A DNA stretch of 64,000 bases from contig NZ_JADX01000004.1 in the NCBI RefSeq assembly GCF_000518605.1, positions 1-64,000 of the forward strand, in the 5' to 3' direction. This document shows, in pieces, positions 1 through 64,000 of this stretch. Below the pieces are notes generated by a model. It did no database searches and had not been told where the DNA came from. It saw only the letters and a program-made list of their open reading frames with translations. The position numbers and the translations under genes are program-made. Positions within the stretch are counted from its first letter, which is position 1. Each line of letters begins with the position of its first letter. This DNA is from Shewanella fidelis ATCC BAA-318. Its GTDB lineage: Bacteria; Pseudomonadota; Gammaproteobacteria; Enterobacterales; Shewanellaceae.

Positions 1-26
1 ACTGCATCCATGCGTTTCTGGCATTC

Positions 27-144
27 GGCACATCCATGTGCCTTGCCTCCGGCTTCGAAGGCAAGCTTCTCCGCGTTCAAGCGAGTCTGAATACTACGTA
101 TTCAAAACGCCTCACTTTCAGCCCAATGTGTTCGTTGCACGAAC
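27..144. repeat. Cluster of four short inverted repeats in a non-coding stretch
   Basis: Four stem-loops lie almost back to back: GGCACAT/ATGTGCC (27-42), CTTGCCT/AGGCAAG (42-65), GAATAC/GTATTC (89-103) and GTTCG/CGAAC (130-144). No convincing open reading frame covers them. The pattern resembles a REP-type or other dispersed intergenic repeat, but no second copy was seen in this window, so its identity is unknown. The whole stretch 1-295 carries no gene that can be supported. Confidence 0.5.
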
Positions 145-295
145 TACGAGAGTTAGCGATATGTTTATGAGTACGAAGCTTTAGCGTAGTTGGCCATTTC
201 TAGGCGCCAAATAGCGAGAATGTACTTACCTTCTAATGCTATGGGGGGATAGAGAGGAGTTGCGTAAAATACTGATTGGTATTCTTTCAGTAGAG

Positions 296-649
296 CTACT
301 CTATACAGCTAACCTTGTCTTCACTATCCACTGTTAGCTCAAGGACTTTCATATATTGGTCGTGAGTTACTGAGCCACAGCGTCCGTTGATATGTTGGCC
401 TGACGATAACCTAATGTGATAAGCATAGTCGCCGTCTGCTTGATCTGTGCTGTAATGAATCCGTGCTGTTTTACTTGGAGCTATGTTATCAAAAACAAGG
501 TTATTACTTGGAAGAGTGATCTCTACTCGAGTGAGTAGCTGACCTGATTGGTTAACTATTTTTACGCTTGGCATCATAAAAAGGTAAATATGGTAAGCGA
601 TAAATAAGCCTATAACTGAAATGAACAGAAATATTAGACAATTGCGCAT
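296..649 (-). CDS. Small hypothetical membrane-anchored protein
   Basis: This is a 117-residue protein with one hydrophobic segment at about residues 4-25 (IFLFISVIGLFIAYHIYLF) followed by a polar domain of about 90 residues that would lie outside the cytoplasm. Two cysteines near the C-terminus (around residues 91 and 115) could form a disulfide if exported. A good ribosome site (AAGGAGTG) lies just upstream of the ATG on the minus strand. I do not recognise a family. It stands apart from its neighbours, with about 140 bases to the next gene on the same strand, so no operon role can be assigned. Confidence 0.6.
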   Translation of the reverse strand: MRNCLIFLFISVIGLFIAYHIYLFMMPSVKIVNQSGQLLTRVEITLPSNNLVFDNIAPSKTARIHYSTDQADGDYAYHIRLSSGQHINGRCGSVTHDQYMKVLELTVDSEDKVSCIE

Positions 650-787
650 TTACACTCCTTATAAATAGCAACGTGAATTTGCTTCACGCTTAGAGAGCTA
701 AGTATAGAAAACAACTCAGTTATTTCATTTTATTTTTTAGAGTGAATTTGGTTAGTTTGTTAGGAGCGAGTCTACGCTGCAATAAAA

Positions 788-1450
788 TTAGCCACGGGTT
801 ATCGTGATATCACTGATATAACCGTGCTCACTGGCTTGTAGTGCTTGCTTTAACATTGTGGCGGCTTCAGTTGCACTCATAAAGTTGTTTGTATTTGCCT
901 GTTTACCACTGGTTGGCCAAAAGCCGGTATCCATACCGCCTGGGTAAACAGCAATGAGCTTCATTGGGCTTGTTTTTAGTTCTAAGCGTACTGATTCCAC
1001 TAAACCTTTTACCGCCCACTTTGTTGCACAGTATGTTGACTCTTCAGCCTTAGCTGCAAGTGCCGCGGTAGACATCACGATGACAACCGTAACGGCTTGG
1101 TCTTTATAGCGCTTCACCGCTTCGCGAAGCATTAAAACCGCGGAAGTTATATTGTTGTCTAGCAGTTGCTTGATTTGCGCTAGCGATTGATTTTCGATTG
1201 GGCCAAAGTAACCACTGCCTGCACAATGGATGATCATATTTGGTGTTGTCGGCAAAGAATCAAATAGGTGGATAACAGATTGTTCATCGCTCAAATCACA
1301 AACATAGGCGATACTCGGTTGTTTGATTGATCCAGCAACCTGCTCTAACCGTTCTGCATTACGTCCTGTAATCGCAATATTATCTTGCTTGGCATAAAGC
1401 TTGGCTAATGAGGCACCCAAACCACTGCTTGCTCCGGTGATTAATATCAT
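788..1450 (-). CDS. Short-chain dehydrogenase/reductase (SDR family)
   Basis: This 220-residue protein is a classical SDR oxidoreductase. The N-terminus carries the Rossmann cofactor motif TGASSGLG at residues 5-12, an Asn/Ala-Gly strand (HCAGSGYFG), and the catalytic Ser-Tyr-Lys set: a serine in IVMSTAAL and the YCATK motif near residue 142. An early arginine (GRNAER) suggests NADP(H) preference, which is an inference. The length is slightly short for the family (usually about 250), mostly at the C-terminus. It lies 43 bases downstream of the AccB-like gene on the same strand and is probably co-transcribed with it and with aroQ. The substrate cannot be told from sequence. Confidence 0.85.
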   Translation of the reverse strand: MILITGASSGLGASLAKLYAKQDNIAITGRNAERLEQVAGSIKQPSIAYVCDLSDEQSVIHLFDSLPTTPNMIIHCAGSGYFGPIENQSLAQIKQLLDNNITSAVLMLREAVKRYKDQAVTVVIVMSTAALAAKAEESTYCATKWAVKGLVESVRLELKTSPMKLIAVYPGGMDTGFWPTSGKQANTNNFMSATEAATMLKQALQASEHGYISDITITRG

Positions 1451-1493
1451 AGCTTTATGCTCCTTGTGTTATGTAGTTCGCTATTGTCAGCAG

Positions 1494-1949
1494 CTATTCG
1501 ATTTCAATTATGGCTTGTTCAAAATCAATTGCTTGACCGTCATCGACTAGAATGGCACTGATCACGCCATCTTTATCCGCTGCAATACGGTTACTCATGG
1601 TCATAGCTTCAATGATACAAACGATATCACCGCACTTCACAGTTTGGCCTACATAACATAGTGGTGTCTGATTTTGTCTATCAATGAGATAAACAGTACC
1701 TACCATAGGTGAAATAAGTTGGTGAGGTTCATCATCAGTGTCATTTACATCATGGTGTTTAAGTTGCTGGCTTGGAATTGCTGCAGCAACACTGCTCGCC
1801 GGAGCTAGAAAGGTTTGGTTATTAGCTTGCATAGGCACAGGGCTGTGACGGCAAATCCGCACAGATTCTTCGCCTTCTTTGATTTCAAGTTCGGCAATAT
1901 CAGACTCTTGCACTAGCTCGATGAGTTTTTTTATTTTACGAATATCCAT
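1494..1949 (-). CDS. AccB-like protein lacking the biotin-accepting lysine
   Basis: The 151-residue protein is homologous end to end with the biotin carboxyl carrier protein of acetyl-CoA carboxylase. It has the conserved N-terminus MDIRKIKKLIELVQES, a linker, and a C-terminal biotinyl/lipoyl fold beginning SPMVGTVY at residue 80. The usual biotinylation motif EAMKM is here EAMTM: residue 117, codon at 1599-1601, reads ACC (Thr) instead of Lys, so the protein cannot be biotinylated at the normal site. The rest of the fold is well kept, which argues against simple decay. It lies 15 bases downstream of aroQ on the same strand, but no accC follows; an SDR gene takes that place. Probably a diverged paralogue of a functional accB elsewhere; its role is unknown. 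Confidence 0.85.
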   Translation of the reverse strand: MDIRKIKKLIELVQESDIAELEIKEGEESVRICRHSPVPMQANNQTFLAPASSVAAAIPSQQLKHHDVNDTDDEPHQLISPMVGTVYLIDRQNQTPLCYVGQTVKCGDIVCIIEAMTMSNRIAADKDGVISAILVDDGQAIDFEQAIIEIE

Positions 1950-1964
1950 AACGAGACTAGACCC

Positions 1965-2417
1965 TTATTGTTTATTTGATGTCTGCAAGCGGGCGACTGC
2001 AGCCTGTAGAGCAAATTGATAACCTTGGGCACCTAAACCACAAATAACGCCAATAGCTTTATCTGAGAAGTAGGAATGATGTCTAAAAGGTTCACGACTA
2101 TGTACATTGGACAAATGTACCTCGATAAATGGAATGGCAACGCCTAAAATAGCATCGCGCAGAGCCACACTAGTATGGGTGAAAGCCGCAGGGTTGATAA
2201 TTATCATGTCGGCATCAGTGTTATGTACTGCTTCAATTAATATGTGCTCTGCATTTGATTGGATATGCTCGAGTTGAACATTACTTTGTGCTGCACTGCG
2301 CATCAGATCTTGCACGATCTTATCTAGCGTATCATTGCCATAATGTCCTGGCTCACGGCGTCCAAGTAAATTTAAATTAGGACCATTAACTAATAAGATT
2401 TTTGCTTGGTTGCTCAT
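1965..2417 (-). CDS. aroQ: Type II 3-dehydroquinate dehydratase
   Basis: AroQ converts 3-dehydroquinate to 3-dehydroshikimate in the shikimate pathway, in the cytoplasm. The 150-residue protein has the family signatures [17 protein letters not shown] (with the catalytic Tyr), [31 protein letters not shown] (with the catalytic His) and [11 protein letters not shown]. All known active-site residues appear present. The start at 2417 (MSNQAK) is chosen because AAGGGA lies just upstream; the frame remains open further upstream, but those extra residues are not part of the family. In many gammaproteobacteria aroQ precedes accB and accC; here it precedes the AccB-like gene and an SDR gene, so this may be a second, paralogous aroQ. 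Confidence 0.92.
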
Positions 2418-2552
2418 GGAAATTCCCTTGAAATACATAAGTGTGGCGGCAAAGAACCACTTTACCTTTACCAGTGATTTCAACAAAAAAACGCGGGTTT
2501 GTCGATTATTGTTCTATGAAAGTAAGCAAATCTACCATTAGCATGTTAGAAG

Positions 2553-2975
2553 TTAATAACTGACTTTCGTTTGTCTTAGTGCTTTGGTGGCACCTTTTTG
2601 TTTTTTTGCATCGACACGCCGGCGCTGGCTACTTTTGGTTGGTTTGGTTGCTATGCGTTTTTTTTGCACTTGATTAACGCTGCTGACGAGCTCAATAAAT
2701 TGCTCTAGTGCAGTTTGGCGATTAAAGTCTTGGCTGCGGCTTTGTTGGCACTTGATAATTATCTTGCCGCTTTTGGTTATGCGATGATCTGTTTTGGCGA
2801 GCAATCGCTGTTGATAAAACTCAGGTAATGAAGATCGACTAATATCAAAAATAAGCTGAGCCGCTGTGGAGACTTTATTGAGATGCTGACCACCTGCGCC
2901 GCTTGAACGAATGAATTGCCATTCCAGCTCATGGTCTTGGATCGATACTGAGTTTGATATTTTGATAACTGCCAA
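2553..2975 (-). CDS. arfB: Alternative ribosome-rescue factor ArfB (peptidyl-tRNA hydrolase)
   Basis: ArfB (YaeJ) enters ribosomes stalled without a stop codon and hydrolyses the peptidyl-tRNA. The 140-residue length matches the family. The catalytic GGQ tripeptide sits at residues 28-30 in RSSGAGGQHLNK, and the basic C-terminal tail (QKKRIATKPTKSSQRRRVDA) that threads into the mRNA channel is complete. It therefore differs from RF1/RF2, which carry additional codon-recognition domains. It is encoded about 135 bases upstream of aroQ on the same strand but is probably an independent unit. Confidence 0.93.
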   Translation of the reverse strand: MAVIKISNSVSIQDHELEWQFIRSSGAGGQHLNKVSTAAQLIFDISRSSLPEFYQQRLLAKTDHRITKSGKIIIKCQQSRSQDFNRQTALEQFIELVSSVNQVQKKRIATKPTKSSQRRRVDAKKQKGATKALRQTKVSY

Positions 2976-3157
2976 AGCTGTTCGCCTACGATTGATGGTT
3001 TACCTTACGCGTAACTAAGCGTAGGCTCTTTAGTTTCTTTTGCTCAATATTAACAGACTTTGGCTCAAAATAAGGAAGTGCTCAATTTTTCCTTAGCGGC
3101 AGGTTTGCTATTATCAAGCAATGTTGCAATCACTATTGATAATTACGGAGCCGAAGT

Positions 3158-3517
3158 ATGCTGTGTAAGATCCCTGATATTACTGAGGGTGTGATCAGTT
3201 TATTTGCCAGTGGACGCTTATCTACCGAAGATTATGGTCTGATAATGCAACCGCTTATTGAACGCTACCGCGACACAAGCGGCAAGATTTGTATTTACGT
3301 AGAAGCCGATGTGTTGCTTGAAGGCTGGCAGCAGCAATCATTAGCGGGTAGTGGTGAAGTGCAGTTACCTAATTTTGACGCCTTAGTGCTTGTTGGCGGC
3401 CCTGATTGGTTCGGTAATGCGGTGCGCCTCATGGGACCATTTATGCAAGGTGAAGTTGCATGGTTCCCATTAGAACAAAAACAGTTAGCAATAGAGTGGA
3501 TTGCAGCACGTACTTAG
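3158..3517 (+). CDS. SpoIIAA-like (STAS-related) protein
   Basis: This 119-residue protein belongs to the SpoIIAA-like family of small alpha/beta proteins related to STAS domains. The typical features are an N-terminal beta strand (VISLFASGRLSTEDY), a central strand with an acidic turn (ICIYVEADVLLEGW), the loop DALVLVGGPDWFG, and a C-terminal helix FPLEQKQLAIEWI. The function of the family in proteobacteria is not established; lipid or regulatory-protein binding has been proposed. GGAGCCGAAGT precedes the ATG. It stands alone, followed 59 bases later by a small lipoprotein gene. Confidence 0.75.
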   Translation: MLCKIPDITEGVISLFASGRLSTEDYGLIMQPLIERYRDTSGKICIYVEADVLLEGWQQQSLAGSGEVQLPNFDALVLVGGPDWFGNAVRLMGPFMQGEVAWFPLEQKQLAIEWIAART

Positions 3518-3576
3518 TTGTTATAATCAGCCACAATATCTGTTTTTATTTAGTTATTATATAGAAGGATTTATCC

Positions 3577-3753
3577 ATGTCGTTATCTAAACTGTCAGGT
3601 CTGTCATTAGTTTGTGCATTGGTGCTTGGCTTAAGTGCTTGTGCCCCAGAAGTTGGCAGTGAAGCTTGGTGTAAGCAAATGAAAGAAAAACCATCAGGCG
3701 ATTGGACAGCTAATGAAGCCACAGACTACGCTAAACATTGCGTATTTAAGTAA
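3577..3753 (+). CDS. DUF3012 small lipoprotein
   Basis: A 58-residue protein with a lipoprotein signal peptide: hydrophobic core (LSLVCALVLGL) and lipobox LSAC, with the lipidated cysteine at residue 22. The mature part of about 37 residues (CAPEVGSEAWCKQMKEKP, then DWTANEATDYAKHC) matches the DUF3012 family, small secreted lipoproteins of Shewanella, Vibrio and relatives with two further conserved cysteines. The function is unknown. AAGGA lies seven bases before the ATG, which supports the start. It is short and easily missed by gene callers. Confidence 0.85.
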   Translation: MSLSKLSGLSLVCALVLGLSACAPEVGSEAWCKQMKEKPSGDWTANEATDYAKHCVFK

Positions 3754-3908
3754 ATATTCATTAGTTAAATAGTTAACAAAGAAAGTGAGAGCAAGTTCAC
3801 TAACGACTAGATAATATCTTGTTTGCAGTGAACTTTCGTTTATTATGCAGGTCAGAATTGTTATCGCGAACTTATGCTTTAGCATACTAATAATACAATA
3901 GGTCAACT

Positions 3909-4346
3909 TTGCGTCTATTTACTCCTCAATCTCTATACAAAATGGCAGCTGCGCTGATTGCTGTTGTTGTTCTGCAATTTGCAGGCGGCAACCTTGGCAT
4001 GCACCAGTTACATTTGGGAGATCATGAAGAGGAAAGCGCACCTCATCCGCATATTCAATTTACTGCAGATGTGGTTACACTTAGTGAATGTGTTGATTGT
4101 GCCTGTGCATTTGACTCGCCCGAGCAAGTACAAGAGCCTGAAGTTGCTCATAGCCATACGATAAGTAAAACCGAATCTAAAAACTTTGACCTTTGTTTAG
4201 ATTGTCCATGTCATGGCGGTCATGTTACTGCGATGTCTCATGTTGCAATCGTTCCATCAGTCCCAGTTGGCGATGTGCTTAATAGCATTGATGGACAATA
4301 TCTACCTCCTGAACAACTTCCTAATTACCGCCCTCCAATCGTTTAA
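3909..4346 (+). CDS. Small exported His/Cys-rich protein upstream of the metal-efflux operon
   Basis: A 145-residue protein with an N-terminal hydrophobic segment (AAALIAVVVLQFAGG) that looks like a signal peptide. The rest is rich in metal ligands: HQLHLGDHEEES, then two CxxCxC motifs, CVDCACAF and CLDCPCHGGH, plus AHSHT. The arrangement suggests a periplasmic metal-binding or metal-sensing protein. The start is uncertain: TTG at 3909 with a weak AGG site, or ATG at 3942 without an obvious site. It lies 320 bases upstream of czcC in the same direction, which supports a role in metal resistance, but no known family was recognised. Confidence 0.65.
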   Translation: MRLFTPQSLYKMAAALIAVVVLQFAGGNLGMHQLHLGDHEEESAPHPHIQFTADVVTLSECVDCACAFDSPEQVQEPEVAHSHTISKTESKNFDLCLDCPCHGGHVTAMSHVAIVPSVPVGDVLNSIDGQYLPPEQLPNYRPPIV

Positions 4347-4666
4347 TCCTTCGATATTGAAGTAATACTAGGTCTTAATTCTTTACTGCTGACTCAGCTG
4401 TGAAGTTAACGCTTTTATTGGGGCTTTTACTCGCTCTAGTATTGGCTGAAAAGTCATATTTCAATGTCGTTAAATCTCTATCAAATACTGTGTGTTTTTT
4501 GCGGTTAACTTACCGAGCTTGAGCCTTTTGCATCTGGTTAACTGCTTAAATCTACACCTAGCTAATATTGATTTAGACCCTTGTAATTACGCCGTTTAAC
4601 TTCAGGCTAGCGCTGTCGCTAGGCCCGATCTGTCACGGCAATATTTACTGGGTAACAGGATTTTTG
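4347..4666. other. Intergenic stretch upstream of the efflux operon
   Basis: These 320 bases hold no supported gene and no strong terminator hairpin. The promoter and operator of the efflux operon would be expected here, but I could not pick out a MerR-type or CopR-type site with confidence. Confidence 0.4.
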
Positions 4667-5998
4667 ATGAAAAAAACGATAATCGCAACTCTGCTGCTAA
4701 GTGTCTTAGCTGGCGGGGCGACTAATATCGCTATTGCTGCAAACGTTGAAAATGGTGGATTGACGTCACCACTCATGGCTAATGCAATAGTTCAGACACA
4801 ACAAGTCGAGCTAAATGCTCAGTTTAGTCAATGGCTGCCACAGGTAATGGCACGCTTCAATAAGTTACCTGAAGTACAAGCTCAATCTGCGCGAGCAGCA
4901 CAAGCTACGCTTAATATCGCTGCTGCTGATAAAGCAGTTTACAACCCGGAGCTTGGTTTGGGTTATCAAAATGCGACAGAAGATACCTACAGTATTGATA
5001 TCAGCCAAACTATTGACTGGGGTAATAAGCGTGGAGTGGCAACTCGTATCGCTCAGCTTGAAAGTGAGATCTTACTTTCGAGTATCGCACTTGAGCGCAG
5101 CCAAATGTTGGCGGAGCGACTACAAGCATTAGTGGAGCAAAGCCAAGCTCTTAAAGCACTGGAGTTTCAACAGCAGCAATTTAAATTGGCTAAGGCACAA
5201 CTCGATATAGCGCGTCAACGTACTGAAGTGGGCGACCTCTCGAGTGTTGAACTGCAATTAATGCAGCTTGATGTTGCCAGTAATGCAGCAGATTACGCAT
5301 TAGCCGAGCAAGCCTCTATTGCTGCTGACGGTGCCGTTTTAGCCTTGTTTGGTGAGCATAAGCTGCCGTTCGCTGATTTTGTTACAGCGCTAATTCAGCA
5401 AGCCAATAGCCTTGATGTATCGCCACAATTGCCAGCACTTAAGAGTGCTTATCAGCAAGTATTAGTAGCAAAGGTGACTGCTGAGCAAGCCAAAGCAGAT
5501 ACAAGTGCAGACCCTAGTATTAGCCTAAGCGCAGAGCGTGAAGGCGATGAAAACAAGGTAGGACTTGGCCTATCTATCCCACTGCAAATTCGCAATAACT
5601 ACAGCGAGGCTATTGCTGTTGCTAATCAAGGCATCATTATCGCTGAGCAAACATATCTGGCTCAAGAACGCACCTTATTACAGCAACAAGCGCAGTTTTC
5701 ATTGAGTTTGCCAAGGCTTGCTGCACGTTACCAAGACTGGAGTGAGCTGGTACTGACTTCAGGTGCGCAAGCTGCCAAGTCATTGTCACAACAATGGCAG
5801 TCTGGCGACATTAACACTAGTGATTACCTGCAAAGCCAAAGACAAATGAGCGGTAGCTACTTAGCGGGGCTGGCACTTGAGTCAGCGCTTTATTCGAGTT
5901 GGCTTAGCTGGATGGGGAATAGCGGGCAGTTAGAAGACTATCTGAATCGTCAATTACCTAATCAAGACGCTGTTGCGGCAGCTCCGATTCAGAAATAA
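4667..5998 (+). CDS. czcC: TolC/CzcC-family outer membrane efflux protein
   Basis: This is the outer membrane channel of an RND-type heavy-metal efflux system. The protein (443 residues from the ATG) has a signal peptide (LLSVLAGGATNIAIA) and long helical, Gln/Ala-rich stretches typical of the OEP family, as in ALKALEFQQQQFKLAKAQLD and QRTEVGDLSSVELQLMQLD, the latter matching the conserved turn of CzcC proteins. The ATG at 4667 is chosen over the adjacent TTG because AGGA lies six bases before it. It is followed directly by czcB and czcA in the same direction. The gene symbol reflects family membership; the exact metal is not known. Confidence 0.88.
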   Translation: MKKTIIATLLLSVLAGGATNIAIAANVENGGLTSPLMANAIVQTQQVELNAQFSQWLPQVMARFNKLPEVQAQSARAAQATLNIAAADKAVYNPELGLGYQNATEDTYSIDISQTIDWGNKRGVATRIAQLESEILLSSIALERSQMLAERLQALVEQSQALKALEFQQQQFKLAKAQLDIARQRTEVGDLSSVELQLMQLDVASNAADYALAEQASIAADGAVLALFGEHKLPFADFVTALIQQANSLDVSPQLPALKSAYQQVLVAKVTAEQAKADTSADPSISLSAEREGDENKVGLGLSIPLQIRNNYSEAIAVANQGIIIAEQTYLAQERTLLQQQAQFSLSLPRLAARYQDWSELVLTSGAQAAKSLSQQWQSGDINTSDYLQSQRQMSGSYLAGLALESALYSSWLSWMGNSGQLEDYLNRQLPNQDAVAAAPIQK

Positions 5999-6011
5999 CA
6001 AGGCTTTGAAA

Positions 6012-7295
6012 ATGAAATTAAAAATGAATCTAGTCACCAAAAAAAATATGTGTACCGATATGAATAGCGCAGTGAAATTGAATAACTCTAGCTTTAACGT
6101 TTTCGGATTAAATGCAATTACACGGGCAATGAGTTTTGGCCTATTAATCAGTTTATCTACAGCGCTAATGTTACCTGCTTTAGCAACTGCTGGAGATGGC
6201 CATGATCACGATGCAGAAGTGAGTGTGGTTAAAGCGGCAACAGCTAAAGAGGTTGATGATGGACATGCTCATGGTACTGAAGAAGCGGAAGATACCCATG
6301 GCATAGTGTTAACGCCTGAGCAAAAAGCTTTGGCAGGCATTAAAGTTGCGCAGCTAAGTGAGCAAACATTTAGTTTAGAGTCGGTGGCGACAGCCACTTT
6401 AGTGGTGGATCGAGACAGAACCGTTACCATTGCGCCACAGGTTGATGTGCGTATTTTAAAGAGAAGCGTTGTACCAGGCCAAGAAGTGAGTAAAGGCGAT
6501 GTGTTACTAACGCTTGGCGGCGTTGCTGTGGCTCAAGCCCAAGCTGATTATATTAACGCTGCAGCTGAATGGAGCCGTGTTAAGCGCATGAGTTCAAGTG
6601 CGGTTAGTGCTAGCCGTCGTCTACAAGCTCAAGTTGATGCTGAGCTTAAACGTGCCACGTTAGAGGCGATGAAGATGACACCTGCGCAAATTACTGCGTT
6701 GGCAGATGCGCCTGAAACCATTGGTAGCTATCAGCTTATTGCGCCAATTAGTGGGCGTGTACAGCAAGATATCGCCATGTTAGGTCAAATTATTCCGGCT
6801 GGCACTGCGTTAATGCAGTTAACTGATGAGTCGCATTTATGGGTAGAGGCTGAGCTGACGCCAGTGCAGGCTGAAAAGGTTAGTATTGGCAGTAAAACCG
6901 TCGTTAAAGTGGGCGATAAGAGCTTAGAGGGCAAGATTATTGGTCGTTCTCATGAGCTTGATAGTGTGACTCGTACCGAGCAAATCTTAGTTGCCTTTGA
7001 AAATGCGGGTCATGTTTTACATGCCGGCCAGTTTGCTGAGCTATATCTTCCAGATGCTTCTGAAGGTGGAGTGATTTTGCCTGATAGCGCCTTAACTCGC
7101 AGTAGCGATGGCCACTGGCAGGTGTTTGTTGAAGGGGATGATGGCTTTGAAGCGCTAGAAATTGAAGTGGTTGAACGTCAGCGCGGCATGAACCTTGTGC
7201 GCGGTTTAGCTAAAGACGCTCAAGTCGTGATCTCTGGGGCGTTCATTTTAGCTTCAGAGCAAGCGAAATCTGGTTTCGATATCCACAATCACTAA
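6012..7295 (+). CDS. czcB: CzcB-like periplasmic adaptor (membrane fusion protein)
   Basis: This adaptor links the inner membrane pump to the outer membrane channel. The 427-residue protein has an N-terminal signal or anchor (MSFGLLISLSTALMLPALATA), then a His/Asp-rich mature N-terminus (GDGHDHDAE and DDGHAHGTEEAEDTHG) typical of metal-handling adaptors. The barrel-sandwich (lipoyl) halves are at PGQEVSKGDVLLTLGG and APISGRVQQDIAMLGQ, and the beta-barrel domain lies after HLWVEAELTP. The ATG at 6012 has AAGG upstream; the frame is open further upstream into the end of czcC, but that extension is not needed. It lies 13 bases after the czcC stop and 12 bases before czcA. Confidence 0.88.
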   Translation: MKLKMNLVTKKNMCTDMNSAVKLNNSSFNVFGLNAITRAMSFGLLISLSTALMLPALATAGDGHDHDAEVSVVKAATAKEVDDGHAHGTEEAEDTHGIVLTPEQKALAGIKVAQLSEQTFSLESVATATLVVDRDRTVTIAPQVDVRILKRSVVPGQEVSKGDVLLTLGGVAVAQAQADYINAAAEWSRVKRMSSSAVSASRRLQAQVDAELKRATLEAMKMTPAQITALADAPETIGSYQLIAPISGRVQQDIAMLGQIIPAGTALMQLTDESHLWVEAELTPVQAEKVSIGSKTVVKVGDKSLEGKIIGRSHELDSVTRTEQILVAFENAGHVLHAGQFAELYLPDASEGGVILPDSALTRSSDGHWQVFVEGDDGFEALEIEVVERQRGMNLVRGLAKDAQVVISGAFILASEQAKSGFDIHNH

Positions 7296-7307
7296 GAGAC
7301 TTTCATT

Positions 7308-10300
7308 ATGCTACAGAAACTAATCGACGTTGCAGTACGCAACCGTCTGATAGTGGTACTTGCGCTACTGGGTCTGATTGTTGCCAGTGTTGCCATGTTA
7401 CCTAAACTGAACCTTGATGCCTTTCCTGATGTGACCAACGTTCAGGTTACGGTTAACACTGCTGCTGAAGGCTTAGCGGCAGAAGAGGTTGAAAAACTAA
7501 TTAGTTATCCAGTTGAGTCGGCAATGTACGCCTTACCTGCGGTAACCGAAGTACGTTCTTTATCGCGCACAGGCTTGTCTATTGTGACCGTGGTATTTGC
7601 TGAAGGTACTGATATTTATTTCGCACGGCAGCAAGTATTTGAGCAGTTACAGGCTGCACGAGAGATGATCCCAGACGGGGTTGGTGTGCCAGAAATTGGC
7701 CCTAATACTTCAGGCCTCGGGCAAATCTATCAGTATATTTTACGAGCGACACCAGAGTCAGGTATTGATGCATCTGAGCTACGTAGTATTAACGACTATA
7801 TGGTGAAGCTGCTCATGATGCCTGTAGGCGGGGTGACTGAGGTATTGTCTTTTGGTGGCGAAGTACGTCAATACCAAGTGCAAGTTGAGCCTAATAAGCT
7901 ACTTAGTTACGGCCTATCCATGGCTCAAGTGACTAGCGCATTAGAGAGTAATAACCGCAATGCGGGTGGCTGGTTTATGGATCAAGGCCAAGAGCAATTA
8001 GTGGTGCGTGGTTATGGTTTGTTACCTTCTGGATATGCTGGCCTTAAAGCTATTGCGCAAATTCCATTAACCGAAGTTGCAGGTACGCCAGTGCGCATTG
8101 GCGATATTGCTAAAGTGGATTATGGCAGTGAGATCCGAGTTGGTGCAGTGACCATGACACGTCGAGATGAGGCGGGGAGCGCGCAAGATCTTGGTGAAGT
8201 GGTTGCAGGCGTTGTACTTAAACGCATGGGGGCTAACACTAAAGAAACCATTGATGACATTAGTGCACGTACCGCTATGATTGAGCAGGCTCTGCCAGAC
8301 GGCGTATCTTTTGAGGTGTTTTACGATCAATCAGATCTGGTAAACCAAGCCGTAAGCACAGTGCGTGATGCACTGTTAATGGCATTTATGTTTATCGTGG
8401 TTATTCTGGCATTATTCCTCGTCAATATTCGCGCCACCTTACTGGTGTTGCTGTCAATTCCTGTCTCCATTGGCTTGGCTTTGTTGGTGATGTCATATTT
8501 CGGTATGTCGGCTAACTTGATGTCACTGGGTGGTCTTGCTGTTGCCATTGGTATGTTAGTTGACGGCTCGGTGGTGATGGTTGAGAACATCTTTAAGCAT
8601 CTTACTCAGTCTAGTAAGCGTGAAGAGAGTGGTTCAGCATCAGTTATTGTCGGCCAAGTTATGCAGGCTGCAAAAGAAGTATGCAGTCCTATCTTCTTCG
8701 CGACAGCGATTATTATTGTGGTGTTTGCGCCGCTCTTCGCTCTTGAAGGTGTTGAAGGTAAGCTATTCCAGCCAATGGCTGTGAGTATTATCTTGGCTAT
8801 GATATCTGCGCTATTGGTGGCATTAATTGCAGTGCCTGCATTGGCGGTTTATCTATTTAATCGCGGTGTGGTGTTACGTGACAGCGCTGTGCTTAAGCCA
8901 ATTGAAACGTTATATCGTAAACTGTTAAGCGTAACCATGGCCCACCCAAAAACCTTGTTGATTGCATCAGTGATCATGTTTGTCATGAGTATGATGTTAT
9001 TGCCAAGGCTTGGTACTGAATTTGTACCTGAGCTTGAAGAGGGCACCATTAACCTACGAGTGACGTTAGCCCCTACCGCTAGCCTTGGTACATCGCTTGA
9101 TGTAGCGCCAAAACTAGAGGCACTGTTACTGGAGTTTCCTGAAGTTAACTATGCCTTAAGTCGTATTGGTGCCGCCGAGTTAGGTGGCGATCCTGAGCCG
9201 GTAAATAATATTGAAATTTACATTGGCTTAAAGCCTGTTAATGAATGGCAAAGTGCCAGTAACCGCTTTGAGTTGCAGCGCAAAATGGAGCAAAAGCTGA
9301 ATGTTTATCCCGGCTTACTGTTTACCTTTTCGCAACCGATTGCAACCCGAGTGGATGAACTGCTATCAGGCGTAAAAGCGCAATTAGCGATTAAGATATT
9401 TGGCCCTGATTTGGATGTGTTATCTGAGCGTGGTCAGGTGTTAACTGATTTAGTCGCGCAAATACCGGGTGCGGTAGATGTGTCGTTAGAGCAGGTGAGC
9501 GGTGAAGCGCAGTTAGTGGTACGTCCGAAACGGGATCAGCTTGCTCGTTACGGTATTAGCGTTGATGAAGTGATGGCGCTTGTAAGTCAAGGCATTGGTG
9601 GTGGCAGTGCTGGCCAAGTCATTGATGGCAACGCGCGTTACGATATCTATGTGCGTTTAGCTGAAAAGTACCGTAACTCACCAGATGCAATTGAAAATCT
9701 ATTGCTTACAGGTCTGAGTGGCGCGAACGTGCGTTTAGGTGAAGTTGCTGATGTGGCGATTGAAATGGCGCCACCGAATATTCGCCGTGATGATGTACAG
9801 CGTAGAGTGGTGGTACAGGCTAACGTTGCAGATCGCGATATGGGCTCTGTGGTCGACGACATTTACGCCATTGTACCTAAAGCTGAATTACCTCCGGGAT
9901 ACACAGTTGTGGTGGGAGGGCAGTATGAGAACCAACAACGTGCTCAGCAAAAGTTGATGTTAGTTGTACCAATCTCAATCGCGCTAATTGCCCTATTGCT
10001 GTATTTTTCGTTTGGCTCTATCAAGCAAGTTGGTTTGATTATGGCTAACGTACCGCTCGCTTTGATTGGCGGTGTTGTTGCGTTATTTGTAAGTGGTACT
10101 TACCTGTCTGTGCCAAGTTCAATCGGTTTTATCACCTTATTTGGTGTGGCTGTGCTTAATGGTGTGGTGCTGGTGGACTCTATCAATCAGCGCCGCAAAC
10201 TGGTGGCTAGTGAAACTGATGCTTCTCTTTACGAGGCGGTTTATGAAGGCACAGTTGGCCGTTTACGTCCAGTATTGATGACGGCATTAACCTCAGCGCT

Positions 10301-10454
10301 AGGCTTGATCCCAATCTTGTTGTCTTCTGGTGTGGGGAGTGAAATTCAACAGCCTTTAGCCGTGGTGGTTATTGGTGGTTTGTTTAGTTCTACTGCACTT
10401 ACTTTGCTTGTTTTACCGACAATTTATCGTTGGATTTATCAAGGGCGTAGCTAA
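7308..10454 (+). CDS. czcA: CzcA-family heavy-metal RND efflux pump
   Basis: This is the inner membrane proton-driven pump of the operon, 1048 residues, the usual size for heavy-metal RND transporters. It starts with TM1 (VVLALLGLIVASVAML) and the sequence LDAFPDVTNVQVTVNTAAEG typical of CzcA/CusA. There are two large periplasmic loops and two blocks of membrane segments (about 345-520 and 880-1040). The TM4 motif is AVAIGMLVDGSVVMVEN: it keeps the VDG of CzcA, but the first Asp of the CzcA motif DFGxxxDGA is replaced by Ala (AIG), as in Cu/Ag pumps, while lacking the CusA form VDAAIVMIEN. The metal specificity (Zn/Co/Cd, Ni or Cu) therefore cannot be set from this motif. Confidence 0.92.
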   Translation: MLQKLIDVAVRNRLIVVLALLGLIVASVAMLPKLNLDAFPDVTNVQVTVNTAAEGLAAEEVEKLISYPVESAMYALPAVTEVRSLSRTGLSIVTVVFAEGTDIYFARQQVFEQLQAAREMIPDGVGVPEIGPNTSGLGQIYQYILRATPESGIDASELRSINDYMVKLLMMPVGGVTEVLSFGGEVRQYQVQVEPNKLLSYGLSMAQVTSALESNNRNAGGWFMDQGQEQLVVRGYGLLPSGYAGLKAIAQIPLTEVAGTPVRIGDIAKVDYGSEIRVGAVTMTRRDEAGSAQDLGEVVAGVVLKRMGANTKETIDDISARTAMIEQALPDGVSFEVFYDQSDLVNQAVSTVRDALLMAFMFIVVILALFLVNIRATLLVLLSIPVSIGLALLVMSYFGMSANLMSLGGLAVAIGMLVDGSVVMVENIFKHLTQSSKREESGSASVIVGQVMQAAKEVCSPIFFATAIIIVVFAPLFALEGVEGKLFQPMAVSIILAMISALLVALIAVPALAVYLFNRGVVLRDSAVLKPIETLYRKLLSVTMAHPKTLLIASVIMFVMSMMLLPRLGTEFVPELEEGTINLRVTLAPTASLGTSLDVAPKLEALLLEFPEVNYALSRIGAAELGGDPEPVNNIEIYIGLKPVNEWQSASNRFELQRKMEQKLNVYPGLLFTFSQPIATRVDELLSGVKAQLAIKIFGPDLDVLSERGQVLTDLVAQIPGAVDVSLEQVSGEAQLVVRPKRDQLARYGISVDEVMALVSQGIGGGSAGQVIDGNARYDIYVRLAEKYRNSPDAIENLLLTGLSGANVRLGEVADVAIEMAPPNIRRDDVQRRVVVQANVADRDMGSVVDDIYAIVPKAELPPGYTVVVGGQYENQQRAQQKLMLVVPISIALIALLLYFSFGSIKQVGLIMANVPLALIGGVVALFVSGTYLSVPSSIGFITLFGVAVLNGVVLVDSINQRRKLVASETDASLYEAVYEGTVGRLRPVLMTALTSALGLIPILLSSGVGSEIQQPLAVVVIGGLFSSTALTLLVLPTIYRWIYQGRS

Positions 10455-10848
10455 TGCCTGAAGCGGTTACAGCTCAGTTGGGTTGTAAACGCTTCATTAA
10501 ATACAACTCCATTTGGATGATGGAAAAAGCCTAGGAAGTGAGTGATGCATTAGTCTGCCATCCTATATCTTTGGCTTTTTTAGTTACGGTTTACCAACTG
10601 ATTAACTGCACACTATTTATTTGTGAATGAGCCTTAGCTCAAGGTGATGCCTAACCTACATGAGTAAAGCGTGTTGCTATCTGCTTGGTTTATTTAGTAC
10701 GCGGAGCCGGATTGCTCCGCATTTTTACTTTTGTGGCTATTTTTCTAAGTTATCTATGAATTGTAGTCGACTGGCGATTTGAGTTTTGTTCACTACACTC
10801 TGTATACGGCGATTATGGAAGGTGGCTGTCGGCGCAAGGAGGTGCGAA
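10455..10848. other. Intergenic stretch after czcA
   Basis: These 394 bases hold no supported gene. A GC-rich terminator hairpin lies at 10701-10726. The strong ribosome site of the peroxidase gene is at 10836-10844. Nothing else was recognised. Confidence 0.5.
10701..10726 (+). terminator. Rho-independent terminator
   Basis: The stem GCGGAGC/GCTCCGC (7 pairs, six-base loop) is followed by ATTTTT. It lies about 250 bases after the czcA stop and ahead of the peroxidase gene, separating the two units. Confidence 0.7.
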
Positions 10849-11883
10849 GTGTTATTTAGATTACGCTGGAGCTTAGTGGCTATTTTGGTTATAGCGTTTA
10901 GCTCATACCTATATTTGACGGTGACCAAAGTTGAACCTTCAAGCCCTAAGATGGACAGTTCACTGTTTAGCACTCAATCAAAGCCGTTATCTAGTCATTC
11001 TTTTTCAGTTTCAGCAATCCCAATTTCTTCAATTAACCCCGAGCAAAAACCTTTACTCAAGCTGGGGATGCAGCTGTTTCTAGATCCAAGGCTATCTTCA
11101 AGCGGTAAGGTAAGTTGTGAGTCCTGCCATCATATCAATGATAACGGTGCAGAGCTTATTGCGGTATCAACTGGGGTGAATGGCCAGGGTAATCGCAATT
11201 CTCCAACAGTATTTAATGTGGCATTTAATACACGTTTCTTTTGGGACGGTAGAGCTAATAGCTTGTATGAACAGATTGACGGGCCGATCCATAACCCGCT
11301 CGAGATGGATACGAGTTGGCAAGATATTATTGTGAAACTGAATGATGAACCTCGCTATACCAAAGCATTTAACAGTATTTATGAGGCCGGAATAACTGAA
11401 GCAACGATAAAGCATGCGCTGGTTAGTTTTATGGAGCAACTTAATACACCGGGTTCCGCATTTGATAATTACCTTAATGGTGATGAGCAAGCGCTTTCCG
11501 CTACTGCACTTAATGGCTGGCATAAATTTCGTTCTTTAGGGTGTATTTATTGTCATCAAGGGCAAAATATTGGTGGTAACTTGTTTCAGAAATTTGGAAG
11601 TGTGCATGCGGTTACCGAAGCAAAAGGAGATTTAGGTCGCTATTCGATTACTCAGCAAGGTGATGATAAACATGTATTTAGAGTGCCAAGTTTACGTAAT
11701 GTTGCTAACACTCCACCTTATTTTCATGATGGTCGTACAGCTAGCTTAGAAGAGGCTGTTATCGTGATGGCAAAAGTACAGCTTGGTAAAGAGCTTGAAC
11801 CGACGACATTAATCGAGCTTGTGGCGTTTCTTAATTCGCTTTCAGCCCCAGTACCTGAGGTAATAGAGGAGTTGAGCCAATGA
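10849..11883 (+). CDS. Di-haem cytochrome c peroxidase family protein
   Basis: The family (CcpA/MauG) comprises periplasmic proteins with two c-type haems; classical members reduce hydrogen peroxide. Two CxxCH sites are present, CESCHH and CIYCHQG. Other signatures are LFLDPRLSSSGKVSC, SPTVFNVAFNTRFFWDGR and RVPSLRNVANTPPYFHDG. The GTG at 10849 is the chosen start, because a near-perfect ribosome site (AAGGAGGTG) sits five bases before it; it gives 344 residues with one N-terminal hydrophobic segment that is either an uncleaved anchor or a signal peptide. The TGA stop overlaps the ATG of the following sensor kinase by four bases, so the two are translationally coupled. This coupling suggests a sensing or regulatory role rather than simple peroxide removal, which is an inference. 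Confidence 0.9.
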   Translation: MLFRLRWSLVAILVIAFSSYLYLTVTKVEPSSPKMDSSLFSTQSKPLSSHSFSVSAIPISSINPEQKPLLKLGMQLFLDPRLSSSGKVSCESCHHINDNGAELIAVSTGVNGQGNRNSPTVFNVAFNTRFFWDGRANSLYEQIDGPIHNPLEMDTSWQDIIVKLNDEPRYTKAFNSIYEAGITEATIKHALVSFMEQLNTPGSAFDNYLNGDEQALSATALNGWHKFRSLGCIYCHQGQNIGGNLFQKFGSVHAVTEAKGDLGRYSITQQGDDKHVFRVPSLRNVANTPPYFHDGRTASLEEAVIVMAKVQLGKELEPTTLIELVAFLNSLSAPVPEVIEELSQ

Positions 11884-14669
11884 GAGCGTTAAGCTATCAG
11901 CAAAAGAGCTATGGGTTAGTATTTATGGCACTGGTAGCTGTGATGCTTCTTGTGGGGTTATTGGCCAAGCTCAGTTTAGTACAGCAATATCAATATGCTT
12001 ATACCGAGCTAAGTCATCAAGTGTTACTTATTCGAGACCAAGTATTTAAAGTCAAAGTTAGTGATAATCAAAGCTACGATAACCTTTCTCAATCGTTAGT
12101 AAGAGTTGAGCGTCAAGTGCAGCACTTACAGCAGTTGCTACAAGAGCCTTCTAGCGTAGGCGCTTCTATGATTGTAGATAATGCTATGCAGTTGCATGCC
12201 AACGAGTTTTCTTTAGGCGTTGAAAACCTGGTGGCGAATCTTGAAACATTATTAAGGTTAAAGATTTCTCAAGAATACTCGACTCATACCGTTAGCTTGT
12301 TACAACAAGAGTTATTAGGTCGTTATGCTGATGCCGAAAGTAAAATGTATATTTTTGCTTTGATTGCCGGCACTCCTCAGGTGGGGATCACTCACAGTCC
12401 GGTCTTTACAACGAGTCAATATCAAAGCTTGGCAGTACACAGTGAATTATTGGTACAGTTAGATGAACAAATTAAGCTTAAAAGTCAGCAAGTATTTGAT
12501 ACTCAAATTAATAGTAATCTTGCCGTTCAGGCTCGCTTTTGGTTAACGTTAGTCGATGATATTAAATTTTATCTGTTATTGGTGATTTTTTGCTTACTGT
12601 TAATTTTTGCAATTAACTATCGTGTACAGCAGCGTGAGCAAAATCGTAAAGAAAGCAAAATACGGTATGAATTATCTGAATCTGAGAAAGAAAAAGCGCA
12701 GCTATCGTTGGTCGCGGAGCATGCCCAAGATGCCATTATTATCACCGATGATACAGGTCGCGTAACTTGGGTTAATAAGGGATTTGTTAATCTATCAGGC
12801 TATTCTCCCGAAGAGATAAAAGGAAAAAAACCAGGCGCTGTTTTACAAGGTGAAAACACCTCTAAGCATGAAGTCGATAGAATCCGCCAAGGCATTATGC
12901 GACAAGAGTCCATTAAGTCTGAATTGATCAATTATCATAAAGATGGCAGTGAATATTGGATAGATATTGCAATAAACCCAATTTTGGATCCTGAAGGAAA
13001 ACTAACCAATTATATTGCAGTTGAAAGAGACTCAACTGAGCGAAAACAGATGCAAAGCGAACTAGAGCAAGCTGTAATTAAAGCCGATGTTTCCAACAAG
13101 GCTAAATCAACTTTTCTTGCGACCATGAGCCATGAGTTACGCACACCGCTGAACGGTATTCTTGGTATGGCACAAATCATTGAACCTAGCTTAGAAAACC
13201 CTGAACACAGGCAACAGATTAGAATTCTTTTGGAGTCAGGTAATCACTTAACTTCATTGCTAAATGATATTTTAGATTTTTCCAAGGTTGAAGAAGGCAA
13301 GCTATGTTTGGAAGATGAGCCGTTTCAATTATCGACAGTTATTGACCCTATTATTAGTACTTACTCTCCAATTTGTGCTGAGAAAAATATTGGTTTTGAA
13401 GTTAAAAATAGTATTAATCCTGCGCAGTCATTTAGAGGTGACAAAGCTAGAGTTAGGCAGATAATTTATAACCTACTTAGCAATTCGGTGAAGTTCACTC
13501 AAAGCGGACGTATCACTTTATCATTTAGTCAGGCTCTTGGTGAAACGGCAGAGTCAGGTATAGCGATAGTGATTCAAGACAGTGGTATAGGTATTAGAAA
13601 AGATCGGCTCGAGAGTATTTTTGATCCCTTTACTCAAGCGGAGTCATCGACAACTCGTCAATATGGAGGCACAGGGTTAGGCTTGTCGATTGTAAAGCAG
13701 CTCGTTGAACTCATGGGCGGCAAGATTCAGGTATCGAGTCAAATAGGGCTTGGAACACGCTTTGATATTTTCATTGCTTTAGAGCGCGCTAAGAATGTCA
13801 CCTATGAGATTGATACACAGCCTGTTACGCAAGTGCTACCTGAAAAACTACGAATTTTAATTGCTGAAGATAACAAGGTGAACGCGTTAGTTGCCAAAAC
13901 ATTTTGTCAGCGTTTAGGTCACACTGTTGAAATTGCCTATAACGGTCTCGAAGCGATAAATATTCTGAAACATCGCCAGTTTGAGCTAATCATAATGGAT
14001 AACCATATGCCAGAGATGGATGGCATTGAAGCAACCGAATATATTCGTAAAACCCTCAAATTGTCGGTACCAGTGTTTGCATGTACCGCGGATGTATTTA
14101 AAGAGGCACACGATAATATGATTCAGGCTGGGGCAAATCATGTTCTAACTAAACCACTACAGGAACAGAGCTTTAGAGATGCACTGTCTCAGTTTGCACA
14201 CTTGATAAATAAGCCACAAGGGGCTGCAACTGTCGATAATAAAGTCGTTGCATTATCACGACATCAACCACAAGAACTAAATACCACAGAGGCAGATATA
14301 GATTATCGTCAGTTACGAGCATTAGTTGCTAATGACGCACATCGCTTTAGTCTTTATATAAATGAGTTTAATGAGTTTGCAGAGGCCTCAATTACTAAAT
14401 TAATTTCGGCTTATGATGCTGACAATGCAGCTGATATCTACCAATTATCCCGACTTATTAGCGACAAAGCGGAATCTTTTTTCTCTGCTAGGATCCAAAC
14501 GTTATCTCGGGAAATTGCTGATACTCTTGAGGCGGGCGATTCAGTGTTATCGAGTCAATTAGAGTTAGAGCGCTTACAGCATTTAATTAATTTGCTTGAA
14601 GTAAATATTCACCAAAATCAAAGGTTGCTCCAAGAACAATCTAATGACTCATCAACTGAAGTGGGCTGA
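11880..14669 (+). CDS. Hybrid sensor histidine kinase (PAS-HisKA-HATPase-REC, degenerate Hpt)
   Basis: A 929-residue membrane sensor. TM1 is near residues 13-33 and TM2 near 226-246, enclosing a periplasmic sensor region of about 190 residues. A PAS domain follows (AEHAQDAIIITDDTGRVTWV to NYIAVERDSTERK). Next come a HisKA domain with phospho-acceptor His in ATMSHELRTPLNG, an HATPase with NLLSNSVKF, DSGIGI and GGTGLGLSIV, and a receiver domain with acceptor Asp in IIMDNHMPEMDG and the switch Thr and Lys (ACTADV, TKP). The last 110 residues look like an Hpt domain, but the site of the phospho-His appears to be Arg (YQLSRLISDKAES), so that domain seems unable to carry phosphate. It overlaps the di-haem peroxidase gene by four bases. 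No separate output regulator is adjacent. Confidence 0.9.
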   Translation: MRALSYQQKSYGLVFMALVAVMLLVGLLAKLSLVQQYQYAYTELSHQVLLIRDQVFKVKVSDNQSYDNLSQSLVRVERQVQHLQQLLQEPSSVGASMIVDNAMQLHANEFSLGVENLVANLETLLRLKISQEYSTHTVSLLQQELLGRYADAESKMYIFALIAGTPQVGITHSPVFTTSQYQSLAVHSELLVQLDEQIKLKSQQVFDTQINSNLAVQARFWLTLVDDIKFYLLLVIFCLLLIFAINYRVQQREQNRKESKIRYELSESEKEKAQLSLVAEHAQDAIIITDDTGRVTWVNKGFVNLSGYSPEEIKGKKPGAVLQGENTSKHEVDRIRQGIMRQESIKSELINYHKDGSEYWIDIAINPILDPEGKLTNYIAVERDSTERKQMQSELEQAVIKADVSNKAKSTFLATMSHELRTPLNGILGMAQIIEPSLENPEHRQQIRILLESGNHLTSLLNDILDFSKVEEGKLCLEDEPFQLSTVIDPIISTYSPICAEKNIGFEVKNSINPAQSFRGDKARVRQIIYNLLSNSVKFTQSGRITLSFSQALGETAESGIAIVIQDSGIGIRKDRLESIFDPFTQAESSTTRQYGGTGLGLSIVKQLVELMGGKIQVSSQIGLGTRFDIFIALERAKNVTYEIDTQPVTQVLPEKLRILIAEDNKVNALVAKTFCQRLGHTVEIAYNGLEAINILKHRQFELIIMDNHMPEMDGIEATEYIRKTLKLSVPVFACTADVFKEAHDNMIQAGANHVLTKPLQEQSFRDALSQFAHLINKPQGAATVDNKVVALSRHQPQELNTTEADIDYRQLRALVANDAHRFSLYINEFNEFAEASITKLISAYDADNAADIYQLSRLISDKAESFFSARIQTLSREIADTLEAGDSVLSSQLELERLQHLINLLEVNIHQNQRLLQEQSNDSSTEVG

Positions 14670-14805
14670 GGCAAGATGATAACCTTAACTCAAGGATACC
14701 AGCTGATCAAAATTGAGAGTTAGCAACTAAAATGAGAGGTATTTAGCTGAGATGAATAACAAGATTTAAGTCGTATTAATTAAAGCTGATTGGAGCATTT
14801 AGAAC

Positions 14806-15654
14806 ATGACTTATAGCAATTTGAGCTCGCTTTTAGCATTGGTTTTATTACAAAGCATGACTTGGGTTAATGCAAATCCATGGGAGGCAATTGATAACCC
14901 TTACGGTAATCAAGCTGCAGCGATAGGCGGTTATGCCAATGGCTGTTTGCAAGGAGGGCAAGCTTTGCCTATCGTTGGAGATGGTTATCAAGTTATACGA
15001 ACCAATAGGCAACGCTATTATGGTCATGAGGTTTTGACAGGATTTGTGAGAGACTTTGCGACCAATGTTAAACAGCAAGGTTTCAATGACCTATTAATTG
15101 CGGATATGTCTATGCCAAGAGGTGGTAACTTTACTCAGGGGCATAGTAGTCATCAGATAGGCTTAGATGTGGATATTTGGTTTCAGCAAGCAAGTAGGCC
15201 ACTAACTAAAACGGAACGAGAACAACCGCAACCGTTAAAGTTTGTCGATAAGAAAAAGTTTTTGTTAGACAACAAGATTTGGACTAATGCACAAACCCAA
15301 ATGTTGAGAATTGCCGCTGAAGATGAGCGTGTCGCGAGGATTTTTGTTAGCCCTGTGATTAAACAGCATTTATGCAATTTAGAATTAACCAATAACGCTT
15401 GGCTCAATAAAGTACGGCCTTGGTGGGGGCATACCTACCATATGCATGTTCGTTTGCATTGCCCTGAAGGCGACAAGCTTTGTCAGAATCAAGCCCCGAT
15501 CACAGCTGGTGATGGCTGTAATGAGCTGAGCTGGTGGAAAAAACAGTTAACAGGTGCACCGGTTAAGCCGCCGGCAAAGCCAACGACTAAACCGAAAAAG
15601 AAAAAGCCTAAAGTGAAACCTCAGCAATGCAGCCATATACTGTCAGCAAAATAG
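14806..15654 (+). CDS. mepA: Penicillin-insensitive murein endopeptidase MepA
   Basis: MepA is a periplasmic zinc LAS-type peptidase that cuts peptide cross-links in peptidoglycan. The 282-residue protein has a signal peptide (LLALVLLQSMTWVNA), the first metal-binding motif in QGHSSHQIGLDVDIWF and the second in PWWGHTYHMHVRLHC. Conserved cysteines (for example CLQGG, CPEG, GCNELSWW) suit a periplasmic disulfide-bonded enzyme. A short Lys/Pro-rich tail (PKKKKPKVKP) follows the catalytic domain. The ATG has an upstream TTGGAG site. It is not in an obvious operon: it is followed by a convergent gene. Confidence 0.93.
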   Translation: MTYSNLSSLLALVLLQSMTWVNANPWEAIDNPYGNQAAAIGGYANGCLQGGQALPIVGDGYQVIRTNRQRYYGHEVLTGFVRDFATNVKQQGFNDLLIADMSMPRGGNFTQGHSSHQIGLDVDIWFQQASRPLTKTEREQPQPLKFVDKKKFLLDNKIWTNAQTQMLRIAAEDERVARIFVSPVIKQHLCNLELTNNAWLNKVRPWWGHTYHMHVRLHCPEGDKLCQNQAPITAGDGCNELSWWKKQLTGAPVKPPAKPTTKPKKKKPKVKPQQCSHILSAK

Positions 15655-15691
15655 CTGCATTTGACTGGGTTACTTACTTAGCTATAAGCAT

Positions 15692-18007
15692 TTACGCGCT
15701 CAGTGCGTAACCACCTTTTAAGTGTGCAACTTGGGTAAAGCCTAAGCGATGCATAGCCTGAGCAGCTACGAGCGAGCGGCTACCACTGCGACAAACTAAC
15801 ACCCAAGGCTGCTGTTTTTGATCTTGATGTTCTTTAATAAATTGCACCAGACGGGTTAACGGTACGTTGGTACTCTTTGCTTGAGAATGATTAAGAGCAT
15901 ATTCGTGAGGCTCGCGAATATCAATAATTCGGATTGAAGCATCGCTACTTATCGCCTGATTTAAACTGCTAGTATCATATTCTTTAATCTTAGATTTATC
16001 GCAACTGCCAACATAGGCCCCGCACATTATCTCTGTGCCAACTTCATCGACAAGGTGACTATCTAACTGTGCTTTGCGGCTGATGAAATCCGTTTCGGAG
16101 ATCTGTTCATTCATAACGGCATTCAGTAACGGATTCCGTGCCACCTCTGCATCAAGGTGAGTGGTAAATTCGTTATTATAGTCATGGCTAGCGCAAATCA
16201 AGGTATTGCTATTAATTATTGTTTTTAGGTGCTTTAGGCTATGAAACAGCGCGGCGCTAGAGCTTGAATCAAAGTTGGTTCGGCCAAGGCTTCCCATTAA
16301 AATGGTGTCGCCGCAAAAAGCATATTCAGCTTGAGAACTGTTATGTTTTAGCTCGGCATTATTGCGTAGGATTAAACTGATACTGTCGCTGGTATGCCCA
16401 GGGGTTGCGACCTTAATTAGCTGTAAATCGCCAATGTTAATCGCATCAAATTGCTCGCCAGCATGGTTTATGGTTTGAGTCATATAAGGCCAGCCTAACA
16501 GGTCACAATCTTGCTCAGGTAAGTACCTATTAGCTAATACTTCTCGTCCAGAAACATGATCTGCATGACCATGAGTATCGATTATCGCCACCGGAGTCAG
16601 CTGTTGGCATTGCAGTAAAGTATCGAGTCTTTGTTGAAGTTCTGGCAGCGGATCAATGATTAAAGCTTGTTTACTTGCTTTGTCGATATATACCCAAGTG
16701 CAACTCGCACCAAAACGTAGTTGAAGTAGTCCATCAAGTGCGACTTTGTTGTTAAGTTCGTTTGCATCATGTTTATGATTATTGGCGTCAAGCAGCATGC
16801 AGCTTTGGGTTAGTGCTTGCGAAGCCGATTTGATGCGCTCACAAGCAGCATCAATATCTGCTTGGGTTATTGCCGGGCCAAACGACATTCTAATTGCTGA
16901 CTCACTTTGCCATGCCGGTAGACTCATGGCGTCGAGAACGAAGCTGCGAGTGACTTTAGAGCTACAGGCTGAGCCAGAACTAACTCGAATATTGGCAGCA
17001 TCGAAAAGATCCATTATCTCTTTGCTGGTAAAACCTTGAACAGCAAAGTTAAGGGTCGTTGGTACGCTATGAGTAAAGCTGTTGTTAAATACCACACGAG
17101 GAAAGCAAGTCGTTAAAGTTTGCGCAAGCTGATTACGGTATTGGTGTAAGGTTTTACTGTCGCAAAATGCAGAGTTGTGGCTGCGCAGTAGCATATCAAA
17201 AACAACATTGAGTGCTGCCATGCCCGGCAGGTTTTCGGTACCTGAACGTAAGCCACCCTCTTGACCACCGCCTGCAATAAAGGGAGTAAAAGGGGCACTA
17301 TCACGAATATAAACAAAGCCAATGCCTTTTGGCGCGTAGAGCTTATGGCCGCTAAAAGGAGCGTAGTCGATACTGGTTGCTTGCAAGTCTAGCTGGATTT
17401 TACCTAAGGCTTGTACGCAGTCTACCATCCAAAAAACACTTGGATTAACACTGCGGATTGTGTGTTCTAAAAGTTGTAGATCTTGGTAAACGCCGGTTTC
17501 ATTGTTGACCGCCATAGTACAAATCATTAAAGCGCGAGCTGCATTCTGGCTGATGAAGTCATGATCTAAGATCCCGAATTCATCGACTGGGATGGCAATC
17601 ACTTCAGCGTTGATATCCAGTACCGATAGCCAGTGTTTTAGCGACTCTGGTACCGCTTTATGTTCGGTTGCACCATATAACACGCAGGGTTTTTTATGAG
17701 TGTCATTTTGACCGTGGTCAATAAGTGGTTTAGCGGCGATAAGCGCAGACAAAATAGCTGTTTGAATGCCCTCCGTCGCGCCGCTAGTGAAAATAAGTTT
17801 TCCCTGACCAGTACCGAGTAAGCTTTGTGCTCGACGACGAGTTTGTTCCATCAAATCTTTTGCTTGTAAGCCAGTAATATGACTACTACTAGGATTACCA
17901 AAAAGTGTCTGCATTGCTGCCATCGCTGCCGAAGCGGCCTCAGGTAATACTGGCGTTGTTGCATTTGCATCAAGATAGATTTGGCTTAACTCGTTGTGGT
18001 TGCTCAT
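15692..18007 (-). CDS. Fusion: cysteine desulfurase - metallo-beta-lactamase - rhodanese
   Basis: This 771-residue protein joins three sulfur-related domains. Residues 9-400 form a class V aminotransferase of the NifS/IscS type: PLP-binding Lys222 in FSGHKLYAPKG and a catalytic Cys348 in SSGSACSSK, with His116 in ATEHKAVP. Residues about 425-630 form a metallo-beta-lactamase fold of the persulfide dioxygenase/glyoxalase II group: HxHxDH at 479-484 (THGHADHVSG), TPGHTSDS, and CGDTILMGSLGRTNFD. Residues about 675-771 form a rhodanese with catalytic Cys739 in VCRSGSRS. All three active sites look intact. By family knowledge the chain could take sulfur from cysteine, pass it as persulfide and oxidise or transfer it; that pathway is an inference. 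It is a single-gene unit. Confidence 0.9.
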   Translation of the reverse strand: MSNHNELSQIYLDANATTPVLPEAASAAMAAMQTLFGNPSSSHITGLQAKDLMEQTRRRAQSLLGTGQGKLIFTSGATEGIQTAILSALIAAKPLIDHGQNDTHKKPCVLYGATEHKAVPESLKHWLSVLDINAEVIAIPVDEFGILDHDFISQNAARALMICTMAVNNETGVYQDLQLLEHTIRSVNPSVFWMVDCVQALGKIQLDLQATSIDYAPFSGHKLYAPKGIGFVYIRDSAPFTPFIAGGGQEGGLRSGTENLPGMAALNVVFDMLLRSHNSAFCDSKTLHQYRNQLAQTLTTCFPRVVFNNSFTHSVPTTLNFAVQGFTSKEIMDLFDAANIRVSSGSACSSKVTRSFVLDAMSLPAWQSESAIRMSFGPAITQADIDAACERIKSASQALTQSCMLLDANNHKHDANELNNKVALDGLLQLRFGASCTWVYIDKASKQALIIDPLPELQQRLDTLLQCQQLTPVAIIDTHGHADHVSGREVLANRYLPEQDCDLLGWPYMTQTINHAGEQFDAINIGDLQLIKVATPGHTSDSISLILRNNAELKHNSSQAEYAFCGDTILMGSLGRTNFDSSSSAALFHSLKHLKTIINSNTLICASHDYNNEFTTHLDAEVARNPLLNAVMNEQISETDFISRKAQLDSHLVDEVGTEIMCGAYVGSCDKSKIKEYDTSSLNQAISSDASIRIIDIREPHEYALNHSQAKSTNVPLTRLVQFIKEHQDQKQQPWVLVCRSGSRSLVAAQAMHRLGFTQVAHLKGGYALSA

Positions 18008-18452
18008 TTTTATCGGCTCTTTATTGTTATTGTTAGCGGATAGGTCTTATATTTCTTTTTGGTATAACTAATTCTGGGTGGTTATATTAGCAGTTTGGTA
18101 ATAATGATCAAGATCACATTTTCGTTTGGTAAGAGAGCCGCTAAGAGTGTTGATTATTGCTGGATATGAGCTTGAGGGGCGCACAATAAAAAAGCGCCAT
18201 ATGACACTAATCAACATAAGTTAGTCGCTCAGCGAGAGCGCAACAGTTGAAAGACGAGCATTAAGAGTCACTGTGTCAGAACCACTAAAACTCGCCATTC
18301 AGGAGCGTTTTCGGCTGCCAACTTCTGCGTTGACTAGCTTTATAAAGGCACAACCATCATAAAGCTATTCGTTTTCAACTAGTTTGCTAAAAATCGCTCT
18401 GAGCAGATCAAATTCTTATATTATTGCTATAAGGCGCTTTGAGTGGATTTAT
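18008..18452. other. Intergenic stretch holding a dispersed repeat
   Basis: These 445 bases carry no supported gene. The promoter-side region of the desulfurase fusion is at the left, and a copy of a dispersed non-coding repeat lies at 18314-18424. Confidence 0.5.
18314..18424 (+). repeat. Dispersed non-coding repeat, copy 1
   Basis: This copy starts GCTGCCAACTTCTGCGTTGA and ends with CGCTCTGAGCAGATCAA and TTCTTATATTATTG. The same two blocks, in the same order, appear at 41814-41936, and the right-hand block appears inverted at 34487-34523. It lies outside genes in all three places. Confidence 0.65.
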
Positions 18453-18986
18453 TTAATTAAGGTTTTGTTTGGCCTCATCGATTAACTGCTGCCACTGTGG
18501 GTACTTAGCAAAAGTTTGTGGTAAATCGCCCCAAGGTGCCATGACTTGTTGCTGATAAGCTGTTGAATCTGCATGTCCTTGTTTTAGCTGGTAGAGATAA
18601 TAGAAGGCAGAGGCTCGGTAGTTAGCCGCGCAGTGCACTAAAATCTGTTTACCTTGGTTAGCGTCCATAATAGCAAAAAACTGCTGCAGGTTTGCCTGTG
18701 TTGGTTGTTGCCAATCCACATCTATTTGTGCGTACTCCATGCCTGCTTGTTTCACGAGCTCAGCTTCATCTGCATAACCTGAAGAGTTATCTTTGGGAAT
18801 AAGGTTAATCACTAAATCAACACCCGAGTCTTTAAGCGTTTTGAATTGAGACTTTGTTGGTAAGCCAGCAGTTATTACCTTATCACTACTAAATTGCACC
18901 GCTTTGACTTGTTGTAAATCATCAGGGCTGATAGCTGCCAAAGCCACTGGGCTAAGCAGGCTAGTTAATAATAGAATCAAGCGCAT
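18453..18986 (-). CDS. Periplasmic tyrosine-phosphatase-like protein
   Basis: A 177-residue protein with a cleavable signal peptide (LILLLTSLLSPVALAA). The fold belongs to the dual-specificity phosphatase / DUF442-like group: KSQFKTLKDSGVDLVINLIP, an Asp-containing loop (QIDVDWQQPTQANLQQFF), and a P-loop ILVHCAANYRASAFYYLY. The P-loop has Cys and Arg separated by four residues rather than the five of canonical CX5R tyrosine phosphatases, as in some beta-lactamase-hydrolase-like proteins. Whether it has phosphatase activity is uncertain, and the periplasmic location makes an ordinary signalling role unlikely. It stands alone. Confidence 0.75.
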   Translation of the reverse strand: MRLILLLTSLLSPVALAAISPDDLQQVKAVQFSSDKVITAGLPTKSQFKTLKDSGVDLVINLIPKDNSSGYADEAELVKQAGMEYAQIDVDWQQPTQANLQQFFAIMDANQGKQILVHCAANYRASAFYYLYQLKQGHADSTAYQQQVMAPWGDLPQTFAKYPQWQQLIDEAKQNLN

Positions 18987-19148
18987 TTGAGGTCCTGTTA
19001 TGTGCTTATTATCAGTAGTTATAAGAGCTTTTTTTGAGGATAAAGTTCAAGGTAGGTGTTTAAAATTGCAGTGCAAAGCGAGCAGCTTTAGCCTGAGCTA
19101 AGCTAGGTGATTAGCTTAGCCCTTAATTGTGAGGTTATTAGTTGAAAA

Positions 19149-19610
19149 CTAGACTTTTACCTTAATAACCACTTTACGTACTTGAGTGGCGTTGTCACCT
19201 GCGCCTGGCATATGGATATCCCCAGGGAAGAAGAGCGCAAACATGCCTGCTTTTAGTGGAATAAATGCTGCATTTTCTTTATTAGATTCATAATCATAAT
19301 TGGCATAATCATGGTCTGCAAAATAAGCTTTAGATGGCGTTTGTCCAGCTAATGGTAAGTAACCAAACTCTTCTTCACCGCTAACAACATATTGCACGTC
19401 AATATATTGCTCATGGGCTTCAAAAGGCTGCTGTTCTTTAGGCTTAGTTTGGTAATCGTTAACGATAACAAATAGGTTGTTACCATCGAGCTCATACTTA
19501 CCTACATCTAATTGGCTAAAGTCTGTCGTGGCTAAATGCTCGAGCGCGCGAGCAATACGCGGATTAATTGCGCTATAGATATCGCGGTTAGCTAAAGTAT
19601 CAACAATCAT
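19149..19610 (-). CDS. YhcH/YjgK/YiaL family protein
   Basis: A 153-residue cupin-like protein of the YhcH/YjgK/YiaL (DUF386) family. Members are often linked to sialic acid or other sugar catabolism and may act as sugar anomerases or isomerases; the reaction is not settled for most. Signatures are the N-terminal MIVDTLAN, the central block PFEAHEQYIDVQYVVSGEE, and the C-terminal FALFFPGDIHMPG, whose His and Glu residues bind metal in the family. No sugar-catabolic genes are next to it here, so its substrate is unknown. Confidence 0.85.
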   Translation of the reverse strand: MIVDTLANRDIYSAINPRIARALEHLATTDFSQLDVGKYELDGNNLFVIVNDYQTKPKEQQPFEAHEQYIDVQYVVSGEEEFGYLPLAGQTPSKAYFADHDYANYDYESNKENAAFIPLKAGMFALFFPGDIHMPGAGDNATQVRKVVIKVKV

Positions 19611-19706
19611 GATTTTCTTACCCTTGGCCGAACTAGACCGAAAATTGGTTTAACAGTGGCAGCGAAAGTGTGCCGTGCAGATGAGGAAGTGTAGCGCTAA
19701 CTCGCC

Positions 19707-20150
19707 TTAGAGGATACAAGAGTTAACTTCAAATGTTATGCCTTTTGCCTCGAAAGCCTGTTTAAGTTTTTTGGCCAACCTCGATTTAACCCTTAAAGGA
19801 AAGTTGATCTTACCTTTGGCTGAATGAATAAAGAGGTGATCACCAATGAGACGCACAGAATCAATATCTTGGTAATGTAGGCTTAAGCTGGTTGGCAAAC
19901 TGAAATCTGAGTTCTGCTGCATTTTGATAAAACTGACTTTTGAACCGCCAAAAATAACTCTTTGTTGCCAGCATAAGCGCACAATGATAATGCTTACTGA
20001 ACAGGGGAGCACTAATGAAGCGTAACCCCAAAAGTTATCTAAGTTGGATGACAGCGAGCAGATTAAGCCAATGTTAAAAAAAATTACCCAGTAGCCCAGT
20101 TTGGGAAAGGTGTTAATTACGGTTGGAGTCGAAATAACAGTATTATCCAT
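19707..20150 (-). CDS. Hypothetical membrane protein with two TM segments
   Basis: A 147-residue protein with two hydrophobic segments, at about residues 18-36 (LGYWVIFFNIGLICSLSS) and 42-60 (GYASLVLPCSVSIIIVRLC). A soluble domain of about 80 residues follows, rich in beta strands (LSLHYQDIDSVRLIGDHLFI), reminiscent of bacterial PH-like domains. No firm family match. It lies upstream of and in the same direction as the YhcH-family gene, about 100 bases apart, and is divergent from the patatin gene. Confidence 0.6.
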   Translation of the reverse strand: MDNTVISTPTVINTFPKLGYWVIFFNIGLICSLSSNLDNFWGYASLVLPCSVSIIIVRLCWQQRVIFGGSKVSFIKMQQNSDFSLPTSLSLHYQDIDSVRLIGDHLFIHSAKGKINFPLRVKSRLAKKLKQAFEAKGITFEVNSCIL

Positions 20151-20241
20151 AATACTTTCTTAAGTTGTGTCCATTTAGCTTAAAGAATAACCTTATACAA
20201 AGGTCGATTTAAAGTAACAAGAATAAAAAATAAGGATATAT

Positions 20242-21297
20242 GTGTCTTCATTACGGTTTATTGCTGGCCCTAAAGCCTATAAAACGCTGAGCGAAAATGA
20301 GTTTAAACCTGAGCTGTTCACTCAATTGCTTGCTGCATCTGGTGGGCCTAAATGGATTGGAATAGCAGGCTTAGATCGCTATTTATTTAGTGAGTTTTTT
20401 AAAGATTTAAACCATCCATTACACACTTTAGGAGCATCATCTGGAGCATGGCGTCTTGCTTGTTTAGCCCAGCAAAATCCTGCTAGCGCTTACGATAGAT
20501 TGGAGCAGTTATATATTGGTCAGCGCTATGATACTAAGCCGACCGCCAGTCAGATCTCGGCGAATGTTGCAGGTATTATCAGTGGCATTTTAGGAAGCAA
20601 TGGCGCAGCAGAGATTGTTGATAATCAGCATATCAATAGTCATTTCATTACCTGTCAGGCAAGGCATATTAATGGTGCTGGTGGACGCTTACCATTAGCT
20701 ACAGGGTTAGCGACAGCTGCAATGACCAATTTAATCAGCCGTAAGAGCATAGCTTGGCACTTTAGACGCTGTGTGTTTGCAGCTAATCAACAAGAGTCTG
20801 CTTTTGCTGGGCTTAATGATTTACCTAGCCGCTATTACGACTTGTCACACGCTAATATCCATCAAGTACTGTTAGCGACAGGCTCCATCCCTTTGGTGCT
20901 TGCGCCAGTAACCCAAATTGACGGCGCTCCGCAAGGACATTATTACGATGGCGGGATTACTGATTACCACTTTGATCTACCGTTAACACAGAGTAAAGGC
21001 CTGACCTTATATCCCCATTTTTACCCACATATGGCGCCAGGCTGGTTTGATAAATCACTGTCGCGGCGTTTTGCTAAGCAAAATTATGACAACGCTTTGA
21101 TTTTGGCGCCATCAGATGCCTACCTACAAGGTTTACCTTACGGCAAACTGCCAGATAGAGATGACTTTAAACAGTTAGATAGCGACACTCGAATTAAATA
21201 TTGGCGTCAATCCGCCAGTATGAGTCAGGTATTAGCTGATGACTTAGCGAGTGTTATTAATCGCAACACCTTGCTAGAACGCTTAGAGAGATTGTGA
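20242..21297 (+). CDS. Patatin-like phospholipase
   Basis: A 351-residue patatin-family lipid acyl hydrolase. The oxyanion region is in ASGGPKWIGIAGLDRY, the nucleophile Ser is in the GASSGAWR elbow (GxSxG), and the catalytic Asp is in YYDGGITDYHFDLPL (DGG). The start is GTG at 20242 with AAGGA six bases ahead of it. No signal peptide is seen, so it is probably cytoplasmic or peripheral on the membrane. The substrate is not predictable. Some bacterial patatins are toxins or defence effectors, but the context (housekeeping genes, no partner) gives no support for that here. Confidence 0.85.
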   Translation: MSSLRFIAGPKAYKTLSENEFKPELFTQLLAASGGPKWIGIAGLDRYLFSEFFKDLNHPLHTLGASSGAWRLACLAQQNPASAYDRLEQLYIGQRYDTKPTASQISANVAGIISGILGSNGAAEIVDNQHINSHFITCQARHINGAGGRLPLATGLATAAMTNLISRKSIAWHFRRCVFAANQQESAFAGLNDLPSRYYDLSHANIHQVLLATGSIPLVLAPVTQIDGAPQGHYYDGGITDYHFDLPLTQSKGLTLYPHFYPHMAPGWFDKSLSRRFAKQNYDNALILAPSDAYLQGLPYGKLPDRDDFKQLDSDTRIKYWRQSASMSQVLADDLASVINRNTLLERLERL

Positions 21298-21459
21298 TTT
21301 AGCGAGCTCTTTGTGTAATAAACCGCTGCATTTGTCTGTCTTAATTAATAGTGAGTTAATTTCGTGTCACTGGATGAAATTTGTTCAGCTGCTACACTTT
21401 AGCTTTATTGGACAGCGCCGAAATGATGCTACCTACCTGATTAAAGGGGGGAGGTTATT

Positions 21460-22053
21460 ATGCAAACACAAGAAATGGCATTGCTAACCCATGACACCTT
21501 GTTGTTACCTGAAGGGCGAGTTGAGATCCGTGTGATTGATCCTCGATACTTGAGCATGATCGCTGAAATTCTTAAGGGGCACTATCCATTGGTATTTGGC
21601 ATGAAAAAGGCTAACGCTGAATTGCCCTGTTATGACATGGCGACTCAATGTGAAATTATTGATTTTAATCAACTTGATGATGAGTCTTTAGGTATAGTGC
21701 TCGAGGGGAAGCAGAAAGTAAGAGTCTTATCCGCAGCTCAGCGTCGTGATGGTATCTGGATTAGTCGAGTATTACGCAGTAATAATTGGCAGCAAGAGCC
21801 TATTTACGGCGAGTTTGAGTTGATCAGTGCAGCGTTAGAACAGTTTTATGAAGTTAATCCAGATCTCTTTGGTCTCTATGATAATGATATCCACCTTGAA
21901 GATGCGACGTGGGTTAGTCAGCGTTGGTTAGAGGTCTTGCCGCTATACAACCAAGATAAGCAGCGTTTGCTTAATCAGCCGAATTGTCATCAAACAATGA
22001 ACTTTGTATTAGAGTTGATTAAGTCTCATGCTCGGGATAATCAACACTCTTAA
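21460..22053 (+). CDS. LON substrate-binding-domain protein
   Basis: A 197-residue protein consisting of the N-terminal substrate-binding (PUA-like) domain of Lon peptidase without ATPase or protease domains. It begins ALLTHDTLLLPEGRVEIRVI, which matches the first strands of Lon (LPLRDVVVFP...), continues with FGMKKANAELPCYDMATQCE, and ends in a helical bundle. Such stand-alone proteins are common in Gammaproteobacteria; their role is unknown. GGGGGAGG lies seven bases before the ATG. Confidence 0.82.
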   Translation: MQTQEMALLTHDTLLLPEGRVEIRVIDPRYLSMIAEILKGHYPLVFGMKKANAELPCYDMATQCEIIDFNQLDDESLGIVLEGKQKVRVLSAAQRRDGIWISRVLRSNNWQQEPIYGEFELISAALEQFYEVNPDLFGLYDNDIHLEDATWVSQRWLEVLPLYNQDKQRLLNQPNCHQTMNFVLELIKSHARDNQHS

Positions 22054-22143
22054 TGACATTGAGGTGAATATAGTTGCGAGTCCGCAGAGTTTTTTTGCTA
22101 CAGTAACGCCTCTTTCATTAAGTCCAACTATGTTCTAAGTCTT

Positions 22144-23094
22144 ATGAGCTCTACAATTCGTGCTGCGCAAGCATCTTATGTGGTACTACCTGCAACAGTA
22201 TCCGACAAACCCACAGTGCTTAGCTTTTTGATTAGCAAGTTTCCTGCGATTTCTGCTGAAGTGTGGCAACAACGGATCCTTGATGGCAAAGTGCATTGGC
22301 AAGATGGTAGCTTGATTACTCTGGATAGCGCATTTAAACCAACTGCACGGGTCTACTATTATCGTGAAGTTGCGCAAGAGTCTATGATTCCCTTTGCTGA
22401 GCAAGTACTACTGCAAACAGACAACTTTATGTTGGTGTTTAAACCTCACTTTTTACCTGTAAGTCCAAGTGGAAACTTTATTAATGAGTGCCTGATTAAT
22501 CGTTTACGTATCAAAACAGGCAATCAGCAGATTGTGGCTGCTCATCGTCTAGATAGAGGCACTGCTGGGATTATGTTGATGAGTGTTAATGCAGCGACTC
22601 GCCACGATTATCATCAGTTGTTTAAAGTTGGCGAGATCCACAAGACTTATCAAGCCATTGCACCGTTAAATAATGAGATAAAAACGCTAATCGCAAACGA
22701 CAAATTAGCTTTACCTATGGCGTGGACGATTAAAAACCGACTGGTGAAAAGTACGCCGAGCTTCCTTATGCGTATTAGCGACGGCGAAGCGAATAGTCAT
22801 TCAGAGATCCGCTTAATAGAGGTATGTCATGGCTATGGCTTATTTGAACTTGAACCTATCACAGGTCGTACTCATCAGCTAAGAATGCACATGATGAGCC
22901 TTGGTATGGCTATCGCTAATGACAATTTCTATCCAGAGCTACAAGCAAAGGCTGCAGATAATTTTCAGCAACCTTTGAAGCTTATGGCTAAGCGGTTGCG
23001 GTTTATTGATCCGCTTAGTAAGGTGGCGGTTGATGAATGTTGCGATGGTTTTGTATTGGCAGAAGAAGTTGCCAAATTACCTCAGCAGATATAA
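22144..23094 (+). CDS. RluA-family pseudouridine synthase
   Basis: A 316-residue enzyme that isomerises uridine to pseudouridine in rRNA or tRNA. The catalytic Asp is in AAHRLDRGTAGIML (HRLDRxT), followed by the conserved KTYQAIAPL and the late motif ITGRTHQLRMHMMSLG. The N-terminal 60 residues (VLSFLISKFPAISAEVWQQR) resemble a short S4-like RNA-binding segment. It could act on 23S rRNA or tRNA; the exact position cannot be assigned. It lies about 90 bases after the LON-domain gene in the same direction and converges with the PhoD-like gene four bases downstream. Confidence 0.88.
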   Translation: MSSTIRAAQASYVVLPATVSDKPTVLSFLISKFPAISAEVWQQRILDGKVHWQDGSLITLDSAFKPTARVYYYREVAQESMIPFAEQVLLQTDNFMLVFKPHFLPVSPSGNFINECLINRLRIKTGNQQIVAAHRLDRGTAGIMLMSVNAATRHDYHQLFKVGEIHKTYQAIAPLNNEIKTLIANDKLALPMAWTIKNRLVKSTPSFLMRISDGEANSHSEIRLIEVCHGYGLFELEPITGRTHQLRMHMMSLGMAIANDNFYPELQAKAADNFQQPLKLMAKRLRFIDPLSKVAVDECCDGFVLAEEVAKLPQQI

Positions 23095-23098
23095 AGCG

Positions 23099-24982
23099 CT
23101 AGTGTCTAGGCGGTAAAAACTCAGTTTCACTCATGTCGCTATGTAGCACGCTGATCTTGGTTGGCGCGCCGCTTGAGGCAATCTCGACAATACCAATACC
23201 ACTCTTATTTACCAGTCGTTTGCTGCGTTCTGCATTTGGGCGTCTGCCTCTAATAGACATGCGCTTACGCTTTGTAAAAAAGTTTAATGGAGAAAAGTGG
23301 CCGTATAGCCAACCATTAAACTTATCAAACACAGGTAGTAATTTTTCTGGAAATTGGTTTTTAAGACCACTACTGGTGATTTGATAGATCTGTGGACCAG
23401 CCTGACGAAAACGAATACGAATATCGTAACTAAACGAATAGTGAACGTCGCCTGATAGAATGATGAATTGTTCAGGTGTTTTCCTGTGTTGGAAAATGCT
23501 CAACAGTGTGTTTGCTGTGCCCGGATGTGCCATCCAGTTTTCCGCATCGACTAACAATGAACCACCAAAAAATGTGGCGATACGCTGAATCGTTTCAATT
23601 AGCTTTACACCGTACATAGGCGCGGGTGACACGATAACCACATTAGGTTGATTGACCAGTTCTGCTTGAAACTCCATTAGCGCTTCCCAGTCCATTAGTC
23701 CTGATGGTTTGCCTAAGTTTGATTCGCTGCGCCAGCGGCGAGTACGGGTGTCGAGTACCAGTAATTTTGGGGTGGTTTGCAAGCTGTAATGCCAGTGCTC
23801 AAAGGCCAATAGCTTATCAATTAGGCTATCTTGTGCTTCAGGGGTTGGGGCAGCAAAAAAGGCATCGAGATCAGGAGTGATTTCGCTATCAAAGCGTTTT
23901 GGTGCATTACCTAAACCTTGAAAAAGCGTATAGGCGATAAGGGCATTACCTATGATGCGTTTAGAAAAAGCATGTCCGTAAGCAGCAAGCTCCCATCTTG
24001 CTGTGAGGTTCCAGTCATCGGTAACGTCATGATCATCAAAAATCATATAAGTCGGAATATGCGCCATTAGACGACGCACTTGTTTTAAGCCAGCTTTAAA
24101 CGCCAATAAATGATCCCATTCACGCTGCCAGCGTTGATTGTTGGCTTGGCTAAGACCTGCAACTTGCTTGGGGATTTCAATCAGCTCCCACAACTCAGGT
24201 GACCAGTACAATAGGTAAAGTGCGATTAACTCGTTAAGGCTAACGAGGTGGTTTTCGGCCAGAGATGAAGTGAAAATCGGGTGATTGACATACCAACGAG
24301 CAATAGCCGTTTTAGCTTTGTATTGCGTTTTTGGCAATAGATCTAAGTGCCGTTTATACATAGCTGCAGGTTGATAGCTTATTTGGCTCGAGTCTTGTAA
24401 CGGTGCGTCAACAAATTGTTCTTGCTCTAGCCCTAATAGAGAGATTACTTGACCTATAGCATAAAGCATTGGGCCGGCGATATCGTCTACGTAGACTTGA
24501 TCACCACTCATCATTAGTAGCGCTGGCCGCTGGGTGATATCTGTGCATTGTGCGAGTTGGGTGTCGGCGGCAACAAGTGCGTCACCACTATGGTGGTGGG
24601 CGTTACGGCAAGAGCCATGCAGTAGCTTGTTGATATGGGGCTTAATAATAAACTCACCAGATTGGCGCTGTGGATAGCTCAGTGCGTCAATATCGTCGAA
24701 AAGCGCTTGGTTACCACTATAAACTTGATATTGCAGTAGCGTATCTTTTGGTAATAGCTCTTGTTGAGAAATTCGGATCAGGTATTGAAATGCATGTTTT
24801 CCTAGGGCTATGCAGTGAAGTTCATCACTGCCTAACTCACGATCAAACTCAGTTCCTATCAAGCGTAAACGCAAGTTTTGCAGTGGCTTTTTACTCACAA
24901 ACCACAAGGTAAAATGTTGCTCGTCGCAATGACGTAAGGCAGGCCCTGCAATGATCAAAGGAATCGAGTTATCCGCAGCCAT
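23099..24982 (-). CDS. PhoD-like alkaline phosphatase
   Basis: A 627-residue metallophosphatase of the PhoD-like family. Metal-binding motifs are LHGSCRNAHHHSGD, MMSGDQVYVDDIAGPM, IFDDHDVTDDWN and ILSGDVHYSFSYD, in the family order. There is no clear signal peptide or Tat motif at the N-terminus (ADNSIPLIIAGPALRHCDEQ), so it may be cytoplasmic, unlike classical PhoD. The substrate is uncertain: a phosphodiester or phosphomonoester. It is alone in its transcription unit. Confidence 0.85.
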   Translation of the reverse strand: MAADNSIPLIIAGPALRHCDEQHFTLWFVSKKPLQNLRLRLIGTEFDRELGSDELHCIALGKHAFQYLIRISQQELLPKDTLLQYQVYSGNQALFDDIDALSYPQRQSGEFIIKPHINKLLHGSCRNAHHHSGDALVAADTQLAQCTDITQRPALLMMSGDQVYVDDIAGPMLYAIGQVISLLGLEQEQFVDAPLQDSSQISYQPAAMYKRHLDLLPKTQYKAKTAIARWYVNHPIFTSSLAENHLVSLNELIALYLLYWSPELWELIEIPKQVAGLSQANNQRWQREWDHLLAFKAGLKQVRRLMAHIPTYMIFDDHDVTDDWNLTARWELAAYGHAFSKRIIGNALIAYTLFQGLGNAPKRFDSEITPDLDAFFAAPTPEAQDSLIDKLLAFEHWHYSLQTTPKLLVLDTRTRRWRSESNLGKPSGLMDWEALMEFQAELVNQPNVVIVSPAPMYGVKLIETIQRIATFFGGSLLVDAENWMAHPGTANTLLSIFQHRKTPEQFIILSGDVHYSFSYDIRIRFRQAGPQIYQITSSGLKNQFPEKLLPVFDKFNGWLYGHFSPLNFFTKRKRMSIRGRRPNAERSKRLVNKSGIGIVEIASSGAPTKISVLHSDMSETEFLPPRH

Positions 24983-25090
24983 AGAAGAATCTTTGGTTAT
25001 TAAGTTATCTATATCAAGAGTAAACCAGTGCTTAGAAGATGAAAACCCCTTAAGCTAGTGAGTGACTATTGGTGTTTACAGGACGGACTT

Positions 25091-26050
25091 ATGGCAAGGA
25101 TTATGGTTACCGGTGCGACAGGGCTACTTGGCAGGGCATTAGTAAAGCACTTAACTGAACAGGGGGAGCATCAGCTGATTGCCTGCGGTTTTAGCCGGAT
25201 GAATGATGCAGGTTATCGCCTAGATTTAACACAAGCTAATCAGGTTGCAGAGTTTGTTGCATTGCATAAGCCTGACGTCATCGTGCACTGCGCCGCTGAG
25301 CGTCGTCCAGATATTTCAGAGCAAAACCCACAAGCTGCATTAGCATTGAATGCTGATGCGACACACTCACTAGCGGTTGCTGCGCGCGAACATCAAGCTT
25401 GGTTGTTATATATCTCTACCGACTATGTGTTTGATGGCACAGCACCAAAATATTGTGAGGATGCACCGACTAACCCGGTTAACTTTTACGGTGAGTCAAA
25501 ACTACAGGGCGAACAGATAGTGTTAGCGGCTGATCCGGGCTTTGCGGTGTTACGCTTACCGATTTTATATGGTGACGTAGAGTCGTTAGAAGAGTCTGCT
25601 GTAACCATATTGCTAAAATATTTAGCCCAAACAGCTAAGCTTGATACTAGCGCTGCTTCGATTACAACTCCTACAGCCTATATTGACGCTTGGGCAATTA
25701 GAAGCCCAACCTCTACTCAAGATATCGCCCACGCCATTGCTCAAATGATTAACTTACAACTGACAAGCAATAAAGATCTCGTTGGCTGTTATCATTTCAG
25801 TGCTCAGCAAACTATGACGAAATATCAAATGCTAGTGCAAATGGCACAACTTCTAAATGTTAGCCATAGCCATGTTATTGCTGTGACATCAGCCACAGAT
25901 AGTGCTAAACGCCCAAGAGACTGTAGCTTAAGCTGTGAGCGACTAGCGAGTTTAGGAATTAAAAGCGAGGTACCTTTTGAGCTCGGAATGGCACGGGTTC
26001 TACAGCACATGCCAAAGTCATTGCTTGAGATGTTGAATAGCAGACTTTAA
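25091..26050 (+). CDS. RmlD/MAT2B-like NAD(P)-binding sugar-nucleotide reductase family protein
   Basis: A 319-residue extended-SDR protein. It has the Rossmann motif TGATGLLGRALV at the start, DVIVHCAAERRPD, the YISTDYVFDGTAP motif with Thr/Asp, and the catalytic YGESKLQGE. The closest character is dTDP-4-dehydrorhamnose reductase (RmlD) and the regulatory subunit MAT2B of methionine adenosyltransferase. No rhamnose genes are nearby, so a rhamnose role is not supported. The ATG at 25091 is chosen because AGGACGG lies just upstream; an in-frame upstream start adds 11 unlikely residues. Confidence 0.8.
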   Translation: MARIMVTGATGLLGRALVKHLTEQGEHQLIACGFSRMNDAGYRLDLTQANQVAEFVALHKPDVIVHCAAERRPDISEQNPQAALALNADATHSLAVAAREHQAWLLYISTDYVFDGTAPKYCEDAPTNPVNFYGESKLQGEQIVLAADPGFAVLRLPILYGDVESLEESAVTILLKYLAQTAKLDTSAASITTPTAYIDAWAIRSPTSTQDIAHAIAQMINLQLTSNKDLVGCYHFSAQQTMTKYQMLVQMAQLLNVSHSHVIAVTSATDSAKRPRDCSLSCERLASLGIKSEVPFELGMARVLQHMPKSLLEMLNSRL

Positions 26051-26105
26051 GCAGCGAATAGTGCCATAACTGCAATTAGAAATAGAACAATAAAGACTCA
26101 CCTTG

Positions 26106-27416
26106 ATGATAAACCTGCGACTAAAAAACTTATTAATTCGTAACCTGAGTGCTATTGATCAGCTTGCTTTGCTGCGATTTGCCGGATTGCTGCTAAAAAT
26201 CGGTTTAACCTTTTTTGCTGCTGATACTTTTGGACTGTCATTAAGCAGTCCAATTTTGTATTGGGGCATGAGCTTAGAGGCGCTTTATTTAGGGTTTACA
26301 TTTTGGCATCGTAGTGCCATTGCAAGGCTTGATTCAGGGCTGTTTATTGTATTGTTACTAGATACGCTATTTTGGATCTCTTGGCTTTACTTTACTGGCG
26401 GAGCCACTAACGCTTTTATCTCCTTGCTGTTGCTGCCAACAGCCATTGCTGCCGTGGTATTACCTAAATGGGCACCTTGGGTACTCGCATTAATTTCTAC
26501 CTTTGCCTACAGCTTAATGATTTTTTCAGTACCAGAAAGTCAGATGAAGCACCATGGCATGGATATGAGCTCTCATTATTTAGGCATGTGGTTTAACTTC
26601 TTGATCTCGTCTTTAGTGCTTACCACTAGTGTTGCTTATATCGCCCAGCGGATGCGCAAGCAAGAGGTTGAGCTAGGTTATATGCGTGAAGCACAGCTGC
26701 GCCAAGAGCGATTAATCGCACTCGGTACTGCTTCTGCTCAAATGGCGCATCAACTTGCGACTCCACTTGCAAGTCTGCGTTTATTAGTGGATGAAGCTGT
26801 AGAAGATGCAGTCAGCGAGCAGCAAGTGTTGCAAGAGATGGATACTGCATTATTGCGCTGTGAGCAAACCCTTAGCTCTTTGCGCATGGCAACGGAATCT
26901 ATTCGACAGCAAAGAAAGGCGTTAATGAGTGCTGAACAACTCGCAGCTACAATCAAACAGCAAGTGTTACTATTGATGCCTGAAATCAATTTAGAGCTGA
27001 GCTTAGGGCATAAACTCGATAAGGCGGAATCGAGTGACAGAATGATCCAAACTGATGCGAGCCTTTTACCAGCGTTATTAGCCTTAATTGAAAATGCCGG
27101 TAGTGCGAGTTTGGCTCACTGCGGCGAGTCGCGGGTATTAGTGTCGGTTCAACTTGACTCTAACCGAAACCGCTTGTGTATTTCGGTAAAAGATTTTGGA
27201 GCAGGGATCCCAAAAGAGATGTTGTTGCAATTAGGGCATAAGTTGATTGAAAGTGAACAGGGCATGGGGATCGCGCTGCTGTTAAGTAATGCGAGTTTCG
27301 AGCGTTTAGGTGGTCAGCTATTGTTAAGCAGTGCACCTGAAGGTGGTACGGCTGCTAAGGTGTGTTTTCCTGTATATGAGCCGGAAACAGTCTCTCAAGC
27401 AGGAGCTGTATTATGA
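26106..27416 (+). CDS. regB: RegB/PrrB-like redox sensor histidine kinase
   Basis: A 436-residue membrane kinase with about six TM segments in the first 180 residues. The motif TGGATNAF in a short external loop corresponds to the GGxxNPF quinone-binding signature of RegB, with Pro replaced by Ala. The phospho-acceptor His is in QMAHQLATPLASL, equivalent to RegB AHELGTPLA, and the ATPase domain has IENAG, DFGAGI and the glycine-rich GMGIALLLSN. It overlaps the response regulator gene by four bases (ATGA). By analogy the pair senses the redox state of the respiratory chain. The symbol is by family resemblance. The start is ATG 26106, directly after a TTG. Confidence 0.82.
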   Translation: MINLRLKNLLIRNLSAIDQLALLRFAGLLLKIGLTFFAADTFGLSLSSPILYWGMSLEALYLGFTFWHRSAIARLDSGLFIVLLLDTLFWISWLYFTGGATNAFISLLLLPTAIAAVVLPKWAPWVLALISTFAYSLMIFSVPESQMKHHGMDMSSHYLGMWFNFLISSLVLTTSVAYIAQRMRKQEVELGYMREAQLRQERLIALGTASAQMAHQLATPLASLRLLVDEAVEDAVSEQQVLQEMDTALLRCEQTLSSLRMATESIRQQRKALMSAEQLAATIKQQVLLLMPEINLELSLGHKLDKAESSDRMIQTDASLLPALLALIENAGSASLAHCGESRVLVSVQLDSNRNRLCISVKDFGAGIPKEMLLQLGHKLIESEQGMGIALLLSNASFERLGGQLLLSSAPEGGTAAKVCFPVYEPETVSQAGAVL

Positions 27417-27964
27417 TAACTACAGCGCCAAATAAGTTGTTAATTATTGAGGATGATATAGCCCTTGCTAGCGTACTTGTTCGCCGGATGACTAAGCAAG
27501 GTTTTGAGTGCTTGCAATGTCATGATGCGACTCAAGGTTTGTTGCTTGCTAGGCAGTTTAAGCCTAGTCATATTTTGCTCGATATGAAATTAGAGCAAGA
27601 TAATGGCTTGAAGCTCATCTCACCACTGCGGCAGTTATTACCGAATGTGATTATGGTGCTATTGACTGGTTATGCCAGTATCGCAACCGCTGTAGAAGCT
27701 ATCCGCTTAGGGGCTGATAATTATTTAGCTAAGCCGGTCGACACGCAAACCTTACTTAATGCTTTGTTGGCTGTGCCATCAGAGGCAAGTTTGCAGCCAT
27801 TGGTTGAAGAGCCTTTGTCGCCTAAAAGACTTGAGTGGGAGCATATTCAACAAGTATTAACTGCCAATAATGGTAATGTTTCTGCTACCGCGAGGCAGCT
27901 TGGTATGCATAGACGTACCTTACAACGTAAGTTATTAAAAAAGCCTACCGCGGATCATAGGTAA
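27413..27964 (+). CDS. regA: RegA/PrrA/ActR-like response regulator
   Basis: A 183-residue response regulator. The receiver domain has the acidic pocket IIEDD, acceptor Asp in ILLDMKLEQDNGLKLI, the switch Thr in LLTGYASIATAVEA and Lys in YLAKPVD. A short linker leads to a Fis-type helix-turn-helix (NGNVSATARQLGMHRRTLQRKLLKK) without an AAA+ domain, exactly the RegA/PrrA layout. Translationally coupled to the kinase. RegA-type regulators control respiration and energy genes globally; the targets here are unknown. Confidence 0.88.
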   Translation: MITTAPNKLLIIEDDIALASVLVRRMTKQGFECLQCHDATQGLLLARQFKPSHILLDMKLEQDNGLKLISPLRQLLPNVIMVLLTGYASIATAVEAIRLGADNYLAKPVDTQTLLNALLAVPSEASLQPLVEEPLSPKRLEWEHIQQVLTANNGNVSATARQLGMHRRTLQRKLLKKPTADHR

Positions 27965-28074
27965 GCGATTGAATTAGTTAACTGGCTATAGAGATATTTA
28001 AACCAAGGGGAAAATCTAAGATTGTGGGTTTATACTGATTGCATGGTATAGCTTGCAAGAAGGTGTTATTCATT

Positions 28075-29055
28075 ATGAAAAACAACGCGGCTTTCGAGAC
28101 CGATCTGTTTTTGCTTGATAACCCGAATGACTTAATCTCCATCGATAAATGGCAGAAGACGGTCAATCTGTTAGCAACTTTGTTCGATGCGCCGGCAGGC
28201 TTTTTAGTGCAGTACACAAGCCAAGGCTTTCAAGTCACCATAGCCAGTGAACAAGAGTCTAACCCTTATGCAGCGGGTATTACTATCGAGCCAGAAGTTA
28301 ATCTTTTTTGCCGTAAAGTAGTAGAAACTCGCCAAGCATTGTATGTCGCTAATGCGCAATTGGAACCTTGTTGGGATACCAACCCTGAAGTGCGTGATGA
28401 TGGTTTTCGCTCTTATTTAGGGGTGCCAGTCTTTTGGCCTTGTGGTAAAGCCTTTGGCACATTTTGTGTTATGGATTACCGGGAAACCCATTACAAAAAG
28501 ACCTTTTTTGAGTTAATCACTCAGCTCAAAGATATTCTAGAGTCAGATTTGGCTTTATTGGGAAGTTATGCGCAGTTACAGCAACTCGCAATTACCGACC
28601 CATTATGTGATGTTAATAATCGTCGTGGATTTGATATTTTAGCTGAGCAACGCATTAAATTAGCAAAACGCACAAATAGTTTATTGTGTTTGCTTTATTT
28701 GGATATTGATCAGTTTAAAGTGGTGAATGACCAGTATGGCCACGGGATCGGTGATGCGGTGCTTAAACAAGTTGCGCAGGTACTGACTGAAACACTAAGA
28801 GAAACCGATGTAGTAGGGCGTTTGGGCGGAGATGAATTTGTTGCTTTGATTGCAGTAGAAGACGTGTCTGAATTGCTAACCGTTAAGCATCGCCTAGCGA
28901 CAGCATTTGGAAGCCACAATAGTGCCAGAGAGCTGCCTCAATTTTCGGTATCGATTGGTAGTGCTTTGGTGAATGATTCAGTTACACTCAGCGAGCTATT
29001 GGATATTGCAGATCAAGATATGCTACTGCAAAAACAGGCGACAGCAGCTAGTTAA
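28075..29055 (+). CDS. GAF-GGDEF diguanylate cyclase
   Basis: A 326-residue cytoplasmic protein. Residues about 25-165 form a GAF sensor domain (LLATLFDAPAGFLVQY; RSYLGVPVFWPCGKAFGTF). Residues about 170-325 form a GGDEF domain with an intact active site RLGGDEF and the inhibitory I-site RETD five residues ahead. It should make cyclic di-GMP and be subject to product inhibition. The ATG at 28075 with GAAGGTG upstream is chosen; an upstream in-frame start has no ribosome site. Cyclic di-GMP commonly controls biofilm matrix such as the curli encoded at the end of the window, but no direct link can be shown. Confidence 0.92.
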   Translation: MKNNAAFETDLFLLDNPNDLISIDKWQKTVNLLATLFDAPAGFLVQYTSQGFQVTIASEQESNPYAAGITIEPEVNLFCRKVVETRQALYVANAQLEPCWDTNPEVRDDGFRSYLGVPVFWPCGKAFGTFCVMDYRETHYKKTFFELITQLKDILESDLALLGSYAQLQQLAITDPLCDVNNRRGFDILAEQRIKLAKRTNSLLCLLYLDIDQFKVVNDQYGHGIGDAVLKQVAQVLTETLRETDVVGRLGGDEFVALIAVEDVSELLTVKHRLATAFGSHNSARELPQFSVSIGSALVNDSVTLSELLDIADQDMLLQKQATAAS

Positions 29056-29082
29056 ATAAGCGTGTCCCAGCGAGGTTAAGTT

Positions 29083-29120
29083 AAACCGCACAAGCTAGGT
29101 TAGTTTGTGCGGTTTTTAGT
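29083..29120. terminator. Bidirectional rho-independent terminator
   Basis: A perfect 11-base inverted repeat, AAACCGCACAA (29083-29093) and TTGTGCGGTTT (29105-29115), with T-runs on both sides, lies between the convergent cyclase and transporter genes and can serve both. Confidence 0.85.
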
Positions 29121-29122
29121 TT

Positions 29123-30271
29123 TTAAGATTTTAAATCAGCATAGATGTGCCACTGACGTCGCCCCATTTCTAGCACGATACCCGTGGCTAAGCCTGCGGC
29201 AGTATTGACTAATAAACAGATTGCTGCGGTTGCTAGGATCACAAAAATACAGAAAGGTTTGCCGTCAATGAAGCGCTGAGACCAAGCCAGTTGAGTTCCA
29301 GCTATGGCTAGCAAGCTACCTAAAACGGCAAGTGGAATAAGCGACAGCACTCCAGCGATACCTTGGCCCCAGAACGCTGCAATCAATAAACAAGTGCTAC
29401 CAAAAATAGTTGGTGCTAACCAAGTGCGAGCACCGAAGTGATGCTGCACAGCAAGCCCGCCAGCACCGTGACACATGGCGGTTGCACCAAAGGGGGCGAG
29501 TAGTAGGTTGGCCCAACCTGAGCTAGTAGCAAAGCGCTTAGGGGCAAAAGCCGCCTCACCATCTTCGGGGAACTTCTGTTTTGCCATAGCTGAGGTAGCA
29601 ATGACGGCATTAGTCAATGTTAGCGCTAATTGCGGAAGTACCAGTAAGCCAGCAGCAGAGGTCCATTCATCAAGGCTTGGCCAAATAAATTGCCAAGGCG
29701 TTGAGGCTGACAGATCAAAGCTAGGCGCTGTACCGCTGTTGAGTTGCCAAACGATGCCGAGCACAATCACAAGTGGCATTGCTAAATAGCGCATCGGAAA
29801 AAACTTACTGGCAAATAACGTAACAAAAGCGATCAACCCCACAAGCCAAGTTTGGCTCATCATCTGGCCGCCCATCCAAATCAGCTGTAAACCAATAGCT
29901 AATTGGATGCCGATACTAATTGCTGGTGACAATTGTTTTGCCATCCAAGTTATCGCTCCGCTATAGGCAAGCACTAACAGAATTAGCCCCATTAACATGC
30001 CACTAGCTTGCAGCATTCCTGGGGTTAAGCCTTGGGCAATCACTAGGGCTGTGATGACCTTCATCGGCTGAACAGGAATGGGACGGCGATAAAAATAAGC
30101 GGTAAATAGCGCGAATAGTCCAAAGCCCATAAAGATCCCCTGTGGGGAGAAATGGTTAAGGGCAACTAACCCGAGCGCGAGTGGAAGAAAAGTACCTAAA
30201 TCGGCAAAAGCGCCGCTAAACTCTCCTGAATACTGGTTAACACTATCAAATTTATTAGTCTTACATCTCAT
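29123..30271 (-). CDS. Putative sulfate/molybdate transporter (MOT1-like, SulP superfamily)
   Basis: A 382-residue integral membrane protein with about ten hydrophobic segments. The N-terminal block YSGEFSGAFADLGTFLPL and the signature PVQPMKVITALVIAQGLT are typical of the MOT1-like molybdate transporter branch of the SulP superfamily, and the second half repeats the pattern at FGATAMCHGAGGLAVQHHFG. There is no C-terminal STAS domain, in agreement with MOT1-type proteins. Likely imports molybdate or sulfate; the choice between them is uncertain. It is a single-gene unit. Confidence 0.85.
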   Translation of the reverse strand: MRCKTNKFDSVNQYSGEFSGAFADLGTFLPLALGLVALNHFSPQGIFMGFGLFALFTAYFYRRPIPVQPMKVITALVIAQGLTPGMLQASGMLMGLILLVLAYSGAITWMAKQLSPAISIGIQLAIGLQLIWMGGQMMSQTWLVGLIAFVTLFASKFFPMRYLAMPLVIVLGIVWQLNSGTAPSFDLSASTPWQFIWPSLDEWTSAAGLLVLPQLALTLTNAVIATSAMAKQKFPEDGEAAFAPKRFATSSGWANLLLAPFGATAMCHGAGGLAVQHHFGARTWLAPTIFGSTCLLIAAFWGQGIAGVLSLIPLAVLGSLLAIAGTQLAWSQRFIDGKPFCIFVILATAAICLLVNTAAGLATGIVLEMGRRQWHIYADLKS

Positions 30272-30472
30272 ATAGCTTGCCGTAGGAAAAGAACGCTATT
30301 GTTATCGCAAGATTGATGCCAGATTTTATAGGAAATAATGGGAGCAAAATGCTGTTAAGGCGGCTATTGTCCAACCGAGTTGAGACAAGTTGGCTATTGC
30401 TTTAATTTTAAATGGTCAATTGGTCTAATATGATGTGAAGCTAAATTTAGCTGTTAAGTGTTCTTACATAAT

Positions 30473-30506
30473 AAAAGCCTAAACTGAGTACATTTAGGCT
30501 TTTAAA
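30473..30506 (-). terminator. Rho-independent terminator downstream of the SDR gene
   Basis: The inverted repeat AAAAGCCTAAA / TTTAGGCTTTT (11 pairs, nine-base loop) lies 26 bases past the stop of the minus-strand SDR gene. T-runs occur on both strands. Confidence 0.8.
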
Positions 30507-30528
30507 ATTTTGATTAATTGAGCTTAGT

Positions 30529-31248
30529 TTACGGCTCTTGGCGAGTTGCTGCTAAAACAATTTCACGAACACATACACTTTGTGGCTGTTCAAAGGCGAA
30601 TAGTGCTGCTTCTGCAATCGTCTCAGGTGCGATTACGCCGCCCATATGTTGTTTCCAATCTTCGTAGCCAGCTTTAATTTCTTCGCTAGTTGTATGGCTT
30701 AATAGTTCTGTTTCTACAGCACCAGGTGCGATAGTGATCATGCGAACATCGTCCATTGCCACTTCTTCACGAATATTTTCCGTCAGTGCATGTACGGCAA
30801 ACTTTGTTGCACAGTAAGCAGCATGGTTAGGGAAGGTTTTACGACCAGCAATCGAACTGACGTTGATGATAGTACCTGTTTTGCGAGCTTTCATATCGGC
30901 AAGTACTGCGTGAATACCATTCAGTACGCCCATCACGTTGATGTTTAACATGCGGCTCCACTCAGCTGGATCTTGTGTGTCTGCAGCACCAAGAAGCATA
31001 ACACCCGCGTTATTGATCAAACAGCCAACAGGGCCAAATTTAGCTTCAGCAGAGGCGATAGCCGCTTTCATGGCATCAGCATCTGTTACATCAACACTCA
31101 CAGCTAAGCAATTGTCTAAACCTAGCGCTTGCATAGGTTCAATACGACGAGCCAATAATAGTAGCGGATGGCCTTTGGCACTAAATGCTTTAGCCATCGC
31201 CGCGCCGATACCAGAAGATGCACCTGTTATTACGATTAATTGTTTCAT
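30529..31248 (-). CDS. SDR family NAD(P)-dependent oxidoreductase
   Basis: A 239-residue classical SDR. The cofactor motif TGASSGIG lies at residues 8-15, the NNAGVM motif in the middle, and the catalytic Ser in INVSSIAGRKTFPNHAA, with Tyr/Lys in AAYCATKFAVHALTE. It resembles the YdfG/serine dehydrogenase-like group (NADP-dependent), though the substrate is unknown. It is divergent from a LysR gene 151 bases away, the classical arrangement in which the regulator controls its neighbour. Confidence 0.9.
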   Translation of the reverse strand: MKQLIVITGASSGIGAAMAKAFSAKGHPLLLLARRIEPMQALGLDNCLAVSVDVTDADAMKAAIASAEAKFGPVGCLINNAGVMLLGAADTQDPAEWSRMLNINVMGVLNGIHAVLADMKARKTGTIINVSSIAGRKTFPNHAAYCATKFAVHALTENIREEVAMDDVRMITIAPGAVETELLSHTTSEEIKAGYEDWKQHMGGVIAPETIAEAALFAFEQPQSVCVREIVLAATRQEP

Positions 31249-31399
31249 TTTTTGCCTCGATAAAAGCCTGTGTTTTTAAGTTGTGGGTAGTTTATCTAAC
31301 AGATTATTGTTGATATATAATCTATAGAGAATATGATTGTTTACATATGACTCCTAATTGTCCGTGATCTAACAACAGATATCTTTACGAGCTAGCCAA

Positions 31400-32320
31400 A
31401 TGTACCAAGACTTAAATCTAGCAGATGTGCGCGCATTTATAGTGATAGCAGAGAAGGGCAGTTTCACCATTGCCGCTGAAAAACTCGGTTGTTCACGTTC
31501 TCACTTATCAAAACAGCTTACTCAACTTGAGCGTTATCTGGGGGTTACCTTAATCACACGCACAACTAGAGCGCAGCGTTTAACTGAACAAGGGAAGTTC
31601 TTTTTTGAGCGTTGCCAGCATGCATTGGATGTGATGGAACAAGCTGTAGCCAAAACCGTTGATGATGCGCATAACTTGCAAGGTAAGATTAATATCAACT
31701 GTGTCGGCGGTTATATAGGGGAGGAGATCGTTAACCAGTTAGTGAATGACTTTATGAGTCAGCACCCTAATATTCAAATTCATCTCGATTTTAGTAGTCA
31801 GCGAGTTGATTTGGTTCTTGATGAGTTTGATTTAGTCTTTCGCATGGGCGAGCTTGAAGACTCTAGTTTGGTGGCAAGAAAATTGATGGATATCGTCAAT
31901 TGCACATTAGCTTCACCTGGATACATTGCAAAAAACGGGCGCCCATCGCATCCAAAAGAGTTGAAGCAGCATTTATGCGTGACGGGGTCGGTTTATCACT
32001 GGAACTATCATCGTGTTGGTAATAAAACTGATAAAACTGAAGTGACTATTGCAGGTTCGTTTTTATGTAAAAATGGCAGAGTAATGAAAAGCAGTGCGTT
32101 AGCAGGCAATGGAATAGTGCGGCTACCAGAGATCTACTGCAGTGCGGAGCTTGATAGTGGAGCGCTAGTGCATGTGTTTGACGACTGGGCTATCTTGGAT
32201 ACTCCGCTTTATCTGCTGTACAGTAAAGATCAATTTCAACCTGCAAGGCTTAGGCAGTTCATCGAATTTACCATGCAAAATTTTATGCATTATGTCGATT
32301 TACCTGAAGTGAGGCCATAG
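31400..32320 (+). CDS. LysR-family transcriptional regulator
   Basis: A 306-residue LysR-type regulator. The N-terminal winged helix-turn-helix reads FIVIAEKGSFTIAAEKLGCS and SHLSKQLTQLERYLGVTL. A substrate-binding domain of the periplasmic-binding fold follows (INCVGGYIGEEIVNQLVNDF, LDEFDLVFRMGELEDSSLVAR). It is closest to the CrgA/PA0477-like group, judged by the motif FDLVFRMG. Divergently placed next to the SDR gene, which it probably regulates. The effector is unknown. Confidence 0.9.
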   Translation: MYQDLNLADVRAFIVIAEKGSFTIAAEKLGCSRSHLSKQLTQLERYLGVTLITRTTRAQRLTEQGKFFFERCQHALDVMEQAVAKTVDDAHNLQGKININCVGGYIGEEIVNQLVNDFMSQHPNIQIHLDFSSQRVDLVLDEFDLVFRMGELEDSSLVARKLMDIVNCTLASPGYIAKNGRPSHPKELKQHLCVTGSVYHWNYHRVGNKTDKTEVTIAGSFLCKNGRVMKSSALAGNGIVRLPEIYCSAELDSGALVHVFDDWAILDTPLYLLYSKDQFQPARLRQFIEFTMQNFMHYVDLPEVRP

Positions 32321-32471
32321 TGCATTAGCAACACTTTGCCAAAAACTGACTATTTATTCATCCAAGATATGTTTTTTTGTCTTAGACTATTTTAAGAACA
32401 AAAAATAACCTTTTTCCGTTTTGAGCCGTATTGCAGCTTTAAGCGTTAAGGAAATTAAAAAGGTGGGGTGG

Positions 32472-33680
32472 ATGAACGGATTTAAGATAGCATTAGCTTG
32501 TATATTGATCCCCTGTTTTTCAGCTCAAGCAGCTCAAGGGAGTAATTTGGTTTACGGTTATAGCGTTGGTGTTGCTGCTGCCTACATAGAAGGTTCTGCT
32601 TTTGTAAATCCTGCTTTATTAGCCCTGTCACCGCAAAAAAATCGCTCGTTTGAGCAAACAAATATACAGCGTCCTGACAATCACTTTCCTGTAATTTTTG
32701 ACACAAATCTGTTTGGACAGATTACGCCTATTCAGCCGGTAACCAGTTTAATCGGTGAAAATCACAGCAAAGCGGAAAGCGATTTAGCCAACTCGATAAG
32801 TCTAAGTCTCAATCAAGTTAGCGGGCGTAAAACAACCGCTAAATTAACCCATTTTAACAATGTCTCTGCCATTGCAGATCTTGATTTGGCAATAGCTAGC
32901 TTCTATCGAGAAGAAACTGATGTATTCACTGTTATTGATAAAACAGGTTCTATGAGTAGTAGAGCGAATCAAACGAGTTTGAATAATAATGAGCTTACTT
33001 ACACGGATATGAACGATATTAGCCCTGTGATGCCTGCCGTAGCAAGTCGGGTTGAAGATACAGGAATTACACTTAGCTTTCCGCTGTCGATAGTTAATAT
33101 GCCTATTGCAGTAGGGCTATCGACTAAGTTACAGAAAATTGAGACATACAATTATATTGCCAACGCGAACCCGTTTGACGACCAAGATAGCAATCTAGGT
33201 GGTTTCAGCGATATGTATCGGAATGATGAGACCCATTTCAATGTTGATTTGGGGGTGGCGATGCAACCTATAACAGGTTTAACACTTGAGGTATCAGGCC
33301 GCAATCTTATTGGCAAACAGCTCAATGTGTCAGAACTTGACTGGCAACCACTAAGTTATCAAATTCAACCATTAGTTAAAGCGGGCGTGACTTATGACTG
33401 GCAATATCTATCACTAAGTACAGATATTGACCTAGTCGAACATAAGCAGTTTGAGCAGCTTGATGCTACACAGTTTTGGCGAGTAGATGGTGAAGTAAGA
33501 GCGTTTGATTGGATGTCAGTACGCTTAGGCGTTAGACATGATATCAAACAGCCAACCGCCAATATTTACTCTTTAGGTTCAGGGTTTACCTTTGGCGAGT
33601 CTTTCTTTATCGACTTTACAGGTACATATAGTAAGGGCAATGCTGTAGGTGGTGTATTGCGTACTTCCTACCATTTTTAG
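32472..33680 (+). CDS. TraF-like outer membrane protein
   Basis: A 402-residue exported protein of the TraF_2 family, chromosomal proteins named after conjugal transfer TraF but with an OmpP1/FadL-like beta-barrel look. It has a signal peptide (KIALACILIPCFSAQAAQG), the early motif SAFVNPALLAL, alternating amphipathic strands throughout, and a C-terminal phenylalanine (GGVLRTSYHF) typical of outer membrane proteins. AGGTGG lies five bases before the ATG at 32472; upstream in-frame starts are less likely. There are no conjugation genes around it, so the name should not be read as function. Confidence 0.78.
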   Translation: MNGFKIALACILIPCFSAQAAQGSNLVYGYSVGVAAAYIEGSAFVNPALLALSPQKNRSFEQTNIQRPDNHFPVIFDTNLFGQITPIQPVTSLIGENHSKAESDLANSISLSLNQVSGRKTTAKLTHFNNVSAIADLDLAIASFYREETDVFTVIDKTGSMSSRANQTSLNNNELTYTDMNDISPVMPAVASRVEDTGITLSFPLSIVNMPIAVGLSTKLQKIETYNYIANANPFDDQDSNLGGFSDMYRNDETHFNVDLGVAMQPITGLTLEVSGRNLIGKQLNVSELDWQPLSYQIQPLVKAGVTYDWQYLSLSTDIDLVEHKQFEQLDATQFWRVDGEVRAFDWMSVRLGVRHDIKQPTANIYSLGSGFTFGESFFIDFTGTYSKGNAVGGVLRTSYHF

Positions 33681-33687
33681 CCGCAAT

Positions 33688-34416
33688 CTAAGCTAACTCT
33701 ATCATCGACTTAATTGTTAGAATTGTCGCGCTGATAGCACACAGCAGTAGCGTTAACATTCTGGTTTTCTGTTTATCAACACGACCAACTAATCTACCTG
33801 CAACCACATAGCCTAATATGACGGACGGTAATAGCATCAGTGATATATACACATGCTTTAACGTCAGTAGGCCTGCAAAGCCTAAAATAGTCAGGGCTAT
33901 TATCGAGCTAAAAATGAAGAAGGCTGATAATGCCGCACGAAACTGACTCGCATCTTTACCAGAGAGCAAAATAGCTAAAGGTGGTCCACCTATGGCGGCA
34001 ATATTGCCGAATACACCAGATAAAACGCCGGCACTAAATAGTGTAAAGCGGTTCACTGGGATGCTAAATTTGAGCAAACTGAGTCCAACAGCTAATGCAA
34101 CAATACCTGCAATAGCTAACCCGAGAATAGGCTGCGGTGCGATAATGATTAAGCTAGCACCTAAAATCCCGCCAGGAATTCGGCCTAAGAGTGCATATTG
34201 CAAGCCGTTAAACTCCAATTGATTACGTTCTCTAAACAGTGTCAGTAATGCAATTGAAAACCCCATCATAATAACAGGTGCAGGCACTAAGCTTGGATCG
34301 ACAATATAGAGCAATGGGCTAGCAACCACCGCCAAACCAAAACCAATCAGGCTTTGAGTTAATGCTCCACAAAAAATAATCAGTGATGCCAATAGTAGAG
34401 TGATAGGGTCGATCAT
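33688..34416 (-). CDS. TauE/SafE-family sulfite exporter-like permease
   Basis: A 242-residue integral membrane protein with seven to eight TM segments. The motifs GFGLAVVASPLLYIVDPSLVPAPVIMMG (split between TM1 and TM2) and GRIPGGILGAS, plus the second-half repeat SGVFGNIAAIGGPPLAIL, identify the TSUP (TauE/SafE) family, which exports sulfite, sulfoacetate or other organosulfur anions. The substrate is not known here. It converges with the TraF-like gene, seven bases apart. Confidence 0.87.
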   Translation of the reverse strand: MIDPITLLLASLIIFCGALTQSLIGFGLAVVASPLLYIVDPSLVPAPVIMMGFSIALLTLFRERNQLEFNGLQYALLGRIPGGILGASLIIIAPQPILGLAIAGIVALAVGLSLLKFSIPVNRFTLFSAGVLSGVFGNIAAIGGPPLAILLSGKDASQFRAALSAFFIFSSIIALTILGFAGLLTLKHVYISLMLLPSVILGYVVAGRLVGRVDKQKTRMLTLLLCAISATILTIKSMIELA

Positions 34417-34486
34417 GAGCTTATCCAGCCCTAGGGCTAAAAAGTGTGAGACAAAAGCCTAAAATCATTAGATATAAGCCTGTGAT

Positions 34487-34523
34487 ACCCATCAGTATAA
34501 GAATTTGCTCTACTCAGAGTGGC
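34487..34523 (-). repeat. Dispersed non-coding repeat, partial copy 2
   Basis: Read on the minus strand this gives CCACTCTGAGTAGAGCAAAT and then TCTTATACTGAT, matching the right-hand block of the copies at 18314-18424 and 41814-41936. Only this block is recognised here; nearby, CACTGATTGGTAATA at 34535-34549 may be a further fragment. Confidence 0.55.
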
Positions 34524-34570
34524 TAAATGTTTACACTGATTGGTAATATATATTTTGAACAATGCAGAAT

Positions 34571-34605
34571 AAAAACAGATAAGGACTGCATAGCAGTCCT
34601 TATCT
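34571..34605 (-). terminator. Rho-independent terminator of metJ
   Basis: A perfect 13-base inverted repeat, AGATAAGGACTGC (34577-34589) and GCAGTCCTTATCT (34593-34605), with a three-base loop, followed on the minus strand by TGTTTTTATT. It lies 31 bases beyond the metJ stop. Confidence 0.88.
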
Positions 34606-34636
34606 GGAAATGATGTTTATTGATAATCGATGAAGA

Positions 34637-34951
34637 TTATTCAAGTTCTTCCCACTCAATGCCCATCTCATCCATCAAACGCTTCACTTCTGCAGGCATG
34701 CTGTCAGGTTTATCTTTAGTAAGATCTTCGTCGTTTGGTAATGGTTGGCCTGTGTATGCGTGCAAAAAAGCTTCGCATAACAGTTCACTGTTTGTGGCGT
34801 GACGCAAGTTGTTCACTTGGCGGCGTGTGCGTTCATCGGTAAGTACCTTTAGTACTTTCAAAGGAATGGACACAGTAATTTTTTTCACTTGTTCATTCTT
34901 TTTGCCGTGTTCAGCATATGGGCTGATATAATCGCCATTCCACTCAGTCAT
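34637..34951 (-). CDS. metJ: Methionine regulon repressor MetJ
   Basis: MetJ is a ribbon-helix-helix repressor that binds tandem met boxes with S-adenosylmethionine as corepressor. The protein (104 residues from the chosen ATG; the Escherichia coli protein is 105) begins [20 protein letters not shown] and contains the nearly invariant DNA-binding strand [19 protein letters not shown] and [20 protein letters not shown]. The start at 34951 matches the family; an upstream in-frame ATG adds 20 non-conserved residues. It is divergent from metBL, and both share an intergenic region with met boxes, so it is likely autoregulated. Confidence 0.97.
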
Positions 34952-35051
34952 TGACTCACCTGTTAATTCAAAATTCGGGGCAGATTTTAACCCTTTAAAT
35001 TGTGCAGTCAAATTATTGCCTCTTATTTATGACAATTGCAAATAGATTTCC

Positions 35052-35075
35052 ATATGCATGGACGTCTAAACGGCT
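35052..35075. promoter_or_regulatory. Met boxes (MetJ operator), metJ side
   Basis: Tandem eight-base units ATATGCAT, GGACGTCT and AAACGGCT compare with the MetJ consensus AGACGTCT; the central unit differs from the consensus at one base. It lies about 100 bases upstream of the metJ start, in the shared metJ-metB region. Confidence 0.65.
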
Positions 35076-35104
35076 AAAGTGGTTGACGATACCGGTGTGG
35101 TTCT

Positions 35105-35128
35105 GTACATTTAGACGTCCAGACATCT
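35105..35128. promoter_or_regulatory. Met boxes (MetJ operator) upstream of metB
   Basis: Three consecutive eight-base units, GTACATTT, AGACGTCC and AGACATCT, match the tandem AGACGTCT consensus well in the last two. They end 36 bases before the metB ATG, where they would overlap or follow the promoter. Confidence 0.8.
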
Positions 35129-35164
35129 CTAAGAAGACAAATCAGCATATTAAAGGAGTAGTAC

Positions 35165-36325
35165 ATGACTGAGCGTAAACTAGCCACAGCGGCAGTGCGT
35201 CAAGGCATTGAGTCCGATAGCCAACATGGAGCTGTTGTTCCACCTATTTATCTATCTACTAACTACTCTTTTGATGGACATAAAAATCCAAGAGATTTTG
35301 ATTATAGCCGTTCCGGTAATCCAACCCGCTCGATTTTAGGCGACACCATCGCCGAGCTCGAAAAAGGTGCTACTGGAGTAGTGACATGTACTGGCATGGC
35401 GGCAATTACCTTAGCTACTAGCTTGTTGGGCCCTGATGATTTAATTGTGGTGCCCCATGATTGCTACGGTGGTAGTTATCGTTTGTTTACAAACCTTGCT
35501 AAAAAGGGCCAGTTTAAGCTCTTAGTCGTAGATCAAACGGATACGGATGCACTTAATCAGGCAATCGCACAAAAGCCTAAAATGGTTTGGTTAGAAACAC
35601 CGTCTAATCCTTTACTAAGAGTGGTGGATATTGCAGCGATTTGCGCAGCGAGTCACGAAGTGGGCGCACTGGTTGTTGTCGACAACACTTTTTTATCTCC
35701 TATTTTGCAGCAACCGCTTTTACTGGGGGCTGATATCGTTATTCATTCCACCACAAAATACATTAATGGCCACAGCGATGTGGTTGGTGGTGCTGTAGTC
35801 GCTAAAGATCCTGAAGTGGGTGAATTGCTGCATTGGTGGTCAAATACCCTAGGTTTAACTGGCTCTGCTTTTGATAGTTACCTCACTTTGCGCGGAATTC
35901 GTACACTTGCAGTGCGAATTCGCGAACATCAGGCGAATGCACAGCGAATTCTTGATACCCTAGTCAAACATAAGGCGGTATCTAAGGTTTATTATCCGGG
36001 GCTTAAAGATCATCCCGGCCATGAGATAGCAGCTAAACAGCAAAAGGGCTTTGGCGCTATGCTGAGTTTTGAGCTTGAAGGTGGTGAGCCTGAGTTAGTG
36101 GCATTCTTAAAAAATCTTAATTATTTTTCAGTTGCAGAGAGTTTAGGTGGCGTGGAAAGCTTAGTGGCTGTACCGGCAACTATGACCCATAGAGCCATGG
36201 AGCCAGAGGCTCGGGCTGAAGCTGGAGTTAAAGATACGCTAATTCGTCTTTCTGTTGGTATTGAAGATGCTGACGATCTTGTTGCCGATATCGAAGCTGC
36301 GCTTAACGCCGCAGCTGCTTGTTAA
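35165..36325 (+). CDS. metB: Cystathionine gamma-synthase
   Basis: MetB condenses O-succinylhomoserine with cysteine to cystathionine, the first step of transsulfuration toward methionine; it is a PLP enzyme of the cytoplasm. The 386-residue length is typical. Signatures are PPIYLSTNYSFDG, the YSRSGNPTR motif, and the PLP lysine in VIHSTTKYINGHSDVVGG. MetB rather than cystathionine beta-lyase is chosen for its N-terminus and position next to metL and metJ, an arrangement conserved in gammaproteobacteria. AAGGAG lies seven bases before the ATG. It heads the metB-metL operon under MetJ control. Confidence 0.95.
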   Translation: MTERKLATAAVRQGIESDSQHGAVVPPIYLSTNYSFDGHKNPRDFDYSRSGNPTRSILGDTIAELEKGATGVVTCTGMAAITLATSLLGPDDLIVVPHDCYGGSYRLFTNLAKKGQFKLLVVDQTDTDALNQAIAQKPKMVWLETPSNPLLRVVDIAAICAASHEVGALVVVDNTFLSPILQQPLLLGADIVIHSTTKYINGHSDVVGGAVVAKDPEVGELLHWWSNTLGLTGSAFDSYLTLRGIRTLAVRIREHQANAQRILDTLVKHKAVSKVYYPGLKDHPGHEIAAKQQKGFGAMLSFELEGGEPELVAFLKNLNYFSVAESLGGVESLVAVPATMTHRAMEPEARAEAGVKDTLIRLSVGIEDADDLVADIEAALNAAAAC

Positions 36326-36340
36326 TTAAAGGGGTATACG

Positions 36341-38734
36341 ATGGCACGCTGTCACTTACATAAATTTGGTGGCTCTAGTCTGGCAGATGCAGACTGTTAC
36401 CGTCGCGTTGCTCATATTCTACTGACGCATGGCCACAGCGATGATTTAGTTGTGGTCTCTGCTGCAGGTAAAAGCACTAACTTTCTATATAAGTTACTTG
36501 AGCTAAGTGCTACTAACCAGCTGTGGCAAGAGGAATTACAAACGCTGATCAGTTTTCAGCAAAACTTGATTGAGCAGTTATTATCTAATGAACAGGCGCG
36601 TTCATTGCGCGAGCGCTTATCAACTGATCAGTCACAACTGATCAGCTTACTCTCTCTTTCGACGCTCAATGATTACCAAAGCAACCAAGTGGTGAGCTTT
36701 GGTGAGCGTTGGTCTGCGCGCTTATTGGCTGCACTTTTACGAGAGTCTGGTGTTGCAGCGTCAGATGTTGATGCGCGTACGTTATTGATTGCCGATGAAG
36801 CGGCTGTGCCACAAATTCGCTTGCAAGATTCTCGTGCGCGAGTGCAGGCATTAACTGAAGCGCATCCGAATGAGCGTTTGATTATTACTGGCTTTATTTG
36901 TGCCAATGAGCGCGGTGATACCTTATTACTTGGGCGCAATGGTTCTGACTTTAGTGCCACTTTGATTGCCAGCTTAGCAGATATCGAACGTGTGACTATT
37001 TGGACTGATGTTGAGGGCGTATTTAATGCCGATCCGAATAAGATAAACGATGCTAAGTTATTGAGTAGTCTTTCATTAGCTGAGGCTAACCGATTAGCAC
37101 ACCTAGGCTCACCAGTACTGCATAATCGCACTCTACAGCCACTATTTGATACTAAAGTGAGCTTAGCGGTTCGCTCAAGTTATGCTTCACACACTGACTT
37201 TACTCTTATTGCACCTAAAAGTTCGTCTGCAAGTGCGCCGGTGGTGACTAACTTAACGAGCGTGGCTTTATTCAATCTTGAGCTGAAGTCTAATGTTAAA
37301 CAGTTTATTGCATTGTTAGATGAGGCTGGACTGAGCCCGCTTGCATATTGGGAGCTTGGACAAGATCGAGTGGAACTAACGGTCACGCTGGAAAACCAAA
37401 AGCAAGTACTGGCGTTACTTGAGGCGAATAGTGAAACTCTTGGTGTTAATGATATTAAAGTCACTACAGATCTAGGTCTCGTTGCGCTTGTGAGCGCTGA
37501 CGCTAATCTCTATCGCCGTGGTTTTGCTCGTTTATTAAGCCGCAATGCAAGGCCACTATTTAATGATGGTATGAGCCTTGTCACTTTAGTGCCGCAAAGC
37601 CAAGTTAATTTGCTAACCCAGAAAGTGCATCGTCGCTGTGCTGGCCCTCGTAAGCGCATTGGCGTATTGCTGCTTGGTGTGGGCAATATCGGTGAGGCTT
37701 GGGTTGAGCTGTTTGCAAGTGCACAAGCGGCCTTAAATAAAGAGCTTGAAGCCAGTGTTGAACTTGTTGGTTTACTGAGTTCAAAAAAAGCCTTGATAAG
37801 CGATGATGGTATCGAACTCGATGGCTGGAAGTCGGCTTTTGAGAGTGCAGCGACGCCATGGCAATACGATACGTTATTTGATGAGCTACATCAGCTTGAG
37901 TGTGATGAAGTTATTGCATTAGATATTAGTGCCAGTGCCGATTTGACCCTGCAATACCCAGAGTTTTTCGCTCGTGGCATTCATGTGGTCAGTGCTAATA
38001 AGCTAGCCGGCTCAGGGCCACTGCCTTTCTATCTAGAGCTTAAGCAGCAGTTGGATAACCGCCGATTATTTTGGCGCTATAACGCCAGCTGTGGCGCTGG
38101 ATTACCTGTTCAACACGCACTTAACGATCTACACAACAGTGGCGATAGTATTGAAGCGGTTGGTGGTATTTTCTCTGGTACTTTATGTTGGCTATTTGAA
38201 AACTTCGATGCTAAAAAGCCGTTCTCGGAACTGGTGTTAGAAGCAAAAGGATTAGGGATCACTGAGCCTGATCCGCGAGATGATCTTTCTGGCCGTGATA
38301 TGCAGCGTAAGTTGCTTATTTTAGCCCGTGAAATCGGTTTTGAAATTGAGCTTGATGATATTGAGCTTAAGTCCTTGGTGCCCGCAGAATTAGCTGAGTT
38401 GTCTTTGGAGCAGTTCTTGGCACGGATCCATGAGTTAGATGCTGACATGCAGCAACAGTTTGTTACTGCGGCTGAGCAAGAGAAGGTACTTAGATACGTC
38501 GCTTCACTTGATAACGTAAACGGCAAACTCAAAGCTGAAGTGGGGATCCAGTGGGTCGACAATAGTCATCCTTATGCCAACTTAACACCTGGTGACAATG
38601 TGTTCGTTATTCGCAGTGAATTTTATCAAGATAACCCGCTAATCATCAGAGGGCCGGGTGCTGGCAGACTTGTGACTGCCGCGGCAGTACAGTCGGATCT
38701 TGCCCATATCTGTCGCGATCTGCTACAAGAATAA
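36341..38734 (+). CDS. metL: Bifunctional aspartokinase/homoserine dehydrogenase II
   Basis: MetL carries out the first and third steps from aspartate to homoserine. The 797-residue protein begins with the aspartokinase motif HKFGGSSLADADCYRRVA and has LLGRNGSDFSATLIA. A weakly conserved ACT-like linker follows (about 310-430). The homoserine dehydrogenase part has GVLLLGVGNIGEAWVEL, VVSANKLAGSGPL and GIFSGTLCWLF with the catalytic Lys/Asp region (GLGITEPDPRDDLSGRDMQRK). It lies 15 bases after metB in one operon. The aspartokinase domain looks intact, with no sign of loss of regulation beyond the usual lack of threonine sensitivity in MetL. Confidence 0.95.
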   Translation: MARCHLHKFGGSSLADADCYRRVAHILLTHGHSDDLVVVSAAGKSTNFLYKLLELSATNQLWQEELQTLISFQQNLIEQLLSNEQARSLRERLSTDQSQLISLLSLSTLNDYQSNQVVSFGERWSARLLAALLRESGVAASDVDARTLLIADEAAVPQIRLQDSRARVQALTEAHPNERLIITGFICANERGDTLLLGRNGSDFSATLIASLADIERVTIWTDVEGVFNADPNKINDAKLLSSLSLAEANRLAHLGSPVLHNRTLQPLFDTKVSLAVRSSYASHTDFTLIAPKSSSASAPVVTNLTSVALFNLELKSNVKQFIALLDEAGLSPLAYWELGQDRVELTVTLENQKQVLALLEANSETLGVNDIKVTTDLGLVALVSADANLYRRGFARLLSRNARPLFNDGMSLVTLVPQSQVNLLTQKVHRRCAGPRKRIGVLLLGVGNIGEAWVELFASAQAALNKELEASVELVGLLSSKKALISDDGIELDGWKSAFESAATPWQYDTLFDELHQLECDEVIALDISASADLTLQYPEFFARGIHVVSANKLAGSGPLPFYLELKQQLDNRRLFWRYNASCGAGLPVQHALNDLHNSGDSIEAVGGIFSGTLCWLFENFDAKKPFSELVLEAKGLGITEPDPRDDLSGRDMQRKLLILAREIGFEIELDDIELKSLVPAELAELSLEQFLARIHELDADMQQQFVTAAEQEKVLRYVASLDNVNGKLKAEVGIQWVDNSHPYANLTPGDNVFVIRSEFYQDNPLIIRGPGAGRLVTAAAVQSDLAHICRDLLQE

Positions 38735-38761
38735 AGCTCATGTATTTAGATACATAAACAT

Positions 38762-38790
38762 AAAAAGGACTCATTTGAGTCCTTTTTTAT
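38762..38790 (+). terminator. Rho-independent terminator of metBL
   Basis: AAAAAGGACTCA and TGAGTCCTTTTT form a 12-base inverted repeat with a very short central gap, followed by further T residues, 27 bases after the metL stop. Confidence 0.85.
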
Positions 38791-38874
38791 TATCTAAGTG
38801 ATAATTGCTTAGATGTTATGAAGAAAAAAACTCACTTGCCTGCTTTTTAAGCTTGACTTCAATGTTAGTTTCTC

Positions 38875-38906
38875 TAGTATGTAGACATATAGACGTCCAA
38901 ACGTCT
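38875..38906. promoter_or_regulatory. Met boxes (MetJ operator) upstream of metF
   Basis: Four consecutive eight-base units, TAGTATGT, AGACATAT, AGACGTCC and AAACGTCT, match the MetJ consensus AGACGTCT with increasing quality. They end 41 bases before the metF ATG. Confidence 0.85.
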
Positions 38907-38908
38907 AA

Positions 38909-39838
<930 letters not shown>

Positions 39839-39856
39839 GGCATTACAGCTTCAGAG

Positions 39857-39888
39857 AACCAACAACTTGTAGTTGTTGGTTTTTTTGT
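39857..39888 (+). terminator. Rho-independent terminator of metF
   Basis: A perfect 11-base stem, AACCAACAACT and AGTTGTTGGTT, with a TGT loop, is followed by seven T residues. Confidence 0.92.
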
Positions 39889-40020
39889 GTCTATTGTTTA
39901 GCTAAGCGATTGATGAAAAGAGCTAACGAGGAGCAATATAAGCTAAGCTCAATGTTTTAGTTGAGCTTAGACAAGCGAGTTGTTACGGTTATTTATGATT
40001 TTTTTAGGACTGCGTAGATT

Positions 40021-40401
40021 ATGGAAAATCATCTAAAATTTTTGGTTAGTTTTGTTGTTGCGGCGTGTGTTACTGGGTGTCAAGGAGTAAGCTTTCATAC
40101 TAACTTGACGCCAGATTACGTCGTGAATAGTTATGAAGCGAGTAAGGTTGTCGAATATTCGGCAGAGGAAGTGTATAACCACGACTCGCAAATGATCGGC
40201 GACGTAAGTGCAGCATATTGTCAAACACTCAATACACCAGCACCATCGTATTCTAAAGTGGTCGATGCACTGAAGTACAAGGTACAGCGATTAGGTGGTA
40301 ATGGTATTGTTATTATGGAATGTTCAAAAGAAAATCCTTTTGCTTCCTGTGAGGCACGACTAGAGTGTAGAGCGCTAGCTTATGAGGTTAACTTCTCATA
40401 G
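40021..40401 (+). CDS. rcsF: RcsF-like outer membrane lipoprotein
   Basis: A 126-residue lipoprotein with signal peptide and lipobox VTGC (Cys20). The mature domain contains four cysteines at 67, 101, 110 and 116. Their spacing (34, 9, 6) is almost the same as in Escherichia coli RcsF (35, 9, 6), where they form two non-consecutive disulfides. The strand and helix context (GDVSAAYCQ, ARLECRALAYEV) also fits. RcsF in enterobacteria senses envelope stress for the Rcs phosphorelay; no RcsB, RcsC or RcsD is encoded in this window, so the downstream role is open. The stop overlaps the next gene by 20 bases. Confidence 0.78.
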   Translation: MENHLKFLVSFVVAACVTGCQGVSFHTNLTPDYVVNSYEASKVVEYSAEEVYNHDSQMIGDVSAAYCQTLNTPAPSYSKVVDALKYKVQRLGGNGIVIMECSKENPFASCEARLECRALAYEVNFS

Positions 40402-40678
40402 TTTTACCGTTATAAATGAGTTTGAGTCATTGAAACAACAACCGGAAAATTGCCCTTTATGCCAAAGGTTAAATGGATGCGCTGTAACATCTGGTGGCGA
40501 CATCAAGGCTTGCTGGTGTAACAGGGAGCCGCATTTGACTAAGGCTGGCTTAACAGCAGTGTTGTCAGAAGATATTTTGGCGACACTCGACGGTAAGGTA
40601 TGTATTTGTGAGGCGTGTCTAGATTCAATAAAAGCAGAGCTTGCACTAAAGCATGCTTTATATAGGCAGGTTGATTAA
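40382..40678 (+). CDS. Cysteine-rich CWC family protein
   Basis: A 98-residue protein of the CWC family, small cysteine-rich proteins named for a conserved Cys-Trp-Cys. It has CPLCQRLNGCAV, the motif KACWCNRE and a C-terminal CICEACLDSIK; the cysteines probably bind a metal ion such as zinc. The function is unknown. The ATG lies inside the end of the rcsF-like gene in another frame (20-base overlap), so the pair is probably translated together. Confidence 0.82.
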   Translation: MRLTSHSFTVINEFESLKQQPENCPLCQRLNGCAVTSGGDIKACWCNREPHLTKAGLTAVLSEDILATLDGKVCICEACLDSIKAELALKHALYRQVD

Positions 40679-40742
40679 TTCTAGACCAGAGGTGCCAATT
40701 TAAGGCACTATGCCGATCTTCACTTTCCGTTACGAGCACATC

Positions 40743-41708
40743 ATGGAAACGCTTACTCAGCGTGCCGAGTTTAAACTTGGTCTAATCTTTATTTCAGTTG
40801 CAGTCCTTTTTTGGGGACTCTTGCCTATCGCACTAAAATTATCAGGGCTATTTATCGATCCGGTTACGTTAACTTGGTTTCGGTTTTTAGTTGCTTTGAT
40901 TGTCAGCTTTGCCATTCAATATCTTAGTGGCAGCATCAAGCAGTTTAAGGCGCTTGATAAGCGATCTTGGTTAAAAATGTCATTAGCTGGGATTTTGTTG
41001 ATTTTTAACTATGTTTCATTTGTATTTTCGCTTAAGTATCTGGCTCCAGGTTCTGCGCAATTAAACTTTCAAACTGCTCCTTTCTTTCTTGCCTTTGGTG
41101 GCATGTTATTTTTTAAAGAGCGTTTAAATGCTATGCAGCTTAGCTGTTTTGCAACATTAGCCTTAGGCATGTTGATGTTCTTTCATCCTTATATCGGTTT
41201 ATCAACAAGTCCAGATTCAGCAGATGTATGGAAAGGCGTGTTGATAGTGCAGTTTTCGGTATTATCTTGGGCGAGCTATGCACTTATTCAAAAGTCGATG
41301 ATTAAGCGTTTATCACCGAACAACATACTGCTGTTTATTTACCTGTTTGGTATTTTTGCAATGGCACCTTTTAGCGATTTTAGTCAGTTTGCTGTTATGG
41401 ACAAAAATCAGTGGGCAATTGCTATTTTCTGCGCCATCAATACGGTTATTGCCTATGGTTGCTTTGGACAGTCAATGAAATATTGGCCAACAGGTCAAGT
41501 CAGCGCAATGTTGGCATTAACACCAGTGATAAGTTTTACGCTTACCGCGATTGTTGTCAGCTTAGGTTGGTGGAGTGATTTAATTAAAGGTGCGATTATC
41601 GACCCGCTATCCTTTGCCGGCATAGTACTGATAATAGTGTCAGTGATCGTTGTGCAATTATCGCCTATTTGGCAAAAGCGTAGAGCGTTGAAACACGCTG
41701 CAGCGTAA
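40743..41708 (+). CDS. EamA/DMT-family transporter
   Basis: A membrane protein of about 321 residues with ten TM segments, made of two EamA repeats (WGLLPIALKLSGLFIDPVTL in the first and SWASYALIQKSMIKRLSPN at the second). Drug/metabolite family members export amino acids or small metabolites; the substrate is unknown. The ATG at 40743 is preferred because the protein then begins with a short charged segment; an in-frame ATG at 40710 is possible and neither has a strong ribosome site. Confidence 0.82.
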   Translation: METLTQRAEFKLGLIFISVAVLFWGLLPIALKLSGLFIDPVTLTWFRFLVALIVSFAIQYLSGSIKQFKALDKRSWLKMSLAGILLIFNYVSFVFSLKYLAPGSAQLNFQTAPFFLAFGGMLFFKERLNAMQLSCFATLALGMLMFFHPYIGLSTSPDSADVWKGVLIVQFSVLSWASYALIQKSMIKRLSPNNILLFIYLFGIFAMAPFSDFSQFAVMDKNQWAIAIFCAINTVIAYGCFGQSMKYWPTGQVSAMLALTPVISFTLTAIVVSLGWWSDLIKGAIIDPLSFAGIVLIIVSVIVVQLSPIWQKRRALKHAAA

Positions 41709-41722
41709 CGAGAGTAAATCGT

Positions 41723-41750
41723 AAAGCCACCTTTTCAGGTGGCTTTCTTA
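41723..41750 (+). terminator. Rho-independent terminator after the DMT exporter
   Basis: The stem AAAGCCACCT and AGGTGGCTTT (10 pairs, TTTC loop) is followed by CTTA, 14 bases after the stop. Confidence 0.8.
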
Positions 41751-41813
41751 TGGTGTTCATCGAGGTTGTTAAAATCTAGCAAGGAGCATTTGGATATTCA
41801 CTGCGTGCTATAA

Positions 41814-41936
41814 GCTGCTAACTTCTGTGTTGAATAACTTCATAAGGGAGCAAGCACTTTTTCAGTTTTTGGTCTTGAATGGGGTTGCTAAAAACGCTCT
41901 GAGTAGATCAACAGCTTATACTGATTGGCATTATTA
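41814..41936 (+). repeat. Dispersed non-coding repeat, copy 3
   Basis: Begins GCTGCTAACTTCTGTGTTGA and ends with GTTGCTAAAAACGCTCTGAG, then TAGATCAACAGCTTATACTG and ATTGGCATTA. It shares both blocks, in the same order, with 18314-18424; the middle parts differ. Confidence 0.65.
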
Positions 41937-42003
41937 GCATTAGTGTCAGAGCAACTCGTCTGTGTACTATTAGAATACGTATATTTTTCTCAAAGTGAGA
42001 TAC

Positions 42004-42029
42004 AAAAAAGGAGCCTTATGGCTCCTTTT
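42004..42029 (-). terminator. Rho-independent terminator of deaD
   Basis: The inverted repeat AAAAGGAGCC / GGCTCCTTTT with a TTAT loop, with the T-run on the minus strand, lies 35 bases past the deaD stop. Confidence 0.85.
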
Positions 42030-42063
42030 CGGATTAGTCAGAAACAAAGGTTTCTAGCGAGAC

Positions 42064-43890
42064 TTATTCAGCGTCTCTTGGACCTTTACGGTGCGGCTTT
42101 CTGTCGCCTGAAGGACGACGGTCGCTACGCTCGCCACCATTTCTGCGTGGACGACGTGGTGGACGGCTGTCACCTGAAGTGTTGGCAAACGTTTCACCAG
42201 CGGCTTCACGGATGTTTAGTGGACGACCACAAACACGTACCTTCTTAAGGTGCTGCAATACTTCTTTTGGCATACCGTCTGGTAAGTCGATTGCGGTTAC
42301 TTGATCAAATAACTGGATTTGACCGATGTAGCGGCTATCTATGTTCGCTTCGTTAGCAACAGCGCCAACGATGTTACCTACGCCAACGCCATTGTCACGA
42401 CCTACGTCGATGATGTAACGGCACATTTTCACGTCTGGATTGTCTTTTAGTGAATCAGCAACACCTAGGTTTGCAGGTGTTGGGCGAGATTCACGGCGTG
42501 GACGATCGTTACGATCACGTGAGCCACGGTCACGAGAGTTACGGTCATCACGGCTATCACGTTGACGTTCGTTCATCGCTGGTAGCTGTAGCGGGCGATC
42601 TTTCTGAACTTGATGTAGCAATGCTGCTGCAAGTACGTCGGTATCAACTTCTAGCTCTTGACAAAGTTTAGCCACGGCACCTTTCATGAACTCAAGATCT
42701 TGCGAAATGATTTCAGATACTTTCTCACCTAGACGAGATAGACGACGCTCGGTCACAGTCTCAGGGCTAGGGATATCCATTGGAGAAATACGGCTCTTAG
42801 TCGCACGCTCGATAGTGCGTAGCATACGCATTTCACGGTGAGTAACGAATAGAATTGCCATACCAGTACGGCCAGCACGACCTGTACGGCCAATACGGTG
42901 AACGTAAGCTTCTGTATCGTATGGAATGTCGAAGTTAACAACGTGACCGATACGCTCTACGTCTAGACCACGTGCTGCAACGTCAGTTGCAATAATGATA
43001 TCTAGCTTGCCGCGTTTTAGTTGATCAACAGCGCGCTCACGAGCTTGCTGGTTCATGTCACCATGCAATGGTGATGAAGCATAACCACGAGCCTCTAACT
43101 TTTCAGCTAATTCAACACAGCTATTACGAGTACGAACGAAGATAATGATACCTTCAGTCTTTTCGACTTCTAGAACACGTACTAGTGCTTCTAGTTTGTT
43201 GTGTTGTGATACTTGAACGAAACGCTGTTCAATAGTTTCAACAGTTGTATGAGTCGCAGCGATGCTTACATGCTGTGGCTCATTAAGGTATTTGTTAGCA
43301 ACACGCTTAATTTGCTCTGGCATAGTTGCAGAGAACAATGCTAGTTGGCGAGTTTGTGGCGTGTGCTCAAGGATCCATTCGATATCATCGATGAAGCCCA
43401 TTTTTAGCATTTCATCTGCTTCATCCAGAACCATAGCTTTTAATGTATCAAGCTTAAGGGTGCCACGACGCATATGGTCCATAACACGGCCTGGAGTACC
43501 AACGATGATCTGTGGGCCACGACGCAATGCGTTTAATTGCTGATGCATGCTTTGTCCGCCGTAGATTGGCAGAACGTGTAGACCTTTCATGAATTTTGCG
43601 TAGCTAGCAAATGCTTCTGCAACCTGAACGGCAAGTTCACGAGTTGGCGCTAGTACTAAAATCTGTGGTGCATTAGTTGTTGGATCAATGCTGTTTAGTA
43701 GAGGTAGGGCGAAAGCACCTGTTTTACCTGTACCTGTTTGCGCTTGACCTAAAATATCTTTGCCAGCCATTAAAGGCTCGATACTTGCAGCCTGAATTGG
43801 AGTTGGTTTTTCGTAACCTAACTCGTCAAGAGCACGCAACAAAGGCTCGGTAAGACCGAGTTCGCGGAAAGTTTTTTCACTGGATGACAT
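42064..43890 (-). CDS. deaD: DEAD-box RNA helicase DeaD/CsdA
   Basis: An ATP-dependent RNA helicase of about 608 residues that helps ribosome assembly and mRNA turnover, especially in the cold. Core motifs in order: Q motif with PTPIQAASI, Walker A AQTGTGKTG, PTRELAVQ, DEAD in MVLDEADEML, SAT, and HRIGRTGRAGR. The C-terminal part has the DeaD/CsdA-type RNA-binding domain (VGVGNIVGAVANEANIDSRY) and Arg/Asp-rich linkers and tail (RDSRDDRNSRDRGSRDRND). The ATG at 43890 (MSSSEKTF) matches the family; an upstream in-frame ATG adds 15 residues. The leader upstream is fairly long, as is usual for cold-regulated deaD. Confidence 0.95.
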   Translation of the reverse strand: MSSSEKTFRELGLTEPLLRALDELGYEKPTPIQAASIEPLMAGKDILGQAQTGTGKTGAFALPLLNSIDPTTNAPQILVLAPTRELAVQVAEAFASYAKFMKGLHVLPIYGGQSMHQQLNALRRGPQIIVGTPGRVMDHMRRGTLKLDTLKAMVLDEADEMLKMGFIDDIEWILEHTPQTRQLALFSATMPEQIKRVANKYLNEPQHVSIAATHTTVETIEQRFVQVSQHNKLEALVRVLEVEKTEGIIIFVRTRNSCVELAEKLEARGYASSPLHGDMNQQARERAVDQLKRGKLDIIIATDVAARGLDVERIGHVVNFDIPYDTEAYVHRIGRTGRAGRTGMAILFVTHREMRMLRTIERATKSRISPMDIPSPETVTERRLSRLGEKVSEIISQDLEFMKGAVAKLCQELEVDTDVLAAALLHQVQKDRPLQLPAMNERQRDSRDDRNSRDRGSRDRNDRPRRESRPTPANLGVADSLKDNPDVKMCRYIIDVGRDNGVGVGNIVGAVANEANIDSRYIGQIQLFDQVTAIDLPDGMPKEVLQHLKKVRVCGRPLNIREAAGETFANTSGDSRPPRRPRRNGGERSDRRPSGDRKPHRKGPRDAE

Positions 43891-44118
43891 GGGTTGTAGC
43901 CTTGTGGAAATAGCAGAGCACATAGAATGTGCCATTGTTTAATAGACAGAAAATCAACCCCGTGTCGACTTCCCGCACCGAAAACGTATCAGTAAGCCGA
44001 CTAGTATAGCAGCACCTAATTGGTATTACCAATTAATCTTGAATTTTTATCTAATTTCGAAGCAAATTGTAGGCCAAATAATAGTTTGTGATGATTAAAA
44101 ACTCAGTCTTTGTTCACG

Positions 44119-45075
44119 TTAATGGGAATTTTGTAGCAATAAAGTGTCTATTTTTAGCAATTGGTATACAGATTCGCTTACTGCGGCGATAAAGTTAATA
44201 TTTAACCGATCTAGGGTATCGGATGGTTGGTGATAGTCTTTATGTGCAGGCACCCCAAAATATAGCCAAGGTATGCCGACTTTATGCAGTGGATAATGGT
44301 CAGATGCCCTTAAGTAATCGATGCTTAAGGTTGAACCATCGAAGCTTTTAGGTTGTTGGGTGCGTATACATAATTGGTTCTTCTGAGTAAGTGTGTTGCG
44401 GATTGTTGTTGCAGATGAAAATCGTCTAAGTCCTTCAATATAAATTGCTTTAGTGCGATTAGGGCGGCCAATCATATCGAGATTGATTGCAAGTTCTAGT
44501 TGTTGAATTTGCGGAATAGTACTGGTTAGAGCAAGTTGCTCAGTTAAGGCGTAGGCGCCATACAATCCGGGTTCTTCCGCATCAGATGCAACAAAAAGCA
44601 GGTTAACCTTGGTTCCTTGCGCTGCAGCTTGGTTAGCTAATTGTAGTAAGCCAGCAATCCCTGAAGCATTGTCATCAGCACCGGGATAGTAACGCCTGCT
44701 ATTGCCGCCTAAATGATCGTAGTGTGCGATAACCAAGCGCCATTTATCGCTGGGCATCTGTGCAGGTATAACGCCTATGATATTGACGCCTATTTTATCT
44801 CTAAAGCTGCTTTGGTAACTAAATGGGTGTTGGTATTGGCCTTGCCATGGCTCAAGTCCAATTTGTTGGAAACGCTGTATTAGGAATTGTCTAGCTAGCG
44901 CCGCGCCTTGAGAACCGGTTTTACGGCCAGCCATTTTGGCACTCGTCAAGGTGTTGATATCAGTAGTTATGGTTGAGGTATTAGCCCAACTTAGTTGCGG
45001 TGTTTTGTTGCAACTTGGACTAGCATTACAACCAATAAGCGATAGGAAAAAAATTAACCACAGTAAACGCAACAT
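44119..45075 (-). CDS. M28-family peptidase, probable lipoprotein
   Basis: A 318-residue zinc aminopeptidase-like protein. The signal peptide ends in a lipobox (SLIGC), which suggests membrane anchoring in the periplasm. The co-catalytic metal ligands are seen in IAHYDHLGG, YPGADDNASG, SDAEEPGLYG with the catalytic Glu pair, INLDMIGR, and late HKDYHQPSDT. The length is typical. Specificity is unknown. It is a separate unit about 90 bases beyond the small membrane protein gene on the same strand. Confidence 0.88.
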   Translation of the reverse strand: MLRLLWLIFFLSLIGCNASPSCNKTPQLSWANTSTITTDINTLTSAKMAGRKTGSQGAALARQFLIQRFQQIGLEPWQGQYQHPFSYQSSFRDKIGVNIIGVIPAQMPSDKWRLVIAHYDHLGGNSRRYYPGADDNASGIAGLLQLANQAAAQGTKVNLLFVASDAEEPGLYGAYALTEQLALTSTIPQIQQLELAINLDMIGRPNRTKAIYIEGLRRFSSATTIRNTLTQKNQLCIRTQQPKSFDGSTLSIDYLRASDHYPLHKVGIPWLYFGVPAHKDYHQPSDTLDRLNINFIAAVSESVYQLLKIDTLLLQNSH

Positions 45076-45167
45076 CCATTTTTGCCTTTTAATAACTTGC
45101 TAAACCTAATGTTAGCAAGTTATTGGCTTAGTTCATATTTAGCTGAATTGCAGCGTATTTATTGAGG

Positions 45168-45446
45168 TTAAGGCTGGTCAACAGCCTTAACTTTATAAAC
45201 TTTAACCCTTGAAAATAAGCGCCGCTTTGCGCCAACCAGAATTAAGGATTGCGCCTTAAGATTGCCGGTCGCAACAGTAGACACTGTCCCATTTGATAGG
45301 GCTATGCTGCTGGAGTCTCTATCACTACTAATGACTCTCGCACTGTGAATTGTGCACTTACCAAATAGCGGATCGACCACAGCAGTAAGTATAAGGCCAA
45401 GTGAACACACCAGGCCCAAGCTTAGTATCAGATTACCCAAATGCAT
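45168..45446 (-). CDS. Small hypothetical membrane-anchored protein downstream of uvrA
   Basis: A 92-residue protein with a hydrophobic N-terminus (LILSLGLVCSLGLILTAVV) and a small beta-rich remainder (RVISSDRDSSSIALSNGTV). It starts 21 bases after the uvrA stop on the same strand and is probably co-transcribed, but nothing links it to DNA repair. I do not recognise a family. The ribosome site is weak, so the start is moderately uncertain. Confidence 0.6.
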   Translation of the reverse strand: MHLGNLILSLGLVCSLGLILTAVVDPLFGKCTIHSARVISSDRDSSSIALSNGTVSTVATGNLKAQSLILVGAKRRLFSRVKVYKVKAVDQP

Positions 45447-45467
45447 CTTTTACGTTATCAACCTTAA

Positions 45468-48308
45468 TTACTTGGCTAATAGTGGCTTTAAAAAGCGAGC
45501 AGTATGCGATTCGGTGTGCTCTGCAACTTCTTCCGGTGTGCCTGCAACCAAAATGGTGCCACCACCTGAGCCACCTTCAGGCCCAAGATCGACGATCCAG
45601 TCAGCAGTTTTTATCACATCTAAGTTGTGTTCAATCACAACTATGGTGTTGCCGTGAGATTTCAAACGATGCAATACATCTAGCAGTAGTTGAATGTCGG
45701 CAAAGTGTAAGCCGGTTGTCGGCTCATCAAGAATGTATAAGGTTTTTCCTGTATCACGCTTAGATAATTCTTTAGCCAATTTCACTCGTTGCGCTTCACC
45801 ACCTGAGAGCGTAGTGGCACTTTGTCCTAGACGAATATAGGATAAACCCACATCCATTAAGGTTTGCAACTTACGGGCAATGGCTGGAATAGCATCAAAG
45901 AATGGTCGCGCTTCTTCGACTGTCATCTGCAGCACTTCGTGAATGTTTTTGCCCTTAAAGCGTACATCTAGAGTTTCACGGTTATAGCGTTGTCCCTTAC
46001 AACTGTCACAAGGTACGTAGACATCGGGTAAGAAGTGCATTTCAACCTTAATTAAGCCATCACCTTGGCAAGCTTCACAACGGCCACCTTTGACGTTAAA
46101 CGAGAAACGTCCAGGTTGATAACCACGAGTACGAGACTCTTGGGTTGCAGCAAAAAGCTCTCGGATCGGGGTAAAAATACCAGTATAAGTCGCAGGGTTA
46201 GAGCGTGGGGTTCGGCCAATTGGGCTTTGGTCAATATCAACCACTTTATCGCAGTGATCCATACCCACAACTTTCTTGTAAGGCGCCGGCTCATCAACGG
46301 TTGCGCCGTTAAGCTGCATATGCGCAATTTTGTAAAAGGTATCGTTTATCAGTGTTGATTTGCCTGAACCTGAAACGCCAGTAATACAGGTAAATAAGCC
46401 AACAGGGATTTGCAGATCAACATCTTTTAAGTTGTTACCCGACGCGCCAAACAGTTCGATCAATTTAGTTGGATCATACTCGGTTCGCTCAGTTTTAATA
46501 TGAATTTGCTTTTCACCTGAGAGATATTGACCAGTGATAGATTCTTTGCAATTCAATAGGTCTTGTAATGTTCCTTCACCAATGACTTGGCCGCCATGCA
46601 CACCGGCACCAGGGCCGATATCAATCACATGATCTGCCATGCGAATCGCGTCTTCATCGTGTTCAACCACAATAACTGTGTTGCCTAAATCTCTTAGGTG
46701 AATAAGGGTTTGTAGCAAACGTTCGTTATCACGTTGATGAAGACCAATAGAAGGTTCATCAAGGACATACATGACGCCAACAAGACCTGCACCAATTTGG
46801 CTGGCAAGACGAATACGTTGAGCTTCACCGCCAGATAGGGTATCGGCAGAGCGCGACAGGCTTAAGTAATTTAAACCAACGTTAACCAAGAAACCTAAGC
46901 GGTCGCGTACTTCTTTAAGGATTTTCTCGGCGATTTGTGCACGTTGCCCAGTAAGCTCCAGTTGTTCAAAATAATCCATGGCTTCGCCAATAGACCATTG
47001 GGTCAACACTGGTAGGTTTAAGTCGTTAATAAATACATTACGTGCTTCTTCACGCAGGCGTGAACCACCGCAGCTTTGGCATGATTGGGTATTAATGAAC
47101 TTGGTTAGTTCTTCACGGACTGCGTTTGACTCTGTTTCACGGTAACGGCGATCCATGTTGTTTAAAATACCCTCGAATGGGTGATTTCTAACAACAACAT
47201 CGCCGCGATCATTAATGTACTTAAAGGCGATGCTTTGTTTGCCTGAGCCGTAAAGCACAATTTTACGAACTTCAGCGCTTAGTTGCTCAAATGGTTTTTC
47301 AATATCAAACTTGTAATGCTCTGCAAGCGAAGTGAGCATCTGGAAATAATAGAAGTTGCGTCTATCCCAACCACGAATTGCACCGCCGGCTAATGAAAGT
47401 TCGGTATTAGTGATAACGCGTTCAGGATCAAAAAACTGCTGTACACCTAAGCCATCGCAGGTTTGGCAAGCGCCGGCTGGGTTGTTAAATGAGAAAATAC
47501 GCGGTTCAAGTTCGGCCATTGAGTAGCCACAAATTGGACAGGCAAAATTGGCTGAAAAGACATGCTCTTCAGCTTTAGTTTTATCATCACCAGCGTCCAT
47601 ACTGGCAACGGTTGCAATTCCACCTGAAAGTTCAAGTGCTGTTTCAAATGATTCTGCAAGACGTTGTTTGATATCACCGCGTACCTTGAATCGGTCAACG
47701 ACCACCTCAATGGTGTGTTTAACATGCAAATCGAGTTCTGGTGGATCGGTTAAGTCGCAGACCTCACCGTCGATACGGGCACGAATATAACCTTGTGCAG
47801 ATAAACTCTCGAGGAGTTTTACGTGCTCGCCTTTGCGGTTGTTAACCACAGGAGCAAGCAGCATTTGTCGGCTATCTTCAGGCAGCTCAAGTACTTTATC
47901 TACCATCTGGCTAATGGTTTGTGCTGCGAGCGGCTTACCATGCGTTGGGCAGCGTGGTTCACCGACTCTAGCAAACAGCAAGCGCAAGTAATCGTAGATT
48001 TCGGTAATGGTGCCCACGGTTGAACGTGGGTTATGAGATGTTGATTTTTGCTCGATAGAAATAGCAGGGCTTAAGCCCTCGATATGGTCAACATCAGGCT
48101 TTTCCATCAAACTCAAAAACTGACGCGCATAAGCAGACAAAGATTCAACGTAGCGTCGTTGTCCTTCTGCATATAACGTATCAAACGCTAGAGAAGACTT
48201 ACCTGACCCCGATAATCCGGTAATAACAATTAGTTTGTCACGAGGAATAGTCAGATTGATGTTCTTAAGATTGTGGGTACGAGCACCACGTACTTCAATG
48301 TTTTCCAT
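45468..48308 (-). CDS. uvrA: Excinuclease ABC subunit A
   Basis: UvrA recognises DNA damage and loads UvrB in nucleotide excision repair. The 946-residue length is typical. It has two ABC ATPase units: Walker [21 protein letters not shown] and [15 protein letters not shown], signatures [12 protein letters not shown] and [12 protein letters not shown], and two zinc-binding Cys clusters ([13 protein letters not shown] and CEACQGDG with CDSCKGQ). It is divergent from the MFS transporter gene. I could not find a LexA box of the CTGT-N8-ACAG type in the 260-base upstream region. Confidence 0.98.
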
Positions 48309-48571
48309 CTAGCGTTCAGATCTCAAAGCCGAAAAAAGGGGTTAAGTATCTCACAAATTTACCTCAGGAAATAGACAGAACAGACTATCAATTGTAGGTG
48401 AAAAAAACTTGTCTACACGGAAAGGGGCTAACCAGCTTGAACGAGTGGTTTTATGCAATATCAAGTTAAAACATGACTCAAGTATGCATCTTTGGTTTTT
48501 ACTTTTGGGCTATGAAAAACTTCGTGGTAAACTCCGCGACCTAATAAAAGTTGACAGATCAAGGCGGGGGC

Positions 48572-49939
48572 ATGGCCAATAACGGACTTTCTAAGACTGA
48601 GAAAAAAGTCGCGTTTTCTTTAGCCAGTGTATTTGGGTTGCGCATGATGGGCTTGTTTATGATCATGCCTGTTTTTGCTCTTTACGGGCAACACCTTGAA
48701 GGGTTTTCACCTTTATGGGTGGGGGTTGCAATTGGCGCATATGGTTTAACACAAGCAATTCTGCAAATCCCAATGGGGATCTTATCTGACAAATTCGGTC
48801 GTAAGCCGATCATCTTGGCTGGACTATTAATCTTTGCTATCGGTAGTTTAGTTGCCGCCAATGCTGAGTCTATTTATGGCGTCGTTGCCGGTAGAGCTTT
48901 GCAAGGTATGGGGGCAATTGCTGCAGCGGTTTTAGCCTTGGCTGCCGACCTTACCCGAGATGAGCAGCGTACCAAAGTGATGGCGATCATTGGTATGTGT
49001 ATCGGTTTTTCGTTTGCATTGTCATTGCTTGTTGGTCCGATTGTGGCTCAACATCTTGGGCTATCTGGGTTGTTCTTTATGACAGCAGGACTTGCCTTGC
49101 TGGGTATGTTGATCGTGCAAGTGCTTGTGCCAAATCCTATTTCGCAAGCGCCTAAGGGCGACACAGTTGCTGCGCCTGAAAAACTTAAGCGCATGTTGTT
49201 TGATCCACAACTATTTAGATTAGATGCTGGTATTTTTATTCTGCATCTGGTGTTAACTGCGGTATTTGTTGCTCTGCCTTTAGACTTGGTCGACGCGGGG
49301 CTAGTTAAAGAAAAACACTGGATGCTTTACTTCCCTGCGTTTATTGGGGCATTTTTACTTATGGTGCCGCTGATTATAATTGGCGTTAAACGTAACAATA
49401 CTAAAGGTATGTTCCAAGTTGCGCTGTTGATTATGATGGCAGCTCTTGGCTCAATGGCCATGTTTGCTGATAACTTAGTGATGCTAAGTATTGCTGTAGT
49501 GCTGTTTTTTACTGGCTTTAATTATCTTGAAGCATCATTGCCGAGTTTAATTGCTAAGTTTTGCCCTGTGGGTGATAAAGGCTCAGCAATGGGAGTGTAT
49601 TCAACCAGCCAATTTTTAGGTGCGTTTTGCGGTGGTTTATTGGGTGGTGGTGCTTATCAATTATTAGGTGCATCAGGGGTGTTTGCCGCAGCCTTAGGCT
49701 TGATGGTTATTTGGTTTTTATTAACCTTTGGTATGAAAAATCCAGTGCTTTTGAAGAGTTACACTTTAGAGGCTAACGTTAGCGATAAACAGAGTGCAGT
49801 GACCATGGCGACTGAATTATCGGCACTAACAGGGGTTGCTGAGGCAATAGTTGTACTCGAAGATAAAGTGGCTTATTTAAAAGTAGATGACCATTTCGAT
49901 TTGAGAGAAGCCAGAGCTGTGTTACGCTCTGTCGATTAG
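48572..49939 (+). CDS. MFS transporter, YajR-like
   Basis: A 455-residue major facilitator with twelve TM segments. Motif A is visible as GILSDKFGRKPII between TM2 and TM3. The last 70 residues form a small ferredoxin-like domain (GVAEAIVVLEDKVAYLKVDD), the YAM domain of YajR-type transporters. The substrate is not known. The ATG at 48572 has AAGG seven bases before it; an upstream TTG adds seven residues without support. It lies between uvrA (divergent) and ssb (33 bases downstream, same direction). Confidence 0.9.
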   Translation: MANNGLSKTEKKVAFSLASVFGLRMMGLFMIMPVFALYGQHLEGFSPLWVGVAIGAYGLTQAILQIPMGILSDKFGRKPIILAGLLIFAIGSLVAANAESIYGVVAGRALQGMGAIAAAVLALAADLTRDEQRTKVMAIIGMCIGFSFALSLLVGPIVAQHLGLSGLFFMTAGLALLGMLIVQVLVPNPISQAPKGDTVAAPEKLKRMLFDPQLFRLDAGIFILHLVLTAVFVALPLDLVDAGLVKEKHWMLYFPAFIGAFLLMVPLIIIGVKRNNTKGMFQVALLIMMAALGSMAMFADNLVMLSIAVVLFFTGFNYLEASLPSLIAKFCPVGDKGSAMGVYSTSQFLGAFCGGLLGGGAYQLLGASGVFAAALGLMVIWFLLTFGMKNPVLLKSYTLEANVSDKQSAVTMATELSALTGVAEAIVVLEDKVAYLKVDDHFDLREARAVLRSVD

Positions 49940-49972
49940 GTAAAAATTTAATATACGTTCCAGGAGATTTCA

Positions 49973-50632
49973 ATGGCTAGTCGTGGTGTCAATAAAGTAA
50001 TTTTGGTGGGTAATTTAGGGCAAGATCCTGAAGTACGTTACATGCCAAATGGCAATGCCGTAGCCAACATTACAGTGGCGACAAGTGAGTCTTGGAAAGA
50101 CCAACAAGGTCAACAACAAGAGCGTACTGAATGGCACCGTGTTGTGATGTTCGGCAAACTAGCAGAAATCACTGGTGAGTATTTACGTAAAGGCTCTCAA
50201 GTTTACCTTGAAGGCAAGCTACAGACTCGTAAGTGGAAAGACCAAAGCGGTCAAGATCGCTACACTACAGAAGTAGTTGTCGATCAAGGTGGTAGCATGC
50301 AGATGCTAGGTAGCCGTAACCAAAACTCTGGTGCTCCTCAAGGCGGCAACCAAAACTATGGTGGCCAACAGCAGCAAGGTGGCTACGGTTCACAGCAACA
50401 GCAGCAACCACAACAAAATAGCTACCAGCCGAAGCCACAAGCTCCTGCTCAGCAAGGTGGTTACCAACAGCAACCACAACAGCAGCAAGCGCCTCAACAA
50501 GGCGGTTATGCACCTAAGCCGCAATCTGCACCAGCTCCGCAACAGGCGCCACAACAGCGTCCAGCTCCACAGCCGCAGCAGAACTTCACTCCAGATTTGG
50601 ATGACGGTTGGGACGACGATATCCCGTTCTAG
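49973..50632 (+). CDS. ssb: Single-stranded DNA-binding protein
   Basis: SSB coats single-stranded DNA in replication, repair and recombination. The 219-residue protein has the OB-fold ([53 protein letters not shown]), a long Gln/Gly/Pro-rich linker and the conserved acidic tail [10 protein letters not shown] that recruits partner proteins. The linker is longer than in Escherichia coli (178 residues total), as is common in Shewanella. CAGGAG precedes the ATG. Confidence 0.97.
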
Positions 50633-50677
50633 CCTGGAACTTTGTGAAAGTGTAAATTTAGGATAGATAAATAGAGT

Positions 50678-50707
50678 AAACCCAGTGTAAAAGCTGGGTT
50701 TTCTTTT
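50678..50707 (+). terminator. Rho-independent terminator of ssb
   Basis: The stem AAACCCAG and CTGGGTTT with an eight-base loop, followed by TCTTTTTT, lies 45 bases after the ssb stop. Confidence 0.85.
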
Positions 50708-50782
50708 TTACACTTTAATTTTGACAAGTAGGTCTTTAGTTTTAGACTTATAGATAATAAATGTGTAAAAAAAGGAGGTGTT

Positions 50783-50810
50783 TGGTAAGCTCCTAATATC
50801 TTAGACACTT
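50783..50810 (+). repeat. Left terminal inverted repeat of the IS3-family element
   Basis: TGGTAAGCTCCTAATATC followed by TTAGACACTT pairs with the right end at 51971-51998, allowing several mismatches in the middle. Confidence 0.75.
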
Positions 50811-51695
50811 AACTGTTTCTCAAAGTATTGCTTTTCGAACTGCATTGGAGACAGTCCATTATTACTACCATGACGACGCACAGGGTTATAGAAATATTCG
50901 ATATAGTTAAATATTTCCGAGCGAGCATCGCCTCTGTTTTTATGAACTTTTCTCTTAACTCTATCTTTCTTCAGCAATAAGAAAAAGCTTTCGGCGACAG
51001 CATTATCGTGACAGTTTCCTCGTCGACTCATACAGGCTTTTAAATTGTGCTCTTTTAAAAACTCCGCCAATCAGAACAGGTATATTGCACTCCTTGGTCG
51101 GAATGTATCAAAACCTTACTTTTCGGTGAACGTCGCCAAATGGCCATTAATAGCGCATCAATTACTAAGTCAGCTTTAGGTGTGTTTTTCATCGTCCAGC
51201 CCACGCTCTGACGAGAGAAGAGGTCAATAACAACTGTTAAATATAGCCAGCCCTCATGAGTGCGGATATAGGTAAAGTCGGTCACCCAAACCTTGTTGGG
51301 TTCTGCGACATCAAAGCCACGATTTAACGTATTTGGTGCAGTATGGCTAACATTCCCACCTCCAAAGCTTGGATTGCGCTTGTAGCCACGTATAGCCTTT
51401 ACCTTGGCTTCCTTCATTATCCGATAAACACGATTCTTCCCGACACTTTCACCATCGTCTTTCAAGTCTAAAGTCAGGTTTCGATAACCGTAGACACAAC
51501 CGCTTCTAGCCAAAATTGCTTAATTTTGCCCAGACAACATGTATCTTCAATGGTTCGATTACTGCTGGACTGCTTTAGCCAAGCATAAAAACCACTGCGA
51601 TGAACATTAAGCACTCGGCACAGTACGGCTATGGGATATTGGTCGAGTCGAGACTTTATGAACGTGTACTTTTCTTTGACTCGCTTGCAAAGCAC
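50801..51695 (-). pseudogene. IS3-family transposase OrfB, broken by two frameshifts
   Basis: The integrase-like OrfB would begin by -1 frameshifting from OrfA near the AAAGAAAAG run (about 51670). The DDE residues are still seen in VWVTDFTYIR, IHSDQGVQYTC and CHDNAVAESFF. Two single-base losses break the frame. Near 51504, GAAGCGG stands where GAAAGCGG would join WLE to SGCVYGYRN. Near 51067, TGGCGG stands where TGGGCGG would join SDW to AEFLKEHN. Both involve short runs of the same base, so decay or sequencing error are both possible. Confidence 0.88.
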
Positions 51696-51934
51696 ACGGC
51701 GGCATCCTTTAGTATAACTCGCCGAAGCTCTGCTTTTAGTTTACGAATTTCGTCTTGCTGATTATCGATAGTTATGTGTTGCTTCTCTGGTTTATCGAAC
51801 TTGTTAATCCAGTTGTGCAAGCTTTTGGTTGTTATACCGAATCTTTCTGCCACATAAGCGATTTTATAACCACGCTCAGTGACTTGTTTGACAGCTTCAA
51901 TTTTAAACTCATCGGGAAAACGTTTTCCGCGCAT
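51656..51934 (-). CDS. IS3-family transposase OrfA
   Basis: A protein of about 92 residues with the IS3 OrfA helix-turn-helix (RFPDEFKIEAVKQVTERGYK, GITTKSLHNWINKF) and a leucine-zipper region (QQDEIRKLKAELRRV). Between ELRRV and ILKDAAV about four or five residues usual in the family (TEERD) are missing, which points to a small in-frame deletion. The ATG at 51934 (MRGKRFP) is preferred. Confidence 0.85.
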   Translation of the reverse strand: MRGKRFPDEFKIEAVKQVTERGYKIAYVAERFGITTKSLHNWINKFDKPEKQHITIDNQQDEIRKLKAELRRVILKDAAVCFASESKKSTRS

Positions 51935-51970
51935 GTAACACCTCATACTTTGGGTCATTACAACTCTATG

Positions 51971-51998
51971 AAGTGTCTACTGTTCTAGGGGCTTACCA
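51971..51998 (-). repeat. Right terminal inverted repeat of the IS3-family element
   Basis: AAGTGTCTACTGTTCTAGGG then GCTTACCA is the inverted counterpart of 50783-50810. Confidence 0.75.
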
Positions 51999-52221
51999 AG
52001 TTACGAATATTGAAATAATTTTAGACAACTATGATATAAGCGTTCTTTCTTCATTAAGAGGCTTCTAAAAGTTACACGTGGTCAATTATTGCTCTATTTG
52101 TTTTTCGTTTTTGAATGGGGAGTTACAAAGTAGGTTTTAGGCAAATGACTAAAAGGCGCAACCATGCTAGACTGCATCCTTTATTAGATTATCATTTTGT
52201 ATACAGTGTTGGGGGTGTGGG

Positions 52222-53493
52222 GTGAGTTTGAGCGGAAAAGGCTCGGAGCTTTCAAAAAGTGATCCTATATATTCGACTAAGTTGCCGCTGCCTATGCAAT
52301 ATATGGGCGGCAAGGGGCGGATTGTAGGAAATATTTTGAATGGGGTAGAGGCTCAATTTAAGGATTTATCCCATTTCGTAGATCTTTTTTCTGGCTCTGG
52401 GGTTGTTGCATTCCATGCTCAAATGCGTGGCTATAAGGTTAGTGCTAACGATATTCAGCCTTATTCATCTGCTGTTTTGTCCTCGTTACTTACTCATTCA
52501 AGAACGGATATTGAAAGTCTAGTTCATTCATTGCAAGCCATATCAGATGATAAGTTGTTTCACAAAAGCAGAAGCATATACTTAGCTGATTACTTCAAAG
52601 AGAAGTCGTTTATTACGGCATTAAATGATAATAGGTTTATATGGGAAGATTATAGAGATTTTTGTGAATCTACAGAGCTATGTAATGGTACATTAGAGAG
52701 CGTTAGTGATTTAAAGTCTAATGAAGATTGGACGCTGTTTTTGGCATATTACCGTAATACGTACTTTGGTGTTAGACAGTGTGCTGAGATTGATTATTTA
52801 AGAGAATTGAGTGAAAGTTTGAGTGAGGATCTCAAGGCTCATTTAATCGCTAGTGTGGTTTCTGCTTTGACCTATTGTGTTTCAAGTACAACTCATTTAG
52901 CGCAATTTCTTAAACCATCTACAGATAAGAACTCTAAAAGTTTATTAGTGCGTAGAAATCTAAAAATTATTGATTTTGTTATAGAAAGATTAAATTTACT
53001 GACTTTAGTTGACTTGTCAGACTCAAATACTGTTTTTAATCTAGATTTTAAAGATGCGCTTAGAGAATTAGCATTAGATTCATCTTCAATAGTTTATGCT
53101 GATCCTCCTTACTTTAAGGAACATTATTCTAGGTACTACCATGTTTTGGATACTTTCGTACTTTACGATTATCCATTGCTTACTTTTAACCCTCGATTAG
53201 GTGAAACAACGAAGGGACGTTATCGAGATGATAGAATTGTTTCTGATTTTGGGAAAAAGAGCTTGGTTAGAGGTGCTTTTGATGAGCTTTGTAATTCTTG
53301 TCTCATTTATGGTAACAAATTAGCAATTAGTTACGCTTGCTCGTCACTAGTAGAAAAAGAGTTTTTCTATAAGTTAGCCGAAGAAAAAAAATTAAAACTA
53401 GAAGTGTTGGAGTTTAACTTGATGCATACAGGTCAAGGTCAAGCAAGGCACAAAGAAGTAACAGAATATTTATTTTTATTTTCAAATGAATAG
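52222..53493 (+). CDS. Dam-like (D12 class) DNA adenine methylase
   Basis: A 423-residue N6-adenine methyltransferase of the D12 class. The N-terminal motif MQYMGGKGRI and HFVDLFSGSGVVAF bind S-adenosylmethionine, and the catalytic DPPY lies at residues 294-297 (VYADPPYFKEHYSRYYH). The order FxGxG, then a long target-recognition segment, then DPPY is the alpha-class order of Dam. It is longer than Dam (about 280), mainly through the recognition segment. The start is GTG. It is the first gene of a three-gene operon, overlapping the next gene by eight bases. Base composition is clearly more AT-rich than the surrounding genes, suggesting transfer. Confidence 0.9.
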   Translation: MSLSGKGSELSKSDPIYSTKLPLPMQYMGGKGRIVGNILNGVEAQFKDLSHFVDLFSGSGVVAFHAQMRGYKVSANDIQPYSSAVLSSLLTHSRTDIESLVHSLQAISDDKLFHKSRSIYLADYFKEKSFITALNDNRFIWEDYRDFCESTELCNGTLESVSDLKSNEDWTLFLAYYRNTYFGVRQCAEIDYLRELSESLSEDLKAHLIASVVSALTYCVSSTTHLAQFLKPSTDKNSKSLLVRRNLKIIDFVIERLNLLTLVDLSDSNTVFNLDFKDALRELALDSSSIVYADPPYFKEHYSRYYHVLDTFVLYDYPLLTFNPRLGETTKGRYRDDRIVSDFGKKSLVRGAFDELCNSCLIYGNKLAISYACSSLVEKEFFYKLAEEKKLKLEVLEFNLMHTGQGQARHKEVTEYLFLFSNE

Positions 53494-55018
53494 TTTTAAA
53501 ACAAAAATTGAACGATTACTGCCAGAACACGATTATCCAGCAGGGTTGATTCATCCATACTGGGCTAGAAAGCCATTAAACATAATAGAAACAATTATCT
53601 GTCACTACACAAAAGAAGGGGACACTATTGCAGATCCTTTTATGGGGTCTGGTACATCAATAGTGGCGGCAGTTAAGAACAAAAGGAATGCCATTGGCTG
53701 TGACTTAAGTCCCGTTTCTAAATTATTAGTAGACTCAATACTTGGTTCAGCAAAAGACCCAATTCGACTTAAAAAAGTACTAGACCTCGCAGTTGAAGAT
53801 TGGATTAACTTTAGTAGTTTTCTATATCAGACAAATGATGGGAAGTGTGTTGAGCGTGAAACATTTTTTGTCGAGGGTAATTATGTAAATGGAGCATTTA
53901 CATTAGCTTTTGATGAAGCTAAGTTAAAACCATTGGTAAACGGTAACTTAAAAGGAAAGGTTGAAATTGTTAAGGAAGTCGAATTCATTAACCCTGTACC
54001 AATAAATTTATCAATCTCTCCTATAGACTTTTCCAAAATTGAATTTACTGAGAATACTCGTATTGCAGTTCATAAAGGGGCTAAAGCGTCTGATTTTTTT
54101 ACCAATAGAAATATAGTTTTTATAAACCATGTTCAAAATTACATAGCTAATAATGTTACTAATGATGAAGAAACTAAGTTTCTAAAATTATTCCTATCAT
54201 CAATGATTCCATTATTAAGACTTAGCGATAAGAAAGCTAGCTCTCAATGGCCTTACTGGAGGCCAAAAAAAGAGTTAACTTCACGAAATCCAATTGTTGC
54301 CATAAAGAGAAGATATAAATCTTTTGTCGATTGTTTAAAGTGGGAAGAAGGTGAGTTAAATACTGTAGATGCAAATGCTAAAGTGTTTCAAATACCTGCA
54401 GAGTTATTGCCATATAAATATCAGGGAAAAGTAGACTTAATTGTTACAGACCCTCCATATGCCGATCATGCGCCTTATTTAGAATATTCTGATTTGTATT
54501 GGTCTATTGTTGCTGGTGAAAGAACAGACGCTCTTTGGGATAAGGAGATTGTTAAGACTAATGCTGTAGGAAGGGAAAAAGACTCTCAGAACTATGAATC
54601 TAGAATGTTCGATACTATATCTTCTGTTTTATCCATGTTGAAAGATGGTGGTTATTTTGTGTTTTTTTATCTAGATAAGAATATACACCACTGGGAGTCG
54701 ATAAAAGCTGCAATAGAGCAATCTGGCTGTATTACTGAAGATGTTATTGCAATTCCAAAGCAAAGGCGATCAATGAAAGCTGTAACCTCTCCAGGTAAAA
54801 CTTTGGATGGAGATCTAATAGTCATATGTAAAAAGTTAGGAAGTAACAGTAAAATAAGTTTACCTAAGTTGGCTATGAAAGAAGTTCTATTAGAAATCGA
54901 GAGCATAGAGAATTCTACTTATTTTGAACGATTTGGGTTATTTATTAAAAAATATTTGACGGTAGAAGTATTAGACTTTAAAGATTGGTCTTTAAAAGAT
55001 ATATCAAGGGTTATATAG
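53486..55018 (+). CDS. Second DNA methyltransferase of the island
   Basis: A 510-residue DNA methyltransferase. The N-terminus carries HPYWARKPLNIIETI and the SAM-binding ADPFMGSGTS (residues 49-58), and the catalytic DPPY lies at residues 322-325 (IVTDPPYADHAPYLEYSDLY). The segment HPYWARKPL recalls the start of COG1743/DUF1156-type adenine methylases. About 265 residues lie between the two motifs and could hold target recognition. It resembles the methylase half of the following gene in motif order and local sequence, so the two may be paralogues. It overlaps the D12 methylase gene by eight bases; the next gene starts immediately after its stop. Confidence 0.85.
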   Translation: MNSFKTKIERLLPEHDYPAGLIHPYWARKPLNIIETIICHYTKEGDTIADPFMGSGTSIVAAVKNKRNAIGCDLSPVSKLLVDSILGSAKDPIRLKKVLDLAVEDWINFSSFLYQTNDGKCVERETFFVEGNYVNGAFTLAFDEAKLKPLVNGNLKGKVEIVKEVEFINPVPINLSISPIDFSKIEFTENTRIAVHKGAKASDFFTNRNIVFINHVQNYIANNVTNDEETKFLKLFLSSMIPLLRLSDKKASSQWPYWRPKKELTSRNPIVAIKRRYKSFVDCLKWEEGELNTVDANAKVFQIPAELLPYKYQGKVDLIVTDPPYADHAPYLEYSDLYWSIVAGERTDALWDKEIVKTNAVGREKDSQNYESRMFDTISSVLSMLKDGGYFVFFYLDKNIHHWESIKAAIEQSGCITEDVIAIPKQRRSMKAVTSPGKTLDGDLIVICKKLGSNSKISLPKLAMKEVLLEIESIENSTYFERFGLFIKKYLTVEVLDFKDWSLKDISRVI

Positions 55019-57361
55019 ATGTATTGGTTATTTAGTGAAGAAAAACAAAAAGAAATTCGTGAACTTATTGATAACTTAGTTATGTCTTTATCTGAAGTAA
55101 ATCATAAGCCTCCACACCAAGATCAAGTTTTTCCGTTTCAGGGAAGAAAGGCCATAAATCATGCTAAGACAGTTATTGATGCCCTAACTAGTGAAGGCGA
55201 TATAATTTGTGATCCATTTGTAGGGTCTGGGAGTTTTGCATACGCAGGTGCTATGTGTGACAGAAATGTTCTTGCTAATGAGTTTGAAGTTTATACAAAT
55301 CGCATGGCATTTGCTCCATTTTCCTTGCCTGACAAGCAAGAGCTTATAAACTCTTTCAATGAATTTGTGAGTCATATACGCCCATATATAGATAACCTCT
55401 ATCGCACTCGTTGTGTTTGCGGACAGATATTACCATTGGACTCATTATTCTTCGATAGATCCCCTCTACGTTACACAGGGGTAGCAAGCCATGAAAGGTT
55501 AGGAGATAATGGGGAAAATATAACTTTCCGTGGAAAATTTAAGTGTAAATCATGTGGTGCTATAGAAAAACACTTTGATGATTACGATCAAGAAGTTTTA
55601 GATACTATAGAAGCCGTAGAAGAGGACTTTTTTGAATTTAGGCTGATTGAAAACTCACGTATTAATTTGAGTTCTGATTTCTTAGACTATAAAAAACTGT
55701 TTCCAAAGAGAAGCAGGTTGGTTTTGACCTATCTTTGGAAAGAACTAGAATTATTTGCAATAGACCCTCTATGTAAGAAATTTATTGAAGATGCCTTACT
55801 TTCAGTAATTCCATTGGCTAAATACAAAGACTACAGAAGTAAGAGCCAAGATCTACATTGTCCGCCTCAAATGTTACGTGAGAGTAATATATTGAATGCT
55901 TTAATTAAGCAGGTTAATAAAAGGGCAAAAACTCTCTACGGGTATGACTTAAATAATTATCAAAATGCGGAGCTTCATTGCGATGATTTTCGAAGATTCT
56001 TGTCTTCTATTCAACCCGAAGGTGTTGATCTAGTTGTTACCGATCCTCCTTGGAATGATGGGAATGCTTATTTTGAAAGGGCACAGCTTTACCACCCTTG
56101 GTTAGGGTATGACTTAAAGGCAGACGATGACAGGCTGTCTAACGAAGTCATTGTAACAGACTCTCCTGAGCGCCCAGATAAGAGAGAAAAAGAACAATGG
56201 TGGAGTGATGTAGAGGACTTGTTTGAAAAGTCATATGTGGTATTAAAAGAACATGCTTTTTTAGTATTGTATTTTAGACCTGTGCCTGCAAATGAATGGA
56301 TCGTTAATTTCAATAGATTAAAGTTATTGGCAAGAATGAATGGCTTTGAACCTTTATTGACTTGTGATTTAACTAATAAAGATCCTTCCATGAGAATTCA
56401 GCAAAGTGCTCATTATGCGTTTAGTAGTGATTTAATTTTAACTTTCATTAAGCTAAGTGATAGTGAAAGAAGAGTTTATTGTGAAGGTCACGATGTCGAT
56501 GAGATTTCTTTTCGGGTCGCAGTAGAGCTACAGGATGAGTTGTTTGATGCTTTTACATTAACTCAGTGGCTGAAAGCTATGTATGAAAAGGTAAAATCAC
56601 TTGGTTTAATGCAATTGAACTTACCTAAGAATAGACATCTACTTCATGACTCATTCTTAAGAGTCTGTGAGGACAGAGGAACAGGTAAATACCTTCCTAA
56701 AGCAATAACTCCTTATTCGGATGAAATTTTTAATACGCCATACATTGAACGGGTTTCTTTATATGTGCCATATGTTATTGAAGAATTGTTATTTAAATCA
56801 GACAAATTTACGTTTGATCAATTTTTGTTAAAAATTGCTGAGTTTGTTGAGAATGGTACAAGAGCAATACTTAAAGATATATTGGAAGATTCTGAAAATT
56901 CAATCCATTCTTTACTAAACTTGTATGCAGAACCAATAGAGGGGGGGCTTTATTTCACAAAGCGTCCGCTACCTCAAATTCCTAGTAATATTGCAAACTT
57001 ATTGGAATTAGCCCCTTATGAGTTTGAAGTATTCACTGCAAAATTATTAGAATTAGAAGGGTTCACTAATGTTGTTGTTTCTGGACAAGCTGGAGACCGT
57101 GGTGTTGATGTACGTTGTAATGATGGAAATGGCGATTTAGTTATTGTTCAGTGTAAACGTTATACGAAATCAAATATCGGTTCTACTCCAATACAGAGGC
57201 TTCATAGTTTTGCTGTTACAAGGGGAGCTTCAAGAAAAATATGCATTACGACCACAGACTTTACTCGTGATGGCTATGATGAAGCTAAAAAAGCAGATGT
57301 AGAGCTAATTAATAGGGAAGCTTTAGAAAATTTGGTACATAAGCATAACTTGTTTAATTAG
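55019..57361 (+). CDS. DNA methyltransferase fused to a zinc ribbon and an Mrr-type nuclease
   Basis: A 780-residue fusion. Residues 40-90 hold the SAM-binding motif CDPFVGSGSFAYAG. Residues 132-179 hold a probable zinc ribbon (CVC and CKSC pairs). The catalytic motif is DPPW at 342-345. A helical region spans about 490-650. Residues about 665-775 form an Mrr-like restriction endonuclease: YEFEVFTAKLLELEGF, then Asp697 in GDRGVDV and Gln711-x-Lys713 in IVQCKRYTKS, the PD-(D/E)xK arrangement. Methylase and nuclease in one chain suggest a restriction-modification enzyme, with the two preceding methylases perhaps protecting both strands or different sites. That assignment is an inference. AT-rich; the ATG directly follows the preceding stop. 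Confidence 0.87.
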   Translation: MYWLFSEEKQKEIRELIDNLVMSLSEVNHKPPHQDQVFPFQGRKAINHAKTVIDALTSEGDIICDPFVGSGSFAYAGAMCDRNVLANEFEVYTNRMAFAPFSLPDKQELINSFNEFVSHIRPYIDNLYRTRCVCGQILPLDSLFFDRSPLRYTGVASHERLGDNGENITFRGKFKCKSCGAIEKHFDDYDQEVLDTIEAVEEDFFEFRLIENSRINLSSDFLDYKKLFPKRSRLVLTYLWKELELFAIDPLCKKFIEDALLSVIPLAKYKDYRSKSQDLHCPPQMLRESNILNALIKQVNKRAKTLYGYDLNNYQNAELHCDDFRRFLSSIQPEGVDLVVTDPPWNDGNAYFERAQLYHPWLGYDLKADDDRLSNEVIVTDSPERPDKREKEQWWSDVEDLFEKSYVVLKEHAFLVLYFRPVPANEWIVNFNRLKLLARMNGFEPLLTCDLTNKDPSMRIQQSAHYAFSSDLILTFIKLSDSERRVYCEGHDVDEISFRVAVELQDELFDAFTLTQWLKAMYEKVKSLGLMQLNLPKNRHLLHDSFLRVCEDRGTGKYLPKAITPYSDEIFNTPYIERVSLYVPYVIEELLFKSDKFTFDQFLLKIAEFVENGTRAILKDILEDSENSIHSLLNLYAEPIEGGLYFTKRPLPQIPSNIANLLELAPYEFEVFTAKLLELEGFTNVVVSGQAGDRGVDVRCNDGNGDLVIVQCKRYTKSNIGSTPIQRLHSFAVTRGASRKICITTTDFTRDGYDEAKKADVELINREALENLVHKHNLFN

Positions 57362-57587
57362 GTATAGTTGAACACATAGCTTTTGTAAAGTTAAGTGGGT
57401 TTATCTGGTCGAAGCACTTTTATATTTACATAAATCAGCAAAGTGTAAATATTGATATGTTTGTTGGCTTTTATTGTAATTTAAAGGTTTTACTCATTCA
57501 CTCGTACATTGCTTTTGAATTTTATACGTAAACTACCATTCTAGATGCTATAAAGCGATTGCTGTCTGAAACACAGTAACACGTTAC
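57362..57587. other. Short intergenic stretch after the methylase-nuclease gene
   Basis: About 225 AT-rich bases without a supported gene. The inverted end of the IS4-type element and its hairpin begin just after it. Confidence 0.45.
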
Positions 57588-57611
57588 AAAAACCAGCCTT
57601 ACGGCTAATGC
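57588..57611 (+). repeat. Left inverted end of the IS4-family element
   Basis: Twenty of 24 bases pair with 59030-59053; only the central TTAC is not symmetric. The hairpin AGCC-TTAC-GGCT at its centre could also act in termination. Confidence 0.65.
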
Positions 57612-57640
57612 CAGTCAGTTAAGTTGACTGGCATTTTTCT
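57607..57640 (+). terminator. Terminator-like hairpin
   Basis: AATGCCAGTCA and TGACTGGCATT (11 pairs) followed by TTTCTTTTT. It could end transcription of the methylase operon, whose last stop lies 245 bases upstream, and it also protects the inverted IS4 end from outside transcription. Confidence 0.7.
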
Positions 57641-58944
57641 TTTTATAGGGGGATTTGCTAGGTTTAGGTTGAACAGCCCTCGAAAAAACTCTATCTACTC
57701 GCTTTGTTTGTAGTTCAAAATTCCCAAGTATCTCTATCAGTTGCTCATAATGTTTTGGTAGATTGCCCGGGCTCATTAGTGGCAATCTGGCTAGATAGCT
57801 AAGTATCATACTCGCACAGTTTCTTAAGCTGAGGCGATTGGCCCATATTCCTTTTCTGGATGAGGCCTCTGTCATTGCTTGGCGCATCAGGTTATACCCT
57901 AGTAACAAGCCCCATAATTCCTGCTCAACCATCTTTGATTTTTTGCTTCTTAATGTGTACTCGTTGTTTAATAGTGTCTGTTTACATCTCTCTGTAGCTA
58001 AGCTCGATTTCTCAGCGATGACTATAAAGTTCTACGATTTCAGCACTTGAGAAGCGTAAGGGCTCAATCATTGAAGTTAATACTTGATGTAACTTCCCTT
58101 TTATTGACTTAGTCACTAGTCTCGCTTCAATGTACGTAGGTAAGTCAGGGTTTTGCTTCCGAGCTTGAGCCGATATTTTTAGTTTGACTTGTTTATCTAA
58201 TCGACCATTTGATTTTATGATTTCATATTGGAGCCCCTTTCTTACAGGTATCAGCCTGTTCCGTTCCTCACCGCTTTGCTGTCATTGATAGACTAAGTTT
58301 AAGGAGTAAAAGCCTTTATCGAATATTGTGAGGCTGTGATCTGGAGTGGACTGAATGAGCTCTTCTGCTAATTTTATTTCACTATTTTGGTAACGATCAA
58401 ATGCACTGTTTATCAGTTGATGGCTAGTCAGTTCCATATGGCACACCATTCGAACTTGAGGGAAAGAAGTGTCATCGCGCTGGTTTGATGGCGAGCCAAA
58501 AGCGAGGCGATTCTCAGGCGTGTCCTGAGTACGCCAAACAACACCATCAACAGCTAACAAGTTTAGCCCACACCAAGTCTCAAAATCAGCTTGCTTATAG
58601 TAATGTTCCGCCATCATTTGAAAGGAGTTTTTCATACTTTGAACACCAAGCCTCTGGCGCCCCTGAACGAGTGCACTTGGGGCAACGAGCTTCTTTTTAC
58701 CAGGTAACATTAGCTCCATGTGATTCGCGAGTTCCCATACAGACTGCTGTCGGTAGAAGCTCATACCAATCACTGACCACATAATGGCATCAAGTGGTAA
58801 TTAACGTTTCCTAACCGTGGCAACTCCAGCAGCCTCGAAGGCTTGCCGGATTATATTTTCATCCAATAAGTGATGGAGGTTTGTAAAAGCCGTGGCTTCT
58901 TGGTGGTATTCAAAAGCGGTACAGAAAGCTTGTTCTAAAGACAT
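57615..58944 (-). pseudogene. IS4-family transposase, degenerate
   Basis: A reading of about 443 codons from ATG 58944 (MSLEQAFCTAFEYHQEATAF) recovers a full-length IS4 transposase, including [13 protein letters not shown] and the late YREM (Y-(2)R-(3)E-(6)K type) region. It is broken by an in-frame TAA at 58801-58803, a TGA at 58282-58284, a TGA at 58012-58014 (the last two appear to replace Trp codons TGG), and an extra base near 57984 after which the frame continues as MVEQELWGLLLGYNLMRQAM. The gene is inactive. Confidence 0.85.
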
Positions 58945-58947
58945 AAA

Positions 58948-58979
58948 AAAATCCAATATCATTTCTGATATTGGATTTT
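58948..58979. terminator. Inverted repeat upstream of the IS4 transposase
   Basis: AAAATCCAATATCA and TGATATTGGATTTT form a perfect 14-base inverted repeat with a TTTC loop, with A/T runs on both sides. It lies just upstream of the transposase start and would block read-through transcription into it. Confidence 0.75.
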
Positions 58980-59029
58980 GAAGCCTTTTAAAGATCGGAC
59001 AATTGATCGTTTATATTCTTAAATGATCA

Positions 59030-59053
59030 GCATTAGCCTTACGGCTGGTTTTT
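59030..59053 (-). repeat. Right inverted end of the IS4-family element
   Basis: GCATTAGCCTTACGGCTGG then TTTTT, the inverted counterpart of 57588-57611. Confidence 0.65.
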
Positions 59054-59266
59054 TTGTACCTGCGCCCCCCTACAAAAGTACTACGCCCTTTTTCTATTTT
59101 TAGTCATAGAGCGATAAACAGCCTTGCGAGAGCATCAAAATTAATCTGATAGCTGTTAGGGTAGAAAAACGATAAATACAGGCAGCTTTTTAGCACCGCT
59201 TTAGTTTTATTAGTTAGTGGTGTCGCCGCTGTATTTGGTTATTTTAATACTAGGACTGTATTAGCT

Positions 59267-59662
59267 ATGCGGGTGCTACTTGCAATATTCTTGGTTATTT
59301 CTTGTTGCCTTTTGCCTGCTAAAGCGCAGGAAAGCGACATAGAAATTAGTGGTTTAGTGATAGATAGGACTCTGACTCGTTTTGGTAAAGACTTTAGTTT
59401 TTATTACTCAAGCTATTGGCGTGATTTGCCATTTACCCAAGGTTTTAATGTCACCTTATACGAGACGGTTTTCCCCCAAGCTGGTACGTTGCTGACACTT
59501 GAGGTTAACGGTACCACGGTTTACAAAACTCATTTTGGACGCAGAGCTAGTCCGATAAAGGAAAGAGCAGAGCAAGCGATTCTACTGACTATTGACCATT
59601 TAGCACGTGTTAGGGCAAATGCGATAACAGGTGAGTTAGCCGACAGCTCAGATGGATATTAG
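59267..59662 (+). CDS. csgE: Curli assembly protein CsgE
   Basis: CsgE caps the periplasmic side of the CsgG secretion channel and delivers curlin subunits. The 131-residue protein (Escherichia coli CsgE is 129) has a signal peptide (LLAIFLVISCCLLPAKAQ) and family landmarks LVIDRTLTRFGKDFSFYYSS, FNVTLYETVFPQAG and KTHFGRR. It is the first gene of csgEFG, ten bases before csgF. Confidence 0.93.
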   Translation: MRVLLAIFLVISCCLLPAKAQESDIEISGLVIDRTLTRFGKDFSFYYSSYWRDLPFTQGFNVTLYETVFPQAGTLLTLEVNGTTVYKTHFGRRASPIKERAEQAILLTIDHLARVRANAITGELADSSDGY

Positions 59663-59672
59663 GATAAGAATA

Positions 59673-60059
59673 ATGAATAACAGGATGTTAATTATTGCTG
59701 GACTATTCCTTGTTGGAACTAGCCAAGCAACCGAGCTTGTTTACACCCCAATTAACCCGAGTTTTGGTGGTTCAGCCTTGAACGGGTCTTATTTGTTGAA
59801 CAAAGCCAATGCCCAAAACGATCATACCGCAACGTCAGATGAGAAAGATTTTGTAAGCCGTTTTAAAGAATCTTTAGAGCGAAACATTATGAATACAATC
59901 ACGCGTGGTGTTGCAAGTGGTGAGATCACTGATGGCACTTATGATACGGGGGATTTCAGAATTGAAGTTGCCTCTATTGGTGGCGGGGTAATGTTGACTA
60001 TTACAAACCTTATTACAGGTGAGGTAACTGTCATTGAAATGCCGACATATGGAGGGTAG
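59673..60059 (+). CDS. csgF: Curli assembly protein CsgF
   Basis: CsgF sits at the outer face of the CsgG pore and helps attach the nucleator CsgB. The protein (128 residues from ATG 59673) has a signal peptide (LIIAGLFLVGTSQATE), the mature start LVYTPINPSFGGSALNGSYL that matches the known CsgG-binding segment of CsgF, and a C-terminal domain ending VIEMPTYGG. AGGATAAGA precedes the ATG; an upstream in-frame ATG overlapping csgE is less likely. Confidence 0.94.
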   Translation: MNNRMLIIAGLFLVGTSQATELVYTPINPSFGGSALNGSYLLNKANAQNDHTATSDEKDFVSRFKESLERNIMNTITRGVASGEITDGTYDTGDFRIEVASIGGGVMLTITNLITGEVTVIEMPTYGG

Positions 60060-60062
60060 TTT

Positions 60063-60824
60063 ATGAAAACCCTTATTACTTTCCTATTTATTGCGTTTCT
60101 ATCTGCTTGTAGTTTGGTACCAAAACCTGAGCTGAATATTACTGAGGCTAAATTAAACCCTGTCAGTGAAACCATGCAGAATTTAATGGCAAAGCCTGGC
60201 CCTAAATATCCTATCCCTGTCGCGGTATATTCCTTTAGAGATCAAACTGGGCAGTATAAGCCGCAGCAAAATGTGAGCTCGTTTTCTACAGCGGTGACCC
60301 AAGGCGCGACCTCGATGTTAGTGCAAACCTTACTGGATTCAAAATGGTTTACCCCAGTTGAAAGAGAAGGGCTGCAAAATTTACTTACCGAGAGAAAAAT
60401 TACTAAAAAACAAACGGTGAAAGCCAAAAAAGAGGAAGTGCCACAGCTGACAAATGCGCGCCTGCTTTTGGAAGGCGGCATTATTAGCTATGAAACTAAT
60501 ATTAGCACTGGTGGAGCGGGTGTAGAGTATTACGGTATTGGTGCCTCTGAGCTGTATCGAGAAGATCAAGTGACTATCTATTTACGTGCTGTTGATGTGC
60601 ATACCGGAAAAGTGATGATGTCTGTCTCGACGACTAAGCGGGTATTCTCACAAGAGATGCGAGCTGGGCTTATTCGTTTTACCAGTTTGAATCGTCTTGC
60701 TGAGGCTGAGATTGGTTTTACAACTAATGAGCCGGTGCAATTCTGTGTATTGCAAGCAATTGAGTTAGCGGTATCAGAATTGGTAGAAAAAGGAGTCGCT
60801 TTGGGGTATTGGGCGCCTGCATAG
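60063..60824 (+). CDS. csgG: Curli secretion channel lipoprotein CsgG
   Basis: CsgG is the nonameric outer membrane pore through which curlins leave the cell. The 253-residue protein has a lipoprotein signal with lipobox LSAC (Cys16) and follows Escherichia coli CsgG closely: YSFRDQTGQYKPQQNVSSFS, DSKWFTPVEREGLQNLLTER, LLLEGGIISYETNISTGGAG and GFTTNEPVQFCVLQAIELAV. It ends at GYWAPA and so lacks the C-terminal tail of about 20 residues of the E. coli protein (277 residues). It lies three bases after csgF. Confidence 0.95.
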   Translation: MKTLITFLFIAFLSACSLVPKPELNITEAKLNPVSETMQNLMAKPGPKYPIPVAVYSFRDQTGQYKPQQNVSSFSTAVTQGATSMLVQTLLDSKWFTPVEREGLQNLLTERKITKKQTVKAKKEEVPQLTNARLLLEGGIISYETNISTGGAGVEYYGIGASELYREDQVTIYLRAVDVHTGKVMMSVSTTKRVFSQEMRAGLIRFTSLNRLAEAEIGFTTNEPVQFCVLQAIELAVSELVEKGVALGYWAPA

Positions 60825-61100
60825 TGGTGATTCTTATCTAGTTTATTGATGAGAAAGGTAAATATTTCCTTTCTCTTCCATCTCAAACATTGCATTCAAT
60901 ATGTAATTTTTAGTCTATTCTGCCGTATACGTTTTTTTTTGTAGATAATAAGCTTGTGTAGGCAGGTTTTTATAGCTATTCACTTCATAATGTTATAATA
61001 ATGTTGCAAAGCTTGTTGGCGAATATCACGCTTGGAAAGCTAGAGAGCATATTTCTCTATCTGTCTTTGCTGATCCGCTCATGTTCATGGAGAGAATTCA
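60825..61100. other. Intergenic stretch between csgG and the csgD-like gene
   Basis: These 276 bases hold a stem-loop, GAGAAAGG / CCTTTCTC (60851-60875), followed by a short pyrimidine run that may weakly end the csgEFG transcript. The promoter of the regulator should lie to its right; no operator was recognised. Confidence 0.45.
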
Positions 61101-61766
61101 ATGAGTCAAATCGATGAGTTAGTTTTTATTCATCAGGTTGCGTCACCGTGTCATTTAGCTATTTTAGCTGAGTCGATAGGGTTAAAAACCAGAGTGATTA
61201 AGAAGCCGTCAGATCTTGTAATGGCTAAGGAATGCAACCGGTTTTATCTGGTTGCACAAAAAGGTACTGCACTTGACAGTAAAGGGATCCCTTTAGTTGC
61301 GGCGCGGCTGGTTTCGCAATTTCCGATAGCATTATACCAAGTTGAGCGGGGAACATTAGATCCAAAAGCGGCTTTGCTGCTTGGGATCAAAGGATTATTG
61401 TATGCAGATCAAGGAATGGATTTGCTGTTAACTGGGTTACGTAAAATGGTCGCTAATGAGCTTTGGTACGATAGAGTATTGCTTAGTGAAATGTTTAATC
61501 ATTTGGTTAAGCGTTTAGATAGCGGTGTAGAGCAGGTTGAAGATGCCGTGGTGATGCTGCAGATGCTAACTGAGCGAGAAAAAACCATTATACAACTGGT
61601 TTCAAGTGGAGCACGTAATAAAGAGATTGCTCATCAACTTTGTATTAGTGAGCATACTGTAAAAGCTCACATATCTTCAATTTTCAGAAAGACTCAGTCT
61701 CGTAATAGAGTTGAACTGCTGCGTTGGGCGCAAACTTATCAAAGTCAGTTTGAGTTGTGTTCATAG
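61101..61766 (+). CDS. csgD: CsgD-like LuxR-family regulator of curli
   Basis: A 221-residue regulator (Escherichia coli CsgD is 216). The N-terminal 130 residues form a receiver-like domain without the phosphorylation signature (VASPCHLAILAESIGLKTRV). The C-terminus is a LuxR/FixJ helix-turn-helix: LTEREKTIIQLVSSGARNKE and IAHQLCISEHTVKAHISSIF. CsgD activates curlin genes and links them to cyclic di-GMP and stress. The position between csgEFG and csgBA supports the assignment. GGAGAG lies seven bases before the ATG. Confidence 0.88.
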   Translation: MSQIDELVFIHQVASPCHLAILAESIGLKTRVIKKPSDLVMAKECNRFYLVAQKGTALDSKGIPLVAARLVSQFPIALYQVERGTLDPKAALLLGIKGLLYADQGMDLLLTGLRKMVANELWYDRVLLSEMFNHLVKRLDSGVEQVEDAVVMLQMLTEREKTIIQLVSSGARNKEIAHQLCISEHTVKAHISSIFRKTQSRNRVELLRWAQTYQSQFELCS

Positions 61767-61793
61767 CGACAGACTTTGATTCCAATTTAGATA

Positions 61794-61820
61794 AAAGGGA
61801 GCATCAGCTCCCTTTATTAG
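61794..61820. terminator. Bidirectional rho-independent terminator
   Basis: AAAGGGAGC and GCTCCCTTT with an ATCA loop, flanked by A/T-rich ends, lies between the convergent csgD-like and csgA genes and can serve both. Confidence 0.85.
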
Positions 61821-61838
61821 TCAATTGCGAGTTTATTT

Positions 61839-63350
61839 TTAGTTTTGCATAACAGTCGCAGTGTTGAAATCACCTGTCTGCGTTACGTTAATAACGTTAC
61901 TAGAACCGGTTTGTGAACCCATAACTAAGTTGTCATTGCCTGTTTGTGCAATAGTTAGGGTGTTATCAACACCGTTAACTTCAAAGGCACTATCAACTTC
62001 GCCGCCAACCCAGTTACCGTTACCGTTTTGTGCAATAGTCGCGATGTTTTCGTCACCGACAATAATCAGATCGATTAGGTTAAGATCGCCTTCTTGAGTC
62101 ATTTCAACTTCGCTGTTATCAAGACCAACAACAGACACTAATGCTTCGTTCTCATTGCCATCTTGCTCAACGTCAACATCGTTGCCAAAGCCAAACACAT
62201 CAGCGTAGCCAAAGTTGTCATTGCCTTCTTGAGCGATTTCAATGCTGTTATCATCTAGTTCAGTGAAAGCAACGGCCTCATTATTGTTGCCATCTGAAAT
62301 GATTGAAATATCGTTATCATCACCGTACTGTCCAAAAGTGGCAAAGTTGCTATCGCCTTCTTGGTCAAGTGTTACGCTGTTTTCACTGCCCCAGACTTGA
62401 AACTCTGCTGCGTTATTGTCGCCATCTTGTTCGATACGAAGTGTATTGTCATCACCTTGAATATCAGCAATTAAGGTATCTCCGATAGTATTAGATACGC
62501 CATCTTGCTCAATCTCTATATCGTTATCATTGCCTGTTGTAACGGCTAGATAAGCTGTGTTGTTTGTACCGATTTGATCGATTTCTATTTCATTATCAGA
62601 GCCTGTCAGCTGATAAACAAACCCGGTGTTATCATTACCTTCTTGTGATACGACAAAGTTATTGTTATCGCCTGCAACGCCCTTTACGGCACCTAAGTTG
62701 TTATTACCTTCTTGGTACACTTCGACATCATTGTTGTTACCCACGTTAGGTGTGATGTCTAAAGATACAAAGCCTGCTACGTTATCATCACCATACTGGG
62801 TGATATCGCCGTCATTACCATCGCCTTCAACACGAAAAGTCGCAAAGTTGTTATTGCCGTCTTGTTCAATATAACCTGTGTTTTCATCGCCAATGAGTTC
62901 AACTACACTACTATTTTGCTCGCCAGCTTGAGTGACGTCGACTTCATTGCCATCACCGCTAACGTCAATATCAAGCTCATTGAAAAAGCCAGACTGACCA
63001 ACATCGACTACGTTATCGTTACCAGTGACGTCCGCTGAAGTTATATGCCAGTCTTCAGTTTGGTTGATGTCTATTATGTTTCCTTCACCAGTAGACTCAA
63101 CATAGGCCTCAATCCATACACCGTCTTGAGTGATATTTGTTTCTTGAGCATCACCAGTTTGTGTGACTGTCGCAATATGCAGATCACCTGTTTGTCGAAC
63201 GGTTGCGTCTTGACCAACAACAGCCCCCGAAGCCGCTGTTGTTTGGTTGATTTCTACAGCGTTTGCGGAATCTGCTAGGGCGTTGCTACTGATACCTAAG
63301 CTTGCTGTAATGGCAAGTGCGATCATGGTTTTAGTTGTTTGCGATCTCAT
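61839..63350 (-). CDS. csgA: Major curlin CsgA with an expanded repeat array
   Basis: The major subunit of curli amyloid fibres, exported through CsgG. The 503-residue protein has a signal peptide (TMIALAITASLGISSNALA) followed by about twenty imperfect curlin repeats of 22-25 residues, each with the pattern xIxQxGxxN and a second half xxxxGxxN, for example IEQDGNNNFATFRVEGDGN, VYQEGNNNLGAVKGVAGDNN and VEQDGNENEALVSVVGLDN. Escherichia coli CsgA has five repeats in 151 residues. It is strongly acidic, with many Asp and Glu in the turns. GGGAGAG precedes the ATG. It lies 14 bases downstream of csgB in one operon. No csgC follows. Confidence 0.92.
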   Translation of the reverse strand: MRSQTTKTMIALAITASLGISSNALADSANAVEINQTTAASGAVVGQDATVRQTGDLHIATVTQTGDAQETNITQDGVWIEAYVESTGEGNIIDINQTEDWHITSADVTGNDNVVDVGQSGFFNELDIDVSGDGNEVDVTQAGEQNSSVVELIGDENTGYIEQDGNNNFATFRVEGDGNDGDITQYGDDNVAGFVSLDITPNVGNNNDVEVYQEGNNNLGAVKGVAGDNNNFVVSQEGNDNTGFVYQLTGSDNEIEIDQIGTNNTAYLAVTTGNDNDIEIEQDGVSNTIGDTLIADIQGDDNTLRIEQDGDNNAAEFQVWGSENSVTLDQEGDSNFATFGQYGDDNDISIISDGNNNEAVAFTELDDNSIEIAQEGNDNFGYADVFGFGNDVDVEQDGNENEALVSVVGLDNSEVEMTQEGDLNLIDLIIVGDENIATIAQNGNGNWVGGEVDSAFEVNGVDNTLTIAQTGNDNLVMGSQTGSSNVINVTQTGDFNTATVMQN

Positions 63351-63364
63351 TTGACTCTCCCTGT

Positions 63365-63790
63365 TTAATATTGAGTAATTGTCATTGCAGCACCGTCTGC
63401 AATTTGTTCAATTGAAAAGCTGGCGCTGCCCAGCTGATTTATTTGCACTAAATTGTCATCGCCAATTTGGGTAATAAACGCTTGGTTATCTGCACCTAAT
63501 TGTAAGAGCTCGACTTCGTTATCTTGACCAAGCTGAACCACTTCTGCTTGGTTGCTATTGCCAACTTGAATGAGGTCGATCATGTTGCTTGCGCCAGTTT
63601 GACTTAATGTCGCTTGGTTAAGCACACCGGCTTGAACAAGACCAATTACATTGCTTCGGCCTGAACTCTCGAGAAGTGTTTGCAGTGTTATGGGGAGCTC
63701 ACTTGTTGCTAATTCAATATCATCAGCTGCACTGGAGATTGAATACAGCATTAGGCAAATAAGGGTTCCCATTGTTTTGAAAACGGACAC
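63365..63790 (-). CDS. csgB: Curlin nucleator CsgB
   Basis: CsgB is the minor, membrane-attached curlin that seeds polymerisation of CsgA. The 141-residue protein has a signal peptide (LICLMLYSISSAAD) and about five repeats of the form LIQVGNSNQAEVVQLGQDN, less acidic than those in the neighbouring csgA, with a last repeat that departs from the pattern (SFSIEQIADGAAMTITQY), as in known CsgB. The start is GTG at 63790: AAGGAG lies six bases before it; an internal ATG (63772) would cut into the signal peptide. It heads the csgBA operon. Confidence 0.9.
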   Translation of the reverse strand: MSVFKTMGTLICLMLYSISSAADDIELATSELPITLQTLLESSGRSNVIGLVQAGVLNQATLSQTGASNMIDLIQVGNSNQAEVVQLGQDNEVELLQLGADNQAFITQIGDDNLVQINQLGSASFSIEQIADGAAMTITQY

Positions 63791-63813
63791 TTAACGCTCC
63801 TTTTTTCTGGAGT

Positions 63814-63838
63814 GTAAAGTTAATACAGTTAACTTTAC
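63814..63838. promoter_or_regulatory. Perfect inverted repeat upstream of csgBA
   Basis: GTAAAGTTAA and TTAACTTTAC form a perfect 10-base inverted repeat around TACAG, starting 24 bases upstream of the csgB start. It may be an operator for a dimeric regulator or a hairpin in the mRNA leader next to the ribosome site. No other copy was noticed near csgE. Confidence 0.55.
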
Positions 63839-64000
63839 GGCTTGCTGTTGAGTTAGCCGGTATTAGGCTGCTCGCCAGATAAGTTCCTCAAGTTACTCTG
63901 CTGTTTTTTTCCCGCAATCAGAAAAAAGTCTATTTATTTGCCTGCGCTAAAATAGGTTGAACTTACCCATTTTTGCTCCTTAGTTATTGAGATTATTGTT

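What the first reader, a model, noticed from the sequence alone, without database searches (positions are those of the whole stretch)
52222..57361. Three DNA methylases, the last fused to an Mrr nuclease, in one coupled operon
Seen directly: three genes with eight-base overlap and zero gap, each with a SAM-binding FxGxG-type motif and a catalytic DPPY/DPPW, the third ending in a PD-(D/E)xK nuclease of the Mrr type (Asp697, Gln711-x-Lys713). Known: DpnII-like systems use two adenine methylases with a separate nuclease, and Mrr nucleases usually act alone on modified DNA. Three methylases with the nuclease fused to one of them is not an arrangement I recognise as a named system. Inference: a restriction-modification or defence system, possibly with an asymmetric target needing more than one methylase.
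Basis: partly seen in the sequence, partly recalled or inferred. Interest (0 to 1): 0.75.

Follow-up and report, generated by a model that had tools for sequence, protein, structure and literature searches.

The report
Three-methylase restriction system with fused nuclease
A three-gene DNA-cutting defence set, seen in distantly related bacteria and in phages, probably marks the cell's own DNA with two enzymes and checks and cuts foreign DNA with a third that is part methylase and part nuclease; the plan is known from a few restriction systems, but this version is built from different parts.

Summary
M1 (52222-53493), M2 (53486-55018) and M3 (55019-57361) are intact DNA methylases; M3 ends in an Mrr-type PD-QxK nuclease. 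It is not a one-off: of 45 loci (bacterial genomes, phage contigs, the window), 40 hold all three parts; in the other five the contig ends or the copy is broken. Divergences of the parts correlate at r 0.91-0.97, M3 forms one clade, and the nuclease residues are invariant in 41 of 41. In 23 of the 40, M1 and M2 are one protein.

Best reading: a Type II restriction-modification system. M1 and M2 methylate the two strands of a non-palindromic site; M3 is the combined restriction-modification enzyme. That organisation already has names: BpuSI (RM & M1 & M2) and BseRI (RM & M1~M2) (PMC3874165). The chassis differs: an alpha-order methylase with a C-terminal Mrr nuclease, an order described for BtgZI, not an N-terminal nuclease with a gamma methylase. 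New variant of a known kind.

Most telling detail: 18 of 42 M3 proteins, one clade, have DFPY instead of DPPY, which bears on the open question of why such nucleases keep a methylase.

The parts
52222..53493 (+). M1: D12-class (Dam-like) adenine methylase, 423 aa, GTG start; motif I DLFSGSG, motif IV ADPPY
   Evidence: MethyltransfD12 4.9e-19; profile of M1 hits Dam structures 1yfj, 1.8e-7; start agrees with relatives in the alignment
53486..55018 (+). M2: N6_N4-type methylase with motif order I (DPFMGSG) then IV (TDPPY), 510 aa
   Evidence: (9e-25); AlphaFold2 mean pLDDT 89.2, pTM 0.90
55019..57361 (+). M3: combined restriction-modification protein, 780 aa: methylase of the same type as M2, linker, C-terminal Mrr nuclease
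   Evidence: AlphaFold2 mean pLDDT 81.4, pTM 0.71; methylase fold over residues 18-482 and nuclease fold 665-779
55211..55231 (+). M3 motif I, DPFVGSG (residues 65-71), SAM binding (role from general knowledge)
   Evidence: 42 of 42 rows keep DPFxGSG
55412..55555 (+). M3 Cys132, Cys134, Cys176, Cys179: probable zinc site inside the insert between motifs I and IV, candidate target-recognition region
   Evidence: C132 42 of 42; the other three 40 of 42 each; zinc and recognition roles are inference
56039..56053 (+). M3 motif IV, TDPPW (residues 341-345)
   Evidence: T341, D342, P344 42 of 42; P343 24 of 42, Phe in 18
56486..56962 (+). M3 linker, residues 490-648: one helix-helix-helix-hairpin unit (493-560), which I read as a winged helix, and a second, less certain one (575-648)
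   Evidence: secondary structure of the model: pLDDT block means 86-93 for 471-560, 50-78 for 561-650; no Pfam match
57002..57334 (+). M3 Mrr_cat nuclease domain, residues 662-772 (E670, D697, Q711-x-K713)
   Evidence: 2.3e-24; 41 of 41 rows invariant; 1y88 Z 14.6, rmsd 2.5, 112 aligned
50633..59256 (.). inserted segment: absent from a close relative, where the two flanks lie 277 bp apart
   Evidence: blastn of window against L182; G+C of the operon 0.335-0.355 against 0.434 before it

Best explanation
A Type II restriction-modification system of the combined (IIC/IIG-like) kind. [quoted passage not shown] M3 is the combined enzyme: its methylase part, with its zinc-bearing insert and probably the linker, reads the same site; if the site is unmethylated, the C-terminal Mrr (PD-QxK) domain, which has one catalytic centre, pairs with that of a second molecule and cuts at a fixed distance, I predict with a 4-base 5' overhang. 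M3's own methylation is probably secondary. Shown here: the parts, their conservation, their joint inheritance, their acquisition by transfer. Inferred: that the three share one site, that it is asymmetric, that the bases are adenines, and the mode of cutting.
For: Joint inheritance: M1, M2 and M3 together in 40 of 45 loci, the rest cut or broken; pairwise-distance correlations of the four domains over 37 loci 0.906-0.970, largest of 2000 permutations 0.308; M3 one clade (SH-aLRT 100) and M2 one clade (85, below the 95 mark), both split in the same three groups. M1~M2 fusion in 23 of 40: fused methylase pairs go with asymmetric sites, e.g. M12.MhoVII, a fusion of a YhdJ-type and a D12-type methylase that methylates GATG and CATC (PMC12898733, passages). 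RM plus two methylases is the organisation of BpuSI and BseRI (PMC3874165, passages). Nuclease residues 41 of 41. dN/dS 0.02-0.16 in resolved pairs, one exception. PD-QxK enzymes with known cuts leave a 4-base 5' overhang: MspJI 12/16 (PMC12707154, passages), BtgZI 10/14 (PMC4081073, passages). A two-domain HTH gene just before M3 in 15 of 45 loci, like the control genes of restriction systems.
Against: No activity, methylome or target is known for any member that I found. No control gene is next to the window's copy. 18 of 42 M3 have DFPY, so the methylase part may not methylate in those. The Mrr family is best known for cutting modified DNA. The two BpuSI accompanying methylases make different bases (m6A and m5C), so the parallel is of layout, not of parts. 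The operon's promoter was not found: promoter-like matches were fewer than in shuffles (11 against a mean of 20.7).
Confidence: 0.75

Rival explanations
1. M3 is a modification-dependent (Type IV-like) nuclease that happens to carry a methylase: the Mrr domain cuts wrongly or partly methylated DNA, the linker winged helix being the methyl reader, and M1 and M2 set the mark that is tolerated.
For: Mrr_cat is the Type IV Mrr domain, and M3's linker has at least one winged-helix-like unit in the model; winged helices read 6mA in DpnI and other nucleases (PMC11037411, passages).
Against: Type IV nucleases stand alone: 87% of the winged-helix fusions in PMC11037411 had no methylase within three genes, whereas every M3 whose contig goes on has two. 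FokI also has a winged helix and is not methyl-dependent (same paper). PD-QxK Mrr-like domains also serve enzymes that cut unmodified DNA (Type ISP, PMC3874165; BtgZI).
Confidence: 0.12
2. The three methylases have separate targets and serve gene regulation or the protection of a mobile element's DNA; the nuclease is a side function.
For: Some copies lie among phage genes: portal and terminase in L048, primase/helicase in L047, DNA polymerase and helicase in L049; phages often carry methylases for self-protection (general knowledge).
Against: Nuclease residues invariant in 41 of 41 and under purifying selection; a nuclease with no matching methylase would kill the host; fixed association of the same three families.
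Confidence: 0.08
3. It is a remnant or branch of a larger ATP-dependent system (BREX-like PglX, or McrBC/LlaJI-like) that has lost or borrowed its other subunits.
For: M2 and M3 resemble PglXI (5.7e-21 and 3.2e-11); M1- and M2-like methylases on plasmids sit next to LlaJI/McrBC-type genes.
Against: No ATPase or PglZ in the inserted segment, and no such gene recurs beside the 45 loci: the two recurring neighbours in more than 3 loci are the HTH gene (15) and a PvuII-like ORF (6).
Confidence: 0.05

Closest known systems
BpuSI system (Type IIS/C/G; RM.BpuSI, M1.BpuSI, M2.BpuSI)
   Same: Three enzymes: one combined nuclease-methylase and two separate methylases, all with methylase activity; both accompanying methylases are needed for stable maintenance (PMC3817140, passages).
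   Different: RM.BpuSI has the nuclease at the N-terminus, a gamma-class methylase and a C-terminal recognition domain; M2.BpuSI makes m5C. M3 has an I-to-IV methylase first and an Mrr nuclease last, and all three methylases carry DPPY-type motifs. The M3 profile finds no BpuSI chain among the 16 PDB sequences at E up to 1.
BseRI system (Type IIG; RM & M1~M2)
   Same: Combined enzyme plus a fusion of two methylases (PMC3874165, passages), as in 23 of 40 relatives of the window's system.
   Different: Gamma-class chassis, 2-base 3' overhang (GAGGAG 10/8); its fused partner is an m4C methylase joined to a gamma methylase.
BtgZI (Type IIC)
   Same: N-terminal alpha-class methylase and C-terminal PD-(D/E)XK domain with Gln for Glu, the order of M3 (PMC4081073, passages).
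   Different: Its sequence was not on hand, so homology is untested; whether it has one, two or no accompanying methylases is not said in the passages that I saw.
MhoVII (Type II, Mycoplasma hominis)
   Same: Fused pair of a D12-type and an N6_N4 (YhdJ)-type adenine methylase that serves a non-palindromic site (PMC12898733, passages).
   Different: Nuclease is a separate protein without methylase; fusion order reversed.
Mrr and other Type IV nucleases
   Same: Catalytic domain (Mrr_cat 2.3e-24).
   Different: Stand-alone; here the domain is part of a methylase and comes with two more.

Membership tests
Type IIC (combined restriction and modification in one protein) | nuclease and methylase domains in one chain | tested here: met
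   residues conserved in 41 and 42 rows
Type IIC (combined restriction and modification in one protein) | both activities demonstrated, cut at a fixed place near a specific unmodified site | not testable with these tools
   needs expressed protein
BpuSI/BseRI-like Type IIG system | organisation: RM protein plus two accompanying methylases, separate or fused | tested here: met
   40 of 45 loci; 17 separate, 23 fused
BpuSI/BseRI-like Type IIG system | N-terminal PD-EXK domain, gamma-class methylase, C-terminal recognition domain | tested here: not met
   M3 has I-to-IV methylase first, Mrr domain last; so it is not filed as a member of that protein family
BpuSI/BseRI-like Type IIG system | sequence homology to RM.BpuSI | tested here: inconclusive
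   no BpuSI chain among 16 PDB sequences at E up to 1 with the M3 profile; that BpuSI is in the PDB comes from PMC4081073
BpuSI/BseRI-like Type IIG system | SAM stimulates cutting | not testable with these tools
   needs enzyme assay
BtgZI-type IIC | N-terminal alpha-class methylase, C-terminal PD-(D/Q)XK domain | tested here: met
   motif I before motif IV, Q711-x-K713 at the C-terminus
BtgZI-type IIC | sequence homology to BtgZI | not tested
   BtgZI sequence not on hand
Type IV Mrr | stand-alone nuclease without its own methylase | tested here: not met
   domain fused to a methylase and next to two more
Type IV Mrr | cuts modified DNA only | not testable with these tools
   needs enzyme assay
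DpnII-like Type II | nuclease a separate protein | tested here: not met
   nuclease is the C-terminal domain of M3
BREX | PglZ and BrxC-type ATPase beside PglX | tested here: not met
   ORFs of the inserted segment are IS genes and M1-M3 only
LlaJI/McrBC-type | AAA+ GTPase and McrC-like subunit | tested here: not met
   none in the inserted segment
catalogued defence system (PADLOC-DB 2.0.0) | a model that covers the whole M3 architecture | tested here: not met
   best matches are generic MTase_II, ZorD and PDC-S02 parts; 25 of 48 families shown for M3, 12 for P0004

The most novel reading that the evidence does not exclude
Writing and reading of the mark are split: M1 and M2 write it, and the methylase part of M3 has become a SAM-bound inspector that flips or probes the target adenine and licenses its own Mrr domain, instead of a protective enzyme. 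In one clade (18 of 42) this has gone as far as replacing the first Pro of the catalytic DPPY by Phe while the SAM-binding motif, the zinc cysteines and the nuclease stay conserved and under purifying selection.
Probability: 0.25. Interest if true: 0.65.

Novelty: new variant of a known kind. Interest (0 to 1): 0.45.

Why it matters
It adds a widespread lineage, so far without a model in the libraries searched, to the few known restriction systems in which a combined enzyme comes with two methylases, and it does so on an unrelated chassis, which suggests that this three-enzyme plan arose more than once. [quoted passage not shown] The family holds a natural experiment on that question: close relatives with DPPY and with DFPY. 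The predicted PD-QxK cut at a distance would also give new cutting specificities with 4-base 5' overhangs.

Tried and rejected
Single-protein scans of viral contigs with P0003 and P0004 found no relative, and two-row alignments only two generic methylases, because the tool chose poor patterns; a hand-made degenerate DNA pattern for FxGRK-x20-DPFxG then gave 3 of 3 true relatives. The pattern selects for that motif, so members without it are missed and the loci are not a random sample; of its 83 ORFs, 43 were M3, 30 M2-like without Mrr, 10 other (80 of 82 genome stretches were listed).

Rejected: chance or misannotation; vestigial nuclease; BREX or McrBC remnant; one-off fusion in this genome. 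A homology test against BtgZI was not possible. Foldseek alone gave weak matches for both models; VIA-align gave the methylase and nuclease folds, but the linker was hardly tested. A Pfam scan of the linker at E up to 10 gave nothing usable. A promoter scan gave nothing. REBASE was not available, so a REBASE entry for a relative is not excluded.

Dropped rows: Mantel used 37 of 45 loci; M1 rows of L161 and L170 left out because the gene is in two frames, and L047, L071, L136, L167, L169 and L171 because a domain is missing or cut. The tree used 24 of the 30 M2-like ORFs, the quick method, midpoint root, and warned of long branches. 16 pairs were put to dN/dS; many were saturated, and one near-identical pair gave 0.32 for M3 from 3 synonymous and 4 other changes.
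Full report
OBSERVATION. Pfam names them MethyltransfD12, N6_N4_Mtase, and N6_N4_Mtase plus Mrr_cat. In M2 and M3 motif I (DPFxGSG) comes before motif IV (DPPY/W), so the Pfam beta-type model matches them in two pieces; M2 and M3 are related to each other (24% over M3 residues 36-436). NCBIfam has no model over its cut-off for any of the three, and PADLOC-DB only generic methylase and Mrr parts (25 of 48 families shown for M3).

HOW RARE. In the own genome M3 occurs once. Of 394 genomes of the order, 50 have some match, mostly to the Mrr part, but only the own genome has one that spans the protein. With the methylase profile, 1 of 369 genomes of the class matches, the own one. No plasmid record covers 80% of M3 (28 records matched in part); one record of the phage collection does, MT836948.1 from human faeces (98% at 27.1%).

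A FAMILY. MT836948.1 (L032) carries a 797-aa relative of M3 (27%) and, on the other strand, a 964-aa protein whose halves match M1 (28%) and M2 (26%). From P0003 and P0004 I made a DNA pattern for FxGRK-x20-DPFxG: 3 viral contigs (all three full or cut relatives) and 82 stretches of GTDB genome contigs, 80 listed. Of the 83 ORFs that carry it, 43 are M3, 30 are M2-like methylases without Mrr and 10 are something else. No M3 that could be read to its end lacked an Mrr piece; in L051 and L107 the piece is in the next frame. Longer stretches were fetched for 40 of 42 held records (L071 was not held, L047 and L048 were kept as they were). By record titles the hosts include Lachnospiraceae and other Clostridia, Bacilli, Lactobacillus, Photorhabdus, Legionella, Cryobacterium, Arthrobacter, Desulfobacteraceae, Spirochaetia, Campylobacterales and Gastranaerophilales.

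JOINT INHERITANCE. With L032, L047, L048, L071 and the window this makes 45 loci. In 40, M1, M2 and M3 are all there. The other five: L047, L136 and L169 stop at a contig end (the DNA of L047's M3 is the same as that of L141, which is complete); L167 has the C-terminal piece of M2 at 98% identity to L147 and broken frames; L171 is an M3 fragment. M1 and M2 are one protein in 23 of 40. The layout is co-directional in 18 and opposed in 22. Over 37 loci the pairwise distances of M1, M2, M3 and Mrr correlate at 0.906-0.970, against at most 0.308 in 2000 permutations. In a tree of 106 rows M3 is one side of a branch (SH-aLRT 100), M2 another (85), and the M2-like singles a third (100); M2 and M3 divide into the same three groups, and the opposed layout is one of them (quick method, long-branch warning). 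dN/dS lies between 0.02 and 0.16 for all four domains in the pairs where it is defined and not zero, with one exception of 0.32 in a near-identical pair.

RESIDUES. See the observation check. The four cysteines 132, 134, 176 and 179 are kept in 42, 40, 40 and 40 of 42, probably a zinc site. The Phe at 343 is found in 18 of 42, and these 18 rows are exactly one clade (98) of the opposed group. Their motif I is intact.

STRUCTURE. M2: pLDDT 89.2, pTM 0.90. M3: 81.4, 0.71. VIA-align gives M3 a methylase fold (best 6zxv_B, Z 15.9, rmsd 3.3, 183 aligned) and a nuclease fold (1y88, Z 14.6, rmsd 2.5, 112 aligned, residues 665-779). Between them the model has a well-predicted three-helix and hairpin unit (493-560) that I read as a winged helix, and a weaker second one.

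NEIGHBOURS AND ORIGIN. In a close relative (L182; SSB 99% identical) the flanks of window 50633-59256 lie 277 bp apart; the insert holds an IS3-type element (inverted arms 50782-51999), the operon, and an IS4-type remnant (arms 57588-59053). The operon is at 0.335-0.355 G+C against 0.434 before it. Among relatives, an HTH gene with two Cro/cI-like halves directly precedes M3 in 15 of 45 loci, and a PvuII-like ORF (Pfam 2e-6 for L032's) lies beyond it in 6. The window copy has neither. L047, L048 and L049 lie among phage genes.

WHAT IT WORKS LIKE. Asymmetric sites need a methylase for each strand, as two proteins or a fusion (PMC12707154, passages). MhoVII shows that for a fused D12 plus YhdJ-type pair (PMC12898733, passages). 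The combined enzyme with two accompanying methylases is BpuSI's and BseRI's organisation (PMC3874165, passages); RM.BpuSI's own methylase is 4-6 times weaker than M1's and is thought not to protect the host (PMC3817140, passages). I therefore read M1 and M2 as the writers and M3 as reader and cutter. Membership in the BpuSI protein family fails on domain order; the order agrees with BtgZI, whose sequence I could not test.

PRINT. Ten searches of the paper library showed no paper on this family; they cover open-licence PubMed Central papers only, and I read passages of seven, none in full. REBASE could not be searched. The verdict is a new variant of a known kind.

Noticed in passing
L032 15-857; also L132, L133, L134, L136, L139 beside the HTH gene: A 280-334 aa ORF with a PvuII-nuclease-like match (2e-6) stands beyond the HTH gene in six opposed-layout loci: perhaps a second nuclease of the same system, or a passenger.
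   Followed up: partly
L034, L036 (plasmids), and 30 of 83 pattern hits: A separate clade of M2-like methylases without Mrr; two plasmid cases, found by similarity, sit beside DUF2357/ATPase (McrBC-like) pairs. Whether that holds for the clade was not counted.
   Followed up: partly
L039 4824-8856: E. coli plasmid pTE_T100_3: two D12-type adenine methylases with an LlaJI-family nuclease and an AAA ATPase, an adenine version of the LlaJI plan.
   Followed up: no
window 61839-63350 (-): A 503-aa curlin-repeat protein (Curlin_rpt 9e-71, 10 stretches passing), much longer than the 141-aa one beside it, next to csgE, csgF and csgG.
   Followed up: no
window 57588-59053: Decayed IS4-type transposase copy with 36-base inverted arms; a 13-pair terminator-like hairpin at 57607-57635 lies in its left arm, just after M3.
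   Followed up: no
L161, L167, L168, L170: Frame-shifted copies of M1 or M3: decay or sequencing error, not settled.
   Followed up: partly
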